Of a stretch of 64,000 nucleotides of DNA, positions 1-64,000 are shown piece by piece. The translations under genes and the position numbers were made by a program. The stretch is from positions 1 through 64,000 of the forward strand of contig JAFGIP010000041.1 of the NCBI GenBank assembly GCA_016929525.1, read 5' to 3'. Each line of letters begins with the position of its first letter. Positions within the stretch are counted from its first letter, which is position 1. This stretch comes from Bacteroidales bacterium. GTDB lineage: Bacteria > Bacteroidota > Bacteroidia > Bacteroidales > UBA10428. The notes below the pieces were generated by a model. That model did not search any database and was not told where the DNA came from. It saw nothing but the letters and a program-made list of their open reading frames with translations.

Positions 1-119
1 ACCCACAATTCCAACAAAATATTATAATTATTATGTTGTAAAATATTAACTCGGGGCTTGTTTTTCAACATAGAGGACAGCCTCTTTTGTATTATAACCA
101 GTACATCCTCTCTGTTATT

Positions 120-779
120 TTATTCCTGTTCTTCAATATGATATCTGATTAATCTTTTCTCAATAAATCTCTGTGCATGCACATATGAATTAGTAGTAAC
201 TATTTTTCCGATACCATCTGCATAATAATTATTCAGGTATCTGGGATTTTCCATTCCCGGTGTATCTTCGCTCATGGTTAAAACACCCTTATAATTTAAA
301 ACATCAAAAGTACCAGCCGGAACAGTTATCGGATCCCCGACACTTTGCATAAAATAACTCAGTGTGTAAAACTCATCTTCTCCATAATATACTGTCTCGG
401 AATAAAGTGTATCAGTAAAATTGCATTCTGAAAAAAGTATATTTCCTTTATCATTTACCAAATATCCGGATGAATCCCTGACAATCTGAACAATACCCCA
501 ATCGCGATTTTGCGGATGATTTGTTCCTTCTATAATGAAATACTGATTTTCTCTAATGATTGTGTCTCTTTTAATAATAACACTATCAGTTTCTGCTGAT
601 CCGGTTTCAATACACTGATCATCCGGTTAAATTATTTTGTATACCCAATAATTTCCTACATTAAGAGGTATATAATTATTCTCGTCGCCGTTCAGGTTGT
701 TGTCTGATAAATCAGCGTTTTCTTTTTGGCAGGAAATTAATAATGCAATAACAGTTCCTAATAAAAATAATCTATTCAT
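120..779 (-). pseudogene. small lipoprotein gene interrupted by an in-frame stop
   Basis: Reading the minus strand from an ATG at 779 gives a typical lipoprotein start (MNRLFLLGTVIALLISC, lipobox LISC) followed by a Bacteroidota-like stretch containing NVGNYWVYKI. An in-frame TAA at 629-627 (codon 51) breaks the frame. The same frame then continues open for about 168 codons to the stop at 120-122, with sensible protein sequence (for example QYFIIEGTNHPQNRDWG). The part after the stop has no ATG start near its beginning; a TTG at 461 would cover only the last 113 residues. It is either a nonsense-mutated lipoprotein of about 219 residues or a sequence error. Function unknown; two intact small lipoproteins follow on the same strand. 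Confidence 0.7.
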
Positions 780-941
780 ACTTTGAAAATGTAGTTTTAC
801 AATTAATTAAAAAAATGAATAGTACTATTTTGTCATAGGCATGGTTGTTTTATTCCGGTTATCTTAACGCTGAATGTTATAATTTATTTTGGGCAGTTAC
901 CGCGAATTAGTGAGAGGTTTAAATACACCGGTAAATAAAAT

Positions 942-1388
942 TTATTCGATAGTAAATTCATTAGATACGGTTTCGTAATCGATATAATGATTTTCTGAAT
1001 TTCGAACAAAGAAAATAATTTTCAGTCTGTACCTGCCCGTACTGAGATTATTAAGTGATATTACGTCCGAAACAGATTCTGACTTATTCAGTTCATTGCA
1101 GCAATAAGTCATAAAACCTTCGCATATGGGCGCTCTTTCCGTAAACCATATGTCATTATTTATTTTTTCAATACCCGGTATTGGTTTCTGATATCCGCTG
1201 CAAACAAGATAGTAAGCAGAACTGTCAAGATTATTATTAATTGTAAAAACAAGATTTTCATTAATACAATAACTGTTCTTATCTGTTTTTAATGCTATTT
1301 TCCTTTCTGAAATAACTTCATTATTCTTTTCACAGGAGTAAGCAAATGCGATGGTCGATGTGAAAATTCCAAGAACTAACTTATTCAT
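942..1388 (-). CDS. small hypothetical lipoprotein
   Basis: The 148-residue protein starts with a lipoprotein signal peptide ending in the lipobox AYSC followed by EKNN, so the mature protein should be an acylated envelope protein. The rest looks beta-rich, ends in an Ig-like strand pattern (GRYRLKIIFFVRN, VSNEFTIE) and contains an adjacent cysteine pair (YCCNE). I do not recognise a named family. The next lipoprotein downstream in coordinates also carries a Cys-Cys pair (ICCAPF), so the two may share a metal- or disulfide-related feature, but that is inference. About 550 bp separates it from that gene, so it probably has its own promoter. Confidence 0.65.
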   Translation of the reverse strand: MNKLVLGIFTSTIAFAYSCEKNNEVISERKIALKTDKNSYCINENLVFTINNNLDSSAYYLVCSGYQKPIPGIEKINNDIWFTERAPICEGFMTYCCNELNKSESVSDVISLNNLSTGRYRLKIIFFVRNSENHYIDYETVSNEFTIE

Positions 1389-1951
1389 CCTAAATTTAGT
1401 TTTGTTGTTTAATTGTACTGATGAATGAATCTCAGAGATGGTTGCTTTTGTTAATAAAGAATTTTAAGATCTTTAAAGATCCCGGAAAGAGTTGTCATCA
1501 GAAAAGAATGCATGTTTTAATAATTGCTCGATAAGACCTATAGTATGAGCATAATTTTTTTCTCAGGGAAATTGCTTACTGATTGAATGATTAGAAATCC
1601 TGTCGAGTAGTTATAATCGGGAAATAAAACAATGCCCACCCGCGTTGGAATTACGAGTGGGCACGTCATTACCGACACATTCATCGATACCCAACAACCC
1701 CTGTTAACCCATAACCAATAGAATATAGTTTAGGTAGACATTTAATTTTAGTAATGACGCCCGTACGGTCTGATCTACGTATATGTTTTAAGTCAAATAA
1801 TTGCTAAATTTTTCCGGGTATTCTTTTACAGTCAGAAATTAGCTTATCGAGTTACTGGTTATACTTATGCACCTGAACCTGTATATATAGATTTCATTTA
1901 ACCGATAAAAAGTAAATGCAATTAAGCTTGCTATAGTGAGCAGTTGCCTGC
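1389..1951. other. gene-free stretch with nested inverted repeats
   Basis: No open frame with protein-like composition is visible in these 563 bases. The interesting part is 1634-1768. It holds a hairpin with arms GCCCACCCG (1634-1642) and CGAGTGGGC (1654-1662), one mismatch and an 11-nt loop. Directly after it is a second, long-range inverted repeat, CGTCATTAC (1664-1672) against GTAATGACG (1751-1759). The enclosed 78 bases are C-rich on the plus strand and stand out from the AT-rich surroundings. This could be a structured RNA, a remnant mobile element or a recombination site; nothing recognised. Confidence 0.4.
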
Positions 1952-2422
1952 TCAGTTTAACTCTCCAATATCAACTGTTCCTTCCTCAATAATTACCGGA
2001 TTTGTTTCGCGGGGATCATTCAGAATAATTTTATAGCTGTATTCCTTCTCCTCAAAATCGACAAACAGGAAATTCCATGTATAATAACACATGCATCGAC
2101 AGTAACAACTCTCGTACGGATTAGAGCAGGTATCGGTTACATTTATAATTATTGACTCATTGGAAATACTTGCATCTGAAGTAAAAGGGGCACAGCAAAT
2201 ATAAGGAATGCCAACATAAATATCCAAAGTGTCATTTCTTACTGAAAATTCAACGACATCTTCCTGATCGGTTAATATCATTATTTCATTTTCATTAAAC
2301 TGTCCGTTACAACCACCTGATTCTGTTTTAACAAGTGTCAGTCTTTTTTCTTCAGTCTTTTCGCAGGAAAATATAACTGATAAGAAAAGCATGGATAGTG
2401 ATAAAATAACGAAATTCTTCAT
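1952..2422 (-). CDS. small cysteine-rich hypothetical lipoprotein
   Basis: The 156-residue product begins with a hydrophobic signal ending in IFSC (lipobox), predicting an acylated envelope protein. The mature part is unusually rich in cysteine: a Cys-Cys pair in ICCAPF, then a cluster in DTCSNPYESCYCRCMCYY (five Cys in eighteen residues). The clustered cysteines could form disulfides or bind a metal; this is inference from composition only. No family recognised. It is a stand-alone minus-strand gene, with idi further upstream on the same strand beginning about 170 bp away. Confidence 0.65.
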   Translation of the reverse strand: MKNFVILSLSMLFLSVIFSCEKTEEKRLTLVKTESGGCNGQFNENEIMILTDQEDVVEFSVRNDTLDIYVGIPYICCAPFTSDASISNESIIINVTDTCSNPYESCYCRCMCYYTWNFLFVDFEEKEYSYKIILNDPRETNPVIIEEGTVDIGELN

Positions 2423-2592
2423 AATTAATATTTTGAGTTTAACTTATCGCAATGATGATTTTAATCACCGATTAGTTGCGTGATCTCAAAAAATGTTCTA
2501 AATCACTTTTATACTTTAGAATTAATTATAATTAACCTGCAAGATACTTCTGCTTAACAGTTCTCAGCATAATTCAAAATTCGGGTCACGAG

Positions 2593-3129
2593 TTATTTTA
2601 AATACCCGGAAATCTTTTTTGAGACTTTATTAAAGATATACCTGAACCAATAAGTATAATTCTGAGGATTATTTGCTATATCGTCTTCCAGCTGCTTAAA
2701 AGATAAATATTTCCAGTCCATCACTTCTTCCTGATTAATGGCAGGTTTTTCATCCGTAACACCCACAAATACATGATCGAATTCATGTTCGTATAGTCCA
2801 TGATCGAGTTTAATTTTATAGGTAAAATGAAAAAGCTTCTCAAGTTTGCACTTCATGCCCATTTCTTCCATTAGTCTTCTGCCGGCAGCACCTATATTGG
2901 TCTCACCGGGGAAAGGATGTGTGCAGCATGTGTTTGACCATAATCCGCCCGAATGATATTTTGATAACGCTCTCCGTTGTACAAGAAGATCACCTTTTGT
3001 ATTCACAATAAAAACTGAAACTGCACTATGAAGCAGTGCCTCCTCATGCGCTTTCAGCTTTTCTGCAGTTCCAATCTGGTTATCATTCTCATCAACCAGA
3101 ATTACTTGTGCTGATTTTTCACTATCCAT
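2593..3129 (-). CDS. idi: isopentenyl-diphosphate delta-isomerase, type I
   Basis: This is a Nudix-fold Idi-1 enzyme that interconverts isopentenyl and dimethylallyl diphosphate in the cytoplasm, balancing the C5 units for quinones and undecaprenyl phosphate. Counting from the longer TTG frame, the family motif WSNTCCTHP carries the catalytic cysteine (second Cys, about residue 78). The second active-site motif YEHEFDH supplies the paired glutamates (about 123 and 125). The Nudix-like EEMGM helix is present. I start it at the ATG at 3129, which gives 178 residues, close to the usual 180; the upstream TTG at 3156 adds nine residues. No other isoprenoid gene is adjacent, which is common for idi. 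Confidence 0.93.
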   Translation of the reverse strand: MDSEKSAQVILVDENDNQIGTAEKLKAHEEALLHSAVSVFIVNTKGDLLVQRRALSKYHSGGLWSNTCCTHPFPGETNIGAAGRRLMEEMGMKCKLEKLFHFTYKIKLDHGLYEHEFDHVFVGVTDEKPAINQEEVMDWKYLSFKQLEDDIANNPQNYTYWFRYIFNKVSKKISGYLK

Positions 3130-3593
3130 TACACCTGCGATTACTTTGAAAAACAAATTAACAGAACATTGTTGTATTTACATGAAGAAATACCACAAAT
3201 TGAAATGATATGAGGAACATCCGGAATTTAAAAGAGGTTCAAACTAATTATAACAAAAACTTAAAATGAAAAAAGTATTTAAAAATAAAATCCTGCAGCA
3301 GAATCAAACGCAAAGTAAATAATTAATGATTCATTTTCATAATTCTAATCGTTGACTTTTATGAGTTTGATTTCATGAAATACCTGTAATCTTGTAGCCA
3401 GAATTTATCTGCTGTCTTTCAGGTATGAGAATTTATTAAACTTATTCGTGAAAAAGATAACATTAATCGAAGATTAAAAACACTAAATTTATAATTCAGC
3501 TTTTCAGATTTGTGTAAAATTTTACAATTGTTTAACATTATGAAACGAACCATTCAACAAAATTTATTGTTTAAAATTAAAACAGACTAAACC
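3130..3593. other. divergent intergenic region between idi and the peroxidase gene
   Basis: These 464 bases separate two divergently transcribed genes and must hold both promoters. They are AT-rich with no protein-like frame. The only strong element I see is the palindrome at 3513-3526, listed separately. Confidence 0.6.
3513..3526. promoter_or_regulatory. perfect 14-bp palindrome upstream of the peroxidase gene
   Basis: TGTAAAATTTTACA is a perfect inverted repeat about 67 bp before the start of the glutathione-peroxidase-like gene, in the position expected of an operator or activator site. Palindromes arise easily in AT-rich DNA, so a regulatory role is only suggested. Confidence 0.3.
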
Positions 3594-4136
3594 ATGAGAT
3601 ATATAGTAACATTTTTATTTGTGACCATCGTTATTACTTTAACAGGCCAGCAATTAAAAACATTTTACGATTTTAAAGTGAAAGACATTTACGGTAATGA
3701 TTTTGACTTATCGATACTTGCCGGTAAAAAGGTACTTGTAGTAAACACAGCTTCCAAATGCGGCTTTACCCCTCAGTATGAAGATCTGGAAAAATTATAT
3801 CAGAAATATAAAGACAGTAATTTTGTAATCATCGGCTTCCCTGCAAATAACTTTATGAAACAGGAACCGGGTACAAACGAAGAAATAGCACAGTTCTGTA
3901 AAATTAATTATGGTGTTACATTCCCTATGATGGCAAAGATAAGCGTAAAGGGTGATAACATGCACCCGCTCTACCGCTGGCTTACCGAGAAAAAACTGAA
4001 CGGAGCAATGGACTCTGATGTAAAATGGAATTTCCAGAAATACATGATCGATGAAAATGGTCACCTTGTCGGTTTTGTTTATTCAGCTACAAAACCTTTC
4101 GACGATAAGATTATCGGATGGATAAATGGTGAGTGA
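3594..4136 (+). CDS. exported glutathione-peroxidase-family thiol peroxidase
   Basis: This is a thioredoxin-fold peroxidase of the glutathione peroxidase family, probably reducing hydroperoxides with thioredoxin-like partners. An N-terminal hydrophobic segment (residues 1-18) suggests export. The peroxidatic cysteine is C56 in NTASKCGFTP. The likely resolving cysteine is C102 in AQFCKINYG, matching the position used in two-Cys members. W145 and N146 in KWNFQKY complete most of the catalytic tetrad. The tetrad glutamine normally found in the motif FPCNQF is replaced by Asn (FPANNF, N86). At 180 residues the length is normal for a secreted member. It stands alone, divergent from idi, with a palindrome in its upstream region. 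Confidence 0.9.
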   Translation: MRYIVTFLFVTIVITLTGQQLKTFYDFKVKDIYGNDFDLSILAGKKVLVVNTASKCGFTPQYEDLEKLYQKYKDSNFVIIGFPANNFMKQEPGTNEEIAQFCKINYGVTFPMMAKISVKGDNMHPLYRWLTEKKLNGAMDSDVKWNFQKYMIDENGHLVGFVYSATKPFDDKIIGWINGE

Positions 4137-4233
4137 CCGGTAGTTAATTACTTGATATTAATTGGCGGTAACCAATTACTTCTCACAAACCTTAAATTTG
4201 CGTCCGGCTGGTTTAAACGGTTATTTTACGTTA

Positions 4234-4380
4234 TTAGATATACTTACTAAAGAGTTAGATAAGCACCTCATACATTTATCTGCTGATATGGCAGAGTTAG
4301 ATACAGTTTCCCCGCCCTTAGATGAAGGTTCCGGACTTTTATCTGCCGGTCAGGCAGACTTAGATGAAGGTTCTGCACTG
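4234..4380 (+). repeat. 21-bp tandem repeat, seven diverged units
   Basis: Seven consecutive 21-bp units begin at 4234, 4255, 4276, 4297, 4318, 4339 and 4360, each starting TTAGAT or TTATCT. Units 3 and 6 also contain small hairpins (TCTGC..GCAGA and TCTGCC..GGCAGA). Because 21 is a multiple of three, the plus-strand frame stays open through the array, reading heptads such as LDKHLIH, LSADMAE, LDEGSGL, LSAGQAD, LDEGSAL. The open frame runs 4162-4416 but lacks an ATG (TTG only), so I do not call a gene. The array fills the gap between two convergent genes and ends about 35 bp from the 3' end of the DUF362 gene. Confidence 0.75.
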
Positions 4381-4412
4381 TCAGAAGATAGTTATAAACA
4401 CTCCCTATCTCA

Positions 4413-5309
4413 CTAAATAAGACTTCCGTCCGTATCACCAATCCTTATCAGATCAATTTTATTCGGATCAGCAGTACCCAGGTGGTGCCTTGTATCTGCC
4501 ATCAGTATATGCTTGGCAGGAGGATTGATCGGTGTGTCTTCCCTAAAGTATTCTTTTCTTTTTGCCTGTATTATTCTCAGTCCGACAGAATCTACGGCCA
4601 CCGGATCGAAACCAACCAGCAATCCATTGTATTCCCAGGTAAATTGTTTGTTAAAATGATGAGGGCCAACACCGTGGAACAACGGTGTAAGCATAACCAG
4701 GATGTTCAGCTTTGTTTTATCTTTCACATGGTCGAGTTTCCAGATTTTTGCCAGGTCGGCACAGGAATCACCATGATATTCATACGGCTTATCAACAAAC
4801 ATTATATAATTCTTCAGCAAACTGCCAACCCCCGACCAGTTATGTGTGCGCATAGGCCTGACATTTATTAATGCCGTAGACCTCTCAAATATTTCATCCC
4901 CTAAAACTCCCCTGTCTTTTATGCCAATATTCTCCTCAGCAATACCCACATGCATTGCTTTTTCTTTTAATACTTCTTCCAACTGAGATGGTGTCGGCAG
5001 ATTATTCCATACATTTGTTTTTATGCCAAGCACATCATCAGGTTTCAGAATTATTTTCCAGGCATTGTCAACACTTGATTCTCCGGTGAGTTTCAACATC
5101 GCCTTATCGAGCATTTCTTTAAGCACTTCTTTATTTGCGCTTCTGTCTTCACTGAGTACATTTTTGTCACGAACAAGTATAACTTTTGCCAGATTATCTT
5201 TACTTCTTCCAAATACTTTTAATGGAGAATTCAAGAATACCGATGCACCAATGGCAGCCAGTGTAGAGTCCTTTAATAATTTTCGACGGGTAATGGGTTT
5301 TGTTTTCAT
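4413..5309 (-). CDS. Tat-exported DUF362 family protein
   Basis: The 298-residue protein opens with a twin-arginine signal (TRRKLLKDS followed by a hydrophobic run), indicating export in folded form, which often means a bound cofactor. The remainder matches DUF362 as I know it: VLGIKTNVWN near the N-terminus, NVRPMRTHNWSGVGSLLKNY in the middle and a final HHLGTADPNKIDLI. I see no ferredoxin-type CxxCxxC motif, unlike many longer DUF362 proteins. It follows the DUF6599-like gene by only 13 bases, so the two are very likely co-transcribed and may act together in the envelope. The biochemical role is not known to me. Confidence 0.85.
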   Translation of the reverse strand: MKTKPITRRKLLKDSTLAAIGASVFLNSPLKVFGRSKDNLAKVILVRDKNVLSEDRSANKEVLKEMLDKAMLKLTGESSVDNAWKIILKPDDVLGIKTNVWNNLPTPSQLEEVLKEKAMHVGIAEENIGIKDRGVLGDEIFERSTALINVRPMRTHNWSGVGSLLKNYIMFVDKPYEYHGDSCADLAKIWKLDHVKDKTKLNILVMLTPLFHGVGPHHFNKQFTWEYNGLLVGFDPVAVDSVGLRIIQAKRKEYFREDTPINPPAKHILMADTRHHLGTADPNKIDLIRIGDTDGSLI

Positions 5310-5322
5310 AGAAGTCCGTGTT

Positions 5323-6228
5323 TTATTCAGTTAAAGATTTGATGTTACTTTCAGCCTTCATTAAAATATCGTCAGCTTCTTTTTTCGATCCCGCATTAAA
5401 TACAGCAACCAGGAAATCATTTTCATCTTTATATCCTAACCAACTTCCATCTTCAATTTGAATGCATTCTTTTTCCCTTTCACCGTCCATAAATAATTTC
5501 CTGAAGTTATTCAGCGCGACTTTCTGTTTTTCTTTTGAGCTGTAATCTACAATTAATATAAAATGCCTGTTATCTTCAGAGCCATACTTTGCCAGGATTG
5601 CATCGACGTCATTATCGATCATAAGAAAATTATCGTTACTCAGATAATAATAAGAATTCAGCCAGATATAATGATGAAAATAAATAAATCCATCTTTCAC
5701 CAGCTGCTCATCAGGTAAAAGATTTAATACTTCCGGAAGCTCTCCGTTTTCTTTAATTTTTATTTCGATTTCTTTTGAAATTGTCTTTATTGCCTTTTTA
5801 ATCTCATCATTTTCATCATTGGCAATAACGGAAACAAAGAAATTTTTTTTCCAGAAAATCTGTGCCCCTGTAAAATACTGTGAACCCTGTCCTAAAATCT
5901 TTTCATCGGTAGTTCTGGTATGCGTAAAAACACCAAATGCATTTTTTGCTTCGTGCATATCGAATATCTCAACCCTTATCTCTCCCACTCCATCCTTTGA
6001 GAATCTTGTGCTTATAGCAGAATCCATACCATACGAAATGTAGAGCTCTGCTCCTCCGTTGATATACTCATATAATGTTTCAGGGATATAAATTTTTGGT
6101 TCGGAATCAATAATCCATCCTTCAGGCACAGAAGGAACAAGCTGATGCAGTGAACTGCTTTTTACCGGCATAGATATAACAATTAACAAAATGAAAGGTA
6201 AAAAGAATAATTTTCGTTCCGATAACAT
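5323..6228 (-). CDS. exported DUF6599-like protein
   Basis: The protein of about 301 residues has a signal peptide (LSERKLFFLPFILLIVISM) and then a mature region with the pattern YEYINGGAELYISYG, which I associate with DUF6599 proteins. Two halves of similar length, each ending with helix-rich segments, suggest an internal repeat. I prefer the ATG at 6228; a TTG at 6255 would place nine polar/hydrophobic residues before the signal peptide. It is the first gene of a two-gene unit with the DUF362 protein downstream. Function unknown; the pairing suggests an envelope or periplasmic process. Confidence 0.75.
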   Translation of the reverse strand: MLSERKLFFLPFILLIVISMPVKSSSLHQLVPSVPEGWIIDSEPKIYIPETLYEYINGGAELYISYGMDSAISTRFSKDGVGEIRVEIFDMHEAKNAFGVFTHTRTTDEKILGQGSQYFTGAQIFWKKNFFVSVIANDENDEIKKAIKTISKEIEIKIKENGELPEVLNLLPDEQLVKDGFIYFHHYIWLNSYYYLSNDNFLMIDNDVDAILAKYGSEDNRHFILIVDYSSKEKQKVALNNFRKLFMDGEREKECIQIEDGSWLGYKDENDFLVAVFNAGSKKEADDILMKAESNIKSLTE

Positions 6229-6500
6229 GATATAAACTGAATGTGTCCCAAACAAATTTAATGAAAATTGAACTGTATGATTTTTTAAAACCGGTTTTAA
6301 CCAATTGTTAACTTTTTCTCAGACATTTAATTCTCAAATTTTATCTCTCATATTTAATATCTGCTGTTTATCAAGTTAAAAATTATATTAAAGTATATAT
6401 TTAATAACTTCACATCATTAATAATTTAACCCAAACCAATAATAAACAACATTCATTAAACGTTTTGATCTTATTCGTTAATTATAAGGGAGTAAATAAC

Positions 6501-6950
6501 ATGAAGTACTGTTTAACATTTATCGGTCTGCTTATATTATTCACAGGCTGCAATAAATCCAGTTCAGAAGATCAGATATTATCAGATCAATTACTCTCGC
6601 TTGGGAACGATTTCATAATGGAAGTAGACAGAGTGGCGGAATCACCGGATGTTCAGTTTCCGATGGATGAACTGGATGAAACAGATTACACTTCATTCAG
6701 CGGCGAAAAAAACTATTCTGTTCATTTTACCGATAATGGACAAAGTGTAACCATTGAACCTGGTTCTATTGGCGGTGAAAAGATCGTTGCCGAAAGTGAA
6801 ATCTTAAGTTATGACCTTACCGAAGGTCTATTCGCCGGAGGCCGGTTTGTTGTATGGACAGAAAATGGAAATTTCGAAGCAGAACTTACCATATACGGAT
6901 CCGGCATACCGATAATATCAAGTGAACGTGGTAAATTGTTGCCTCAGTAA
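6501..6950 (+). CDS. small hypothetical lipoprotein
   Basis: Starting at the ATG at 6501 (preceded by a good AGGGAG ribosome site) the product is 149 residues with a lipobox FTGC after a hydrophobic stretch. The mature protein is acidic and beta-rich, with no recognised domain. A TTG start at 6465 would add 12 residues in front of the signal peptide and is less likely. It is flanked by AT-rich spacers of about 270 and 360 bp, so it is probably a single-gene transcript. Confidence 0.65.
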   Translation: MKYCLTFIGLLILFTGCNKSSSEDQILSDQLLSLGNDFIMEVDRVAESPDVQFPMDELDETDYTSFSGEKNYSVHFTDNGQSVTIEPGSIGGEKIVAESEILSYDLTEGLFAGGRFVVWTENGNFEAELTIYGSGIPIISSERGKLLPQ

Positions 6951-7308
6951 ATTTTATACAATTAATTTTTTTACTATTTAAGATTATTAAAACAACCATT
7001 CATCAGATATCTTTTAATCCGGAAAACTTAAATCCAAATTTTTATTCTATTTCATTTTAAGTAATAATGATTCTGTTTAATCATTACATTCGCTTTTATA
7101 TGATTAAATATCAATGATTTAAAATTAATTTATTCAGATAAATTATGTATTTTAGTTAATCATTATAATTTAAAATAAAAAATACTAAATCCTTGTTACA
7201 CAACCTCTGTGCTGGAATTTATCACAAATCAGGAAGATTATGTTAGAGGTTTCCTAACATTTACGATGCAGGCTGTTCGATCATACTTAAAAACTTAAAA
7301 ATAAGTAA
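6951..7308. other. intergenic spacer upstream of the beta-helix protein
   Basis: This 358-base stretch is very AT-rich and shows no protein-like frame. It contains the inverted repeat at 7240-7260, listed separately, and presumably the promoter of the following gene. Confidence 0.55.
7240..7260. promoter_or_regulatory. inverted repeat upstream of the beta-helix gene
   Basis: Arms ATGTTAG (7240-7246) and CTAACAT (7254-7260) are perfect complements around a 7-nt spacer, 48 bp before the start codon. The geometry fits an operator for a dimeric regulator or a small mRNA hairpin near the 5' end. Confidence 0.35.
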
Positions 7309-9195
7309 ATGAAAAATAAATTAATTCTGATCCGACCAATTTTAATATTGATTTTATCGCTTCATTCGGTAAATTTTTATGCTCAGACTGATATTCCTGC
7401 CGGTGATGTTTACGGAACATGGTCTAAATTATACTCTCCTTATCATATTAATGGTGATATCACTATTCCGAACGATTCAACTTTAATTATTGAACATGGA
7501 GTTAGGGTCGAGTTTACCGGTCTTTATGAGTTAGATGTGCAGGGAACACTTTTAGCTGAAGGGCTGATAAACGACAGTATTGTTTTCACAGTCAGCGACA
7601 CAACAGGTTATTATAACAATACACACACAGGCTGGAAAGGTATACAATTCTTAAATACTCCTGCAACCAATGATTCTTCCAAACTTGTTTATTGCCTGCT
7701 TGAGTATGGAAAATCTGTTGCTAGTACAGGATCAAATTCGGACCCTGATAAAGTTGGCGGAGCATTATACATCTGGGGATTTAACAAAATATTATTATAT
7801 GGAATTGAAATTCGTTTTAGTAAAGCCTATTCAGCAGGAGGAGGCATGGTGGTCGTTAACCAGGCACAGGGGAAGGAAGTAACCATATTATATTCAAATA
7901 TCCACAATAATACTTTAATAGACTGCTGTTGGGGAGGCGGAATTTACGCACAGGGAGATCTTAACCTGATAGGATGCCATATATATGATAATAGTGCAGG
8001 CGCCGGAGGGGGAATATATATTGAATCTGCTGATAATCTTTTTATCGGTAGTTCAGTTATATCTAACAATTCTGCCAATGGATATGGTGGTGGTATAAAT
8101 TGTTTATACATTGATAAAGTCTTCCTTGATAATAACCTTATTTGTAATAATTCGGCAGTTAATAAAGGAGGCGCAATTTATATTGAAAATTCAAATTCCT
8201 ATATTGTAAACAACACCATCAGCTATAATATGTCAACCGATTCTGCCGGAGGAATATTTTCGGTACATAATATTTTATATTCAGATACAATAATGAACTC
8301 CATAATATGGGGTAACACAGCTACCAATGTTGATTCATCCATTACCGGCGAATTCGTTGTTAATTATTCCGACATTGAAGGCGGATCTGAAGGTGTTGGT
8401 AATATAAATCAGGATCCATTGTTTGCATCCCCCTCAGCAGGTGCCGGAGTATTGTATGACGGTATTGCAGCAGACTGGACATTACAAACATCGTCGCCAT
8501 GCATTAATACCGGTAATCCCGGGCTGACTTATGCCGAAACCGATTTAAACGGATATCCCAGGATTGACTGTATGAGCGATACAATTGATATAGGCGCTTA
8601 TGAATTTGTACCAGATATATTGGCTCCTGTTGTTAATGGTGAAACGATACATATTTCTGAGAATACTGCAAACAATACAATTGTCCATACTGTTAAAGGA
8701 AGTAATGTAGTTTATTTTAATATTATTAGTGGAAATACAAATAATACCTTTTCTCTCGATTCAATAACAGGGATTATTCGCGTAAATAACAATCAGTTTC
8801 TTAATCATGAAACAACTCCGTTCTATGAATTAATTGTAAGAGGTTATAATTGTACTTATTCAGATAACCTGGTAACACTATTCGTTGATGATGCTGCTGT
8901 AAATATTCTAGAAAGTGAAACCTCAGAAAATAACATAAATATTTTCCCGAATCCGGTAAAAGAAAATCTGTTTATGACCATTAATCTTGACCGAACCCAA
9001 CATGTAGATATTGCTATTTACAATTGCACAGGTCAAATAGTTAAACAATTGTATTCGGGTGAAATCAAGCAGGGTAGTCAACAATTAAACTGGCCAATAA
9101 ATAATTCAGAAGGTTTAAAACTTTCTTGTTTAATGTACATACTCCAAATTAAGGGTGAAACATTTAACAGGACACTGAAGTTTTGTGTTGAATAA
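7309..9195 (+). CDS. T9SS-secreted right-handed beta-helix protein
   Basis: The 628-residue protein carries a signal peptide (ends NFYAQT) and a parallel beta-helix region at about residues 40-420. That region has repeated Gly-rich rungs such as GGGIYAQGDL, GGGIYIESAD and GGAIYIENSN spaced by N-x-S/N turns. A segment with the pattern CINTGNPGL, TDLNGYPR and DIGAYEF is the choice-of-anchor-Q-like end cap seen on such helices. Residues about 440-530 look like a cadherin-type beta-sandwich (FSLDSITGIIRVN). The last about 85 residues form a type A T9SS sorting domain (NIFPNPVKENLFM, then IYNCTGQIVKQL). It should be exported and attached to the cell surface, probably binding or cleaving a polysaccharide. 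No catalytic residues could be identified. Confidence 0.88.
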   Translation: MKNKLILIRPILILILSLHSVNFYAQTDIPAGDVYGTWSKLYSPYHINGDITIPNDSTLIIEHGVRVEFTGLYELDVQGTLLAEGLINDSIVFTVSDTTGYYNNTHTGWKGIQFLNTPATNDSSKLVYCLLEYGKSVASTGSNSDPDKVGGALYIWGFNKILLYGIEIRFSKAYSAGGGMVVVNQAQGKEVTILYSNIHNNTLIDCCWGGGIYAQGDLNLIGCHIYDNSAGAGGGIYIESADNLFIGSSVISNNSANGYGGGINCLYIDKVFLDNNLICNNSAVNKGGAIYIENSNSYIVNNTISYNMSTDSAGGIFSVHNILYSDTIMNSIIWGNTATNVDSSITGEFVVNYSDIEGGSEGVGNINQDPLFASPSAGAGVLYDGIAADWTLQTSSPCINTGNPGLTYAETDLNGYPRIDCMSDTIDIGAYEFVPDILAPVVNGETIHISENTANNTIVHTVKGSNVVYFNIISGNTNNTFSLDSITGIIRVNNNQFLNHETTPFYELIVRGYNCTYSDNLVTLFVDDAAVNILESETSENNINIFPNPVKENLFMTINLDRTQHVDIAIYNCTGQIVKQLYSGEIKQGSQQLNWPINNSEGLKLSCLMYILQIKGETFNRTLKFCVE

Positions 9196-9521
9196 CTGTG
9201 ACGCCAATATTTATACTTTTCACACTGTCAGATTGTTTTATTAATATTATAAACTTCTTTCTTTTCTATAAGTGTCAATTATTTCAGTAAATAAAATAAA
9301 TAATGCTACCTAACGGCTTATTTATAATGTCGTAATAGGCCATAATCCGTTAAAATTAAACGCTCGACACTTTTTCATTTAATAAAATAGTACTGGATTC
9401 TGCCAGGAATTTATATTATAAACAGGTATACCAAGAAAATATACATTGTTTACCTGGTTATAATATGTAGAAGACTTAACGAGTGTGCAATAAAAATGCT
9501 AAGCAAAATGTGAATTATTTT
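9196..9521. other. convergent intergenic region
   Basis: These 326 bases lie between converging genes. An imperfect inverted repeat TAACGG (9311-9316) / CCGTTA (9347-9352) could mark transcription termination, but no T-tract follows on the plus strand. Nothing else is recognisable. Confidence 0.4.
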
Positions 9522-9785
9522 TTACCCCTGCTTTGAAGAACTGTTAACGATTAAATTATACAGCCAAGCAAAGATGACTCCTCCAATTAAACCATCAACT
9601 AATCCCCAGGCCAAACCAATAAGGCTTCCAAGCGGACTTATATTGTAACCCCTGTAAACTACAGCAAGAATGGTCTTGGTACCTGTAGCACCCTCAAACA
9701 TAATTACCCACCAGGTAAGGAGAAATAAACCGATACCGCAGACAAGTGCAGCTGTCAATGCAAATGCTTTTACGTTGAGTTTCAT
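9522..9785 (-). CDS. small two-helix membrane protein
   Basis: The 87-residue protein has two hydrophobic segments (about 9-30 and 50-75) joined by a short loop with YRGYNISPLGSLIGL. Similar proteins are, as I recall, labelled bacteriophage holin in public annotations, but no phage gene is near and the family is widespread on bacterial chromosomes, so a holin role should not be assumed. It sits about 150 bp beyond the 3' end of the APC permease on the same strand and may be transcribed with it or alone. Confidence 0.7.
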   Translation of the reverse strand: MKLNVKAFALTAALVCGIGLFLLTWWVIMFEGATGTKTILAVVYRGYNISPLGSLIGLAWGLVDGLIGGVIFAWLYNLIVNSSSKQG

Positions 9786-9938
9786 TTTCTTTTTCTTTTA
9801 GTTAATAATTCTTTAAAATTAAATTATGTATAAAACAAAATCATTAATGATAGATCCATTAATTATTGCAGTTTAACGATTTTATCATTTAATGTCAATT
9901 AAATTATAAGAATTTTATCAGAAAATAAAATTGACGGA

Positions 9939-11291
9939 TTACATTGTGCTACTAAATCTGTTCTTCTTTTTAAGCCATTTATACACTATTACACCCAACA
10001 AAATTGTAATTATTGCAATTGAAGATTCGACAGGTCTCTCAAAATAAGCAAGTACAAGAATTATAGTGCATGGCAGAACATACAGAAGCGGGAAAAAATC
10101 GTATACTGATCTGAAAAGCTTTTGACCATTCATTAATTTCAGTTTGTAAACCGACAGGACAGCTATTATAGGGAATATTCCAAGCGAGAACCCGAGATAT
10201 GTTAATATCTGATCGAATGTTCCCGAAAGCAGAATTATTAAAGAAACTCCTGCTTGCAGTAAAATAGCTTTCGCCGGCACATTATGTCTGGGATTTACTT
10301 CTGCAGCAAAACGAAAAAAACAGCTGTCTCTGGCCATAGCATAATACACCCTTGGACCAAGAATTATAAATGCACTCAAAGAAGATATCAGGACAAATGA
10401 TATAAGTACTGAAATGATCTTTTCGAAAACGGGTCCAAATGCTAATGAAGCAGAAAATGCACCTACCGAAATAATACCTTCCATTTCTTTTCCGGAAGAA
10501 TAAATGAAAAATATATTCAGAAAAAAATACAGGATCATCACTACTCCGGTGCCAAGTATTAAAGATCCGGGGATATTACGGGAAGGCATTTTTATTTCAG
10601 ACCCGATATATGTAGCAGCATTCCAGCCGCTATAGGCAAACATGATCCACATAAGTGAAAGCCCGATCGATTTCATTCCGGCAAAATCAAATTGAAATGT
10701 TGTTTCAGGCACCAGATTTGAAATGTTTCCTTTCCCTGCTAACAGTCCCGCGCCAATCAGTCCTGCAATTAGGATAATCTTTAGAACAGTAAGTACATTT
10801 TGAATTAGGGTGCCAGTTTTTATTCCCCTCAGATGAATAATAGTAAAAAGCACAACAATTAAAACAGCGCTGATTTTTTTAAATACTTTCAAACTGATGG
10901 ATTCAAATAACTGACCCGATGCCTCTGAATGATAAATTGCGGCCCCAAGATATTCCCCAAAACCAATTGCCGATGCTGCTATGGCAGTCGAGAAACCAAC
11001 TATAAATGATACCCACCCGCTTAAAAAGCCCAGCAAGGGATGGTACAATCTGGAAAGAAATACATACTCCCCTCCCGCCTCCGGTATTACCGAACCCAAC
11101 TTACCATAACTCAAGGCTCCCATCAAAGCAATGAGTCCGCCTACCAACCAAAGCACAAGCATTACCACAGGATTGTGCAATTTTTCCATCAGCAAACCTG
11201 AGATGGTAAAAATGCCCGCACCAATCATGTTGGCGATAACAATATTGGTAACGGGAAACAAACCAAGCTGCCTATTCAGGTCGTTTTTCAT
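9939..11291 (-). CDS. APC-family amino acid permease
   Basis: The 450-residue protein has about twelve membrane helices. It carries the hallmark of the amino acid-polyamine-organocation family in the first helix (MIGAGIFTISG, the unwound substrate-binding GAGIF) and a second conserved segment (PEAGGEYVFLSRLY). It should import an amino acid or a related amine across the inner membrane in symport with protons or by exchange. The substrate cannot be deduced from sequence. No neighbouring catabolic gene gives a clue. Confidence 0.9.
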   Translation of the reverse strand: MKNDLNRQLGLFPVTNIVIANMIGAGIFTISGLLMEKLHNPVVMLVLWLVGGLIALMGALSYGKLGSVIPEAGGEYVFLSRLYHPLLGFLSGWVSFIVGFSTAIAASAIGFGEYLGAAIYHSEASGQLFESISLKVFKKISAVLIVVLFTIIHLRGIKTGTLIQNVLTVLKIILIAGLIGAGLLAGKGNISNLVPETTFQFDFAGMKSIGLSLMWIMFAYSGWNAATYIGSEIKMPSRNIPGSLILGTGVVMILYFFLNIFFIYSSGKEMEGIISVGAFSASLAFGPVFEKIISVLISFVLISSLSAFIILGPRVYYAMARDSCFFRFAAEVNPRHNVPAKAILLQAGVSLIILLSGTFDQILTYLGFSLGIFPIIAVLSVYKLKLMNGQKLFRSVYDFFPLLYVLPCTIILVLAYFERPVESSIAIITILLGVIVYKWLKKKNRFSSTM

Positions 11292-11564
11292 TACTTAATA
11301 ATCTATGTTAATGATTATCCATAAAATCCTTTTTACAGTTCAGATTATGATCCGGCATATTCTCATCATTATGACGCAATATAATTTATATATATCAACG
11401 GGCAATGTCAAATAGTAATCATTTCTTTCATATTTAAGAAAAAGAAATAAATACCAGAGGGATTACATCCTTTAATTGATTATCAAATTATTAAAAATAT
11501 TGCTTTAAACTGAGAAGGATATTTAATTATATTCGTGCAATTAATTTTTTGTTTTAATACAGAT

Positions 11565-13289
11565 ATGCATTATTCCATTTTCGATCTTCTTAAATTACTG
11601 GGCTCACTGGGGTTTTTCCTTTTTGGGATGAAACTTATGAGTGAATCACTTCAAAAAGTTGCGGGTGACAGGATGCGTACAATCCTATCAGCAATGACTT
11701 CAAATCGGTTAAAAGGTATTTTTACAGGCTTTTTAATAACAGCTTTAATCCAATCCTCATCGGCTACTACAGTAATGTTGGTAAGTTTTGTAAACGCTGG
11801 TCTAGTTACTCTTATTGAATCCATCGGAGTTATAATGGGATCAAATATTGGAACCACAGTTACAGCCTGGCTCATTTCAATACTTGGATTTAAAATCGAA
11901 ATAAGCGCCCTTGTTTTGCCATTATTAGGTTTGTCGCTGCCTCTGCTTTTCTCAAAAAATTCTAATCGGAGTAACTTGGGAGGTGTGGTTATAGGATTCG
12001 CAATCATCTTTATAGGTCTTGATTTTCTAAACCATTCTACTCCTGACATTGATAACAATCCTGAAATTCTTCAATTTTTAAACAGGTATTCAAACTTTGG
12101 TTACCTTTCAATTTTCATTTTTCTTTTACTTGGGACATTTTTAACCATGATCATCCAGTCGTCAAGTGCGATGATGGCACTTACCCTTGTAATGTGTCAT
12201 AACGGATGGATATCATTTGAGATGGCTGCAGCCATGGTCTTAGGTCAGAATATTGGCACGACGATAACAGCAAATCTGGCTGCACTTGTAGCAAATACAT
12301 CTGCTAAAAGGACTGCTGTTGCCCATTTTCTCTTCAATGTAATCGGTGTAATATTAATTCTACCAATTTTATATCCGTTTCTAAATATGGTTGGAAAAAT
12401 TGCCGTAGAATCCGGGTTTCATTCCCCATTTTCCGTTAGTGGTCAATCGGCTGCAGAAACAGCAGAAGCAATTCCCATAGCACTTTCAATATTCCATACC
12501 TTATTTAATATACTTAACACTTTAATACTAGTATGGTTTGTGAACCCAATGGAAAAGATCATAGTGAAAATAGTTAAGAATAAAGAAGATGATGAAGATT
12601 TCAAACTGCAGTTTATAAGTACAGGACTGCTTTCAACAGCTGAACTATCCATACTTCAGGCAAAAGAAGAAATTAATGTTTATACACAACGTGTAGAGAA
12701 AATGTTCTTTCAAACGCGGGAGTTGATCCAGACAAATTCTTCAAAGAAAATCTCTAAGCTTCAGCAAAAAATTAAAAAAGGTGAGGAAATATCTGATCAG
12801 ATGGAAGTAGAAATATCTTCATACCTGGCAAGAGTTTCAGAGCAGGCAATAAGTCATCAGGTATCGGAGAATATCAATAAAATGATGCATGTAACAACAA
12901 ATATAGAAAGCATTGCAGATTCATGTAATGCAATATCAAATGCTTTTGAGCGCAAAAATTCAAACAACATCTCATTTAATGAAACCATGCAGACAAACCT
13001 TATAAATTTCACTGATATAATAGCCAAACTTTTTTGTTTGATGATTGGTAACATAAACAGCGCGAATACGATAATTGATCAAAAGGAATTAAAACAATTG
13101 AAACAGGATTTATACAAAACTCACAATAAACTACAGGAAGAACATTTTAGAAACCTGAGAAAAGGAGTATATAAAACAAAAGCCGGTGTTATATATGCTG
13201 ATATTTATTCAGAGCTTACAAAAATGGGGGAATATGCATACAAATCAATTGAATTGCTGGTTACTCAGCAGTTATTAACAGTTAATTAA
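11565..13289 (+). CDS. Na/Pi cotransporter family protein with PhoU-like tail
   Basis: This is a member of the NptA/PNaS family, predicted to move phosphate with sodium across the inner membrane. The two inverted repeat halves each show the family motif: QSSSATTVML in the first and QSSSAMMALTL in the second. Both are followed by GSNIGTTVTA or GQNIGTTITA. The C-terminal ~200 residues are helical and charged like the PhoU-type tails often fused to this transporter. I choose the ATG at 11565 (574 residues); a GTG at 11535 adds ten residues. The glycosyltransferase downstream begins 91 bp later, so operon membership is uncertain. Confidence 0.92.
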   Translation: MHYSIFDLLKLLGSLGFFLFGMKLMSESLQKVAGDRMRTILSAMTSNRLKGIFTGFLITALIQSSSATTVMLVSFVNAGLVTLIESIGVIMGSNIGTTVTAWLISILGFKIEISALVLPLLGLSLPLLFSKNSNRSNLGGVVIGFAIIFIGLDFLNHSTPDIDNNPEILQFLNRYSNFGYLSIFIFLLLGTFLTMIIQSSSAMMALTLVMCHNGWISFEMAAAMVLGQNIGTTITANLAALVANTSAKRTAVAHFLFNVIGVILILPILYPFLNMVGKIAVESGFHSPFSVSGQSAAETAEAIPIALSIFHTLFNILNTLILVWFVNPMEKIIVKIVKNKEDDEDFKLQFISTGLLSTAELSILQAKEEINVYTQRVEKMFFQTRELIQTNSSKKISKLQQKIKKGEEISDQMEVEISSYLARVSEQAISHQVSENINKMMHVTTNIESIADSCNAISNAFERKNSNNISFNETMQTNLINFTDIIAKLFCLMIGNINSANTIIDQKELKQLKQDLYKTHNKLQEEHFRNLRKGVYKTKAGVIYADIYSELTKMGEYAYKSIELLVTQQLLTVN

Positions 13290-13380
13290 AACATGATATT
13301 CATCAATTTTCGAGATTTAAAATCAATTATATTTTCAGATAATTAAAACTCATACATGATCATAAACATTTGAATTATTA

Positions 13381-14523
13381 ATGAAAGTATGCATTATAGC
13401 AAACGATTTCCAGGAGGAATACACTGTTAATCTGATCAATTCGATGATTGATTATGGCATTGATGTTGATTTCATTGGTTCCGGGATTTATCCATTACAA
13501 AAAATCAATAAGAAAGTAAACTTTCTAAATTTAAGGGGTGACTGCAATCCCAGCGATAATACAATAATTTTAAAAAAGGCAGTACGTATGCTTCGGTATT
13601 ACCTTCGTCTTATTATTTACATATCCAAAACAAAAACAAAACTGATCCATATCCAATGGTATCGATTTGCATTTACGGAAGGAATATTGATAAGTCTGTA
13701 TATGAAAATGTGCGGGAAGAAACTAGTATATACCGTTCATAATGTTTTACCACATGATCGTTGGAATTTAATTAACCAGACTTTATTTTGGATTATATAC
13801 CGTATACACAATAAAATTATAGTTCATACAGAGTATATTAAACTGCAACTCGTAAATAAATTTGGAATAAGACCTGAAAAGATCGTAAAAGTTATTCATG
13901 GTTTATATGAAGTAAAAATTAGAACCCTGAAAGACCGTGTTTCTGCAAGAGAACATTTCAGTTTTCATCCGAACGATTTTGTCCTTCTTTTCTTTGGTAT
14001 TATCAGAAAATACAAAGGGCTTGATTTTCTACTGGATGTTTTTGAAGAACTAACGATGAATGCTGGTTTTAAAATCATTGTTGCCGGTAAAGTTTCAGAC
14101 AGTTATAAGTCTGAAATGAAGACTTTACAATTATTACATTCTTCGGGTAATATTAAATTCATTCTGCGACATATCAACAACAATGAAATTGATCAGATAT
14201 TTAATGCATCTGATGTAACAGTTTTACCTTATACAGAAGCAAGTCAGAGTGGAGTAATGTTACTTTCTTATGCATACGGGAAACCCGTTATAGCTCCTAA
14301 ACTGGGAGGTTTTCCAGAAGATGTTATTGAAGGTAAAAACGGTTATCTGTTTGAACCTGGAAATGCTGAAAGTTTAAAAGCAAAAATTAAATTATTGCGG
14401 AGTGTTTGGTTAGAAAATTCTAAGAAAATGAGCTCTGAAATAAGACAGACGGCTAATAAAACCTACTCCTGGAATAAGAGTATATCAAAATTAAATGAGG
14501 TTTATCAGTCATTTGAAAAATAA
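13381..14523 (+). CDS. GT4-type glycosyltransferase
   Basis: This 380-residue cytoplasmic enzyme has the GT-B two-Rossmann architecture. The N-terminal part shows VYTVHNVLPHD, a typical GT4 acceptor-domain element. The C-terminal part shows FFGIIRKYKGLDFLLD and the nucleotide-sugar-binding stretch LPYTEASQSGVMLLSYAYGKPVIA, in which a Gln-Ser replaces the more usual Glu-Gly before GVML. It ends with GKNGYLFEPGN, also typical. It probably builds a surface glycan or exopolysaccharide. It is convergent with the next glycosyltransferase, and the donor sugar is unknown. Confidence 0.87.
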   Translation: MKVCIIANDFQEEYTVNLINSMIDYGIDVDFIGSGIYPLQKINKKVNFLNLRGDCNPSDNTIILKKAVRMLRYYLRLIIYISKTKTKLIHIQWYRFAFTEGILISLYMKMCGKKLVYTVHNVLPHDRWNLINQTLFWIIYRIHNKIIVHTEYIKLQLVNKFGIRPEKIVKVIHGLYEVKIRTLKDRVSAREHFSFHPNDFVLLFFGIIRKYKGLDFLLDVFEELTMNAGFKIIVAGKVSDSYKSEMKTLQLLHSSGNIKFILRHINNNEIDQIFNASDVTVLPYTEASQSGVMLLSYAYGKPVIAPKLGGFPEDVIEGKNGYLFEPGNAESLKAKIKLLRSVWLENSKKMSSEIRQTANKTYSWNKSISKLNEVYQSFEK

Positions 14524-14563
14524 ATGTAAGTGTTCATTTAAATCAGGAATGGTAAACAAATCC

Positions 14564-15700
14564 TTATTTCAGTAGCTCCATATATTCTTTCTCAATTAAT
14601 TCTGAAACTGCATACCAGTCAAGTATTTCCTCAGAATGAATAAAATCTTCCTTAGTACCTGGTTTTAATAACCTTGGAAGAATCTCCTGAAACTTTATTT
14701 TGAGATCTTCTGAATTGCCGACTTTAAAGAAACGAACTTTATATTTTCCAAAGGATTTGTTTTCCGGAATATCAGATACCAGACAAGGTATTTTATGACT
14801 AAGAGCTTCTAACAGACTTAGAGAACATCCCTCATTATATGAAGGCAGAATAAAAAGTTTGGCTGATTCATAAAGATCATGTACATATTCCTTATTTAAA
14901 TACCCTGTAAAAATGATGTTCTCTGATTGACCGGCTATTTCTCTAAGATATTTATTGTATTCTTCCAGATTATCAGCCTTACCAACAATTACCAATTTCC
15001 AGTCTGAATAATTATTACCTTCATTAAGAGATAATAATTCCAAAAAGGCTTGAAAAAGAATATTAATACCTTTTTCCGGAGTTATCCTGCCCACAAATAG
15101 TATGTAGTTATGGTTTTCGAGATTATGCTTTAGCAGTATATCTGTCTTGAATTTTCTTTCCGGAATTTTAATGCCATTAGGAATTAGGACAATTGATCTT
15201 TTAAATTTTTCATATAATTCGCTTTGATGTGTTTCTGATACCGTGATGACTCTTCCGGCTTTTCGGATACTTATTTTTTCACATATCCTTAAAAACACTC
15301 TCGCAGGATAATTCCACTTTTCATGTTCATAGTTTTTACTATGATGAGTAACTACAGACTTAATTTTAAACAGGTTTAAACATGGAACAAAAAAACCGGG
15401 ACCGATATTATGAATATGTACCAGATCAGGTTTATTGAATATTGTATAAATTATGCACAAAAGCGTATGAACAAACGATTCAAAATAACGGTTTCTGGGA
15501 GCCCAGAAGTATTTAATGCGAATACCTTTCCATAATCTGGTTCTTTTTGATTTTGGAATAAATCTTTTCCTGGCAAAAAGCGTAATATCAAAATTTCGAC
15601 ATTGCAAAAATGGGTAAATTTCTTCGCAATGTGTTTCTACACCTCCCTGAACATTTGGGATGCCTCGGGTTCCTATTACATATATCTTATAACTTTTCAA
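14564..15700 (-). CDS. GT4 glycosyltransferase of the DUF1972-like type
   Basis: The 378-residue GT-B enzyme begins YVIGTRGIPNVQGGVETHCEE, a very characteristic start of rhamnosyl- or related transferases acting in exopolysaccharide synthesis. The second domain has FVGRITPEKGINIL and LPSYNEGCSLSLLEALSHKIP, where the Glu of SYNEG contacts the nucleotide sugar. No ATG lies in a sensible place: the frame starts with TTG at 15700, only two nucleotides after the stop codon of the upstream GT2-deacetylase gene. That suggests translational coupling in an operon. Product: an outer polysaccharide, identity unknown. Confidence 0.9.
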   Translation of the reverse strand: MKSYKIYVIGTRGIPNVQGGVETHCEEIYPFLQCRNFDITLFARKRFIPKSKRTRLWKGIRIKYFWAPRNRYFESFVHTLLCIIYTIFNKPDLVHIHNIGPGFFVPCLNLFKIKSVVTHHSKNYEHEKWNYPARVFLRICEKISIRKAGRVITVSETHQSELYEKFKRSIVLIPNGIKIPERKFKTDILLKHNLENHNYILFVGRITPEKGINILFQAFLELLSLNEGNNYSDWKLVIVGKADNLEEYNKYLREIAGQSENIIFTGYLNKEYVHDLYESAKLFILPSYNEGCSLSLLEALSHKIPCLVSDIPENKSFGKYKVRFFKVGNSEDLKIKFQEILPRLLKPGTKEDFIHSEEILDWYAVSELIEKEYMELLK

Positions 15701-15702
15701 TT

Positions 15703-17385
15703 TTAAACCAGATTAAATACTTTTCTGATTGCCATAATTAATTCACTTTCATAAATACCCGAAACTCTGACCTTAAAAACAAAGAATGGACATTCCCTTA
15801 TACCAATGCGGTTAATTCGCATCATATTTCCTTTACGAACATTCCCGTTAATGGTTGTGAAAGCTGCACTGTATCCTGTTTCCTTTACAATCTGCTGATT
15901 TTCTCTCGTAAAGTCTTTTCTTTTCCCCTTAGGATAGGCAAAGTATTTTACTGCGTTACCTGTGATTTCTTCTATAAGTATTTTTGAATTGGCAATCTCT
16001 TTTTTTGCATGGTCAATACTGATCGTCGAAAGTACCGGATGATTAAGTGTATGGCTTCCAAACGATATACCCGACTTAATCAAATCTATTATCTGATTCG
16101 AAGAAAGATATTTATCTCCGGAATTTATCCGATTATATATTAAAAACACACATGCTGTGGCATTTCTTTCATTAAGTATATCAAACGCATTACTAACAAA
16201 ATCGGCATATCCATCATCGAAAGTGATAGCCACTCTTGATTTTTTGCCTTCGTTGCGATTATCCAGAATATCATCAAGTGAAGAAATAATGAATTTTCTA
16301 TACAGAAAGTCAATCTGTCTTCTAAATGATTTCTTTGTAACGCTTATTGAACGATCATCAATATCACTAATATGGTGATAAGTTAAGATAAAACCTCGTT
16401 TATTTTTAAACAGAATATTATTCAAGAACAGGTACAATGCATGTATTCCGGAAAAGTAGATTAAAGTTGATATTATGGTTCCAATCCACCAACTGATGCT
16501 ATACTTATTAAAATAGATTTTCCAGAATGAATTGCTTAACAGCTTTTTCTTTTGTTCCTTACGTATATACTTAATAAATTCTTTATCTATCGGTTTTGGC
16601 ACCCGACGCACACAAGCCGAAAAGTATCCCCAGAATGATGATAAAGACCCTATAATAATTGGCTTGCTAAATAATCTGTAAATGGTTTTAATAAGAAAAT
16701 ATAACGGATGATAGCCGGTTATATAATCGGTATACCCATGACGTCTGTTACCGGCAAGTATTCCAATCGTTGATCCAAGCTGACGAAGGTGGGTCAGTTT
16801 TAATTCTGTATAACTGCGGGTTTCCCATCCATTCATTCGGGCAGTTACTTCATCTATATTATCCCAGCCCAAAGTTATTTTCAGTCCTCCGATATCTTCA
16901 AAGCATTCTTTTTTATAAACCTTTGATGGCCCCCTGGTATGATCGAGAGGAGCATCTTCCCATATAAGCTTACCATTCTTTTGTATATAGGTATGACCAC
17001 TAGCTATACCAAGCTTTGCGTTAAGTTCAAATCTGATAAATATTTGTCTGAAATAATCCTTATCAAACGACAGGTCGCAATCGAGTTTAACCACAAAATC
17101 GAAATTTTCGTCCTTGATCAGGTCGAAAGCCTTATAAAAAGCTTCAACCACACCAGAGCCATATTTAGAATACCCGCGATCTGGTAAATTGATCAGTTTG
17201 ATCCAGTTATATTGTGAACAATATTGCTTTACTATTTCCTCGGTGCGATCTTTAGAACCATCATTAACAACAATCCATTCTTTGGGAAGTATGGTTTGAT
17301 TAATTACAGACTGAATTGTTGATTCAATGAATTTTTCTTCGTTACGGGCCGGAGAAATAATATAATAAATGGAGTCCATTAACAT
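15703..17385 (-). CDS. fused GT2 glycosyltransferase and polysaccharide deacetylase
   Basis: A single 560-residue frame joins two enzymes. Residues 4-230 form a GT-A (family 2) glycosyltransferase with the nucleotide loop VVNDGSKDRT and the metal-binding DCD (102-104). Residues about 240-325 hold hydrophobic segments that could anchor the protein in the inner membrane. Residues 330-550 form a NodB-type carbohydrate esterase 4 domain with TFDDGY (D390, D391), SHTLNHP (H445, H449 as metal ligands) and FAYPKG. This predicts transfer of an N-acetylated sugar and deacetylation of the product, but the esterase domain would need to be on the same side as its substrate. It is followed after 2 nt by a GT4 gene. 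The long open frame with no internal stop argues against an assembly artefact. Confidence 0.88.
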   Translation of the reverse strand: MLMDSIYYIISPARNEEKFIESTIQSVINQTILPKEWIVVNDGSKDRTEEIVKQYCSQYNWIKLINLPDRGYSKYGSGVVEAFYKAFDLIKDENFDFVVKLDCDLSFDKDYFRQIFIRFELNAKLGIASGHTYIQKNGKLIWEDAPLDHTRGPSKVYKKECFEDIGGLKITLGWDNIDEVTARMNGWETRSYTELKLTHLRQLGSTIGILAGNRRHGYTDYITGYHPLYFLIKTIYRLFSKPIIIGSLSSFWGYFSACVRRVPKPIDKEFIKYIRKEQKKKLLSNSFWKIYFNKYSISWWIGTIISTLIYFSGIHALYLFLNNILFKNKRGFILTYHHISDIDDRSISVTKKSFRRQIDFLYRKFIISSLDDILDNRNEGKKSRVAITFDDGYADFVSNAFDILNERNATACVFLIYNRINSGDKYLSSNQIIDLIKSGISFGSHTLNHPVLSTISIDHAKKEIANSKILIEEITGNAVKYFAYPKGKRKDFTRENQQIVKETGYSAAFTTINGNVRKGNMMRINRIGIRECPFFVFKVRVSGIYESELIMAIRKVFNLV

Positions 17386-17722
17386 GTAAAATTTTTAGAC
17401 GTAATAAATAACAAGCACTAATGAATTCCCAAAGTACTTAACCATGTTAATTATTAAAAATTATTTTGATAAAAGTAAGCTTAATTATGGTATATATAAT
17501 ATAACAGAATATCCTGATTATGTTTGAACCACTAACTATAACTTTTTAGGATAGGTTTAATTGAACTCAGAGTAGATATTTGAGTATGATGACTTGAAAT
17601 AAATATTCTCATTCCTCTTAAAAAAGATGAAAATATTACTCTTAGCTACAAATTTGTACTTAGCATACCATCCATAACCAAGACATATAACAAATTTTAG
17701 CGAAAAGTGAACAGACGGGAAA
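17386..17722. other. intergenic spacer
   Basis: These 337 AT-rich bases lie between the GH5 gene and the glycosyltransferase gene on the same strand. I see no frame, repeat or hairpin worth naming; it presumably holds the promoter of the GT2-deacetylase operon. Confidence 0.5.
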
Positions 17723-19813
17723 TTATTTCACAACCTCAACCGCACCAAAAACAATAGGGCTTGCATAAGAATAATCAACATTTGCATGCCATGCAATTTT
17801 CACATCCCTTCGTTTTACATCATTATCATTCACCTGCACATCGAAGCCCATGAACCTGCAATTATCACAGAATCCTCCTATTGATTTCCACGGGAAAGCA
17901 AATTCCATTACATATCCTTTGTCTGTATTTTTCCAGGCCGACTGAATTCCTTCACCGGCGACTCCTCTTTCTGTCGTTATTTTATCAGTATTCCAGACAT
18001 GCCGGAACATAAACTGACCTTCATTATAGTACTCGGGTTTCTCATTTTGCGGATCGATATATATTTCAACTCCATCGTTATGATATGATCCGGCTCTTTC
18101 ATTCTTCAATAAAATATCATCGGTAACTTCTACAAGAACAAACAGATTATCGGCATTATAAATTATTCTGTAATTTGCCGAGATATCTTCTTTTGAGGTC
18201 TCTTCACCATAAATGGTATTGGTCACAGGGATGACGTCGTATGCTTCCCATACCTTATCTATCTTTCCGTCAATTTTTGGGGCTGTAATAGTTCGCTTAA
18301 GTTGTGGACCTTTAAACTCACTTATCGTGATAATGATCTCATCGCTTTTTGTACTGCCAAGCTCATTATATACTTCACACTGATAAACCTGTTTTGTTTT
18401 CTCTTCTGATTCTGCAATAACCCTTATTTCCGGTCCTGTAATTTCCTCTTGTATATCCCCGTTCAGGTACCATCTGTAATGCAAAGGATTTCCTGTGGTT
18501 CTGACACTGATCTGAACAGCATCACCAACAGAAAGCACTGCACTCTTCGATTGTTTTATTATTTGCGGAGCAGATATTTTCAAACCAGCTAAATAAGATT
18601 CAGCATTCAGAGGTATAAGTGAATTGACCATTTCCGGCAGGAACTCACAATAATTCGTATTCGTAAGACATGCTTGTTCAAACATCCATTTGCGGGCCAT
18701 TTCCGGTGACGGTTTATCTGCTTTACCATTCCAGTAATCCAATATTGACTGAAATCCGTCGGTACGGGTAACAACCCATGGCTGCGTGCTTCGCTCAAAC
18801 TTTTTGTGTGTCCACCAGGACCAACCCACATTTTGTTCCTGACACATTTGAGTAGCTTGCAGATTAATATTATATGGCGAACGTTGCTCTCCGGTTTCAC
18901 CATGCCAAAGCGGAACATTGTATTCCTCCCTGAGCTTATTCCAACGTTCTAAGCCTTCAACATTATGAGTAGGCGGATATGAGTGAAAAGCAAGTACCAG
19001 GTGTTCATCCCAGTCAAGAGGAATAAGCCATTTGTAGTTCTGTGCCCAGTCGTCACCTTCTATAAAAATTATACCTTCCATATCTACTGTTCTTATTGTA
19101 TCAGTAAGAATGATGTAAAGCTTTCTCAGCAGTGTGTTATCGATATGTTCATATCTCTCCAGTAATGGTTCATTTAGTAAATCATATCCGGTTATACATT
19201 CTTCATCTTTATAGCGATAGGCGATTTTATACCACAGATCGATTGTCATGGGCCAATATTTTTCCGGTTCAGTCCAAAGACGTGCTTCACCATCACTATC
19301 GGCAATATTTTCAGCATTCTGGGCACCCGGTGCACCATGAAGATCCCATATAACACCGATGCGATAATCAGAACACCATGTCACCACAGAATCTAGAAAT
19401 CTAAACCCTTCATCTGAATAGTTATAGGGAGGTTCACCTGGTTGTCCTTCTCTGGGCTGGAGCTGTGAAGCCAGTAAGGGTATCCGCAATGTATTAATTC
19501 CCCACATCTTCATAGCTTCAATATCTGCCCTGGTAACAAAATTATCATGATATAATTTCCAGAATTCCAAGGCAGCTTCCCCTCCGATAAGATCAACAAT
19601 TGCTTTTTCAAATTGCCACGGCCGGTCGAGTTTTCTGATTCCCCACATATATCCCTCAGGCAATAACCAGCCACCAATCCCAAACCCGGTAAGTATTACG
19701 ATTTCGCCGGTTTCTTTGTCCACTATATTGGTACCATCGGTTGTATAATAAGCATAAGATTTTGAAAACTGAATGGTAAATACACACAGAATTATAAGAA
19801 CTAGATTTTTCAT
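17723..19813 (-). CDS. secreted GH5 glycoside hydrolase with Ig-like and CBM9-like domains
   Basis: The 696-residue protein has a signal peptide (to about residue 21). A TIM-barrel family 5 catalytic domain follows (about 25-375), with the acid/base E215 in LLNEPL and the nucleophile E306 in WHGETGEQ; DLHGAPGAQN is another GH5 landmark. Residues about 410-500 resemble an immunoglobulin-like domain (HYRWYLNGD, YQCEVYNELG). The last ~190 residues resemble a family 9 carbohydrate-binding/DOMON-like domain (APKIDGKIDKVWE, NDGVEIYIDP). It should hydrolyse a beta-glucan or beta-mannan outside the cell. No T9SS tail is visible, so it may be periplasmic or exported otherwise. Confidence 0.9.
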   Translation of the reverse strand: MKNLVLIILCVFTIQFSKSYAYYTTDGTNIVDKETGEIVILTGFGIGGWLLPEGYMWGIRKLDRPWQFEKAIVDLIGGEAALEFWKLYHDNFVTRADIEAMKMWGINTLRIPLLASQLQPREGQPGEPPYNYSDEGFRFLDSVVTWCSDYRIGVIWDLHGAPGAQNAENIADSDGEARLWTEPEKYWPMTIDLWYKIAYRYKDEECITGYDLLNEPLLERYEHIDNTLLRKLYIILTDTIRTVDMEGIIFIEGDDWAQNYKWLIPLDWDEHLVLAFHSYPPTHNVEGLERWNKLREEYNVPLWHGETGEQRSPYNINLQATQMCQEQNVGWSWWTHKKFERSTQPWVVTRTDGFQSILDYWNGKADKPSPEMARKWMFEQACLTNTNYCEFLPEMVNSLIPLNAESYLAGLKISAPQIIKQSKSAVLSVGDAVQISVRTTGNPLHYRWYLNGDIQEEITGPEIRVIAESEEKTKQVYQCEVYNELGSTKSDEIIITISEFKGPQLKRTITAPKIDGKIDKVWEAYDVIPVTNTIYGEETSKEDISANYRIIYNADNLFVLVEVTDDILLKNERAGSYHNDGVEIYIDPQNEKPEYYNEGQFMFRHVWNTDKITTERGVAGEGIQSAWKNTDKGYVMEFAFPWKSIGGFCDNCRFMGFDVQVNDNDVKRRDVKIAWHANVDYSYASPIVFGAVEVVK

Positions 19814-20062
19814 ATTTCTTTCTCATTAAAATAATCATCACTTTGAAAAATATAAAAAATAAAGTCAATCTCCCTGTAAATGCAGGTATTGACGTAGATT
19901 TGATGTATAAATGTTGATTCAGGTAAGTATTTTCACATCAGACATTTATAAAGTAGTTAATTAAAGATACCTCCTATAAATTTCAATCATAATCTGAATA
20001 TTTTTTAATGTATCTTCAGCCAGATATTTAAAACCAACTTCTAATTACACGAATATCTTTTA

Positions 20063-21001
20063 ATGAAAAAACTGCTGTACTATTTCAAAGAATTTCATAA
20101 AGGTTATTTATCATTCAAAATGTATATAATATGTTTGCTGTTTATTGCCGCTCTTATAACAGTGAACTATATCTTCGATATAGAAGACGGATATATCGAT
20201 GAATACCGTGGTAGAATACTAAGATATTTCCTTTTGGGCGGCTATCATGCTTTTGGATATCTTTCTGTACTTTTCATCGTGCTTGTTTCACAAGGGAAAT
20301 CAGTTAAACTCTCTTCAGAATTCTGGATTAAAATTGTTCTTGGCTTTCTAATTGTCGGGACAGACAGGGGATTATATGGTTATCATGATATTATAAAATC
20401 GCTAACACCATATCCTGCCTACAGGTTCACAGATAAAACTGTTTTTTATTCAATGTCTTTTTTTACTATCCTTATACCACTCTCGCTAATTTTGTGGGCA
20501 TATGATAAAAACAGGAATGAAGGACTGTACGGTCTTAAATTTACCAGCGTTGATTTCAGACCATACTTTATTCTACTGCTTATAATGATCCCATTGGTAT
20601 TTGCTGCATCGTTCGGAGAAGGTTTTATTGATTATTATCCAACTTATAAAAGAGCTGGGGGAGCAATATTCGCAACGTATTACGGAATAAATGAATGGAT
20701 ATGTAAGATAATATATGAAACTTCTTATATATCAAGTTTTATATATACAGAACTATTTTTCAGAGGTTTCCTCGTTATTGGTTTAACGCGGATTCTCGGC
20801 AAGAATGCTATTCTGCCTATGGCAGCGACATATGCTGTTGTGCATTTTGGCAAACCGCCTCTCGAAGCTGTCAGTTCGGTATTTGGAGGATATCTTCTCG
20901 GTATCATAGCCTTTTACAGCCGAAATATCTGGGGTGGAGTATTTGTACACAGCGGCATTGCATTATGCATGGAAATTTTTGCTTTTATACGAACAAGTTA
21001 A
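20063..21001 (+). CDS. CPBP-like integral membrane protein with degenerate protease motifs
   Basis: The 312-residue protein has about eight membrane helices, and its C-terminal third resembles the CPBP (Abi, CAAX-type) intramembrane protease family. The core motif EExxxR reads TELFFR (T229, E230, R234), so the first glutamate is missing. A histidine follows in ATYAVVHFG (H261) and another in VFVHSGIA (H296), but the usual Asn four residues later is Ala. It may be an inactive or unusual member. It is convergent with the large sensor gene and preceded by about 250 bp of AT-rich spacer. Confidence 0.75.
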   Translation: MKKLLYYFKEFHKGYLSFKMYIICLLFIAALITVNYIFDIEDGYIDEYRGRILRYFLLGGYHAFGYLSVLFIVLVSQGKSVKLSSEFWIKIVLGFLIVGTDRGLYGYHDIIKSLTPYPAYRFTDKTVFYSMSFFTILIPLSLILWAYDKNRNEGLYGLKFTSVDFRPYFILLLIMIPLVFAASFGEGFIDYYPTYKRAGGAIFATYYGINEWICKIIYETSYISSFIYTELFFRGFLVIGLTRILGKNAILPMAATYAVVHFGKPPLEAVSSVFGGYLLGIIAFYSRNIWGGVFVHSGIALCMEIFAFIRTS

Positions 21002-21054
21002 GTGTAAATATTATTATTTAATTTAAACCACTTTAATTTTAAATTATTCAGGAC

Positions 21055-24000
21055 TTATTTTCTTTTCAGCTTTTTCTTTAACGCTTCCAACTCTTTTTCT
21101 TTCTCTTTAAGTGTACCGTGTAATTCTTGTTCTCTTCTTGCAGATTCTTCTTGCGTAGCATGCATTTCTTCAATATTCTGTCTCATTTCTTCTTCCTGCG
21201 CTTTAAGCTCTTCAGCCTGCATTTGATTTTGTTCCAGCATCTCCTGCATGCGTTCACTTGCCTGGGCAATTGCAAATACCGAAGCCAGGTTTTCCGCTAA
21301 CTTTTCAATGAGGATAACCTTATATTCCGGTAACTTTTCCATTGATGCTAATTCAATGACTCCAAGAGCTTCATTATCCTGTACAATTGGAACCAGAACA
21401 AGGTTCTTTAAGGGAGTTTCGCCAAGACCCGACTTAAGTTTGATATAACTTTCAGGAAGATTGTCAAGCTGGATAGTCTTTTTTTCCGTAAAACAGGTAC
21501 CAATATATCCTTCACCGGCATCGAAAGATTTATCTTTTTCTTCCATTGAATCGAAACAAAACTGGGCACTTAGATTTAGAATAGTCTTCTCATCATCTAT
21601 TTTATTAGCAATGAACAAAGCACCGGCGCTGGCTTCGACAAAAGGTACCAACTCAGTTACTATTTCGCTTCCCAGTGTTGCCAGGTTTTTTCTGCTTTTT
21701 GAAATTATCTCTCCAAATTTTGCAAGACCTTTATTTTGAAAGCGCATTTCTTTTTCACGCTCATCACGCTCGGCAATTTCTTTTTTCTGATTCTCAAGTT
21801 CACGTACATTTTTTTGTATCTCTTTTTGTCCCTCATTAATTTTTTCCTGTAATATTTCTTTATCTCTTTTATTTTGTTCAGTACGCGCACGAACATACCT
21901 TCCTATCAGGTAAATAATGGTCAAAGTAAGAATGGTAAGGAACCACCATGTCTTATACCAGGGTGGGTATACCCTGATTTTAATGCTGCATCCCGCTGTA
22001 TTCCAGACTCCATCGTTGTTAGAACCCTGCACTTTGAAAACATATTTACCGGCATTCAGATTTGTATACATTGCAAAACGCTGCGTACCGGCTTCAATCC
22101 AGTCTTTATCAAAACCTTCCATCATATACCTGTAATGATTCCTGTCAGTAGCAGTGTAATTTAATGCTGCAAATTCAATGGAGAACACATTCTGTTTGTG
22201 TGTAAGTGATATTTTCCTGGTTGAATTAATATGTTTTTTAAGCGGAGAGTTCTTTGCTCCGATTATCTGTGATTTATTGAAGAGTTTAAAATCGGTAAAT
22301 ACAATAGGCGGTATTACCGGATTATCTTTGACACTGTCCGGATGAAATATGCTAATTCCATCAATTCCGCCAAAAATAAATTTTCCGTTATCTAATTTTT
22401 TTTGTGCATCGTATTTGAACTCATTTCCTGCAAGTCCGTCGTTCTTATCATAGTTTTTAAAATCAAGAATGTCTTCCTGCAGAAATTTCCTTGTATCAAG
22501 TTTACACATTCCTTTGGTTGTACTTATCCAAAGGTTTTCATCATCATCCATCAGAAATCCCATAACAGCATCCGCAGGGAGACCCTCACGTGATGTAAAA
22601 TGTTTAAACTTATTTGTTTCCCTGTCAAGGATATCAATTCCTCCTCCATTTGTACCGATAAACACATGACTCAGGGTAAACTCAACACATTTTACATCAT
22701 TACCTGATATTGTATTCTCATTATTCGGATCATTCACCAGATTCACCACCACGTCTTCTTTTTCATCGAATATATATATACCTCCTCCTTCTGTTCCAAA
22801 CCACAGATCCCCGTTCATGTCTTCATTTATATACATAACATTACCAAAACCAACCCTAAGTGATTGAGATGACTGGGCACCATAAAGTGTAAATGTTTGC
22901 GTATATGGGTCATAAAGATCAAGACCATTTTCAAGTAAACCCAGCCAGATGCGATCTTTGCTATCGCGAAAAATACTCCAGACATGTGGTGCATGCAAAC
23001 TGTCAGAGGTAATACTCCCACGACGGAACTGAGTAGAGATTTCTGTTTCAGGATTAAAACTCATCAGTCCGGCAGCAAAGGTTCCCAAAAGAATATTACC
23101 CATCGGATCTTCACCAATAGAAACAATGACATTACTTTGTAATGAATTCGGATCGTCACGATCATATCGGTAATGTTTAAATTCCCTGGTATCGGGATCA
23201 AACAAATTTAAACCGCTACCATCATTGCCAATCCAAATCCTTCCTTTGGAATCCTGGAATACTGAAAGAACCGGATTCGAAGCTATGGAATTCGGGTTAT
23301 CCGGATTATGTACATAAGGTGTAAATTTATATTTATATTTATTCCAGATGTTTACACCACCACCATAAGTTCCTACCCATATTATTCCATCATCATCCTG
23401 AAATAAATTATAAATACCATTTACATTTAAACTACCCTTAATTTTAAGATTTTGCTGATAACCACTGAACTCTTCGGTTATCGGATTAAAAACAATTATT
23501 CCACCCCCGTCGCTTCCGATCCACCATTCGTCTTTACTTAAAAATATCACACCCCCGCCGGTATTATTAGATAGTATATCTGAATTATCTGTTCTGTAAC
23601 TGACACCATCAAATGTCATGGGATTAACAATTGTAAGACCGTGATCATTTCCACCGATCACCAGATTACCGTTATTGTCCTCATTTATTCTTTTCAGGAA
23701 ATAATTGCCAAACTGTGGTTTACCGTCATTAATGAAAATTCTCTGCAATTTTTTCTTATCCGGTAAGTATTCAAAAATAAAGTCATGCCTCGGCGAAACA
23801 AAGTATCTGCCCTGTGATGTTTTTATCACCGAGAATGCTTCTGTATAAGGCCGCAGGATTTCCATATCCGCAAACCTGTGGTTCTCCCATTCATCTTCAT
23901 CAGGATAATAGATTGAGACACCCTGATCATTTGTATACCAAATGGTTCTGTCATCATTAAATCGAAAAATACCATATCCTCTGCCTCTCATATAACCTGC

Positions 24001-24366
24001 GTTTCCGCTATCAACCGCATGAATTCTAATCACTTTATCCTGATCGAATACCAACTTATTTAATCCAGTCTGTGTAAGTGACAGTATATTACCTTCAAAA
24101 TCTTCATTAACGGCAAATATTGTACTGTTGTCAAGAGACAGAGTATCATATTTATCGTGCCTGTAGATTTTAAAAGAATACCCATCGTACATATTCAGTC
24201 CATCACGTGTACCAAACCACATTAAACCACGGTTGTCCTTAAAAATACTTTCTACAACACTTTGAGACAGACCATCTTCTACGGTGAGGTAATCAAATTT
24301 TACATCCTGTGCAATCAGGCACCAAAAAACGATGTTAACAAATAAGGTGACAATTAATTTCTTCAT
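21055..24366 (-). CDS. propeller/Y_Y_Y sensor with GAF domain and coiled coils, no kinase
   Basis: The 1103-residue protein starts with a signal peptide. Two-component regulator propeller repeats (about 25-680) follow, recognisable by recurring patterns such as GLMWFGTRDGLNMYD, GIIWVGTYGGGVNIWN, GRIWIGNDGSGLNLFD and NLWISTTKGMCKLD. A Y_Y_Y domain (about 690-785) precedes one membrane helix (WWFLTILTLTIIYLIG). The cytoplasmic part holds a charged coiled coil, a GAF-like domain with GEGYIGTCF and VLVPIVQDNEALGVIEL, and a terminal coiled coil rich in Glu/Gln/Lys. In typical relatives a histidine kinase, GGDEF, or HTH output follows; here the protein ends. Output must be through partner proteins, or this is a signalling scaffold. 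Confidence 0.87.
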   Translation of the reverse strand: MKKLIVTLFVNIVFWCLIAQDVKFDYLTVEDGLSQSVVESIFKDNRGLMWFGTRDGLNMYDGYSFKIYRHDKYDTLSLDNSTIFAVNEDFEGNILSLTQTGLNKLVFDQDKVIRIHAVDSGNAGYMRGRGYGIFRFNDDRTIWYTNDQGVSIYYPDEDEWENHRFADMEILRPYTEAFSVIKTSQGRYFVSPRHDFIFEYLPDKKKLQRIFINDGKPQFGNYFLKRINEDNNGNLVIGGNDHGLTIVNPMTFDGVSYRTDNSDILSNNTGGGVIFLSKDEWWIGSDGGGIIVFNPITEEFSGYQQNLKIKGSLNVNGIYNLFQDDDGIIWVGTYGGGVNIWNKYKYKFTPYVHNPDNPNSIASNPVLSVFQDSKGRIWIGNDGSGLNLFDPDTREFKHYRYDRDDPNSLQSNVIVSIGEDPMGNILLGTFAAGLMSFNPETEISTQFRRGSITSDSLHAPHVWSIFRDSKDRIWLGLLENGLDLYDPYTQTFTLYGAQSSQSLRVGFGNVMYINEDMNGDLWFGTEGGGIYIFDEKEDVVVNLVNDPNNENTISGNDVKCVEFTLSHVFIGTNGGGIDILDRETNKFKHFTSREGLPADAVMGFLMDDDENLWISTTKGMCKLDTRKFLQEDILDFKNYDKNDGLAGNEFKYDAQKKLDNGKFIFGGIDGISIFHPDSVKDNPVIPPIVFTDFKLFNKSQIIGAKNSPLKKHINSTRKISLTHKQNVFSIEFAALNYTATDRNHYRYMMEGFDKDWIEAGTQRFAMYTNLNAGKYVFKVQGSNNDGVWNTAGCSIKIRVYPPWYKTWWFLTILTLTIIYLIGRYVRARTEQNKRDKEILQEKINEGQKEIQKNVRELENQKKEIAERDEREKEMRFQNKGLAKFGEIISKSRKNLATLGSEIVTELVPFVEASAGALFIANKIDDEKTILNLSAQFCFDSMEEKDKSFDAGEGYIGTCFTEKKTIQLDNLPESYIKLKSGLGETPLKNLVLVPIVQDNEALGVIELASMEKLPEYKVILIEKLAENLASVFAIAQASERMQEMLEQNQMQAEELKAQEEEMRQNIEEMHATQEESARREQELHGTLKEKEKELEALKKKLKRK

Positions 24367-24677
24367 ATCGGCTCAGTAAAAGATATATGAATTTACTAAT
24401 TTCTGATGTAAAGTCAACTTTAATTATTATATCCACACATACAGTGGTGTTAATCAGTTCTTTAAAAATATAGAAAAGATTTTTATTGTAGGTATTTAAT
24501 TGTAACAGTTACTAACAATCCGTTGACTATTAAATTCATTCATTAGTTAACCCAAGTTCTCTTATATTTTCCATCTAAGTGCTAAACTGTTTTTATTAGA
24601 ATATTTATTCTATGATAAAAATAAGGCACGGATTGAATAAAACAATCCATGCCTTTTATCACGATTAGCTTTGTATA
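24367..24677. other. intergenic spacer with a terminator
   Basis: The 311 bases between the sensor and MuiA-family genes (both minus strand) hold the terminator at 24623-24655 and, presumably, the sensor promoter. No reading frame is visible. Confidence 0.55.
24623..24655 (-). terminator. strong hairpin terminator after the MuiA-family gene
   Basis: Arms AAGGCACGGATTG (24623-24635) and CAATCCATGCCTT (24643-24655) pair over 13 positions with a single non-Watson-Crick pair and a 7-nt AT loop. Read on the minus strand it is followed by TATTTTT, giving a classical Rho-independent terminator 22 bases after the stop codon of the MuiA-family gene. A short T-run on the other strand could make it bidirectional. 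Confidence 0.8.
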
Positions 24678-26570
24678 CTATTCAATAATCAGATTTCTAT
24701 ACTTAGGATATTTTACTGAATATCTAAGTTCTAATTCCTTATCTTCACCCGGTTTTAGGTCAAATTCCCATTTTATTTCTCCGGTTTGAACATTATGTTT
24801 TGCTCCCGTAATCTTTTGAACATCCACCTCAATTTCTTCAAGTGTAGATACCGGTACCTGATCAAGAAGAACCATGTTTATCTTCTCATTCTTACTGTTT
24901 TTAACAGTTATCATCCAGGCACGCGTATCCTCTTTTTTGGTGCCGATGAATTGCTTTGAAGTATATTCTTTAATTTTTTCCCGGGATACACTTACATTTT
25001 TATCTCTTCCCAATGAAATATTCAGAGTATCAGATGCATATCTGATATCCAGCAGTGTTTTACCGATATATGTATCCTCGAAAAAGATATTTGCTTCACC
25101 TTCCAGCAGGTTATACTTTTCCCAATCCAATATTTTAGCAATAAGGAATGCATCCTTATCGATCTTTGGAACGCTGTAATACTGATAAAATGCCGGAAGG
25201 TTATAAACAGCCATGTCTACCGAATAACTCTTATTATCCGACTTTATGGTATAAGGTGTCTCAATCTCAAAATTAACTGTTGTTTGTTTTGAAACCTGCA
25301 TAGTAGGTATTGCGAGGCTGCTATTCCCTCTTATTCTTGGTTCTTCGCTTTTTTCAATATCCAATCCTGCTGTTCTTCCCGAATATGCGCCAGTATGATC
25401 TGCTTTCTTCACTGTTCCATAACCCATAACAACAACCTCATCCAGTTCCATTTTATCCATATTTAAATATACAGTTATACGACTATTAGAAATGGGCTGA
25501 GTTTGTTGTACATAACCCACATATGAAAATGTGAGGTTTGTCGCGTTATTAGGCACTGTAATAGAAAAATTGCCATCCAGATCAGTAATTGTGCCGATCG
25601 TAGTTCCCTGTACCATAACATTTACACCCGGCAACGGTTCACCACTGCTACCATCAATTACTTTACCACTGACTGTTCCTGTTGATTTATCATAAACTGG
25701 AGGTAATGTATTATAATTTAAATAATAGGTTTTAAGCTCCGGTGCTACTCCTGAAACATTTGGATCGGAAGAAGAAAAGCCGAGTTTAACATTATTCCAG
25801 TCGACTTTTGTATCCTGTCGCACGTTAGCTTTATAAATAAGCTCAACAGGCTCATTGATGTTCTTAGCCCTGATATCATATGAAGGAAACCAACCGGCAT
25901 TTGATACTAAATAAGATAATTCGAAGGAAACTCGTGAACTTTTTTTAGTATCTACCTTAACCAGTATTTCTCCGGTAGGATATTCTTTTTTACTAGTTAA
26001 AGTATTGATCTGATTCTGAATATCAGCTCTTTGTTTATTCAACTCATAAATGGCTTTATTTCTGTCTATCTCTTTTAATTTCAATGCGGTCAGCCTTGAA
26101 CTGTAAAACTCTGCTGCATCCTTCAGATTTGATACACTTATTTCCTGGTTTTTACCTCCTATGTCCCTGTTCTCCTGTAAGAATGCCAGTTCTTCTTTCA
26201 GTATTGACAGGTGTGTATTTTCCAGTTTGATTTTATCATCGATATCCTGAAGTCTTGTTTCTAGGTCGATAAGTTTCTGAGGTTTTTCTAGTTTGTCCAG
26301 GTAATTCTGCTGATGATTGACCGAAAGTACCATTAACTGCCCTTCGGCTTTAACCTGGATACTTTTAGCATCGATAAACGGCGACAAACTGACAAACTTT
26401 AAAATTGTCTTACCCTCTGCCAGGTCGATAGATTTTTTTCGCGTAATTTGAGCCCCTTTGATGTAGACAGTAACATTATTTACATCAGTTTTAATTTCCT
26501 TTTCTGCTATTTCTTGTGAGAAAGAATTAGCAAAAATTAAGCTTAGAATAAAAATGTTAATTGATTTCAT
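24678..26570 (-). CDS. MuiA-family (DUF4139) protein with SusC-type regulatory domain insertion
   Basis: The 630-residue protein has a signal peptide ending SFSQE. The N-terminal DUF4140-like half (VTVYIKGAQITRKKSIDL, then a coiled coil at about 100-190) and the DUF4139-like portion (SYLVSNAGWFPSYDIRA, then from about 425 to the end) identify the mucoidy inhibitor A family of exported proteins of unclear function. Between them, at about 292-424, lies a carboxypeptidase-D regulatory-like domain (GKVIDGSSGEPLPGVNVMV, TDLDGNFSITVP). This is followed by LDEVVVMGYGTVKKADHTGA, the hallmark junction at the N-terminus of SusC-type TonB receptors. The insertion is in frame and both flanks continue the family. 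Confidence 0.85.
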   Translation of the reverse strand: MKSINIFILSLIFANSFSQEIAEKEIKTDVNNVTVYIKGAQITRKKSIDLAEGKTILKFVSLSPFIDAKSIQVKAEGQLMVLSVNHQQNYLDKLEKPQKLIDLETRLQDIDDKIKLENTHLSILKEELAFLQENRDIGGKNQEISVSNLKDAAEFYSSRLTALKLKEIDRNKAIYELNKQRADIQNQINTLTSKKEYPTGEILVKVDTKKSSRVSFELSYLVSNAGWFPSYDIRAKNINEPVELIYKANVRQDTKVDWNNVKLGFSSSDPNVSGVAPELKTYYLNYNTLPPVYDKSTGTVSGKVIDGSSGEPLPGVNVMVQGTTIGTITDLDGNFSITVPNNATNLTFSYVGYVQQTQPISNSRITVYLNMDKMELDEVVVMGYGTVKKADHTGAYSGRTAGLDIEKSEEPRIRGNSSLAIPTMQVSKQTTVNFEIETPYTIKSDNKSYSVDMAVYNLPAFYQYYSVPKIDKDAFLIAKILDWEKYNLLEGEANIFFEDTYIGKTLLDIRYASDTLNISLGRDKNVSVSREKIKEYTSKQFIGTKKEDTRAWMITVKNSKNEKINMVLLDQVPVSTLEEIEVDVQKITGAKHNVQTGEIKWEFDLKPGEDKELELRYSVKYPKYRNLIIE

Positions 26571-26668
26571 AATTTTTTTTCTGGAGGGTGCAGATATGCA
26601 TTTATTTCCATAAATGGAACGGAGAAAATTTCAAGCTGACTATTTATTACTGATTGCAAAGGCAACCA

Positions 26669-27145
26669 CTATGAATTCATCAACTCTTCTATCTCGCTCA
26701 GATGGAGTTTCAGATGACGCAGGTAATCTATAATACCTTCTTTCAATGTAATAAGTCTGTCCTCGCTGTATTTCCACTTATTACTCAGTTTTGATTCATC
26801 AATATTTCTGAAAACGTGTGCTATATGAATATTTGAATATTTCCACAGCTGCAATAATACATGCCAGTCTTCATCCTGATAATTCTGTATCGCTATCCAT
26901 CTGTCGTTATTACCATCTATAGCATAATTTGGAAAATCGAGAGGGCTTTTTTGGTATTGCAAATGCACTGCACGATGTGTATTGTTTGATGCAGAATCGC
27001 ACATATGACCTACAATCTGTTTTACTGTACGATTTTGACTGTTTCTTTTTTTGGATATTTTATCTTCCGATAATGCAAGCAATCGGGGTTCCCAAACCTC
27101 AATTACTGAAAGGATGCCATTAATTACAAAATCTATTTCAGTCAT
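26669..27145 (-). CDS. DinB-like four-helix protein
   Basis: The 158-residue cytoplasmic protein resembles the DinB/YfiT superfamily: a helical bundle with a first metal-site histidine in VKQIVGHMCDSASNN and later histidines in SNIHIAHVF and LRHLKLHLSE. These would give the three-His site used for metal-dependent thiol transfer reactions in this superfamily. The substrate is unknown. It is a short gene 36 bases upstream of the start region of the lyase-fold gene's 3' end, on the same strand as both neighbours, and could be co-transcribed with the large secreted protein upstream. Confidence 0.75.
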   Translation of the reverse strand: MTEIDFVINGILSVIEVWEPRLLALSEDKISKKRNSQNRTVKQIVGHMCDSASNNTHRAVHLQYQKSPLDFPNYAIDGNNDRWIAIQNYQDEDWHVLLQLWKYSNIHIAHVFRNIDESKLSNKWKYSEDRLITLKEGIIDYLRHLKLHLSEIEELMNS

Positions 27146-27181
27146 AATCCTGTTATTTAAAGTTTGACAGACAGTTCAAAT

Positions 27182-30166
27182 TTAATCAATTTCAGTTGCA
27201 TAAAAAGCTTCCCGACCGGTAATAAAAAGAGTTTTTCTTTCTTTTCCACCAAAGGTAATTGTAGTGGGCCTTTCAGGAACTATTATTTCATTTATCAAAT
27301 CACCTTTATTATTAAAAACGTAAATATCCCCGTCAGCAATATATAAATTTCCATGATTGTCAACAGCTGTAGAGAATTCACCCTTCTCGGCAAAATATTC
27401 CGGATTCGATAAATATCCCCTCTTATCAACACTTAGCTTTACCACTCTTTTATCGTATTCATCGGTTGCATAAAGTGGCTTACCGGGATATGCTTCAATA
27501 AGAGCACAACAGCGGGCCAGATCATAACAAACAGGTATAACGGTCACACCATCCGGAGCCAGCCAGCATTCTTCATTCTTAGCAACAACAATCTCATTAA
27601 AATCGTGTGAGTCTCTCCAACGATTCGAAGGATACAGTGCTTTATGAATATCAGTAACAGTATTCATAGGAACCTTCCTGAGAAGTTGCATTGTTTCATC
27701 GGGGTTTTCCGGGTCAATTGAATAAACCAATGTTCCAAAGCCGGAATTACCCCAACCACTGAAAGAGGAACCTGCAGCATCGGGGGGATTTTCAAATACT
27801 TCAGGTTCACCGTTAATAATCAGACCAGGTTGAGGATCATACCTGAATACAACCAGCAGGTTATCTTCATTATCGCATGCAAGTGATAAAGGTTTCCAGG
27901 GGAAATCTGCAATCAAACTCAATGAATTGGTCTCGACTGACCATTTATATATTCGCCTTAACCTGTGTTCACAGAAGTATACATTCCCTTTGCTGTCACT
28001 GCAGGAGCCTTCAGCAAATTCAAAACCTTTTGCAAGCATCACTACCTTATCTTTCGATACAGGATTTTCATAGTTCTCACCTTCAATATACAATCTCACA
28101 AATTCCCAGGGACGTATTTCGATACCCGTGTTAATATCGTAAAGCGGATTATCGGTAGTATATTTTATTTGTGCATAATTGTGCACATTTAAAAATTCAA
28201 CACCTGTACAGTTCCAGGTTCTGACGGAATACGGGTAAGGTGTTTTTAAACGAATAGTCCGAAATGTATAGAAGTTTGCAAATAAAACATTACGACAGTT
28301 ATCCAGTTCTACGGGTTGACACCAGTAACTTTCCCTGTCCTCTTCCTCGAGCTGAAGTGCATATGATTTCCAGTTAGAGACATTCTTAAACCTTACTTCA
28401 TTCCTCATGTGATGTTCAACAGACATTGCATAAATACGCCCGCGGGTGCTTGTATTTGAAACATACAATCCATTTGTAGCAAATGTACTGGCTGTCCAAA
28501 TATTCTGGAAAATACCTCCCCCATTATTGGTGATCCATAAACTCCAATACTGAGAGTCCCAGCCCGGATCAGTAATAGGTACAATACGGTTTCTCCATGC
28601 ACTCCAGTCCCTGGGTTTGAATGGACCGCGATCCATATCACCATGCCCGCCAAGGAATTTAACATCATTCATATATGAATTGGCACCGGCCATCCATTTG
28701 CAGGCTACAGCACGATAATTATGGATTCCGGTACTTAATCCAATACCACTGATAATATTACTGCCTCCTTCCGGTGCTTCAATCAATGGCTTTGGAGGAC
28801 CAAAACCTCCAAATGATTCGGTATTGTCTTTTATAATTAATTGAGTTGCTATTGGACTTAAACCAATGATTACCGTATTGGTTTTTAATTTTAATGTTTC
28901 GCTGATAATATACCAACCCTGCGGAATATAAATAGTTTGATACTTATCGATTGCTTCCTGCAATATTTTAGTATCATCAGATTCATTATCTCCTTTTGCA
29001 CCAAGTTCTTTAAGATTAACCCATTCCTTAACAGGCGGAAAATCCGGGATATCCCTGATTTCGGCAGCAGGAAATATCTCAAGACTTTCAATCTCGGAAA
29101 TAGTTTTTATTTCAGGACGTGCGCTGAGATTATCAATATGTAAACCGTCAATAAAACATTTCACCCTGTATATATTTCCCTCTCCTTTTACCTGCCTGCC
29201 ACTCCTGCGATAAGTTGCCAAAACAGGAACGTTTTTACAGCTGATATTAATAAGACTTATCTGGCTGTTAGCGTTACCTTCATTGCTTATATTAACTGCA
29301 GATTCCTTAACACTATGCAGCCTGCAGTCTTCCATATATAGTTTTTCCCAGTAATTTGGATTAATATCAATTACTACGGGAACATTTTTTACCTCCATTC
29401 TGACTATGGTAAGTCCCGCTTCCTGTGTTTTTATGGCGGCTTTACGCTGACCTTCAAAATATGTATCAAGCATCATGAACTGCCACCCAGGTGAAGTTTT
29501 GGTAGTGTAAATCCCGTAATCACCTCCGAAAAAACGAACTTCTTCAATTAAATTACCCGCATCAAATATTCCCGCTTTACCCCCACCAATATCTATATCG
29601 CAATAAGAAATATAACTATGCTGAGCAAAGTGCGTTCTTAAAGCAACAGCTTCAGGATTTCCTTTTTCAATTTTGATATTGATATTTGAGAGAGCACTAT
29701 AAAAAGTACCGGCATTTGCATCATCAATATCTTTTCCGGGTTCTACTAATCTGCTTGTAAACCAGAACATATAATTTGCTTTACCTTTATCTGTTGAATC
29801 AGCAGTCTGGTATCCCGGAGTATTTTCATCCAAAATAAAAACAGGTCTGTTCTCTCCGTATCCAATCAGCCTGATTGCCTTAGGAATATAAATTGTCCGT
29901 GAAATCTTATAAGTTCCTTCAGGAATGAATATGATACCAAAGTTCTTGTTTTGCTTCAGCTCGTTAATTGCCCTCTGCAATTCTGATGTAATATCAGTTT
30001 TTCCATCATTTGAGATATTAAAATTTTCCGATGTGAAATAAACCGCTTCTTCATCAATCAGTTTCCTGGTATAAAAGGACTTTCCACTATTATCATTTGC
30101 AGATACTACATTCAGAACAATAATTAAAACGAAGAATGTTAGAGAATCAGTTAGTCGAAGTAACAT
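27182..30166 (-). CDS. secreted double pectate-lyase-fold protein with C-terminal propeller
   Basis: The 994-residue protein has a signal peptide and two copies of a pectate-lyase-superfamily (Pectate_lyase_3) beta-helix start. The first is SNDGKTDITSELQRAI (about residue 50) followed by IFIPEGTYKISRTIYIP. The second is KELGAKGDNESDDTKILQEAI (about residue 390) followed by IYIPQGWYIISETLKL. Residues about 720-990 look like an SMP-30/NHL-type six-bladed propeller (EGSCSDSKGNVYFCEHRLRRI, AVDNHGNLYIADGDIYVF). It probably acts on an extracellular glycan. No catalytic residue could be assigned with confidence, and no T9SS tail was found. Divergent from the CotH-type gene. Confidence 0.8.
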   Translation of the reverse strand: MLLRLTDSLTFFVLIIVLNVVSANDNSGKSFYTRKLIDEEAVYFTSENFNISNDGKTDITSELQRAINELKQNKNFGIIFIPEGTYKISRTIYIPKAIRLIGYGENRPVFILDENTPGYQTADSTDKGKANYMFWFTSRLVEPGKDIDDANAGTFYSALSNINIKIEKGNPEAVALRTHFAQHSYISYCDIDIGGGKAGIFDAGNLIEEVRFFGGDYGIYTTKTSPGWQFMMLDTYFEGQRKAAIKTQEAGLTIVRMEVKNVPVVIDINPNYWEKLYMEDCRLHSVKESAVNISNEGNANSQISLINISCKNVPVLATYRRSGRQVKGEGNIYRVKCFIDGLHIDNLSARPEIKTISEIESLEIFPAAEIRDIPDFPPVKEWVNLKELGAKGDNESDDTKILQEAIDKYQTIYIPQGWYIISETLKLKTNTVIIGLSPIATQLIIKDNTESFGGFGPPKPLIEAPEGGSNIISGIGLSTGIHNYRAVACKWMAGANSYMNDVKFLGGHGDMDRGPFKPRDWSAWRNRIVPITDPGWDSQYWSLWITNNGGGIFQNIWTASTFATNGLYVSNTSTRGRIYAMSVEHHMRNEVRFKNVSNWKSYALQLEEEDRESYWCQPVELDNCRNVLFANFYTFRTIRLKTPYPYSVRTWNCTGVEFLNVHNYAQIKYTTDNPLYDINTGIEIRPWEFVRLYIEGENYENPVSKDKVVMLAKGFEFAEGSCSDSKGNVYFCEHRLRRIYKWSVETNSLSLIADFPWKPLSLACDNEDNLLVVFRYDPQPGLIINGEPEVFENPPDAAGSSFSGWGNSGFGTLVYSIDPENPDETMQLLRKVPMNTVTDIHKALYPSNRWRDSHDFNEIVVAKNEECWLAPDGVTVIPVCYDLARCCALIEAYPGKPLYATDEYDKRVVKLSVDKRGYLSNPEYFAEKGEFSTAVDNHGNLYIADGDIYVFNNKGDLINEIIVPERPTTITFGGKERKTLFITGREAFYATEID

Positions 30167-30364
30167 GGGCAGATAGTTTAAAGTTTAGACTTTACAGTTT
30201 TAGATTTATTTAGGATCAGGGTATAATGTTTTATACAAATACACTGAACAATAAAAATATAGTAATATTGGCGAGTCTCCAAAAGAAAATCGCCTTATCC
30301 ACTGATCAAAATTGCTAAATATTCTTATGAAAAGCCTATAACTTTACTGCAACTATTATATTTG

Positions 30365-30399
30365 TCATACGTAGTATGATTACAACATATTTAAGTTTG
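30365..30399 (+). promoter_or_regulatory. palindrome and possible promoter before the CotH-type gene
   Basis: TCATAC (30365-30370) and GTATGA (30374-30379) are perfect arms around GTA. Thirteen bases later TAAGTTTG (30392-30399) matches the Bacteroidota -7 consensus TAnnTTTG, about 26 bp before the start codon at 30425. A matching -33 TTTG at the usual distance is not evident, so the promoter is tentative. Confidence 0.3.
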
Positions 30400-30424
30400 G
30401 CTTAATAGAATATTTGAACGAAAT

Positions 30425-33400
30425 ATGCGTAAGACATTATTATCTTTATTTCTTATCACATTTTTATTAGGAAACGTTAATTCTCAAGTGTTTATTAACG
30501 AATTTCTTTCATCAAACCTCAATATTATTGAAGATGAGGATTTTGAATATTGTGACTGGATAGAACTTTACAATGCATCAGGAACCCCTGTGAATCTCGA
30601 GAGCTATACGATTTCTGATGATATTTTATCACCTTCAAAATGGAGCTTTCCTGCTATTTCGATATCACCAAACAGTCATTTACTGATAATGGCGTCAGAT
30701 AAAGACAGAACTGCCAGCCCGGTTTCATATAATACTATTATTGATGTTGGGGATGGTTGGAAATTTATAGTTCCGGAAGAGCCTGTTGCTACAGAATGGA
30801 AAAGTCCTGGTTTTAATGATTCTGCATGGAGTATCGGAAAAAGCGGATTTGGTTATGGTGACAATGATGATTCGACAGACATTGGCGCTGTAACAAGTGT
30901 ATATATCCGAAAAGAATTTGAACTAACAAATATTGAAAACATATCCAAACTTGTTCTTAACATTGATTATGACGATGGTTTTGTTGCTTATTTGAATGGT
31001 AATGAAATTGCCCGGGATAATCTGGGAACGTATGGTGAAGAAATATTATATAATCAAACCACCAACGGGCTTCAACGTGAAGCAACTATCTATCAGAACG
31101 GATCGCTGGAATATTATTTTACCGATAATCCCTCTGAATACCTTATTGAAGGCACCAACGCAATTGCAATTCAATGTCATAATGTGAATGAAACTTCATC
31201 AGACATGTCTCTTATTCCTATTTTATCAATAGGCCGTGCAGGTGAAACACAGGAAAATGAAACTTCTTCTTTTATTCACTTACCTAATAGTTATCTACAT
31301 ACAAATTTCAAGCTCAGGGCATCCGGAGAGGGTATTTATCTGTTCAACTCATCGGGTGTACTAATAGATAGTGTTGGTGCCACAGAGCTTACAGATGATA
31401 TATCTTTTGGTCGTAAACCTGATGGAAGTGAAGACTGGCTTTACTTTGGTTTTCCGACTCCTGGTAAACCAAATAATAATCAGGGTGTTACACAGTTATT
31501 TGCAGATACCGTCGTATTCTCTCATCAGGGAGGCAGGAATATTGGAGGATTGGTATTGTCACTATCATCAAGTAATCCGGCAGATTCAATTTATTACACA
31601 CTCGATGGTTCAGTTCCTGATAAAACCGATATACTGTATACCAGCCCATTTATAATAAGTAACAACACAGTCGTTCGTGCCAGGGTTATAGATTATCTAT
31701 CGCTGCCCGGTAAAATAAGTACTAATACCTATGTAACAAATATTGATCATGAATTCCCGGTGGTTTGTATTTCAACTGAACCGGATAATTTATGGGACTA
31801 CGAAAGCGGTATTTATGTAATGGGCCCTAATGCCCAAACTGATTATCCATATTTCAATGCCAATTTCTGGCAGAATTGGGAAAAGCCTGCGCATATGGAA
31901 CTTTATGATCAAGCCGGGATCAAACAAATTGATCAGGGTGCAGGAATAAGAATATACGGTGCCTGGTCGCGGGCACATGATCTTAAATCTTTTGCCGTAT
32001 TTGCACGAAGTCAATATGGAGAAGGATCGTTTAATTATAAATTTTTTGCCGATAAACCAATTGATAAGTTCGAATCAATTGTTCTGCGGAATTCCGGAAA
32101 CGACGACGGACAATGTCATTTTCTCGATGGTTTTATTACCGGTTTGACAGAACATATGAACGCCGACCGGCAGGCAATGCAACCTGCATCAATATATTTG
32201 AATGGCGAATACTGGGGTATACTAAACATAAGGGAAAAAATCAATGAGCATTTTGTTGCGGAAAATCATGGCGTTGATCCGGAACAAGTTAATATCCTGG
32301 AATTAGAAAGCAATATTATTCAGGGTACCAATGAGGATTATCTGGAGATACTTGATTTTTTAAACACCAACTCCTCATTGCAAAACAATGATAAATACAA
32401 TTGGATGCAGGATAGGATCGATATCGACAATTATATTCAGTACCAATTGGCACAGATTTATGCAGACAATAAAGACTGGCCAGGGAATAATATAAAATTC
32501 TGGAATTCCTCTATAGCAAAAAAATGGCGCTGGATTATATACGATACTGATTTCGGTTTCGGAGCAAATGGTTCATATACCTTTAATACATTAAGTTTTG
32601 CACTTGTACCTGACAATGGTGGTTGGCCAAATCCTACATGGTCGACACTGTTATTCCGAAGAATGGTTACCAATATTGGTTTCAGACATAATTTTATCAA
32701 TCAGTATTGCGACCGGTTAAATCTTGACTTTTACCCGGATCGGGTAAGATTCAAACTCGATTCATTACAGTCATTATATGAACCTGAAATGCCTGATCAT
32801 TTCAATCGTTGGGGAGGTAATATGAGCAGCTGGGAAGACCGGATCAGAGATAAAAGGATATTCGGGAACAATAGACCAACATATTCGCGCACTCATATAA
32901 AAGAAGTTTTCAATCTGGATAATCAGCTGGTTATTACTGTTAATGTCTCTAACACAAATGCAGGAAGAGTAAAAATTAATACAATTATACCAAATGAATA
33001 TCCGTTCGAAGGTGTATACTTTGAAAATGTACCTATAAAACTTACAGCTGTTCCCAGACCAGGTTTTAAGTTTACCCGGTGGGAAGGATCATCAAACCAA
33101 ACGGATATTGAAATTGATTATGATATGAGAGAACAAGGCAGTTTCACTGCAATTTTCGAGGTTGCTGATGCTTCTGATATTTCTGTTATTGTAAATGAAA
33201 TTAGTTATTGCTCATCCATTGATCATGATACCAAAGATTGGGTAGAAATACTAAATAACGGACAAACAACAATTGATTTGAACGGCTGGATTATAACAGA
33301 CAGTGAACCTGATTCCGGTTTTGTTTTTAATTCATCCTATATTTTAACTCCGGGAGAATACCTCGTTATTTGCAGGGAAAAAGATGATTTTGAGAAGCTC

Positions 33401-33964
33401 TATCCTATGATTGATAATATTGTTGGAGACCTCCCGTTTGGCTTTAGCAGTAATGGTGATTTTGTAAGGATATTTGATGCTGAAAGGAATTTGATCAATG
33501 GTATACGTTACCTGCCTTACACACCGTGGCCGGAGGTTAACTGTTCCGAAGGAAGGACTATTGAACTCATCAACCCTTCGCTGGATAACACGAGAGGGGA
33601 AAACTGGCAGGTATCAGATATCGGAGGGACACCAGGAGATGACAATTATAACTATATAATTACTGATGATATACATACTGAATATGCTGTGATTTCCGGA
33701 TTTGAATGTTTTCCAAATCCTTTCTCCGATTTCACTACCATTCAGTTTAATGTTACCGTAAATGATAATTACCGCTTAGAAGTATATGACATGAACGGCA
33801 AATTGGTGAATATATTGGTCGATGAATACCTGACAGAAAATATTTACTATTACGATTGGTTTGGTACAGGAAGTAATAATGAATACTTACCCGGTGGAAT
33901 ATATCATATCAGGCTATCCTGTGAGTTTGTGGTACAGAACATCAAAGTTATTTTAATTAGATAA
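30425..33964 (+). CDS. T9SS-secreted CotH-type kinase-fold protein with lamin-tail domains
   Basis: The 1179-residue protein has a signal peptide and a lamin-tail domain (INEFLSSN, CDWIELYN). That domain seems split by a galactose-binding-like insert (TEWKSPGFNDSAW, about 120-285) before resuming at about 290. A chitobiase-type C-terminal-like domain (YYTLDGSVPDKT) comes at about 360-430. The CotH kinase-like region (about 440-750) shows IRIYGAWSRAHDLKSFAVFARSQYG, YLNGEYWGILNIREKIN and IYDTDFGFG. An InlB-type beta domain, a second lamin-tail domain (VNEISYCSS, DWVEILNN) and a type A T9SS sorting tail (CFPNPFSDFTTI, YDMNGKLVNIL) complete it. CotH-family kinases phosphorylate surface proteins; here the substrate is unknown. 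It should be displayed on the cell surface. Confidence 0.88.
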   Translation: MRKTLLSLFLITFLLGNVNSQVFINEFLSSNLNIIEDEDFEYCDWIELYNASGTPVNLESYTISDDILSPSKWSFPAISISPNSHLLIMASDKDRTASPVSYNTIIDVGDGWKFIVPEEPVATEWKSPGFNDSAWSIGKSGFGYGDNDDSTDIGAVTSVYIRKEFELTNIENISKLVLNIDYDDGFVAYLNGNEIARDNLGTYGEEILYNQTTNGLQREATIYQNGSLEYYFTDNPSEYLIEGTNAIAIQCHNVNETSSDMSLIPILSIGRAGETQENETSSFIHLPNSYLHTNFKLRASGEGIYLFNSSGVLIDSVGATELTDDISFGRKPDGSEDWLYFGFPTPGKPNNNQGVTQLFADTVVFSHQGGRNIGGLVLSLSSSNPADSIYYTLDGSVPDKTDILYTSPFIISNNTVVRARVIDYLSLPGKISTNTYVTNIDHEFPVVCISTEPDNLWDYESGIYVMGPNAQTDYPYFNANFWQNWEKPAHMELYDQAGIKQIDQGAGIRIYGAWSRAHDLKSFAVFARSQYGEGSFNYKFFADKPIDKFESIVLRNSGNDDGQCHFLDGFITGLTEHMNADRQAMQPASIYLNGEYWGILNIREKINEHFVAENHGVDPEQVNILELESNIIQGTNEDYLEILDFLNTNSSLQNNDKYNWMQDRIDIDNYIQYQLAQIYADNKDWPGNNIKFWNSSIAKKWRWIIYDTDFGFGANGSYTFNTLSFALVPDNGGWPNPTWSTLLFRRMVTNIGFRHNFINQYCDRLNLDFYPDRVRFKLDSLQSLYEPEMPDHFNRWGGNMSSWEDRIRDKRIFGNNRPTYSRTHIKEVFNLDNQLVITVNVSNTNAGRVKINTIIPNEYPFEGVYFENVPIKLTAVPRPGFKFTRWEGSSNQTDIEIDYDMREQGSFTAIFEVADASDISVIVNEISYCSSIDHDTKDWVEILNNGQTTIDLNGWIITDSEPDSGFVFNSSYILTPGEYLVICREKDDFEKLYPMIDNIVGDLPFGFSSNGDFVRIFDAERNLINGIRYLPYTPWPEVNCSEGRTIELINPSLDNTRGENWQVSDIGGTPGDDNYNYIITDDIHTEYAVISGFECFPNPFSDFTTIQFNVTVNDNYRLEVYDMNGKLVNILVDEYLTENIYYYDWFGTGSNNEYLPGGIYHIRLSCEFVVQNIKVILIR

Positions 33965-33986
33965 TCGGAATGAACCAAGACCCGAA

Positions 33987-35183
33987 TTACTGAATAACAA
34001 CCTCTTCAGTAAATGATTCTTCCCGGGTATTAATTTTAATATAATAAATACCAGCCTGAAGGTTATTTTTTTGAAATACAATTGTATTTCTTTCAGGATT
34101 GTCAAACTCAAAAACAACTCTCCCTACTGAATCAATTAACTTCATTGAACTGATACTTTCGGCATGCTGATCAATTCTTATAACAGCACTTTCGATAACC
34201 GGATTTGGTATAACCTTAACCGGTGAAGTATCATAAATATTTTGAACATAGCCTGTCGCAGATTCTCGATACCTCATCATAATTTTATATTCATCATCAA
34301 TCTTTTTATGATAATACATAATTTGTTTATCACTTGTAAGAGTGGCCGCTTCTGCAATGTTTGCAATAACATCAGCAAACAATACATTTGGTTCGGAAAA
34401 TACTTCAGTCGAATTATTACGAACGGCAACGCACATCTCAACGATTGTACTTTCAGTAATTTCTCCTTTTAGATAGCGTGTGAAATAAAGTTCAAGATTA
34501 TCCCCGGATATGCAGGGAGCATAATATATGTAATCATCATCGTTAACATTTTGCAGTATCTCATCCGAGTTGGCAAGTACATTAAATGTTGAATCATTTT
34601 GTTTCTGTGCAATACCGATATGTGTTTCACAGGGACCTGTGCAACTGGCCGCATCCAATCTAGCATTATTAAAATAAAGGAACTCTCCGTTGCAGCTTAT
34701 TCCATGATCCATAATCAACCAGCCCGGAATATAGATATAAAAGCCTCCCCGAACCCTTCCAATGTTTGAAACAGAACCCTCAGTAAAAGTTCCATGGAAA
34801 AGATTTTCGAACTCACCGGGATAATCTCTTGTAGAAGTCCAGTAGAAATTATTCAGTGAATCTATATCGGCTACAGCATCAAGGCATTGAGCTGCTTCCT
34901 GATTTGGCCCGTTCAGTTCTCCTTCGAAATTAAAAGTAGAATCATTAACCCTTGAAGCATAAAACAACTTTACAATAACAGATTCATTACTACAATTAAA
35001 AAACAGGTAGTTGCCATCCGGTGTAATAAAAGGTTCCATTGCATCAAAGGTAAGTTCATTCACGGTTATCTGCTTCTCATCATTGTATACCGGATAGTCC
35101 TGGCAAAAAAACTCCAAGGAATAAAAAAAAGAAATACACACTATACTAATACTTTTAAGAAAATAATAATAAGAACTTATCAT
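33987..35183 (-). CDS. T9SS-secreted protein with PD40-like beta-propeller repeats
   Basis: The 398-residue protein has an N-terminal hydrophobic signal. Its middle shows WD40-like PD40 features (AMEPFITPDGNYLFFNCS, then ISCNGEFLYFNNA, SGDNLELYFTR and TSDKQIMYYHKK), suggesting a small propeller as in TolB-related proteins. The last ~70 residues are a T9SS type A sorting domain (VIPNPVIESAVIRID, LIDSVGRVVFEF, LQAGIYYIKI). It is exported and surface-attached or released; the ligand is unknown. Its 3' end converges with the CotH-type gene, 22 bp apart, without an obvious terminator between them. Confidence 0.83.
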   Translation of the reverse strand: MISSYYYFLKSISIVCISFFYSLEFFCQDYPVYNDEKQITVNELTFDAMEPFITPDGNYLFFNCSNESVIVKLFYASRVNDSTFNFEGELNGPNQEAAQCLDAVADIDSLNNFYWTSTRDYPGEFENLFHGTFTEGSVSNIGRVRGGFYIYIPGWLIMDHGISCNGEFLYFNNARLDAASCTGPCETHIGIAQKQNDSTFNVLANSDEILQNVNDDDYIYYAPCISGDNLELYFTRYLKGEITESTIVEMCVAVRNNSTEVFSEPNVLFADVIANIAEAATLTSDKQIMYYHKKIDDEYKIMMRYRESATGYVQNIYDTSPVKVIPNPVIESAVIRIDQHAESISSMKLIDSVGRVVFEFDNPERNTIVFQKNNLQAGIYYIKINTREESFTEEVVIQ

Positions 35184-35245
35184 GATTTCATAACATTATA
35201 ATATACTGTGATATATAAATCAAATATACCGGGGTTCTCCTAAAA

Positions 35246-36316
35246 TTAAAATTTAATATACATTCCCGTTAATACTGACTGTGAATACAATTCTTTGAAC
35301 GAGATCGGGAAACTGTCATATGGAGTAAAGTCAATGTTATAAGCAACAGACCAGTAGAGCTTTTCCATCATCCTGATATTTAATCCTCCCATAAAGGCAA
35401 CCGTCTGATGAAGAGGCATAAATATATTCACTCCTATTGCGATTCTCGGTTGAATTATTTTTCCCGGGTATTTATATTCAATTTGAAGTGGAAATTGTAT
35501 TGACTTTTCATTAAAAAGACAACCTGCTTTAAGAAACAGCTTCTCACTTTCACCCGGTATCCACAAGTTTAATATTGCCCCAACTACAGGAGCTACAGCG
35601 ACATTGTCATCCTCTTCATTATAAAAATCTTCAACATTAGAATAAAAGATAACACCTGCAACGATTTCCGGATTTACCCTGATCTGAGTTTCTTTTTTCT
35701 CATACACGACACATTCCTCACCTTCCTCGCAAACTTTATTATGATAATCTTTTGCAAGGTTTGTCAGATTTTTATGGTTTGGTTTATCAATCGATTCAAT
35801 CTTCGTCTGAAAATCGGGTGCATCCTGCATATAATATTTTAATACACCAATATGTTTTGTTGATTTGTACTGATATGGTGTAGAACCTCCGGCATTACCG
35901 TATCTGTCTCTTCTTACTACTAATTCCTCATAAGGTATTTCTACAAGTTCAGTTCCTTCCTTTTCCAGGTAATAATGGCTGTTACTTTCTTCTTTCAGAA
36001 AATAAATATTCACCCTCCCTTTTATTAGCACCTCTATAAATTTTGGTTCGCCATCAATTTCTTTTGAAACATAATATTTACCGTCTATAAACCTATATGC
36101 ATAGATTTCAGCAGGACTATAACTCTTTATTGCTGCATTTGGATTAGGTTTAAACCTGCATGTTTTATGCATGATATAATCTCCCCTATTATCAATATCA
36201 CCATAAACCGTATCGCCGGGTACCCTTATCAAATAGCCAGGTTCAAAGTTCTTTTGTGCGCTAAGAAATCTAAATGAAAATGCAATAAAAAAAAATAATA
36301 CTATTCTTAGTTTCAT
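35246..36316 (-). CDS. hypothetical outer-membrane-associated protein
   Basis: The 356-residue protein has a signal peptide (SFRFLSAQ). The first half reads PGYLIRVPGDTVYGDI and FKPNPNAAIKSYSPAEIYAYRF, a pattern I have seen in exported Bacteroidota proteins. The second half has alternating hydrophobic strands with amphipathic spacing that end GMYIKF, as expected of a small outer-membrane beta-barrel with a terminal aromatic residue. A Cys-rich loop (KVCEEGEECVVYE) lies between. No named family recognised. It is 62 bp downstream of the PD40-like gene start on the same strand direction. Confidence 0.65.
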   Translation of the reverse strand: MKLRIVLFFFIAFSFRFLSAQKNFEPGYLIRVPGDTVYGDIDNRGDYIMHKTCRFKPNPNAAIKSYSPAEIYAYRFIDGKYYVSKEIDGEPKFIEVLIKGRVNIYFLKEESNSHYYLEKEGTELVEIPYEELVVRRDRYGNAGGSTPYQYKSTKHIGVLKYYMQDAPDFQTKIESIDKPNHKNLTNLAKDYHNKVCEEGEECVVYEKKETQIRVNPEIVAGVIFYSNVEDFYNEEDDNVAVAPVVGAILNLWIPGESEKLFLKAGCLFNEKSIQFPLQIEYKYPGKIIQPRIAIGVNIFMPLHQTVAFMGGLNIRMMEKLYWSVAYNIDFTPYDSFPISFKELYSQSVLTGMYIKF

Positions 36317-36490
36317 CTTATATAAGTTATTACAAATAACTTAAATAATATTTGTAATGATTGCGGTACAAAATAGTAAAATTATGTGAAATACACTTTT
36401 GGAATTTTTAATAATTTTTTATTGTATTTTAATAGAAATTAAATCAACGGAAAATAATCAGCCCTTTATAAGTATACATTTCCGGAATTG

Positions 36491-37771
36491 TTATTCCTCC
36501 AACTCACATTTAAAAAAAAGTTCTTCACGCAGTGCAGTAATATTATCCTCTGCTAATTTTCTTAAGGAAGCAGTATTTTGATTTTCATCCGGTTCACGAT
36601 CAGAATCCTTTTTGGGAGGAAGGCTTTCGATAAATGTATTATAATACCTGAGTGCCTGGTTCGGATCTTCTAACCTGTTTTGATATACTGATGCCATATA
36701 AAATAAATACTCCGGTTTAGCATTGTACGAGTAAGCAATTTTATAACACTCAAGAGCTTTATCGTAAATTTCAAGGGCACTATAAATTGATTGCCTCTCA
36801 ATATATAATGATGCCATTGATAAAGAGTCTGGCTGCAAGAGAGCTTCAGCCCTGTCTAAAAAATAAAAGCTCTTGTCAGGATACGGAGAATTCAGAAAAC
36901 CTTTTGCAAGAAAAACACACACATCAATATCACTCGAATCCTGTTTATAAACTTCCAAAAGATGATTCCTAGAATTGATGTAATATCCGTTTTTGAATTC
37001 ACTAATTCCAAGATATTTTAATACAAATTTACCGGTATCACCAATTTCATATAAATAATAAAAACATTTCTCGGTTGTCTCGAAGTCATAATTATAAAAA
37101 CTAGTTAAGCCCTTTAGTTTGATAAACTTAGCATTGGTTGAATCTTTACTCAAGATAATATCACAAACTGATATTGCTCTTTTATATTTTTCAATTTTAT
37201 TATAAAGATTAACAAGTTTATTGGCTGTTAACTGATCGTTGTTATTTATCGAAAAAGCTTTTTCGTAATTCCTTACAGCCAGATCGAGACTGTCGATCTT
37301 GTAATAATTATCTCCTAAATGAATATAGTACCTTATGTTTGAAGAATAATTTTGTATTCTTTCATCTAACAATCTGATGGCTTCTATATTTTCATTTTGG
37401 AACTCCAAAATATTGATCAACTGAATAAATGATTCCGGATTATCCTGATACTTTTTAAGATATGGTTTTGCTTTAGTATAATCACCAGTTTCATAATACA
37501 GGTCTGATAAGAGCAACTCCAGTTTTTGATTATCCGAATAACTCTTCACACCTTCTTCTAAAGTCGAAATGGCTTTTAATACTTTACCCTGCTGATTATT
37601 TATTAGGGAATACCAGTAAATATCTTCAACAGTTGATTTGTTTTCTGCCTTTAATAATATCTGGTCGAAATCTCCCTTAAGAAATAAAAGCTCATAGTTA
37701 CTTTGGGAAAATAGTCTCACGACGCTGAATCCATAAAATAAAATAAGAAGAAGAAAGTAATTTGTTTTCAT
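36491..37771 (-). CDS. exported TPR-repeat protein
   Basis: The protein, about 426 residues from the ATG at 37771, has a signal peptide (NYFLLLILFYGFSVVRLFSQ) and then at least eight tetratricopeptide-like helix pairs, for example YYIHLGDNYYKIDSLDLAVRNY and ALEIYDKALECYKIAYSYN. TPR arrays are protein-binding scaffolds; this one would work in the periplasm or outer membrane. A TTG at 37801 gives a longer but worse start. The gene begins 63 bp after the larE stop codon and points the same way, so it could be the last gene of that minus-strand unit. Confidence 0.8.
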   Translation of the reverse strand: MKTNYFLLLILFYGFSVVRLFSQSNYELLFLKGDFDQILLKAENKSTVEDIYWYSLINNQQGKVLKAISTLEEGVKSYSDNQKLELLLSDLYYETGDYTKAKPYLKKYQDNPESFIQLINILEFQNENIEAIRLLDERIQNYSSNIRYYIHLGDNYYKIDSLDLAVRNYEKAFSINNNDQLTANKLVNLYNKIEKYKRAISVCDIILSKDSTNAKFIKLKGLTSFYNYDFETTEKCFYYLYEIGDTGKFVLKYLGISEFKNGYYINSRNHLLEVYKQDSSDIDVCVFLAKGFLNSPYPDKSFYFLDRAEALLQPDSLSMASLYIERQSIYSALEIYDKALECYKIAYSYNAKPEYLFYMASVYQNRLEDPNQALRYYNTFIESLPPKKDSDREPDENQNTASLRKLAEDNITALREELFFKCELEE

Positions 37772-37834
37772 TGAGAAATAAATATTTTCCAAACCATACA
37801 AAGATCAATCCATGTCACAGATCATTAACTTTAA

Positions 37835-38647
37835 CTAACTTTCATTTAAACTGCCCGTCCGATATCCTTCCGGGTCGATTATTATATAACGGAATCCAAT
37901 TTTTTTCATAATGGTTAAAATTTCACTTCGGTTTTTATTATCACTTAATTTGTCAATCTGTTTTTTGTCAACCTCTATTTTTACTGTATCGTCATAATGC
38001 CTTGCACGTACATTTATAAATCCCCGATTAACGAGCTCTTCTTCAGCCATGTCAATCATTTGCAGTTTACGTTTACTAATCTCTTTACCATAGGAAATTC
38101 TTGTAGCAAGACATGCCAATGCCTCCTTATCCCAGGTTGGTAAACCATAGAACTTACTCAACTCTCTGATTTCTTTTTTTGTAAATCCGGCTTCCCTTAA
38201 CGGGCTTCTTACACCTTTTTCTTTCAAAGCTTTTGCACCAGGTCTGTAATCTTTAAGATCATCATGATTTGAGCCATCTGCAACATAAGAGTAACCTTCG
38301 TTTTGTGCAATTTGCATTATCACATCAAAGATAAAATGCTTACAGAAATAACACCTGTCAGTCGGATTTTCTTTAAATGCTTTATGATCAAGAATATCCA
38401 CCGGCTTTTTAATTATATCACAACCTATAAGTTTTATCGTTTCTTCAAATAAAAGCCTTTCTCTTTTAGGTTGTAACGGAGAATCGATATAGATGCCAAC
38501 AGCATTATTCCTCAGCATATCATGGGCAAGTTTAAGCAGAAGGCTGCTGTCAACCCCTCCGGAGAATGCAACTGCAACCGATTTCATTTCTCCCAGTATT
38601 TTCTCAATGTTCCCGATCTTATCACTAATAACTCTCGATAGCTTCAT
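37835..38647 (-). CDS. larE: LarE-type ATP-dependent sulfur transferase
   Basis: The 270-residue PP-loop enzyme makes the dithio form of the nickel-pincer nucleotide cofactor, used by LarA-type racemases. The PP-loop is SGGVDSS (29-35). The sacrificial cysteine position is occupied by C179 in ALACLATR. Two further cysteines, C99 and C102 in DRCYFCKH, match the pattern of LarE proteins reported to hold a [4Fe-4S] cluster that relays sulfur, in place of the single-Cys type of Lactobacillus. The partner genes larB and larC, and larA, are not in this window. It lies 49 bp after the iron alcohol dehydrogenase on the same strand, so it is probably co-transcribed with it. Confidence 0.88.
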   Translation of the reverse strand: MKLSRVISDKIGNIEKILGEMKSVAVAFSGGVDSSLLLKLAHDMLRNNAVGIYIDSPLQPKRERLLFEETIKLIGCDIIKKPVDILDHKAFKENPTDRCYFCKHFIFDVIMQIAQNEGYSYVADGSNHDDLKDYRPGAKALKEKGVRSPLREAGFTKKEIRELSKFYGLPTWDKEALACLATRISYGKEISKRKLQMIDMAEEELVNRGFINVRARHYDDTVKIEVDKKQIDKLSDNKNRSEILTIMKKIGFRYIIIDPEGYRTGSLNES

Positions 38648-38696
38648 ACATTAATTTTATCCCTATTTTATTAGACTACTCCGTTTAAGTATATTA

Positions 38697-39866
38697 CTAG
38701 CTACATCTTTCATGTAAGATCTCTTTCAGTTCTACCCTGCTGAATTTTGTCGGATGGTTTTTCAGTCCTGTCTGATCAATAATATCATCAAAATTATCTC
38801 TGGTTATTCCAAACTCAGATAAACTGGGTATGTTTAACTTTTCAATATATCCTTCTAATGTTTCCAAAAGCAAATCAATGCAATATTCATCAACCGGATT
38901 TTCTTTATCGGTAAAAAGTTTTCCAACCTGAACATATTTCCCCAGAATATTTTCACTATTCTGCTCCTGTAATTTTTCAATCGTTTTTCGATTTACAGCT
39001 CCCATAAGTGTACCGCATACTATTCCATGAGGCACAGGAAATAAACTTCCCAAGGGCTGTGCAAACCCATGACTTAAACCAAGACCTGCATTTGCCAGTG
39101 TTATTCCCGATAACATTGCAGCATATGCCATATCAGTTCTTGCCTTAATATCATTCCCATCTTCATAAGCTATAATTAAAGAGCGTGCTATTCTCTCTAA
39201 TCCTGAAAGTGCAAGAGCATCTGTCATTACATTCGCTTTAACAGATACAAAAGACTCCAACAGTTGAGTAAAAGCATCCATGCCGCTTGCAGCAGTTATT
39301 TCAGGCGGACATGCGACAGTAAGCTCCGGATCGACAATTGCAAAATCAGGCACGTAATTATCATGTCTCAGCGACTTTTTAAAACCTCCCGGCCCTGTTT
39401 CCGATAAAACTGCGTTTTTTGTTACCTCACTACCGGTGCCTGCTGTTGTTGGTATGGCAATGACAGGTAATTTATTTCCCGATGGAATTTTATTTCCAAC
39501 ACCTTCAAGATAATCTTTAACACTTCCGGATTCACAAAGCATCGCAGCCAATGCTTTTCCTGCATCCATAACGCTGCCACCTCCTATTGCAATTATCATA
39601 TCAACATCCTGATTTCTGAACTGGTCGGAAATTTCATTAATACGTTGAGGTGACGGTTCACCTTCAATTATCACACGATTCTTTATAAATGAACTCAATT
39701 GTTTGTTAATGCTTGCGGATATATTGCCAGATTCGAATGATTTTTTCCCTGTTACCAGCAATATTTTTCTTCCATATTTTGCAACGATAGCTTCCAGTTG
39801 ATTTATCGCACTGCAACCAAAAATAATTTTAGGTATACCAGAAAATTCAAATGCAAAACCAGACAT
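38697..39866 (-). CDS. iron-containing alcohol dehydrogenase
   Basis: This is a type III (Fe-dependent) NAD(P) alcohol dehydrogenase of about 389 residues, cytoplasmic, interconverting an alcohol and its aldehyde or ketone. The nucleotide-binding [11 protein letters not shown] and [11 protein letters not shown] are typical. The metal ligands appear in [12 protein letters not shown] (Asp), [13 protein letters not shown] and VPHGIVCG (His). I prefer the ATG at 39866, whose A overlaps the TAA of the upstream monooxygenase-like gene (TAATG); a second ATG lies two codons upstream at 39872. This overlap implies translational coupling. The substrate is unknown. Confidence 0.92.
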
Positions 39867-40174
39867 TACCATTTCGATTTATCAGCAGGAAATAAAATAT
39901 TATGTTTCACACCCTCACGCGGTTTAAGCATCCAGTCGGCTACTGTTTCTCTCCATTTTAAATAATGATCCGTTTTTTTATGATCTGCAGCCGCGTCCTC
40001 AGACTCGTATGCTTCATAAAGAGTAAATTTAGAAGGATCACCAGCATCCTGCAGAATATCAAAGCGTAAATTACCCGGTTCGAGAACCGAATTTCTGTGA
40101 TTTTCTTCGCATGCTTTAACAAATGCATCTATGTGTTCCGGTTTAACCCAGACATGTACAAAAGTTACAATCAT
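39866..40174 (-). CDS. LsrG-like antibiotic-biosynthesis-monooxygenase-fold protein
   Basis: The 102-residue cytoplasmic protein has the ABM ferredoxin-like fold. The segments [19 protein letters not shown] and [19 protein letters not shown] match LsrG closely by my recall. LsrG is the isomerase that handles phosphorylated autoinducer-2 derived pentane-diones. Other members act as quinol monooxygenases, so the reaction is not fixed. It overlaps the start of the iron alcohol dehydrogenase (TAATG), and the two probably act in sequence on a small carbonyl compound. No lsrK, lsrF or lsr transporter genes are nearby. Confidence 0.82.
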
Positions 40175-40249
40175 ATCGTTAAATATTTTTAAGGTAAAAT
40201 TATAAAGAAATAGATATGAATTTAATTGAGGTAATTAAAGTAACAGAAC

Positions 40250-40804
40250 CTATCTTCTCCTGATATAATTTATTCCGGTATACAGAAAGGATGTTGTGAT
40301 AATTATTCCCGATAAAAAAGCAAAAATAATGGCAATATAGGCAGCGGCATAACTGGCATCTTCATGAATGCGGTAATATAACAGATCATATATCGGACGG
40401 AAAATAAGATAAATGCCAACAGTAATAAATAAAACATGAAAAATGATAAATAATATCCTTGCCAGCAATGAATTTTTAAGTATATAGCGCAATGTATAAC
40501 GTTCTGTTATGCCAGGTTTAGCATACCTGAAAGCGTTATCATGTGAAGGGTTTTTTTTATCCTTAATATCTCTGATTGTTTTATTTCGCGATCTTCTGAT
40601 TATTTCAATTTCTTCTTCGGTATACTGATGTTCTAATAAGTAATGATAGGCATTTTTTAAAATAATAAAATACTGACCAGCTTTATCTGAATCATTTAAA
40701 TCGGGATGTAATTCTTTGGCTGATTTTCTGAATGCAGCTTTTATCACTTCTTCACTGGAGCCTGGCCGAACCCCTAATATTTTACAGCATGCAAAATACA
40801 CCAT
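40250..40804 (-). CDS. membrane-anchored J-domain protein
   Basis: The 184-residue protein begins with a J domain (CKILGVRPGSSEEVIKAAFRKSAKELHPDLN; the HPD motif is at residues 33-35), which stimulates DnaK-type chaperones. After a charged linker come two hydrophobic helices (about 112-135 and 150-175) that would tether it to the inner membrane with the J domain in the cytoplasm. There is no zinc or client-binding domain of classical DnaJ. It is 75 bp upstream of the LsrG-like gene on the same strand and may head that unit. Confidence 0.82.
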   Translation of the reverse strand: MVYFACCKILGVRPGSSEEVIKAAFRKSAKELHPDLNDSDKAGQYFIILKNAYHYLLEHQYTEEEIEIIRRSRNKTIRDIKDKKNPSHDNAFRYAKPGITERYTLRYILKNSLLARILFIIFHVLFITVGIYLIFRPIYDLLYYRIHEDASYAAAYIAIIFAFLSGIIITTSFLYTGINYIRRR

Positions 40805-40984
40805 TCTAATTTTCTCAGAGCGACATATCGTTCTGATGATTAAGATACTAAATAAATATCACAATTTTACTTATTTTTTAAATATACGGAACCTTGTTGT
40901 ACAGCAAAATATAAAACTTAAAGATATACTTCGGTTAGGTATATCATCTGAATTTATTTTTAGAAAATACATATAAATTTATAT

Positions 40985-41977
40985 TCAGTTCACAGGGTAA
41001 TATACATTCATTTTCCATTCACTTGTATCTTTCACTTCTTCCGGGTTGTTTAAATACTCTTCCCAGGGATTCCCGTTCAACTCAAGATTATTTTCTCCAA
41101 TGAATTCACTGATCGCAGTATGAGGCTTTTTGCTGTCATACCTTCCCCAATGGGTGACCATAGCAGCTTTTCCTTCCTGCATTTCGATATATTTTATTTT
41201 TCCATATGTCCATATTTTCTTTTCAACCGGGAAGCCAACTGCAAAAGTGCTGACTCCACCTGGTACCCATTTATAATAAATAGTGAAAGGATAACCTGTA
41301 ATAACAATATTTTTTTTCTGAACATATGTCTGCAAAGCTCCAAACATCTCAGCCATTTTTTGAGGTATATCCGAAACAGAAGCCGAATCAGTTATAACAA
41401 CTGAATGTCTTTTTTCAAGATTTACCAACTGAATATCGGAGAATCTGCTTAAGCGAAATGATTCACACTCTGCTTTCAGGTCTTTTAAACCTTTATTGAA
41501 AGATTCAACGAGAACATTTTTAAATAACACCATAAAATAACGCTCAAAGTATTTTAAGTCATGACTGTCAAACCCCCATTTTACGCTTGTCGAATTACCA
41601 TTATCTATAAATGTCCATGGTGCATAGGCAGAGCCCTCTCCTTCAAATTTCAGCAAAACCCGGATAAATTCATTTGGCCTGCTTTCTGTTATTTCCATAC
41701 TGCCGCTGCCCGAATTATCACTAATCCAGCTATATTTGGCCCCAACACCAGAGGGAACTTCATTGTATGTCATCACCATGGACGTATCCGCTTTATACCA
41801 TGGCGACCATTTTTCCCAGCTTTTTAATGTGTTAACCTGTTCAAATACAATTTCAGGCTTAGCGTAGATTTTAATTGAAGATTCCAGGTGGGCTTCTTTC
41901 GGCATAAAAATTCCTGCCAAAAGGATTATAGCTATTATAATAACAAAAGCATAAAGGATTTTAAGAAGAAATTTCAT
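40985..41977 (-). CDS. membrane-anchored SRPBCC/GyrI-like protein
   Basis: The 330-residue protein has an N-terminal transmembrane segment (LYAFVIIIAIILLAGIFM). An SRPBCC (START-like) domain of about 140 residues follows, with the characteristic SIKIYAKPEIVFEQVNTLKSWEKWSPW and FIDNGNSTSVKW. The C-terminal part resembles a GyrI-like small-molecule-binding domain (AVGFPVEKKI, AMVTHWGRYD, ISEFIGENNLELNGNPWEEYL). This pairing is common in Bacteroidota for ligand-binding proteins with no known reaction. It lies 180 bp upstream of the J-domain gene in the same direction; operon membership uncertain. Confidence 0.83.
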   Translation of the reverse strand: MKFLLKILYAFVIIIAIILLAGIFMPKEAHLESSIKIYAKPEIVFEQVNTLKSWEKWSPWYKADTSMVMTYNEVPSGVGAKYSWISDNSGSGSMEITESRPNEFIRVLLKFEGEGSAYAPWTFIDNGNSTSVKWGFDSHDLKYFERYFMVLFKNVLVESFNKGLKDLKAECESFRLSRFSDIQLVNLEKRHSVVITDSASVSDIPQKMAEMFGALQTYVQKKNIVITGYPFTIYYKWVPGGVSTFAVGFPVEKKIWTYGKIKYIEMQEGKAAMVTHWGRYDSKKPHTAISEFIGENNLELNGNPWEEYLNNPEEVKDTSEWKMNVYYPVN

Positions 41978-42146
41978 GATTGCAGAGTTTAGATTAGTAA
42001 TGTGATAAAACTAAATTACTATAATTGATGCGATTAAAAAATTTCTGTTTTAAAAGCAACAAACCCGCATTTCATAAGTTCATAGGACTGATAAAATAAT
42101 TTGTACATCTTATTCCATTTATCGATGTTTGTAAATAAAACCTGAA

Positions 42147-43091
42147 ATGAAAGCTGTTGTAATCCGCAAATTCGGATCTCATGATGTTTTTGAGCTGGAT
42201 GATCTTCCTGAACCGGAAATAACTAATAAAGAGGTACTTATTCGTGTTATTTCAGGAAGTATAAATCCGATCGATTACAAACAACGAAAAGGAAACCATA
42301 AATATATTATGGGATCTGATTTTCCGATTGTCCTTGGATACGATGTTGCAGGAACAGTAATAAAAACAGGAGATAAAGTCAGTAACCTTAAACCAGGAGA
42401 CAGAGTATGCGGAGTGCTGTATGGAAATAAATATGGTGGTGGTCTGCAGGAAATGGCCAAAGGAAAAGAAAATTGTTTCTCGGTGATTCCGGATGGTATT
42501 GACCATATAAAATCTGCAGCACTGCCTATGGCCGGGTTAACTGCTTTGCAGGCACTGAGGGACAAGGGTAATATCAAGAAAAAAGATAAAATACTTATCA
42601 TTGGTGCTGCAGGAGGGGTTGGTCATTTAGCAGTTCAGATAGCAAATATTTTTGAAGCAGAAGTTTATGCTGTCAGCAGTAGTCGACATCACAAATTCTT
42701 AAATCGGCTCGAGCCATTCAGTATTATAGATTATCAAAAAGAAAACATACTTGAACTAAAAGAACGTTTTCAAATCATTTTCGACGTTGTAGGGAAATAT
42801 TCATTTTTAAAAATGAAGCAGTTACTTGTTCCCGGTGGTATCTACATCAACACCCTTCCTCGACCTAAAATACTGGCGCACAAACTCCTTAGTATATTCA
42901 CTAAAAAGAAAAAAGTAAAAACATTGCTTATGCGTCCTGTTCCTTCCGATTTAGAATTATTATTAGAATGGGTTCATGAGAAGAAAATGAGTATAAAGAT
43001 CGATCGTGAATTCGCACTCGATGATATTTCCCTCGCACATAAATATATTGAAGAAGGGCATACAGAAGGGAAAATACTGGTTCGTTATTAA
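42147..43091 (+). CDS. MDR-family NAD(P)-dependent oxidoreductase
   Basis: The 314-residue enzyme belongs to the medium-chain reductase superfamily without the structural zinc lobe, like quinone oxidoreductases. The GroES-like N-terminal half shows MKAVVIRKFGSHDVFEL, SGSINPIDYKQRKG and GYDVAGTVIKTGDKV. The Rossmann half shows IIGAAGGVGHLAVQIA. It should reduce a quinone, enone or aldehyde using NADPH in the cytoplasm. It starts the plus-strand run after a divergent region, and its stop lies 20 bp before the penicillin-binding protein start, so the two may be co-transcribed. Confidence 0.9.
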   Translation: MKAVVIRKFGSHDVFELDDLPEPEITNKEVLIRVISGSINPIDYKQRKGNHKYIMGSDFPIVLGYDVAGTVIKTGDKVSNLKPGDRVCGVLYGNKYGGGLQEMAKGKENCFSVIPDGIDHIKSAALPMAGLTALQALRDKGNIKKKDKILIIGAAGGVGHLAVQIANIFEAEVYAVSSSRHHKFLNRLEPFSIIDYQKENILELKERFQIIFDVVGKYSFLKMKQLLVPGGIYINTLPRPKILAHKLLSIFTKKKKVKTLLMRPVPSDLELLLEWVHEKKMSIKIDREFALDDISLAHKYIEEGHTEGKILVRY

Positions 43092-43111
43092 ACAAACTTC
43101 AAATAAATTTT

Positions 43112-45451
43112 ATGGCCCCAAAGAAAAAACCATTGAAGAGGAAGACAGCTGGTAAAAGGAAAGGTAAACGTTCAAATAAGAATACTAAAAGGACTATCCT
43201 GAAAGGCCTGATATATTTAATACTTCTTGTATTTATAATTTCTTTTCTCTTTTATTCAGTAATCATCCTGGGTATGTTTGGAGCCATTCCCTCCAGACAA
43301 AAGTTGGCAAATATTAATAATTACATTGCCTCAGAAGTATATTCATCTGACAATTATCTCCTCGGAAGATATTATTTTCAAAACCGAACAAATACAAGTA
43401 TTGAAGATGTTCCCGATTTCTTTATAAATGCCTTAGTTGCAACTGAGGATGCTCGTTTTTATTCACATAAAGGAATAGATGCAAGAAGTTCACTTCGTGT
43501 TCTTATAAAATCAATATTATTATTTAATAAAAGTTCCGGCGGAGGAAGCACTATCACGCAACAGCTGGCAAAGAATCTATATCCGAGAAAATCATTGGGA
43601 ATCTTTACATTACCTGTAGCCAAGATAAAAGAAATGATAATTGCAACGCGATTCGAAAAAGTATATACAAAAAGTGAAATTCTGGAACTCTATCTGAATA
43701 CCGTTACATTTGGAGAAAACACTTACGGTCTGGAAACTGGTGCTCTTGTATTCTTTAATAAAAAACCTTCTGAACTGCTTCCGGAGGAGTCAGCAATGCT
43801 CGTAGGAATGTTAAAAGGTACAACGGATTATAATCCAAGGAATAATTATGATCTTGCCCTCCAACGAAGAAACCTGGTTTTATCCCAGATGGTAAAATAT
43901 AAATATATTTCGAAGGAAGAATATAATTCCCTTATAAATACTCCTGTTAAACTGAACTATCGCCAGCTTAAACATGATGAAGGTCCGGCACCATATTTAA
44001 GAGAATATCTCAGGCACCTGTTGCACAAATGGGCTGAAAATAATCCGAAGCCTGACGGAACCAAGTACAATATATATACCGATGGATTAAAGATATATAC
44101 TACAATCGATTACAGACTGCAATCCTATGCCGAAAAGGCCGTAAAAAAACACATGGCCGTATTACAGTCTGAGTTTGACAGCCACTGGAAAGGAAAAGAA
44201 CCCTGGAAAAGAAACCCTCAGTATGCAATGAATCAGATAAAGCAAAGTAAACCCTATAAAAAATACTCGAAAGAAAAGTTAAGTGAAAGTGATATAATGG
44301 AAAAAATGAATACCAAAATTGAAACTAAAGTGTTCACCTGGAATGGTGATAAAAATCTTTCAATATCACCTATCGACTCAGTGTTACACCATTTTGCAAT
44401 GCTTCAAACCGGATTTATTTCAATGGAGAGCAAAAGCGGGTTTATAAAAGCCTGGGTAGGTGGTATCGATTACCGATATTTTAAATACGATCATGTAACA
44501 TCGCATCGTCAGGCCGGTTCAACATTCAAGCCTCTTGTATATGCAGAAGCACTTGAAAACGGAATTTCTCCCTGCGACTTCTTTGCAAACGACAGTGCTG
44601 TTTATACCGGTTTCGATAACTGGGTACCCCGTAATGCAGACAGAAAATACGGAGGGTACTATTCGGTAAAAGGTGCACTTATACATTCTGTAAATACCGT
44701 TAGTGTTAACCTGCTAATGCAGACGGGAATTAAAAAGGTAAAAGAACTCACTGATAAATTAGGCTTCACAGGCGATATTCCCCTGGTTCCGTCTTTAGCT
44801 CTGGGCACCGGAACTGTATCTATTTTTGAACTTATAAAGGCTTACTCTCTTTTTTCAAATGAAGGCAAATATGTTAATCCCGTAATCGTACGCAGAATTG
44901 AAGATAAAGAAGGAAATGTTCTTTATACAGGAGGACCACTTGTTAGTAAAGAAACTCTGATTTCTAAACAAACATGTGATGATATTACAGCCATTCTGTG
45001 CAATGTTGTAAATAATGGAACTGCATCTTCACTGCGGACAGTTTATGGAATTAAAAGTGATATAGCCGGGAAAACAGGAACAACACAAAACCATACCGAT
45101 GGATGGTTTGTAGGTTATACTCCTGATTTAATAACTGCCGTATGGGTAGGAGGTGATAATCCGGTAGTACGATTCCAGTCACTTACGTATGGACAAGGTA
45201 GTCACATGGCTCTTCCAATTTTCGCTTACTATATGAAACAAGTATATTCCGACCCTGTTTACCGTGTTTTAATAAACTCAAGATTTAATATCTCTGAAGA
45301 GACAAAGGTCAGGCTGGACTGTGAAGATTTCCATGAAAAGAAATATGATTCGATACAAGATTTTTTTGATATAAAGCATGAATCAATTAGAAGTATAATA
45401 AGAAGAGTATTTGGAAGAAAGAGAAATAAAAGAAAAAATGACCAGGATTGA
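43112..45451 (+). CDS. bifunctional class A penicillin-binding protein
   Basis: The 779-residue inner-membrane enzyme polymerises and cross-links peptidoglycan. A very basic cytoplasmic tail (1-30) and one membrane helix (32-55) precede a GT51 transglycosylase with ATEDARFYSHKGID (catalytic E112) and GGGSTITQQLAKN. The transpeptidase follows with the S-x-x-K serine S470 and K473 (HRQAGSTFKP), the SxN motif S526-V-N528 and KTGTTQNHTDGW. A long helical insert (about 345-400) separates the two catalytic domains. It resembles PBP1A of Bacteroidota. A short ORF begins within its last codons. Confidence 0.94.
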   Translation: MAPKKKPLKRKTAGKRKGKRSNKNTKRTILKGLIYLILLVFIISFLFYSVIILGMFGAIPSRQKLANINNYIASEVYSSDNYLLGRYYFQNRTNTSIEDVPDFFINALVATEDARFYSHKGIDARSSLRVLIKSILLFNKSSGGGSTITQQLAKNLYPRKSLGIFTLPVAKIKEMIIATRFEKVYTKSEILELYLNTVTFGENTYGLETGALVFFNKKPSELLPEESAMLVGMLKGTTDYNPRNNYDLALQRRNLVLSQMVKYKYISKEEYNSLINTPVKLNYRQLKHDEGPAPYLREYLRHLLHKWAENNPKPDGTKYNIYTDGLKIYTTIDYRLQSYAEKAVKKHMAVLQSEFDSHWKGKEPWKRNPQYAMNQIKQSKPYKKYSKEKLSESDIMEKMNTKIETKVFTWNGDKNLSISPIDSVLHHFAMLQTGFISMESKSGFIKAWVGGIDYRYFKYDHVTSHRQAGSTFKPLVYAEALENGISPCDFFANDSAVYTGFDNWVPRNADRKYGGYYSVKGALIHSVNTVSVNLLMQTGIKKVKELTDKLGFTGDIPLVPSLALGTGTVSIFELIKAYSLFSNEGKYVNPVIVRRIEDKEGNVLYTGGPLVSKETLISKQTCDDITAILCNVVNNGTASSLRTVYGIKSDIAGKTGTTQNHTDGWFVGYTPDLITAVWVGGDNPVVRFQSLTYGQGSHMALPIFAYYMKQVYSDPVYRVLINSRFNISEETKVRLDCEDFHEKKYDSIQDFFDIKHESIRSIIRRVFGRKRNKRKNDQD

Positions 45452-45845
45452 TTTAAGAATGAACCATGCAAAAATAAAGATAACATCAGGTAGTTTCATT
45501 TTTGAAGCAGAACTTTGTAAATCAACCACTGCAGAAGTAATCATAGAGAATTTGCCTTTTAAAGGAAAAGCCACCTTATGGGGTGAAGAGATATACTTTA
45601 GCATTCCCGTGTTTATAGAAGAGGAAAACACTTCCAGAGTTATACTGGATCCGGGTGAGATCGGATACTGGCCTGCAGGACAGGCATTTTGTATTTTCTT
45701 TGGCCCAACTCCTGTCAGTAAAGGTAAAGAATCACGGGCATATAGTGCTGTTAATGTATTTGGAAAGATATCGGGCGACTTATCAAATTTGAAAAATATA
45801 AAAGCAGGTTCTGATATCACGGTTACTCTGATTCAGAAACAATAA
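45438..45845 (+). CDS. TM1367-like cyclophilin-fold protein
   Basis: The protein of about 135 residues resembles the cyclophilin-like family typified by TM1367: HAKIKITSGSFIFEAELC, a strand-turn with NLPFKGKATLWGEEIYFSIPV, then GEIGYWPAGQAFCIFFGPTPVS. These proteins have the cyclophilin barrel but often lack the catalytic Arg of true prolyl isomerases, so activity is not assured. I start at the ATG at 45438, overlapping the end of the penicillin-binding protein by 14 nt; another ATG at 45459 lies beyond it. The overlap implies co-transcription, and a hairpin with a T-run follows at 45869. Confidence 0.8.
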   Translation: MTRIDLRMNHAKIKITSGSFIFEAELCKSTTAEVIIENLPFKGKATLWGEEIYFSIPVFIEEENTSRVILDPGEIGYWPAGQAFCIFFGPTPVSKGKESRAYSAVNVFGKISGDLSNLKNIKAGSDITVTLIQKQ

Positions 45846-45868
45846 CAAAGATCATCACTTTAAATGAG

Positions 45869-45902
45869 GGATATCATTATTCAAGCTAAGTATATCCTTT
45901 TT
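45869..45902 (+). terminator. hairpin terminator after the cyclophilin-like gene
   Basis: GGATAT (45869-45874) and ATATCC (45892-45897) pair around a 17-nt loop, directly followed by TTTTT. The stem is short, but the position 24 bases after the stop codon fits termination of the upstream operon. Confidence 0.45.
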
Positions 45903-45993
45903 ATTAGCTTTATATTAGTAACCGGTTAGATAATATTTTAGTATTCTGAAATATAGTTGAGCCTTCTTTCATCCTTATACTTCTTCTACTCAG

Positions 45994-46021
45994 CCTCAAG
46001 ATTAAATCTTGAGGTTTTTTT
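45994..46021 (+). terminator. terminator-like hairpin in the leader of the molybdenum cofactor operon
   Basis: CCTCAAGA (45994-46001) and TCTTGAGG (46007-46014) form a perfect 8-bp stem with a 5-nt loop, followed by a run of seven T. It ends only about 30 bases before the mobA start. Another small hairpin TATTAG/CTAATA (46023-46040) fills most of that gap. With no room for a promoter after it, this looks like a transcription attenuator rather than the end of the previous gene, which already has a hairpin at 45869. Confidence 0.6.
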
Positions 46022-46051
46022 ATATTAGTATCTTCTAATACAAGTGGCATT

Positions 46052-46618
46052 TTGAATAAAAGCAGAATTACAGGCATCATACTTTCCGGAGGAAAAAGCC
46101 GGCGTATGGGAGCTAAAAAAGCATTCCTTAATTATAGAGGAAAACCTTTAATCGAATATTCTGTAGATATACTTGAGAGATATTGCAGTGAAATCTTAAT
46201 TAGTGCGAATGAACCCGGATATGACGAGTATGGTTATAAAGTCATAGAGGATAAAATAAAAAATATAGGCCCTGTTGGTGGAATTCTTAGTACTGTTGAA
46301 GAATGTCATAATGATAATTTTCTGGTAACAGCATGCGATATACCGGAAATCGATGAAAACTTAATTTCAGATATCGCGGGTGCACTGAAGCAAAATGATT
46401 TGGTAATCCTTATAGATAAGGAAAATAAAATCCACCCATTACCGTTTGCAGGTAATAAAAAAATAATTTCAGAGTTAAATAAACAAATCAGATCTAATAA
46501 TTATAAATTACATGAACTTTTAAGGTCAGTGTTGAATAACGGAAGTTTTAAGGTTGAAACTATACTGATCGGTGCCGGTTTAAAAAATATAAATACTAAG
46601 GAGGATCTGATACAATGA
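46052..46618 (+). CDS. mobA: molybdenum cofactor guanylyltransferase
   Basis: The 188-residue cytoplasmic enzyme attaches GMP to molybdopterin to make the guanine dinucleotide cofactor required by DMSO-reductase-family enzymes, such as the one at 53952. The GTP-binding N-terminus ITGIILSGGKSRRMGAKKA, NIGPVGGIL and the metal-binding VTACDIPEI are all typical. The frame has no usable ATG: the first in-frame Met lies within SRRMG, so a TTG at 46052 must start translation. The gene heads the operon mobA - MobB-like - moeA - moaC and overlaps the next gene by ATGA. A terminator-like hairpin lies just upstream. Confidence 0.9.
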   Translation: MNKSRITGIILSGGKSRRMGAKKAFLNYRGKPLIEYSVDILERYCSEILISANEPGYDEYGYKVIEDKIKNIGPVGGILSTVEECHNDNFLVTACDIPEIDENLISDIAGALKQNDLVILIDKENKIHPLPFAGNKKIISELNKQIRSNNYKLHELLRSVLNNGSFKVETILIGAGLKNINTKEDLIQ

Positions 46619-47166
46619 ATCTACCGGAATTCAAAAATATATTATCAGTTTTTGGTGAAGGCAGAAATACAGGAAAAACCGTACTTGCGTGTAATATAAT
46701 AACCAAATTCAGTCGTGAACACGATATTTATGCATTTAAAATTTCACCTCATAAACATAGCAGCCATGGTAATTCCGAACTGATCTATTCTGAACAGGAT
46801 ATTTCAGTTTATGAAGAAAAAGATAGACAATCAGGCAAAGATAGTTCACGCATGCTTCTGGCCGGAGCTGAAAGATCATGGTTTTTGGAGGTGCCACACG
46901 AAAAAGTGATGAGTGGTTTAAATCATATATTTTCACTTGTCGGCGATAACAGGCTTTTTGTTTGTGAATCAGGTTTTATCCGGGAATTTATTAAACCTGG
47001 CGTATCTTTTTATGTAAGGAACTTTGACTGTCAGAAAGTGAATACAGAAAAGAAAAGTTACATTGCAATGGCCGACAGGATTGTTAACTTTACACAAAAC
47101 AGTTTTGATATTGATTTAGATAATCTGGAAATTAAAGAAAATACCTGGTTTTTCAACGATAAATAA
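46615..47166 (+). CDS. MobB-like P-loop protein, degenerate Walker A
   Basis: The 183-residue protein sits between mobA and moeA, the usual place of mobB. The N-terminus FGEGRNTGKTVLACNII is Walker A-like, but the expected first glycine of GxxxxGKT is Glu. The following VFKISPHKH-like stretch (YAFKISPHKHSSHGN) resembles the KHHxH region of MobB. MobB proteins bind GTP and aid guanine dinucleotide formation with MobA. The remainder shows little that I can place. It overlaps mobA by ATGA and ends 5 bp before moeA. Confidence 0.55.
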   Translation: MNLPEFKNILSVFGEGRNTGKTVLACNIITKFSREHDIYAFKISPHKHSSHGNSELIYSEQDISVYEEKDRQSGKDSSRMLLAGAERSWFLEVPHEKVMSGLNHIFSLVGDNRLFVCESGFIREFIKPGVSFYVRNFDCQKVNTEKKSYIAMADRIVNFTQNSFDIDLDNLEIKENTWFFNDK

Positions 47167-47171
47167 CTTAT

Positions 47172-48350
47172 ATGCTAACACTCAACGAAGCCTACAAGGT
47201 TTATAATAAAATTGCATTTCAGCTTCCAGTAGAAGAAGTCAGTTTAACAACTGCCTTAAACCGGGTTTTGAGTGAAGATATCATTACGGACATAAATATG
47301 CCTCCTTTTGATAAATCTGCTGTTGATGGTTATGCTTTTTGTGCGGATGATCAAAATAAAACACTACAAGTGATAGATGCAGTATATGCAGGTTCATCTT
47401 CTGTAAAAAAAGTGAACCACGGAACCTGTATTAAGATAACGACCGGAGCGCCAGTTCCGAAGGGTGCCGATGCCGTTGTTATGATTGAGGATATAACAGA
47501 CCTGGGAGACGGATTCATTGAAATAAATCGTAAACCTGCAAAATCTAACATTTGCAAAATGGGCGAAGATATCGTCAGTGGAGAAACAATTCTGGAAAAA
47601 GGCACCCTGATTTTACCGCAACAAATAGCAGTTCTGGCTTCTGCGGGAAATACAAAGCCTAAAGTATTCACCTTACCAAGAGTAGCGATAATTGCTACAG
47701 GAAATGAAATTATTGAACCAGACCGGGAACCAAATGCTTCACAAATTCGAAACAGCAACTCATATAATCTTCTCGGTCAACTTTTAAAAATTGGCATAAC
47801 CGGAAATTATATGGGAATTGTTGCAGATGATAAGGATGATATTACCGGTAGATTAAAAAACGCTCTAAATGCGCAGGATATAGTAATTATAACAGGGGGA
47901 GTATCTGTTGGAGAACACGATTATATACCTTATGTTTTAGAAGAGCTGGGATTGGAACTTCAATTTGATAAGCTGGCCATACAGCCTGGTAAGCCTGTTT
48001 CATTTGCATCATCAGAAAATAAATTCTGTTTTGGACTGAGTGGAAATCCGGTTTCATCATTTCTTCAGTTTGAGCTATTGGTTAAGCCCCTTATCTATAA
48101 GATAATGAACTACGAATATAAATTACCGTTTATTGTTACTGAACTGTCAGGTACCTTAAAAAGGAAAAATGCAGAACGGTTGAAATTTGTACCGGTTAAG
48201 CTGGATAAAAAAGGTGCCGCCAGGGAAGTGGCTTTCAATGGATCGGCTGATATAGTAGGTCTCACAAAAGCAGATGGTTTCGCCATGTTTCCAAAAGACT
48301 GCGAAGTGTTAACAACGGGCGAAAAAGTTGAAGTACTTTTAATACTATGA
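47172..48350 (+). CDS. moeA: molybdopterin molybdotransferase
   Basis: The 392-residue cytoplasmic enzyme inserts molybdate into adenylylated molybdopterin. Family motifs are present: MPPFDKSAVDGYAF, the substrate loop GAPVPKGADAVVMIED, IATGNEI and the central TGGVSVGEHDYIPYVLEELG with PGKPVSFA and GLSGNPVSSF. It lies 5 bp after the MobB-like gene and its stop overlaps moaC (ATGA). Together with mobA and moaC it indicates active molybdenum cofactor synthesis; moaA, moaD and moaE are not in this window. Confidence 0.94.
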   Translation: MLTLNEAYKVYNKIAFQLPVEEVSLTTALNRVLSEDIITDINMPPFDKSAVDGYAFCADDQNKTLQVIDAVYAGSSSVKKVNHGTCIKITTGAPVPKGADAVVMIEDITDLGDGFIEINRKPAKSNICKMGEDIVSGETILEKGTLILPQQIAVLASAGNTKPKVFTLPRVAIIATGNEIIEPDREPNASQIRNSNSYNLLGQLLKIGITGNYMGIVADDKDDITGRLKNALNAQDIVIITGGVSVGEHDYIPYVLEELGLELQFDKLAIQPGKPVSFASSENKFCFGLSGNPVSSFLQFELLVKPLIYKIMNYEYKLPFIVTELSGTLKRKNAERLKFVPVKLDKKGAAREVAFNGSADIVGLTKADGFAMFPKDCEVLTTGEKVEVLLIL

Positions 48351-48793
48351 AACAGTTTAGTCATACCAACGATAAGGGAAAAGCCCAAATAGTTGATGTT
48401 AGCAATAAACCTGATATAAAACGCACTGCTTTGGCAGAAGGCTTTATTCATCTTTCTGAAGAAACAGTTCAACTCATCAGGGAAAACAATATAAAAAAAG
48501 GCGATGTCATCACAGTTGCAAGAATAGCAGGCATTCAGGCAGCCAAGCGAACAGCAGAAATTATACCTCTTTGTCATCCTTTACCAATCCATAATATTAA
48601 AATCTCAGAAGAAATTCATGATAACGGCGTTCTTATTAAAGCAGAAGTGACTACAACCGGCAAAACGGGTGTTGAAATGGAAAGTCTTGTCGCAGTATGT
48701 TCAGCACTTCTCACTATTTATGATATGTGCAAGGCAGTAGATAAAAACATGGTTATCGATAAAATTAAGCTTACCGAAAAACGAAAAGGATAA
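48347..48793 (+). CDS. moaC: cyclic pyranopterin monophosphate synthase
   Basis: The 148-residue enzyme catalyses the second half of the first cofactor step, after MoaA makes the 3',8-cyclo-GTP intermediate. Conserved pieces seen are QIVDVSNKPDIKRTA, IPLCHPLPIHNIKI, TTGKTGVEMESL and LTIYDMCKAVDK. The length is close to the usual 155-160. It overlaps the end of moeA by ATGA, so it closes the operon. No terminator is obvious after it. Confidence 0.94.
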   Translation: MKQFSHTNDKGKAQIVDVSNKPDIKRTALAEGFIHLSEETVQLIRENNIKKGDVITVARIAGIQAAKRTAEIIPLCHPLPIHNIKISEEIHDNGVLIKAEVTTTGKTGVEMESLVAVCSALLTIYDMCKAVDKNMVIDKIKLTEKRKG

Positions 48794-48916
48794 ATTCATT
48801 CTCTGCAGATATTTAACAGGTTAATGCGAATATCAATTCACTTCATGCGCATATTAGTTTGATATTTACCTGTCCCTTTCAGACATGTATATTGGTACAT
48901 AAATTCATAGTGAAAT

Positions 48917-50488
48917 ATGAAGAAATGTTTACCAAAATACAACGTCATGAAAAAAGTTGAGCCATTTAAAAAAGTACTGTTATACATACTAACAGGCTTT
49001 TTCTGTATTAATTCTGCCTTAGCAGAAGAGATTAATTTAAGAGGAAGTATCTACGATGCAGAGTCCAATCCCATTTCCGGGGTTAGGGTTTATCTGAAAA
49101 TAGCGAATCTGACAACATACACCAATTCTGGTGGTTATTTTGAGATTATCAGGAACAATGATCAACCTACATCCGTATCTAATTCATCAATCAGTTCAAA
49201 TCACGTTAGTTTTAACGGGATTAAGCTACTTCTCCACTGTCAGGGGCAAAATCTGAATATTGAATTATTTGATATTACCGGCAGATACATAAAACAACTG
49301 ATCTGTCTGGATAATGTAAACGGAAGTTATGCACTTTACCCGGCTTCTTATCTCGAAAATTTACCTGGAACCATTTATTTGATAAGAGTATCAGTTGATA
49401 ACGAATTTTTCGGTTTTAAAATAATAAAGGGAGAAGGAACAATATTCGAACAGGGACTTCACGCAGTTGACAATCCGGAAGTTTCATATAATTCAAATGA
49501 TAAAAGTACAGAGGCCATAGATTCTTTTATATTCACCCACGATTCATTTATAACAAGACGTGTTGGCATAAATAGTTATATTACCGACGTGGGTAATATA
49601 ACAATGTATGAAGATATTATTAATGCTCCTGTACTTGCAGCACCATCGACCACGTATTCAACTTTCGAGTTAACCTGGACATATAACTGGAGCGGTTATT
49701 ATGGTTCAGATGATCATTATGAACTGGAATACTCATATCATCCAACTTCCGGATTTCAGGTTTTAATTAATTACCCCCACGGAGAACGCACAACACCATT
49801 TACACAGGAAATGCAGCCGGAGGCACAAGATATCGGCAAAACAACCTATTTCAGGGTCAGGGCAAAATCAGGAGGTTATTACAGTGACTATAGCAATGTT
49901 GTGGGAGTATATTGCCCGAAGCTTGAACAAACAATATTAGCTACGCTAGATAATTTAATGATGTATAGTTCTGATGATCCTAATCTTGCCAACACAAATT
50001 ACAAGAATGCTTCACTGGGAGTTGGAACTAACTACATTGACGGGCTATACGTGGATAGCTGGCTTGTTGGATCAAGCTCTATATTCTTCGACCTGATGAA
50101 TCTTATCGAGGGAAGAACAATTAGGAAAGCAACACTGAAATTGTCCGTTGAATATCTTCCAGCCGACATAAATACAATGTACATAGTAAACCCGTTTGCA
50201 GGAAGCTGGAATACAAATACAATAACAATGAACAATGCACCTAATTATTACACTTCATATTCAGCAACAGAATATCCTCCTGTAACAAGTGCAATTCCGT
50301 GGGAAGTTGATATTACCCGTATTGTTCAGGCATGGGCAAACGGATTTATTCCAAATAATGGAATATTAATCCGCGATTATAATGTGTCATTTCCATATTA
50401 CACAGCTTACAGAGCTACACAGTTTTATAGCATAGAAACTGCAGGACTGGTAGAGTATAAACCACAAATTGAATTGATTGTAGAATAG
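48917..50488 (+). CDS. secreted DNRLRE-domain protein with an internal T9SS-tail-like domain
   Basis: The protein of up to 523 residues has a signal peptide (KVLLYILTGFFCINSALA; the ATG at 48947 is an alternative start). Its order is unusual. A carboxypeptidase-regulatory-like domain (LRGSIYDAESNPISGVRV) is followed at about 95-175 by a segment reading IELFDITGRYIKQL and LPGTIYLIRVSVDNEFFGFKIIKG, which closely resembles a T9SS type A sorting domain although it is not at the C-terminus. A fibronectin-type III-like stretch (about 235-330) and a DNRLRE domain (about 335-520, AGSWNTNTITMNNAP, VDITRIVQAWANG) follow. The protein is exported, but its secretion route and ligand are unclear. Confidence 0.75.
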   Translation: MKKCLPKYNVMKKVEPFKKVLLYILTGFFCINSALAEEINLRGSIYDAESNPISGVRVYLKIANLTTYTNSGGYFEIIRNNDQPTSVSNSSISSNHVSFNGIKLLLHCQGQNLNIELFDITGRYIKQLICLDNVNGSYALYPASYLENLPGTIYLIRVSVDNEFFGFKIIKGEGTIFEQGLHAVDNPEVSYNSNDKSTEAIDSFIFTHDSFITRRVGINSYITDVGNITMYEDIINAPVLAAPSTTYSTFELTWTYNWSGYYGSDDHYELEYSYHPTSGFQVLINYPHGERTTPFTQEMQPEAQDIGKTTYFRVRAKSGGYYSDYSNVVGVYCPKLEQTILATLDNLMMYSSDDPNLANTNYKNASLGVGTNYIDGLYVDSWLVGSSSIFFDLMNLIEGRTIRKATLKLSVEYLPADINTMYIVNPFAGSWNTNTITMNNAPNYYTSYSATEYPPVTSAIPWEVDITRIVQAWANGFIPNNGILIRDYNVSFPYYTAYRATQFYSIETAGLVEYKPQIELIVE

Positions 50489-50518
50489 AGAGTTGTGGTT
50501 AATTAAAATTGAGTCAGG

Positions 50519-50564
50519 CCCGGTAGTTATAATGTTAGGTGAAATACTACCGGGATTCTTTTTT
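50519..50564 (+). terminator. convergent, probably bidirectional terminator
   Basis: CCCGGTAGT (50519-50527) and ACTACCGGG (50546-50554) are perfect 9-bp arms followed by ATTCTTTTTT on the plus strand. It lies between the 3' ends of the DNRLRE protein gene and the LytTR regulator gene and probably serves both. Confidence 0.75.
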
Positions 50565-50582
50565 AATGATTACTGACAAGAT

Positions 50583-51347
50583 CTAAGCAGAAGATTTTCC
50601 GATATTTTCCAGGATATTTAACAAAGACTCTTTTTTTCTATATGATACCGGAACAATTGTTTCATCTTTAAGCACAACATAACCCCCATCGTGTTTTTCA
50701 AATCTGTCGATAAACCCAAGATTAATCATATGCGATTGATGAACTCTCAGGAAACCACTGTCAGAAAGCATTTCATCATATTCCTTAATAACTTTTGAAA
50801 CCATTATTTTTCTTCCGTCATTAAAATAAAATTTGGTATATGATCCATCTGCCTCTATATGGGTAATATCTTTAACATTCACCAGATATATACTTTCTGA
50901 AGTCTTAAGTACAATTTGCTCAAACTTTTTCTCCTTAGAGCCAAGATTTAACAGGAGGCTCTGCAGCATAACCTGCGTATTCTCTTTTTCAATTGATTGT
51001 GCAGCCTTCTGCACAGCTTCGATCAATTCAAGCGGATCGATCGGTTTCACCAAATAATCAATGGCCGCAAACTTGATTGCCTTTAATGCATATTCTTCAA
51101 ATGCAGTAATAAATATCAGTTTAAAATTAATATTATCCAGATTCTCAAAAATATCAAAGCTGGTACCACCTGAAATATTGATATCTGCCAGCACAAGTTC
51201 AGGTTTATATTTTTGAATATCATCCATTGCATTTGCTACATTATCGCTGGCACCAACAACCTGAACATTTTTACAGTTAGTGTTCAGAATTACTAGTATT
51301 GCTTCCAGGGTTGGCTGCTCATCCTCAATTATGTAGGTTTTAATCAT
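50583..51347 (-). CDS. LytTR-family response regulator
   Basis: The 254-residue DNA-binding regulator has a receiver domain with the acidic pocket (EDE near residue 9) and phospho-acceptor D55 in LVLADINISG. It also carries a conserved Thr in FITAFEEYAL and the Lys in DYLVKPIDP. A C-terminal LytTR domain (about 145-250) follows with SIYLVNVKDITHIEADGSYTKF and FLRVHQSHMINLGFI. It should be phosphorylated by the histidine kinase upstream, 40 bp away on the same strand, and bind direct repeats near target promoters; targets are unknown. Confidence 0.92.
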   Translation of the reverse strand: MIKTYIIEDEQPTLEAILVILNTNCKNVQVVGASDNVANAMDDIQKYKPELVLADINISGGTSFDIFENLDNINFKLIFITAFEEYALKAIKFAAIDYLVKPIDPLELIEAVQKAAQSIEKENTQVMLQSLLLNLGSKEKKFEQIVLKTSESIYLVNVKDITHIEADGSYTKFYFNDGRKIMVSKVIKEYDEMLSDSGFLRVHQSHMINLGFIDRFEKHDGGYVVLKDETIVPVSYRKKESLLNILENIGKSSA

Positions 51348-51387
51348 CTTCAGATTAGTTTTGGAGAATGCAATTTAATTCAGTTTT

Positions 51388-53541
51388 TTATAAAAAATAC
51401 TTTGGTAAAGTAATAATAACTTTTGTTCCTTCCGGTTTATTATTGTTATCAAACAGATCAATTATTTCAAAATTTGGTTCCAACCCTTTTACTTTATTTA
51501 AAAGAGCTAATCTGCTTGTTGTTATTTCAGTTGCTCTCGATTTATGCTTTTTATCTTTATTCTCATCTGATTTACTTCTGCCTACCCCATCATCAGTTAC
51601 TTCAATTGATATCCTGTCCGCTCTGTCAATAAACTGAATATCTATTTTACCACTGCAACCTTCCTTCTTAAGAATGCCATGTTCTATAGCGTTTTCAATA
51701 AATGGCTGCGAAAGCATGGGCGGTACACTGATTTCTTCCTCATACAGACTATCATCAACGTGTATGTTATATTCCAGCTTATTTTCCAGCCTTACTTTCT
51801 GAAGGTTTAAGTAATTTTCAAGGGTTGCCACCTCTTCATCAAGTGTTATAAACTCGGTACTTGAATTATCTAGAATTGATCTCATTAACTTAGCAAATCG
51901 TGAAAGGTAAGAACCCGCTTCAAGCGATTTATTTTTCAGAATATAACTCTGAATTGCAGATAATGAATTAAAAATAAAGTGAGGATTCATCTGAGAGCGT
52001 AACAACTTCTGCTCTGTTGCCAGTATCTTATGTTTCGACCTTAACTGGCGATTATAAAATAACACTGCCCCCAATAATAATAAGATCAGTACAGCACTTA
52101 TTGATAAACCAAAAATAAGTCGTGTAAGTGTTAATTCCCTTGCCTTTGTCTCATTGATCTTTTCAAGCGATTCTATTTGTTGTTCCTTTTTTTCAGTTTC
52201 ATACTGTATTTGTAATTCGTTAATTTGTTTATGCTTTTCCTGGTTAAATACGCTATCGCGTAAAGCAACACTTTTCTTATAACATTCCAGGGCTTTACCA
52301 GTATTATTTCTCACTTCATAGATCTGTGATAATAATTCATAGTTGTTTGCTAAAATCCTGTTATCTGTTGCCATATCGATACTCATTCCCAGAAAGCGAA
52401 TGGCCTGGTCATATTTCTGTTGCCTGAACTTAAGTTCTCCAAAATTATAATACGCAAGAGCAATTTTTTCCTTATCTCCCATTTTCTCGCGAATCGAAAT
52501 TGATCTTTTAAAATATATTTCAGCGCTGTCGTAACGTTGTAAATTAAAATATGATGTTCCTTTGTTTAAATAAATAACTGATAAAATATTATCATCAATA
52601 CTTTCTTTGCTAATCGTACCAATAAGATTATATTGTTCTATTTCCTGCTCATATTGTTCTGTTTCTCCATAAACAGCGCCCAAATTTAAATGAGCCAATA
52701 ATATCTCGTTTTTCTGTCCGGTTTTTTCTGCAGCTTCCAGTGCTCTGTTATAATATTCAATAGCCTTATCATAATTCTTCCAATCCTTAAAAATAATCCC
52801 AATATTATTACACGCCGGAGCAACACCTGTTCTGTCGTTGTTCTTTTCAATGATTTCGAGAGCCTGCATAAAATAATTAATTGCCTTTTGATAATCAGAA
52901 ATTTTATAATAAACATACCCAAGATTATGATATACATTACTGAGGTTCCTGTAATCATCAAATTCTTTGGCAATTTCCAGCGCTCTTAAAAACATTTCAA
53001 TTGTTCCACCATAATCATTTATTTGAACCAGCACTGTACCTATATTCATATAACTGCTCCCGATATCTTCTCTGTCGTTAAGCAAACTATCAATATGCAT
53101 CGATTTATAGTAATATTCCAGTGCCTTTTCATTATTCCCCGCATTTGCATATGCCGTACCAATAGTGTTTAGACTCAAAGCCTGTGACTTCTGATCATTA
53201 AGCTTCTTGGCAATCATTAACGCCTTGTTAGCATAATAAATTGAACTATCATAATTCCCAACAATATTGTAGGCTGCACTTATTACTTTCAGAGCCTGAC
53301 ATTCTCCTTCCATATAGTTATTTTCTTCTGCAAGTAATAAGGCCATTTGTGAATATAACAGCGAGCTGTCACCTGATACGTAAAAATAATGTTTACCAAG
53401 TGTATTCAGCAGATCAATCTTCTCTTTTCCTGTTGATTTTTTTATAACCAATAAAAGACTATCAGCTGTATTGCAGACCGTGTTAAAAGTATTTAAGAAA
53501 ATAACGCATATTACAATAATACTTTGCAGTATGGATTTCAT
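51388..53541 (-). CDS. TPR-containing LytS-type sensor histidine kinase
   Basis: The 717-residue protein has a signal peptide and about nine TPR repeats (about 70-430) predicted to lie in the periplasm. A coiled coil and one membrane helix (about 470-497) follow. The cytoplasmic kinase of the His_kinase type has the phosphorylated H521 in SQMNPHFIFNSL, N-box PFIENAIEHG and G1 box DDGVGRS. The conserved triplet RLALL is also present. Together with the LytTR regulator it forms a two-component system. The TPRs may sense or bind an envelope protein; the signal is unknown. It is divergent from the molybdoenzyme operon, sharing a 410-bp region. Confidence 0.92.
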   Translation of the reverse strand: MKSILQSIIVICVIFLNTFNTVCNTADSLLLVIKKSTGKEKIDLLNTLGKHYFYVSGDSSLLYSQMALLLAEENNYMEGECQALKVISAAYNIVGNYDSSIYYANKALMIAKKLNDQKSQALSLNTIGTAYANAGNNEKALEYYYKSMHIDSLLNDREDIGSSYMNIGTVLVQINDYGGTIEMFLRALEIAKEFDDYRNLSNVYHNLGYVYYKISDYQKAINYFMQALEIIEKNNDRTGVAPACNNIGIIFKDWKNYDKAIEYYNRALEAAEKTGQKNEILLAHLNLGAVYGETEQYEQEIEQYNLIGTISKESIDDNILSVIYLNKGTSYFNLQRYDSAEIYFKRSISIREKMGDKEKIALAYYNFGELKFRQQKYDQAIRFLGMSIDMATDNRILANNYELLSQIYEVRNNTGKALECYKKSVALRDSVFNQEKHKQINELQIQYETEKKEQQIESLEKINETKARELTLTRLIFGLSISAVLILLLLGAVLFYNRQLRSKHKILATEQKLLRSQMNPHFIFNSLSAIQSYILKNKSLEAGSYLSRFAKLMRSILDNSSTEFITLDEEVATLENYLNLQKVRLENKLEYNIHVDDSLYEEEISVPPMLSQPFIENAIEHGILKKEGCSGKIDIQFIDRADRISIEVTDDGVGRSKSDENKDKKHKSRATEITTSRLALLNKVKGLEPNFEIIDLFDNNNKPEGTKVIITLPKYFL

Positions 53542-53951
53542 TTTGATATCTGTAACGAGTCAGGCAGAATAATAAGTCAAATATATTAAACAATCATAAT
53601 CTTAGCAGGAATCTATAATTCAAATATGATTAAAGTCTTATCAAATTGTCAGCCCTTCATATAGCACAGCATTATATACAGAAGTAATGTTGTTATTGGA
53701 ATAAGAAATCTGGTTGAAAATCAGTAATTTATAATCATTATAAATTATTTATTATATTATTGATTTACTGTCCATTAACATTTTATATTATTAGATAAAT
53801 TCTTCATCTGAAACAATAATAAATTGATAATCAATGAATTTTAGTTTAACTTAAAATATAACAGATGATATATCCATTTCATTCAGTTTTACGTAATTTT
53901 ATTTGTTCATATCTTATTATTCATATATGTATATATTAATATGTAAAGTGT
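53542..53951. other. divergent regulatory region between the kinase and the sulfur operon
   Basis: These 410 bases separate divergent transcripts, so both promoters must lie here. It is very AT-rich and has no frame. The notable element is the 23-bp palindrome at 53725-53747. Confidence 0.6.
53725..53747. promoter_or_regulatory. perfect 11-bp inverted repeat matching a PerR-type 7-1-7 box
   Basis: TAATTTATAAT-C-ATTATAAATTA is a perfect inverted repeat around one base. Its inner 15 bp (53729-53743), TTATAATCATTATAA, are identical to the Bacillus PerR consensus TTATAATNATTATAA, a 7-1-7 site of the Fur superfamily. It lies 205 bp before the molybdoenzyme start and 184 bp before the kinase start. 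A Fur/PerR-type repressor could control either gene in response to iron or peroxide. The extreme AT content makes chance occurrence possible. Confidence 0.45.
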
Positions 53952-56186
53952 ATGACAACTCGCAGAGATTTTATTAAAATATCAGGTATTGGTATTAGTG
54001 GTTTAATGGCAGGTGGTGGAGCTGCATACCGTGCCATGGCACAAACTTTAAATAAAGAAATTGGTGGACATATATCTGATAAACGAACACCCACATATTG
54101 CGAAGTATGTTTTTGGAAATGCGCCGGTTGGGTTTATAAAAATGATAAGGGAAATATCTGGAAAATTGCAGGTAACAAGGAAGATTATCATTGTAATGGG
54201 CGTTTTTGTCCACGGGGTACCGGAGGTGTCGGGATGTATTACGATGAAGACAGACTGAAAACTCCGCTTATCAGAGAAGGTAAAAGAGGAAGCCAGTATT
54301 TCAGGCAAGCTACATGGGAAGAAGCACTTGATAAGATTGCAGACGGAATGAAAAAGATTGCCAGAGAACATGGTCCCGAATGTATTGCACTTTTTACTCA
54401 TGGTTCAGGAGGAGCTTATTTCGGCCGTTTGCTTAAAGCATTTGGATCTCCCAATATAGCTGCCCCAAGTTACGCTCAATGCCGCGGACCCCGTGAAGTT
54501 GCATTCATTGCCACATATGGTGAAGGTGTTGATTCACCCGAAAGAACAGATATCAGGGATACAAGATGTTTAGTCCTGATTGGTTCACATATAGGAGAAA
54601 ATATGCACAACGGGCAGGTTCAGGAAATGTCGGATGCAATTGATAAAGGTGCTTCCATAATAACTGTTGACCCGCGTTTTTCGACTGCTGCCAGTAAATC
54701 AAAGTTTTGGTTACCTATAAAGCCCGCTACCGATTTAGCTTTGCTGTTAGCGTGGATTCACATAATAATTGAAGAAGGATGGTATGATAAGGAATATGTA
54801 AAAAAATATACTTTCGGATTCGAAGAATTAAAGCAGCACGTAAAAGACATGACCCCGGAATGGGCATACGGAATTACTACAATTAAACCAAATATTATCA
54901 GAGAAACGGCTCGTGAAATGGCAAATGCTGCACCTTCGGTAATCATCCATCCGGGGAGACATGTTACCTGGTACGGAGACGATACACAAAGATTAAGAGC
55001 TGTGGCAATACTAAATGCTATACTGGGATCATGGGGACGCAGAGGTGGTTTTTATATCCCTGATAAGATAAGCGTTCCTGATTATCCTCATCCTCCGTAT
55101 CCAAAACCACAAAGAACATGGCGTGAGGCTTTCCCGGGTAAATTCCCGTTAGCAGGTTTAGCCCTTGCATCCGGATTATGTGATGCTACTATTCCAAATG
55201 CATCGCGCGACTGTTCAATTAAAGGATGGTTGGTTGACGGTACAAACCTCATTGAAACTTTACCTAATCAGAAAAATACTATTGAAGCTATTCAGAGTCT
55301 TGATCTTCTTGTTGTTGTTGATACAATGCCTATGGAAATAACAGGCTGGGCAGATGTTGTATTGCCTGAATGTACATATCTGGAAAGGTATGACATGATT
55401 CGCACCAGTCCCCACCGTAAACCTCAAATTGCATTGCGTATGCCGGCCGCCGAACCAAAGTATAATACAAAACCCGCAGAGTGGATGGCCAAAGAATTAG
55501 CAAAACGACTAAATCTGGAAGAATATTTTGCCTGGAATTCCATGGAAGATATGCTTGACTGGCAATTAAAGCAACTTGGATCATCGCTTGAAGAAATGCA
55601 ACGTGTTGGAGTTAAGACTTTCCCCAGAGAGTACGATGATCTGTACTTCCCGGACGGAGAGGAAATTTCATTTAATACCAACACGGGAAAAATAGAATTG
55701 TACAGCACCGAATTTGCGGATGCAGGTTTCGATCCAATTCCCACTTACACTGCACACGAAGAGCCCCCTGATGGATTTTACAGGCTTAACTATGGTCGCG
55801 GACCTGCACATACATTTAGCCGAACATCCAATAATGCAAATTTAACAGATATCATGGATGAGAATGTGCTTTGGATCAATCCAAAGGTAGCAAGGGAATG
55901 GGGAATTAAGAGCGGTCAAAAAATATGGCTTAAAAACCAGGATGGCGTTGTATCTCAATTTCCGATAAAAGCACGTGTTACGGAGCGTATCCGCTGGGAT
56001 TCCGTTTTTATGGTACATGGTTTCGGGCACAATGATAAGCGTCTGACACGATGTTATGGCAAAGGAGCCAGTGATACTTCAATGATTACACGGGTGCATA
56101 CAGATCCACTTATGGGAGGAACAGGCATGCGTGGCAATTTTGTAACATTTTTTTTTGAACCTGAAAAAGAGGAGGCCACATTATGA
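53952..56186 (+). CDS. Tat-exported molybdopterin oxidoreductase, polysulfide/thiosulfate reductase-like (PsrA group)
   Basis: The 744-residue catalytic subunit begins with a twin-arginine signal (TTRRDFIKISG). A [4Fe-4S] site C50-x2-C53-x3-C57...C86 (CEVCFWKC, CNGRFCPRG) follows. The molybdenum ligand is likely C177 in SYAQCRGPRE, the position that is Cys in PsrA of Thermus, versus Ser, SeCys or Asp in other groups. It binds the bis-guanine dinucleotide cofactor made by the upstream operon. The neighbouring PsrB- and PsrC-like genes and sulfur transporters favour a sulfur substrate, but arsenate or tetrathionate relatives cannot be excluded by reading alone. The next gene starts within its stop codon (ATGA). 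Confidence 0.88.
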   Translation: MTTRRDFIKISGIGISGLMAGGGAAYRAMAQTLNKEIGGHISDKRTPTYCEVCFWKCAGWVYKNDKGNIWKIAGNKEDYHCNGRFCPRGTGGVGMYYDEDRLKTPLIREGKRGSQYFRQATWEEALDKIADGMKKIAREHGPECIALFTHGSGGAYFGRLLKAFGSPNIAAPSYAQCRGPREVAFIATYGEGVDSPERTDIRDTRCLVLIGSHIGENMHNGQVQEMSDAIDKGASIITVDPRFSTAASKSKFWLPIKPATDLALLLAWIHIIIEEGWYDKEYVKKYTFGFEELKQHVKDMTPEWAYGITTIKPNIIRETAREMANAAPSVIIHPGRHVTWYGDDTQRLRAVAILNAILGSWGRRGGFYIPDKISVPDYPHPPYPKPQRTWREAFPGKFPLAGLALASGLCDATIPNASRDCSIKGWLVDGTNLIETLPNQKNTIEAIQSLDLLVVVDTMPMEITGWADVVLPECTYLERYDMIRTSPHRKPQIALRMPAAEPKYNTKPAEWMAKELAKRLNLEEYFAWNSMEDMLDWQLKQLGSSLEEMQRVGVKTFPREYDDLYFPDGEEISFNTNTGKIELYSTEFADAGFDPIPTYTAHEEPPDGFYRLNYGRGPAHTFSRTSNNANLTDIMDENVLWINPKVAREWGIKSGQKIWLKNQDGVVSQFPIKARVTERIRWDSVFMVHGFGHNDKRLTRCYGKGASDTSMITRVHTDPLMGGTGMRGNFVTFFFEPEKEEATL

Positions 56187-56716
56187 GATATGCAATGGCA
56201 GTTGACACAAAAAAATGTGTGGGTTGCTCAGATTGTGTAGTGGCCTGTCAGACTGAAAATAATGTTCCTATTGGTTACTGCCGCGACTGGGTTGTTGAAG
56301 TTACGAACGGTACATATCCTCAGCTTGAAATTGAAATCAGAAGTGAAAGGTGTAATCACTGTGATAATGCTCCTTGCGTCAGATGTTGTCCAACAGGTGC
56401 CAGTCACTTCAGTGACGGTGGTATTGTGCTTGTAAAAGAAAAAAAATGTATCGGTTGCGGAGCGTGTATCGCTTCATGTCCGTATGATGCACGCTACCCC
56501 CACCCCGAAGGATATGTTGATAAATGTACTTTTTGTCTGCACAGGGTAAAAAAGGGATTACAACCTGCCTGTGTTGCAGTCTGTCCTACAAAATGCATGT
56601 ATTTCGGTGATCTTGATGACCCGAAAAGTGATGTCTCGGTTATTCTAAAAAAACGAAAGTGGAAAACACTCATACCTGAAGCAGGGACAAAACCCGAATT
56701 GTATTTCTTAATCTGA
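56183..56716 (+). CDS. PsrB-like four-cluster ferredoxin subunit
   Basis: The 177-residue protein carries four [4Fe-4S] cluster motifs with the usual Cys-rich spacing: C12-x2-C15-x2-C18-x3-C22 at the start, then RCNHCDNAPCVRCCP, KKCIGCGACIASCP and DKCTFCLHRV with ACVAVCP. It passes electrons between the membrane NrfD-type subunit and the molybdenum subunit in the periplasm. It has no signal peptide and is probably co-exported with the Tat-signal catalytic subunit. It overlaps the upstream gene by 4 nt. Confidence 0.94.
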   Translation: MRYAMAVDTKKCVGCSDCVVACQTENNVPIGYCRDWVVEVTNGTYPQLEIEIRSERCNHCDNAPCVRCCPTGASHFSDGGIVLVKEKKCIGCGACIASCPYDARYPHPEGYVDKCTFCLHRVKKGLQPACVAVCPTKCMYFGDLDDPKSDVSVILKKRKWKTLIPEAGTKPELYFLI

Positions 56717-56729
56717 AACATTTTAGAAC

Positions 56730-57671
56730 ATGAAGGAAGAAATAATCATAAGCGGCAGAATGAATCCAAAAATAGACCCGGTGTTAAATATCTGGCATTG
56801 GGAGATCCCTCTATACTTGTTTCTCGGAGGTCTTGCTGCCGGCATACTTTTCTTTGCTGCATTATACATTATCCTGAAAAAAGAAGATGAATTTCCCACT
56901 GCTGTAAAAAAAGCCCCCTTAATTACACCTTTTCTGCTTATTATTGGTCTCATTGCCTTGCTTCTTGACTTAAATCATAAACCCTATTTCTGGCAACTTT
57001 ACACAACAATAAAAATTCAGTCACCGATGTCATGGGGAGCATGGACACTTATGGTTGTTACACCTTTATCCTTTATCTGGGCTGCCTTAAATATTAAGGA
57101 GATATTTCCAACCTGGGACTGGAATATCTCATTTTTAAAACAGTTTGAAATCTGGTGTAGAAAGAACATTTTACCCATAGCATGGATTACAATAACATTC
57201 TCGGTTATTCTTGGAATTTATACAGGAATACTCTTTTCAGCATTCAATGCACGTCCTCTTTGGAATACTTCAATCCTGGGACCGTTATTTCTGACATCGG
57301 GTTTGTCAACAGGTGCAGCCGCAATAATGCTGATGAGTAAGAATCATATAGAAAGAAAGGCTTTTGCACGAATCGATCTTTTACTAATTGCCATCGAACT
57401 ATTTCTGATAACACACATGTTCATGGGTTTCATGGCAAGCACGCAAGTGCAAATAGAAGCTGCCCGCTTATTTCTTGGTGGCCCTTATACAGCGTCATTC
57501 TGGGTGTTTGTAGTTGGGCTGGGACTGGTTGTGCCGGCTTTCCTCGAAGTACTGGAATTGTCCCGGAGAAAAATACCTGTAATAGTACCGGCAACTTTAG
57601 TGCTGTTCGGAGGTATTATGATGCGTTTTATCCTGGCATATGCCGGGCAGGCCAGTAGATGGCTCTATTAA
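56730..57671 (+). CDS. NrfD/PsrC-like membrane anchor subunit
   Basis: The 313-residue protein has about eight membrane helices and typical NrfD-family signatures: WHWEIPLYLFLGGLAAGILF at the start, QSPMSWGAWTLMVVTPLSF, SAFNARPLWNTSILGPLFLTSGLSTGAA and LFLGGPYTASFWVFVVGLGL. It oxidises quinol in the membrane and feeds electrons to the PsrB-like subunit. It starts 13 bp after that gene, and the sulfur transporter genes follow at once, so all are one transcript. Confidence 0.94.
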   Translation: MKEEIIISGRMNPKIDPVLNIWHWEIPLYLFLGGLAAGILFFAALYIILKKEDEFPTAVKKAPLITPFLLIIGLIALLLDLNHKPYFWQLYTTIKIQSPMSWGAWTLMVVTPLSFIWAALNIKEIFPTWDWNISFLKQFEIWCRKNILPIAWITITFSVILGIYTGILFSAFNARPLWNTSILGPLFLTSGLSTGAAAIMLMSKNHIERKAFARIDLLLIAIELFLITHMFMGFMASTQVQIEAARLFLGGPYTASFWVFVVGLGLVVPAFLEVLELSRRKIPVIVPATLVLFGGIMMRFILAYAGQASRWLY

Positions 57672-57699
57672 CTATCAGGAACATTAAACTAACAACAAT

Positions 57700-58224
57700 A
57701 TGAATAAAGGAAATAAATATTTAAACCCATACATTGGCGGAATACTTTTGGGGTTGGTGTTGCTGGTTGCCAACTTTATATCCGGCAGAGGACTGGGAGC
57801 CAGCGGAGCTGTTAAAAGTACTATCCTTGCAGGTGTGAAAACAGTAGCTCCCGGCCATTATGATAATGCTGCCTACTATAAGGAATACCAGGAAGATCAT
57901 AAAGAAAAAAGTCCATTGAACAATTGGCTGGTATTTGAAATGATGGGGGTGCTGGTAGGTGGTTTTTTATCGGGGGCAGTTGCAGGCCGACTAAAATTAA
58001 AAGTGGAACATTCACCGCGGATAACCTCAAGACGAAGGATGATTTTTGCCCTGCTTGGAGGAATACTGTTTGGATTTGGTTCACAGATGGGAAGAGGATG
58101 TACAAGTGGTTCAGCACTAAGTGGCATGGCAGTGCTCTCACTCGGTGGTTTTATAACTATGGCAGGCATATTTGGAACCGCCTTTGCTTTTGCTTACTTC
58201 TTCAGAAAAAACTGGATTCAATAA
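57700..58224 (+). CDS. YeeE/YedE half-length sulfur transporter, first copy
   Basis: The 174-residue membrane protein has about four hydrophobic segments and the family signature GRGCTSGSALSGMAVLS with a conserved Cys used in thiosulfate movement by YeeE/TsuA. An earlier GRGLGASGAVKS lies at the start, and a lysine-rich loop (about 60-75) is likely cytoplasmic. Full-length YeeE is about 350 residues with two such halves in one chain; here the halves seem split in separate genes, this being the first. Its stop lies 107 bp before the second copy, with a repeat array between them. Confidence 0.88.
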   Translation: MNKGNKYLNPYIGGILLGLVLLVANFISGRGLGASGAVKSTILAGVKTVAPGHYDNAAYYKEYQEDHKEKSPLNNWLVFEMMGVLVGGFLSGAVAGRLKLKVEHSPRITSRRRMIFALLGGILFGFGSQMGRGCTSGSALSGMAVLSLGGFITMAGIFGTAFAFAYFFRKNWIQ

Positions 58225-58235
58225 TGAAATAAACA

Positions 58236-58322
58236 GTGAACAGTGAACAGTGAACACTCCCGTGAACAGTGAACAGTGAACAATTAAACAGTTAAACAAT
58301 TAAACAGTTAAACAATTAAACA
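58236..58322 (+). repeat. composite short tandem repeat array: six heptamers and five octamers
   Basis: Three copies of GTGAACA (58236-58256), a spacer CTCCC, then three more copies (58262-58282). They are followed directly by five octamers alternating ATTAAACA and GTTAAACA (58283-58322). The array ends 9 bp before the start codon of the second YeeE/YedE gene, so it occupies that gene's ribosome-binding region. Unit gain or loss by replication slippage could change the distance or RNA structure around the start. Both units contain RAACA, so one may derive from the other. Confidence 0.85.
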
Positions 58323-58331
58323 TATAATACA

Positions 58332-58922
58332 ATGGCACCATTGGTTTCTTATGATATAATATCACAAAACACAAATTTACCTTTAGCATTTGCAATAGGA
58401 ATTGGGTTTGGCTGGGTACTCGAAAGTAGTGGTTTCTCTTCGAGTCGTAAACTTGCCGGTGTTTTTTACGGATACGATACTGTGGTTCTGAAAGTATTTT
58501 TTACCGGGGCAATAACGGCAATGATTGGTTTACTTTTTTTCAGTTTGTTCGGATGGATAGATTTAAATCTCGTATATGTCAATCCTACATTTCTTACATC
58601 AGCCATTTTGGGAGGCGTAATAATGGGTCTTGGATTTATTATGGGTGGTTTCTGCCCGGGAACAAGCTTTTGCGCAGCTTCAATTGGAAAAATAGACGCT
58701 ATGGTCTTCATTGGCGGATTATTCATCGGGGTTTTTATTTTTACAGAGGGTTATCCCCTATGGGAAGGTATTTATAAAGCAAATTTTCAGGGATACCCGA
58801 AAATCAGCACTTCGCTTAATCTATCAGATGGCATACTTGCATTGTTAGTAATACTTGCGGCAGTTGGCATGTTCTGGGCAGGTGAATGGGCTGAGAAGAA
58901 ATTCCCGCAGGCAGAGTATTAA
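58332..58922 (+). CDS. YeeE/YedE half-length sulfur transporter, second copy
   Basis: The 196-residue membrane protein has about five helices and the second-half signatures: GIGFGWVLESSGFSSSRKLAGVFYG and GFIMGGFCPGTSFCAASIGKIDAM with two cysteines placed for relaying sulfur. It should pair with the first copy to make a complete transport path for thiosulfate or a similar compound into the cytoplasm. No good Shine-Dalgarno is visible before its ATG, because the repeat array runs up to 9 bp from it. It is followed after 15 bp by the rhodanese-like gene. Confidence 0.88.
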   Translation: MAPLVSYDIISQNTNLPLAFAIGIGFGWVLESSGFSSSRKLAGVFYGYDTVVLKVFFTGAITAMIGLLFFSLFGWIDLNLVYVNPTFLTSAILGGVIMGLGFIMGGFCPGTSFCAASIGKIDAMVFIGGLFIGVFIFTEGYPLWEGIYKANFQGYPKISTSLNLSDGILALLVILAAVGMFWAGEWAEKKFPQAEY

Positions 58923-58937
58923 TAAAAAAATAAAAAA

Positions 58938-59561
58938 ATGAATACTAGAATTATTATATCGATCGTATTTGTCGGGCTTGGACTTATAATTGCCGCAGTA
59001 CCGCAAAATGTGACCCTTCCATATAAGCTAACGGCAGAAGAAATGTTGGTAGAATCAAATAACAGGGTACAATTTTATAGTCCGGAGGAAATAGCTGAGA
59101 TTATTATACAGAAGAACCCTGAATTTCAACTTATCGATGTCAGATCGCAGGATGAATATGAAAAATTTAGTCTGCCAAATTCAATTAATATCCCACTTAC
59201 CGATATTCTTGCCGATGAATATCGTGACCTGCTGCATCAGGATATTAAAAGAAATATCTTTTTCTCAAACGGAACAGTAAATGCAATGAAAGCATGGATG
59301 ATTACACGTCAGCTCGGATGGGAAAATAATTATGTAATGGAAGGAGGATTAAATTACTGGGCAGAAGTAATTATGAATCCCATTCCTCCTGCTTCGACAA
59401 GTCCCAATGAGGAAATAGCAAAATACGAATTCCGAAAAGCTGCAGGTGAAGCAATTCATGGGAATACCAGTATTAAAATAAAGGCCAGCACAACTATTGA
59501 AATTGCCAGACCACCCATAAAACGCAAAAACACCAAACAACGGGTACAGGGAGGATGCTAG
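58938..59561 (+). CDS. membrane-anchored rhodanese-fold protein with Cys-to-Ser active site and C-terminal GGC
   Basis: The 207-residue protein has an N-terminal signal/anchor helix (IIISIVFVGLGLIIAAV) and one rhodanese domain at about 45-145 (FQLIDVRSQDEYEKF, GGLNYWAE). The active-site loop, normally starting with the persulfide-forming Cys, reads FFSNGTVNA, with Ser at 110. The only cysteine in the whole chain is residue 207, the last, in a basic tail ending VQGGC. That arrangement suggests a mobile thiol arm, or loss of the classical activity. It closes the sulfur operon, 15 bp after the second transporter gene. Confidence 0.85.
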   Translation: MNTRIIISIVFVGLGLIIAAVPQNVTLPYKLTAEEMLVESNNRVQFYSPEEIAEIIIQKNPEFQLIDVRSQDEYEKFSLPNSINIPLTDILADEYRDLLHQDIKRNIFFSNGTVNAMKAWMITRQLGWENNYVMEGGLNYWAEVIMNPIPPASTSPNEEIAKYEFRKAAGEAIHGNTSIKIKASTTIEIARPPIKRKNTKQRVQGGC

Positions 59562-59807
59562 ATCTATAAATGTTCTATTAAAAAATAATATTTTGGTATT
59601 TGTAATTTCTTAATCACCGGCATTTATTCCAATGAATACATTCTTTAGTGTATCAATTGTCATGATTGTAAGTTAATGGTTTTATTTAAACTCTTCTTAT
59701 TGTTAAAAATTAAAACACTTTATTATTATTCTTATTTCATAAATCATAAATTATTTGATCCTTTGTAATACTTTTTGCAGCACTTTCAAAATAATTTCGT
59801 CTTAATA

Positions 59808-60398
59808 ATGAATTCAAACAGCGACGAACGAAGAATTTCAAAAGAAGAGATGAGCGCACTAATTAGTGCCTGCAGAAAAAATAACAGGGTTGCTCAGATA
59901 AAGTTATACGATCTTTATTCCAAAAGCATGTACAATACATGCCTGAGAATTGTAAAAGACAGTATGCTGGCTGAAGACATCGTTCAGGAATGTTTCCTGA
60001 CAGCTTTTCAATCGATAGGTAGTTTCAGAGGTGATAGTTCTTTCTTTTCGTGGCTTAGAAAAATAGTAATTAACAGATCGCTTGATCAGATAAGAAAAAG
60101 AAAAAAGTTCTTTGAACAGATAGATGAGGAATCGGACAATTATTCAGATGAAATAGTCGATCAAAAAAAAGACGATGTCGATGAATTCGACCAGGAAAGA
60201 CTGGCACTTTTAAAAAAACTAATATTGGAACTTCCTGAAGGATTCAGAATCATTATTTCACTTTATTTCTTTGAAGGTTATGATCATGAAGAAATTGCCC
60301 AGATACTTGATATAACACCATCAACATCAAGATCGCAACTTACACGAGCAAAAAGGAAACTACTTAAAATGTATAAAGAACAAACAAGTTCAACGTAA
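59808..60398 (+). CDS. ECF-type RNA polymerase sigma factor
   Basis: The protein of about 196 residues has sigma region 2 (KLYDLYSKSMYNTCLRIVKDSMLAEDIVQECFLTAF, FSWLRKIVINRSLDQIRKRKK). Region 4 shows ELPEGFRIIISLYFFEGYDHEEIAQILDITPSTSRSQLTRAKRKL, the helix-turn-helix that reads the -35. I start at the ATG at 59808; a TTG at 59775 adds eleven residues. The gene is followed by a small membrane protein and a DUF4097-like protein, a typical Bacteroidota envelope-stress arrangement. Confidence 0.93.
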   Translation: MNSNSDERRISKEEMSALISACRKNNRVAQIKLYDLYSKSMYNTCLRIVKDSMLAEDIVQECFLTAFQSIGSFRGDSSFFSWLRKIVINRSLDQIRKRKKFFEQIDEESDNYSDEIVDQKKDDVDEFDQERLALLKKLILELPEGFRIIISLYFFEGYDHEEIAQILDITPSTSRSQLTRAKRKLLKMYKEQTSST

Positions 60399-60440
60399 GT
60401 TTTAACTATGGTTAAACCAGGATAGAAAAACACAGCAACT

Positions 60441-60923
60441 ATGCTAGAAAATTTATTAAATAATAAAGATCCAATTTTCAATGATGACCTCCCAAAAGGA
60501 CATCGTGAAAGATTTGCTGATAAACTGGATTCCCGGCTGCATTCGGAAAGCAAAAATCGGTTCGCTGATTATTATACTGCAGCGGCGTCTGTTTTAGTGC
60601 TGATTACAACTGGTGTAATAATAATCCTTCTTCTTAAGATTAACAGGCAGGATGATGAAGTATTGAGTGATGTATACCCTGAATTATATGAAACAGAGAT
60701 GTATTATATAAATGAAATAAGCAATAAAATGAATACCCTTACAAAACACAGGGAAATAAAGAAGAGTGTTCTAAAAGATATTAAAGAAATAGATAAATCA
60801 TTTATTACAATTAAAGAAGATCTGGAAGAAAATCCAGGTGACGAAAGATTAATAGATGCAGCAATAAATACATACCAGATAAAGCTTGAACTGATTAATA
60901 TGGTATTATCTCATATCAAATAA
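60441..60923 (+). CDS. small membrane protein, possible anti-sigma partner
   Basis: The 160-residue protein has a cytoplasmic N-terminus with LPKGHRERFADKLDSRLH, one membrane helix (about 46-67) and a helical charged C-terminal part outside. This single-pass layout next to an ECF sigma gene fits an anti-sigma factor. I see no zinc-binding HxxxCxxC motif, so it is not the ZAS type. It starts 42 bp after the sigma gene and 37 bp before the next gene; one operon is likely. The role is inferred from context. Confidence 0.6.
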   Translation: MLENLLNNKDPIFNDDLPKGHRERFADKLDSRLHSESKNRFADYYTAAASVLVLITTGVIIILLLKINRQDDEVLSDVYPELYETEMYYINEISNKMNTLTKHREIKKSVLKDIKEIDKSFITIKEDLEENPGDERLIDAAINTYQIKLELINMVLSHIK

Positions 60924-60960
60924 CTAAAATTTTTAAAAAAACCGAAAAATAAAATATATA

Positions 60961-62046
60961 ATGGAAACAAAGACAAGATATATAATAATTGGTGGTTGGT
61001 TGGTCATATTGAGCATCATTCTTCTGAACCTGACCAGTGCTCAGGAGAACGTAGTTGAAAAGACATTAAAAAAATATGCGGTTAAAGCTTCAACACAACT
61101 TAATATTGAAGCAAAATACAGTCACATTGATGTACGCGATTGGAATAAAAATGAAATCCAGGTTGAAGCTACAATAACTCTGTTCAATATAAGTAAACAA
61201 AAAGGGGAACAAATCCTTGATGAAATTAGTATTGACTTTTGGCAGGAAGGAGATGTAATACATGTGGCTACCAATTTTGAGGAATCATTTTTTAAGTCGT
61301 TTGGATGGAATCACAATGAAGATGATTTTAAAATAGAGATTGTTGTTATGATGCCATCGGATGTTAAAGTTGATATTGAAAATAAATATGGTAGTTTGTT
61401 TGTCAATAAACTGACATCCCAGTCAGTCCTGAGAGTAAAATACGGCAGTCTGAAAATAAATGAATTACTTGCAAAAGGGAAAGGGGAAATGGCAGAAGTA
61501 GATCTTGGCTATTCGAAAGGAAGCATTGAAAACTGTAAATGGTTAAAAGTAAATATTAAATACTCTAAGATCGATATTGAAAACAGCAAAGCATTAATCG
61601 TTGTGAGCAAGTATTCAAAAGTCAATATCGATGAAGCCAGCTCAATAGTGTGTGAGTCAAAATATGATACCTATGTAACAGGAAATGCAACAAATTTTGT
61701 GTGTGAGGCAGGATATTCAAATTTCAAATTCGATAAAATAAGAAAGAAAATACACCTTGAGACCAAGTATACAGATGTAAAAGCAGATTATATCCCACCA
61801 ACTTTCGAATCAATCAGCATCGATAACAGTTATGGTTCCATATCGCTGTATATTGATCCCGAAGCATCTTACAGATTAAACGGATATGCAAAGTATGCTA
61901 AAATACATTATCCTGACAATGCCCGGGTAAACCGAGTCCAGGAAAATAATGAACTTACTGTAAAAGGTACAATAGGTGGAGAAAAGGGTGAACTCCCCAC
62001 CGTAAAAATTGAAACTAAATATGGCGGAATTAAGTTAAGTCGATAG
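60961..62046 (+). CDS. exported DUF4097-like adhesin-type protein
   Basis: The 361-residue protein has a signal-like first helix (IIIGGWLVILSIILLNL). A repetitive beta-helix-like mature part follows, in which motifs of the type IEAKYSHIDVRDW, VDIENKYGSLFVNKL, LRVKYGSLKINEL and INIKYSKIDIENSK recur about every twenty residues. This is the pattern of DUF4097/putative adhesin (DUF2807-like) proteins that commonly follow ECF sigma and anti-sigma genes. It may be the regulated target. Its last 17 nt overlap the 3' end of cysQ on the other strand. Confidence 0.82.
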   Translation: METKTRYIIIGGWLVILSIILLNLTSAQENVVEKTLKKYAVKASTQLNIEAKYSHIDVRDWNKNEIQVEATITLFNISKQKGEQILDEISIDFWQEGDVIHVATNFEESFFKSFGWNHNEDDFKIEIVVMMPSDVKVDIENKYGSLFVNKLTSQSVLRVKYGSLKINELLAKGKGEMAEVDLGYSKGSIENCKWLKVNIKYSKIDIENSKALIVVSKYSKVNIDEASSIVCESKYDTYVTGNATNFVCEAGYSNFKFDKIRKKIHLETKYTDVKADYIPPTFESISIDNSYGSISLYIDPEASYRLNGYAKYAKIHYPDNARVNRVQENNELTVKGTIGGEKGELPTVKIETKYGGIKLSR

Positions 62047-62857
62047 CTTGTTTTACAATGTCTTCATTATCTTTTGAATAGACTATAAAATAAGGATTCT
62101 GAAGGTTTTCCTTATTGTAAATAAGAGATTGTAATCCGGGAAATTGTTTAACCTCGCATCCGGCATAAACTGCAACAGCATGGCTTGCTGCCGTATCCCA
62201 CTCCATTGTTGGTCCGATACGTGGATAAATATCGGCAGCACCCTCTGCTATCATACATAATTTCAACGAACTTCCAAAAGATTTCATTTCACACTCACCT
62301 GTTATCAACTGTATTTTTTCAATGAAATCTTTAGTTTCATCTGACAGATGCGATCTGCTTGCAACAATCTGAAGTTTATCTCCTGATTTCCTGCCATTAA
62401 TCCGGCTTGCATTTGCAATAATATCATCAACTAAAACTGATTCACCGGGTATTGCTTTATAACTCCCTTCACCTTTTAATCCATAGTAAAGAATATTCTG
62501 GACAGGCACATATACAACTCCTAATACTGGAATTCCGGACTCCACCAATGCTATATTAATTGTATACTCAGCCCTCTTATTTATAAATTCTTTTGTACCA
62601 TCCAGAGGGTCAATTAGCCAGAAGAGATTCCATGCCGATCTTTCACTAAATGATATATTAGCATTTTCTTCACTTAACTGAGGAATATTGGTAGGTTTTA
62701 AAGTTTCGCAAATAATCCTGTCCGATTCAAGATCGGCCATTGTCAGCGGGGAATCATCACTTTTTGTCATTACCTCCACTTCATCATTATAATATTGCAA
62801 TGTTTTTTTCCCTGCTTTGATAGCAGCTTCAATGGTTAATTTCAAGTTTTCTCTCAT
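62030..62857 (-). CDS. cysQ: 3'(2'),5'-bisphosphate nucleotidase
   Basis: The 275-residue cytoplasmic enzyme of the inositol monophosphatase fold hydrolyses adenosine 3',5'-bisphosphate (PAP), the by-product of sulfate assimilation. Metal-binding motifs are present: EENANISFSER (Glu), WLIDPLDGTKEFI and PTMEWDTAASHAV. It lies 8 bp after the SLC13 permease gene in the same direction, an arrangement common in Bacteroidota where sulfate uptake and activation genes follow. It marks a link with assimilatory sulfur use beside the sulfur-reductase operon. Confidence 0.93.
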   Translation of the reverse strand: MRENLKLTIEAAIKAGKKTLQYYNDEVEVMTKSDDSPLTMADLESDRIICETLKPTNIPQLSEENANISFSERSAWNLFWLIDPLDGTKEFINKRAEYTINIALVESGIPVLGVVYVPVQNILYYGLKGEGSYKAIPGESVLVDDIIANASRINGRKSGDKLQIVASRSHLSDETKDFIEKIQLITGECEMKSFGSSLKLCMIAEGAADIYPRIGPTMEWDTAASHAVAVYAGCEVKQFPGLQSLIYNKENLQNPYFIVYSKDNEDIVKQAIDLT

Positions 62858-62865
62858 ACTCAGTA

Positions 62866-64000
62866 TTAAAAATATATTGCATATAAAATGAGCACCGTAG
62901 TAACCATATATAAGACCGTCAGCGGTGCACCAATTTTAAAGAAGTCTTTAAATGAATAATTACCCGGACCATATACCATCAGGTTTGTCTGATAACCTAT
63001 AGGGGTCATAAAATTAGCCGCCGCTCCATATGCTACTGTCAAAACGAAAGGAATGGCCGAAACATTCAGATTACTGGCAACGGTAATTGCAATAGGGAAA
63101 ATTATACCAACCGAAGCTTTATTTGTAATATATGCGGCAAGTACTGTTGTAATAAAATAAACACCAAAAAGCACCCCGACTTTCCCAAGTGGCATAAAAA
63201 TAGAAATTATACCTTCAGCCAGCAGTTCTGCTGCTCTTGTTTTTGTCATGGCAGTGGCAAGTGCAAGAGAGAGGACAATAATCAGAGCAAGGTTATAATC
63301 AAGGCTTTTTGGTAAATCTTTTGGATTGGTAATTTTAAGGATCATCGCCATCACCATTAGTATTAACAAGCCTTTGAACAATGCAAGAATATTTAGTGCA
63401 GATAAAAGAATTGCAACTAAAAGTCCACCAAGTAAAAGGTATACCTTATAATTCTCAATTTTCACAAAATCTTTCACTCTTGATATAAAATAAAAATCCT
63501 GCGACATTTGAATGCGGCTGTCAAAAGCTGCACCGGCATACATTAATAACACATCCCCGGCTCGCAATTCAACATTACCCATTTTACTGCTTATATGCTC
63601 TCCATTTCGATGAACGGCAAGTACCGCAGCATCGTATTTTGCCCTGAAATTGACCTCATGAACTTCTTTGCCAATAAGTGTGGAATTTTGCGATACAACA
63701 ATCTCAATTACCTCTGCCTTTTTTGCCTTCGACAACATTCCTACTTCAGGAACAACCAAGCCTGACTCGGTTTCAACAAGATCTGCAATGTTTTGCGTAT
63801 CTCCTGCAAAAACAAGTATATCGTCCGGATGAATTATTATCTCTGAATGATATGCCTGTATTGAATTAGTATCCCTAATGATTTCAACCAGTATCAGTCC
63901 TTTTAGATTTCTCAGGTTGGTTTCACCAATCTTCTTTCCAATAAGGTATGAACCTCTTCTAATTCTCGCTTCAATAAAATACTTTCTTGTTCCGGAAGGG
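62866..64000 (-). CDS. SLC13-family permease with TrkA-C domains (5' end outside window)
   Basis: The frame is open to the window edge, so the true start lies beyond 64000. From the edge inwards there are two RCK/TrkA-C-like domains: the first around IEARIRRGSYLIGKKIGE and IIHPDDILVFAG; the second around IVVSQNSTLIGKEVHEVN and LRAGDVLLMYAG. The C-terminal transport domain then shows several helices and the family signature ITNKASVGIIFPIAI with GYQTNLMVYGPG. Such proteins import sulfate or dicarboxylates with sodium. Beside cysQ, sulfate is the better guess. A TTG at 63759 would not be the real start. Confidence 0.88.
   Translation of the reverse strand, partial: PSGTRKYFIEARIRRGSYLIGKKIGETNLRNLKGLILVEIIRDTNSIQAYHSEIIIHPDDILVFAGDTQNIADLVETESGLVVPEVGMLSKAKKAEVIEIVVSQNSTLIGKEVHEVNFRAKYDAAVLAVHRNGEHISSKMGNVELRAGDVLLMYAGAAFDSRIQMSQDFYFISRVKDFVKIENYKVYLLLGGLLVAILLSALNILALFKGLLILMVMAMILKITNPKDLPKSLDYNLALIIVLSLALATAMTKTRAAELLAEGIISIFMPLGKVGVLFGVYFITTVLAAYITNKASVGIIFPIAITVASNLNVSAIPFVLTVAYGAAANFMTPIGYQTNLMVYGPGNYSFKDFFKIGAPLTVLYMVTTVLILYAIYF

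Follow-up and report, generated by a model that had tools for sequence, protein, structure and literature searches.

What can a rhodanese do once it has lost its active-site cysteine and keeps a single cysteine as the last residue of the chain? The question is raised by the gene at 58938-59561 (+ strand, ATG to TAG, 207 amino acids) of a Bacteroidales bacterium, located in the 64,000-nucleotide stretch analysed here (the window: contig JAFGIP010000041.1, positions 1 to 64,000). The protein belongs to the rhodanese superfamily (PF00581 over residues 49-143, at 59082-59366; 51.1 bits, cut-off 22.2), and the catalytic cysteine position of the rhodanese loop is occupied by Ser110 (codon TCA, 59265-59267, + strand), so that the loop cysteine of a rhodanese-type sulfurtransferase is missing. 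The gene ends with GGA GGA TGC TAG (59550-59561), which encodes Gly205-Gly206-Cys207-stop, preceded by Gln, and Cys207 is the sole cysteine of the protein. The initial annotation had described these traits (a serine in the loop of an otherwise preserved rhodanese fold; an only cysteine at residue 207, after two glycines), and all of them were recovered. Selenocysteine or other recoding at the gene end was ruled out by the codons themselves (TGC and then TAG), and a frameshift by the orthologues, which share length and ending. The hydrophobic N-terminal helix (residues 3-19, at 58944-58994, + strand), also present in the AlphaFold model, is a signal anchor that would place the rhodanese domain in the periplasm. 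A search of the source genome, with a loose first filter, found no second PF00581 rhodanese, and consequently no rhodanese with a catalytic cysteine was seen that might be its partner.

The gene is the last of a Psr/Phs-type operon, encoded on the + strand: a molybdopterin catalytic subunit of the Psr/Phs type (53952-56186), whose best PDB match is 2vpw, a chain deposited as thiosulfate reductase (E 2.3e-199), and whose score with the NCBIfam PhsA model is 461.9 bits, below the cut-off of 694; a 4Fe-4S electron-transfer subunit, NrfC/PsrB-like by its Pfam and NCBIfam matches (56183-56716); an NrfD/PsrC-type membrane subunit (56730-57671; PF03916, E 6e-48); and two short YedE/PmpAB-like transporter halves identified with Pfam, half A (57700-58224, PmpA-like, the C-terminal half of PF04143, with an RGC motif) and half B (58332-58922, PmpB-like, the N-terminal half of PF04143, with an FCPGT motif). 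The molybdenum, FeS and NrfD subunits are thus of the right type for a Psr/Phs complex, as judged from sequence matches. The cysteine motifs of both halves are conserved, the RGC of half A in 122 of 127 relatives and the [FY]CPG of half B in 133 of 136, as in transporters of the PmpAB/YedE1E2 kind. The neighbours named by the initial annotation, two sulfur transporter halves and a polysulfide-reductase-like complex, were therefore confirmed by the Pfam, NCBIfam and PDB matches. A reading of the flanking sequence gave MoeA-like and MoaC-like molybdenum-cofactor genes at 47172-48793, about 5 kb upstream of the molybdenum operon, and, downstream (59775-62046), an ECF-sigma-like gene together with genes for a short membrane protein and for a protein predicted to be secreted, which probably form a separate regulatory unit. 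MobA-like genes adjoin the same type of operon in two other loci (L003, L004), and the source genome has, on contig C52 (22107-23063), further YedE-like (PF04143) pieces that make up a second set, with which no second rhodanese was found.

The named sequences nearest to the protein belong to genome bins of Bacteroidales or Bacteroidetes. Homologues were present in 12 of the 23 genomes of the taxonomic family. In the order, 149 of 247 genomes had homologues at E 1e-8, a loose cut-off that takes in generic rhodaneses, and of 395 genomes sampled across the phylum 54 had them at E 1e-18. The DNA surrounding more than 100 homologue loci was fetched for context reading, and the counts were made on the rhodaneses encoded directly after, or fused to, the second transporter half (134, of which 133 complete). 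A terminal Gly-Cys, followed by zero to two residues, was found in 131 of the 133 complete homologues, and the loop cysteine was absent in 132, which have Ser, Ala, Gly or Thr in its place. One of the two tail-less exceptions reads KKAVQGGCS-stop in another frame and looks like a frameshift. Within the Mo/NrfD-YedE context, where the initial annotation had asked whether the loop serine and the terminal Gly-Cys occur together, both were present in 69 of the 74 complete homologues; all 74 had the tail Gly-Cys and none had a loop cysteine, so that the reverse arrangement (loop cysteine kept, terminal cysteine absent) was not encountered there. In the alignments, the loop column is Ser in 87% and the next residue Asn in 95% of 87 homologues, and each of the three Gly-Gly-Cys columns is 99% conserved, the residues just before them being far more variable (V at 203 in 39%, E at 204 in 22%; alignment A2).

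None of the 1,077 non-rhodanese open reading frames of at least 200 amino acids in the fetched loci ended in GGC(x), smaller frames being checked as well, which puts the tail of the family far above chance; chance or a sequence error at the tail of the window protein was ruled out by the same survey. This background also bears on the idea that the Gly-Gly-Cys tail marks proteins for sorting or processing by an enzyme acting on many of them: its position at the C-terminus and the short tip common to each operon would suit such a signal, but its restriction to rhodanese-type proteins near these loci makes the idea very improbable. Outside Bacteroidota, a rhodanese encoded on a Gemmatirosa plasmid (NZ_CP007129.1, L195:5998-6570), downstream of frames that read like two YedE halves, has a Ser loop and, as its only cysteine, the final residue (Arg-Arg-Arg-Gly-Cys). 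No homologue of the tail-thiol rhodanese was found in phage records. The family is a large and apparently undescribed bacterial group of rhodanese-fold proteins devoid of the active-site cysteine and carrying a cysteine at the tail tip; a search of open-access papers gave no description of Gly-Gly-Cys-tailed rhodaneses and no biochemistry on any family member.

The AlphaFold2 model of the protein (87 homologues, mean pLDDT 84.7) has a confident rhodanese fold, the N-terminal helix and a helix at residues 157-175, and the nearest structures to the model and to the family profile are solved rhodaneses (Foldseek, PDB profile matches). Residues 176-207 (59463-59558, + strand) have low confidence (pLDDT 43-59), read as predicted disorder. 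The basic tail of about 60 residues announced by the initial annotation can be refined: the disordered arm comprises about 32 residues and the other half holds the confident helix. The linker between Ala169 and the tail cysteine varies between 33 and 45 residues (86 homologues), a length that could allow a return to the pocket, and the Ser-Asn-Gly loop and other pocket residues are kept in the separate, unfused proteins. Both observations would suit an arm that folds back, placing Cys207 in a rhodanese pocket, either its own or that of a sister protein, and restoring an ordinary sulfurtransferase site in which Ser110-Asn111 and the conserved Asp-x-Arg and Gly-Gly motifs bind the substrate. The tail was not seen placed in a pocket in the AlphaFold models of the single protein and of a natural YedB::rhodanese fusion, the transporter part of the latter being too low in confidence to reveal docking of the tip, and its tail disordered. 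We consider this folding back unlikely, for reasons that come from the fusions and from the tails of sister proteins described below.

Two genomic settings were found, and the YedE transporter pair is the element common to both. In the first, the Mo/FeS/NrfD complex precedes the YedE halves and the rhodanese; in the second, as seen in the loci read, the genes that precede them are those of an octaheme-type cytochrome (best PDB match 1sp3, E 1.5e-123; PF11783) and a cytochrome b561, and half B carries the rhodanese as a fusion. Most fusion operons read have the octaheme cytochrome in place of the molybdenum complex. The Gly-Gly-Cys tip is invariant in the 31 fusions aligned, as is the cysteine of the transporter CPGT motif, while the rhodanese part, its loop included, has degenerated strongly and lost most of its conserved residues, which argues against a tip working in its own domain's pocket. 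A further YedB::rhodanese fusion (L095) has no tail. All of the 207 tail-bearing rhodaneses with judgeable surroundings lie near YedE, but so do all of the 34 tail-less rhodaneses judged, counts that reflect a sampling begun from this rhodanese family and fetched loci centred on its operons. A probable lipoprotein rhodanese with both a loop cysteine and a Gly-Ser-Gly-Gly-Cys tail (L006:10724-11296) was observed beside an octaheme-type cytochrome (8543-10138). The preservation of the fold together with the loss of the loop cysteine could also be explained by a protein that serves the molybdenum reductase or the transporter as scaffold or chaperone, with no catalysis, and whose cysteine binds a metal or senses redox state; this is quite improbable, given that the tail has a single terminal cysteine and, in the alignment, no other conserved metal ligand, and that sulfur transport is at issue in both settings.

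In many operons there are two or three rhodaneses with the tail, some of them tandem-domain proteins whose loop cysteines are ordinary; a tail that coexists with loop cysteines is no simple substitute for them, which speaks again against folding back. The tails of one operon resemble each other: identity over the five residues before GGC was 0.60 within and 0.18 between operons (51 operons, 95 pairs; maximum of 500 shuffles 0.24). Composition was rejected as the cause, since a position-scrambled control with the same tail residues gave 0.29. The likeness falls to background 22 residues upstream, and the rhodanese domains of same-operon pairs are only about 25% identical. Restricted to operons with molybdenum genes, tail-tip identity was 0.76 within and 0.25 between (38 operons), and 0.75 and 0.25 when one pair per unfused operon was taken; the fusion operons gave 0.32 and 0.23 (shuffle maximum 0.35, not significant), limiting the argument for a shared reader to the molybdenum context. 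Recent gene conversion of the tails is unlikely, because codons at shared tail residues agree no more than codon usage predicts (0.54 observed, 0.49 expected); an old exchange of tails followed by selection is compatible with these values. Near-identical tips on domains about 25% identical suggest that a single partner reads all the tails of an operon, and such an external common reader is a further argument against folding back. Among 63 molybdenum operons, the molybdenum subunit and transporter half A are the genes that tail likeness tracks best, though weakly, and this holds with all proteins cut to 125 columns (partial 0.17 each), in what is a weak test open to phylogenetic noise.

In three loci (L180, L181, L191) the second rhodanese of the operon ends in Cys-Pro-Asp-Leu-Asn, with the cysteine five residues from the end, while its sisters keep Gly-Gly-Cys; in L175, L178 and L179, three different rhodaneses of one operon all have a tail that finishes in a run of glycines and the last cysteine. 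An extra short, cysteine-free rhodanese-like protein (L027:10472-10942, and relatives in L018, L020, L021 and L035) occurs after a rhodanese of the Asp-Gly-Gly-Cys-Glu type, and the same loci encode a divergent two-domain rhodanese on the opposite strand.

The likeness of tails within an operon could alternatively reflect mutual pairing, the terminal cysteine being a permanent attachment (a disulfide between sister tails or between tail and transporter, or a lipid or other modification) by which the tail assembles the complex and carries no sulfur. The frequent richness of the tails in lysine would agree with this. Nevertheless the tail is kept in operons with a single rhodanese, such as that of the window, and in YedB fusions already joined covalently; a membrane anchor is already there at the N-terminus, and the linker is of variable length. 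Permanent attachment is accordingly improbable.

Four known kinds of system come closest. SoxY, which has the C-terminal motif GGCGG, visits several enzymes, among them the molybdenum enzyme SoxCD. Its carrier cysteine is held on a peptide swinging arm (PMC5336275). The proteins described here likewise have their cysteine after Gly-Gly, at the tip of a C-terminal arm predicted to be flexible; they differ from SoxY in their fold (rhodanese, according to the model and Foldseek), in their membrane anchor, and in an operon tied to a reductase-type complex, SoxY being tied to the oxidative Sox enzymes. No gene for the partner SoxZ was present among the Pfam matches of the operon. Sud of Wolinella succinogenes is a rhodanese-fold protein acting beside the Psr-type polysulfide reductase in the periplasm by means of its loop cysteine and is not known to have a Gly-Gly-Cys arm. 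Its structure (PDB 1qxn) matches the family profile (E 1.7e-5), and the position of the gene is also that of Sud, a rhodanese-fold protein being encoded beside a Psr-type reductase in the 74 complete homologues of Mo/NrfD operons; unlike Sud, these proteins have a Ser in the loop and the cysteine at the C-terminus. The family thus has a SoxY-like arm in the place of Sud, yet it is neither, because the SoxY fold, SoxZ and the loop cysteine of Sud are absent. DsrC/TusE, a sulfur-trafficking protein, also has a cysteine in a flexible C-terminal arm, but its fold is different, it is cytoplasmic, the cysteine is penultimate and no link to a transporter is known. As for the transporter, PmpA/PmpB-type proteins are two short YeeE-type halves with one conserved functional cysteine each (PMC11582611), and the YedE1E2 half transporters of Cupriavidus import zero-valent sulfur (PMC10812762). 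The halves found here, with a conserved cysteine in each, resemble these systems as well as YeeE/YeeD and SoxT. The partner of YeeE is the cytoplasmic, TusA-like YeeD (PMC11073785), whereas the linked or fused partner here is a rhodanese, probably periplasmic. Passage of sulfur from the cysteine of SoxY into a channel of the YeeE kind is described as conceivable (PMC11582611).

We favour as the simplest reading, at somewhat better than even odds, a sulfur-carrier arm that is borne by a rhodanese scaffold, is anchored to the membrane on its periplasmic side, and serves both the reductase of sulfur and the transporter of sulfane sulfur. The folded domain, having lost its catalytic cysteine, would be a dock or holder, and Cys207, at the tip of the arm, would be the working thiol, taking up a sulfur atom or a sulfur oxyanion as a persulfide or a thiosulfonate. 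The arm would move, its last ten or so residues being recognised by the partners; the loaded tip would be presented to the Psr/Phs-type molybdenum reductase and would exchange sulfur with the two-part YedE/PmpAB transporter, which would move sulfane sulfur across the inner membrane. This reading draws directly on the conserved tip, the lost loop cysteine, the predicted disorder, the operon context and the like tails pointing to a shared reader; from these we infer that the tip carries sulfur, whichever way it flows, and that the molybdenum enzyme and the transporter are the partners. The likeness of tails in the molybdenum operons points to the reductase as one reader, and the YedE pair is suggested as the second reader by its constant association and by the fusions. 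The conserved Ser-Asn-Gly loop counts against a carrier reading, since a pure carrier needs no pocket and the conservation suggests that the pocket still does something; the AlphaFold models, in which the tail enters no pocket, also count against it. The swinging arm proposed by the initial annotation agrees with a mobile arm (predicted disorder, conserved tip, drifting linker, tips common within operons), although its other half, a tail thiol replacing the fixed active site in the protein's own pocket, is open to doubt; instead, the arm may visit the molybdenum enzyme and the transporter.

More tentatively, these proteins could constitute a new class of covalent sulfur carriers of anaerobic sulfur metabolism: catalytically silent rhodaneses with interchangeable Gly-Gly-Cys tails, which both the molybdenum reductase and the YedE transporter would recognise as one and the same handle, several scaffolds feeding one enzyme without releasing sulfur. 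If this is true, the handle-type carrier would be the counterpart of SoxYZ on the reductive side. YedE/YeeE transporters and Psr/Phs-type reductases are both widespread, and the family bears on how reactive sulfur passes between them in the periplasm. Should the tail thiol be the carrier, mutation of one residue and the search for one defined modification would be enough to study it, and the like tails of each operon offer a natural code for the recognition of the partner. With the tail and loop pattern, annotators could also tell carrier rhodaneses apart from genuine sulfurtransferases across many genomes of Bacteroidota.
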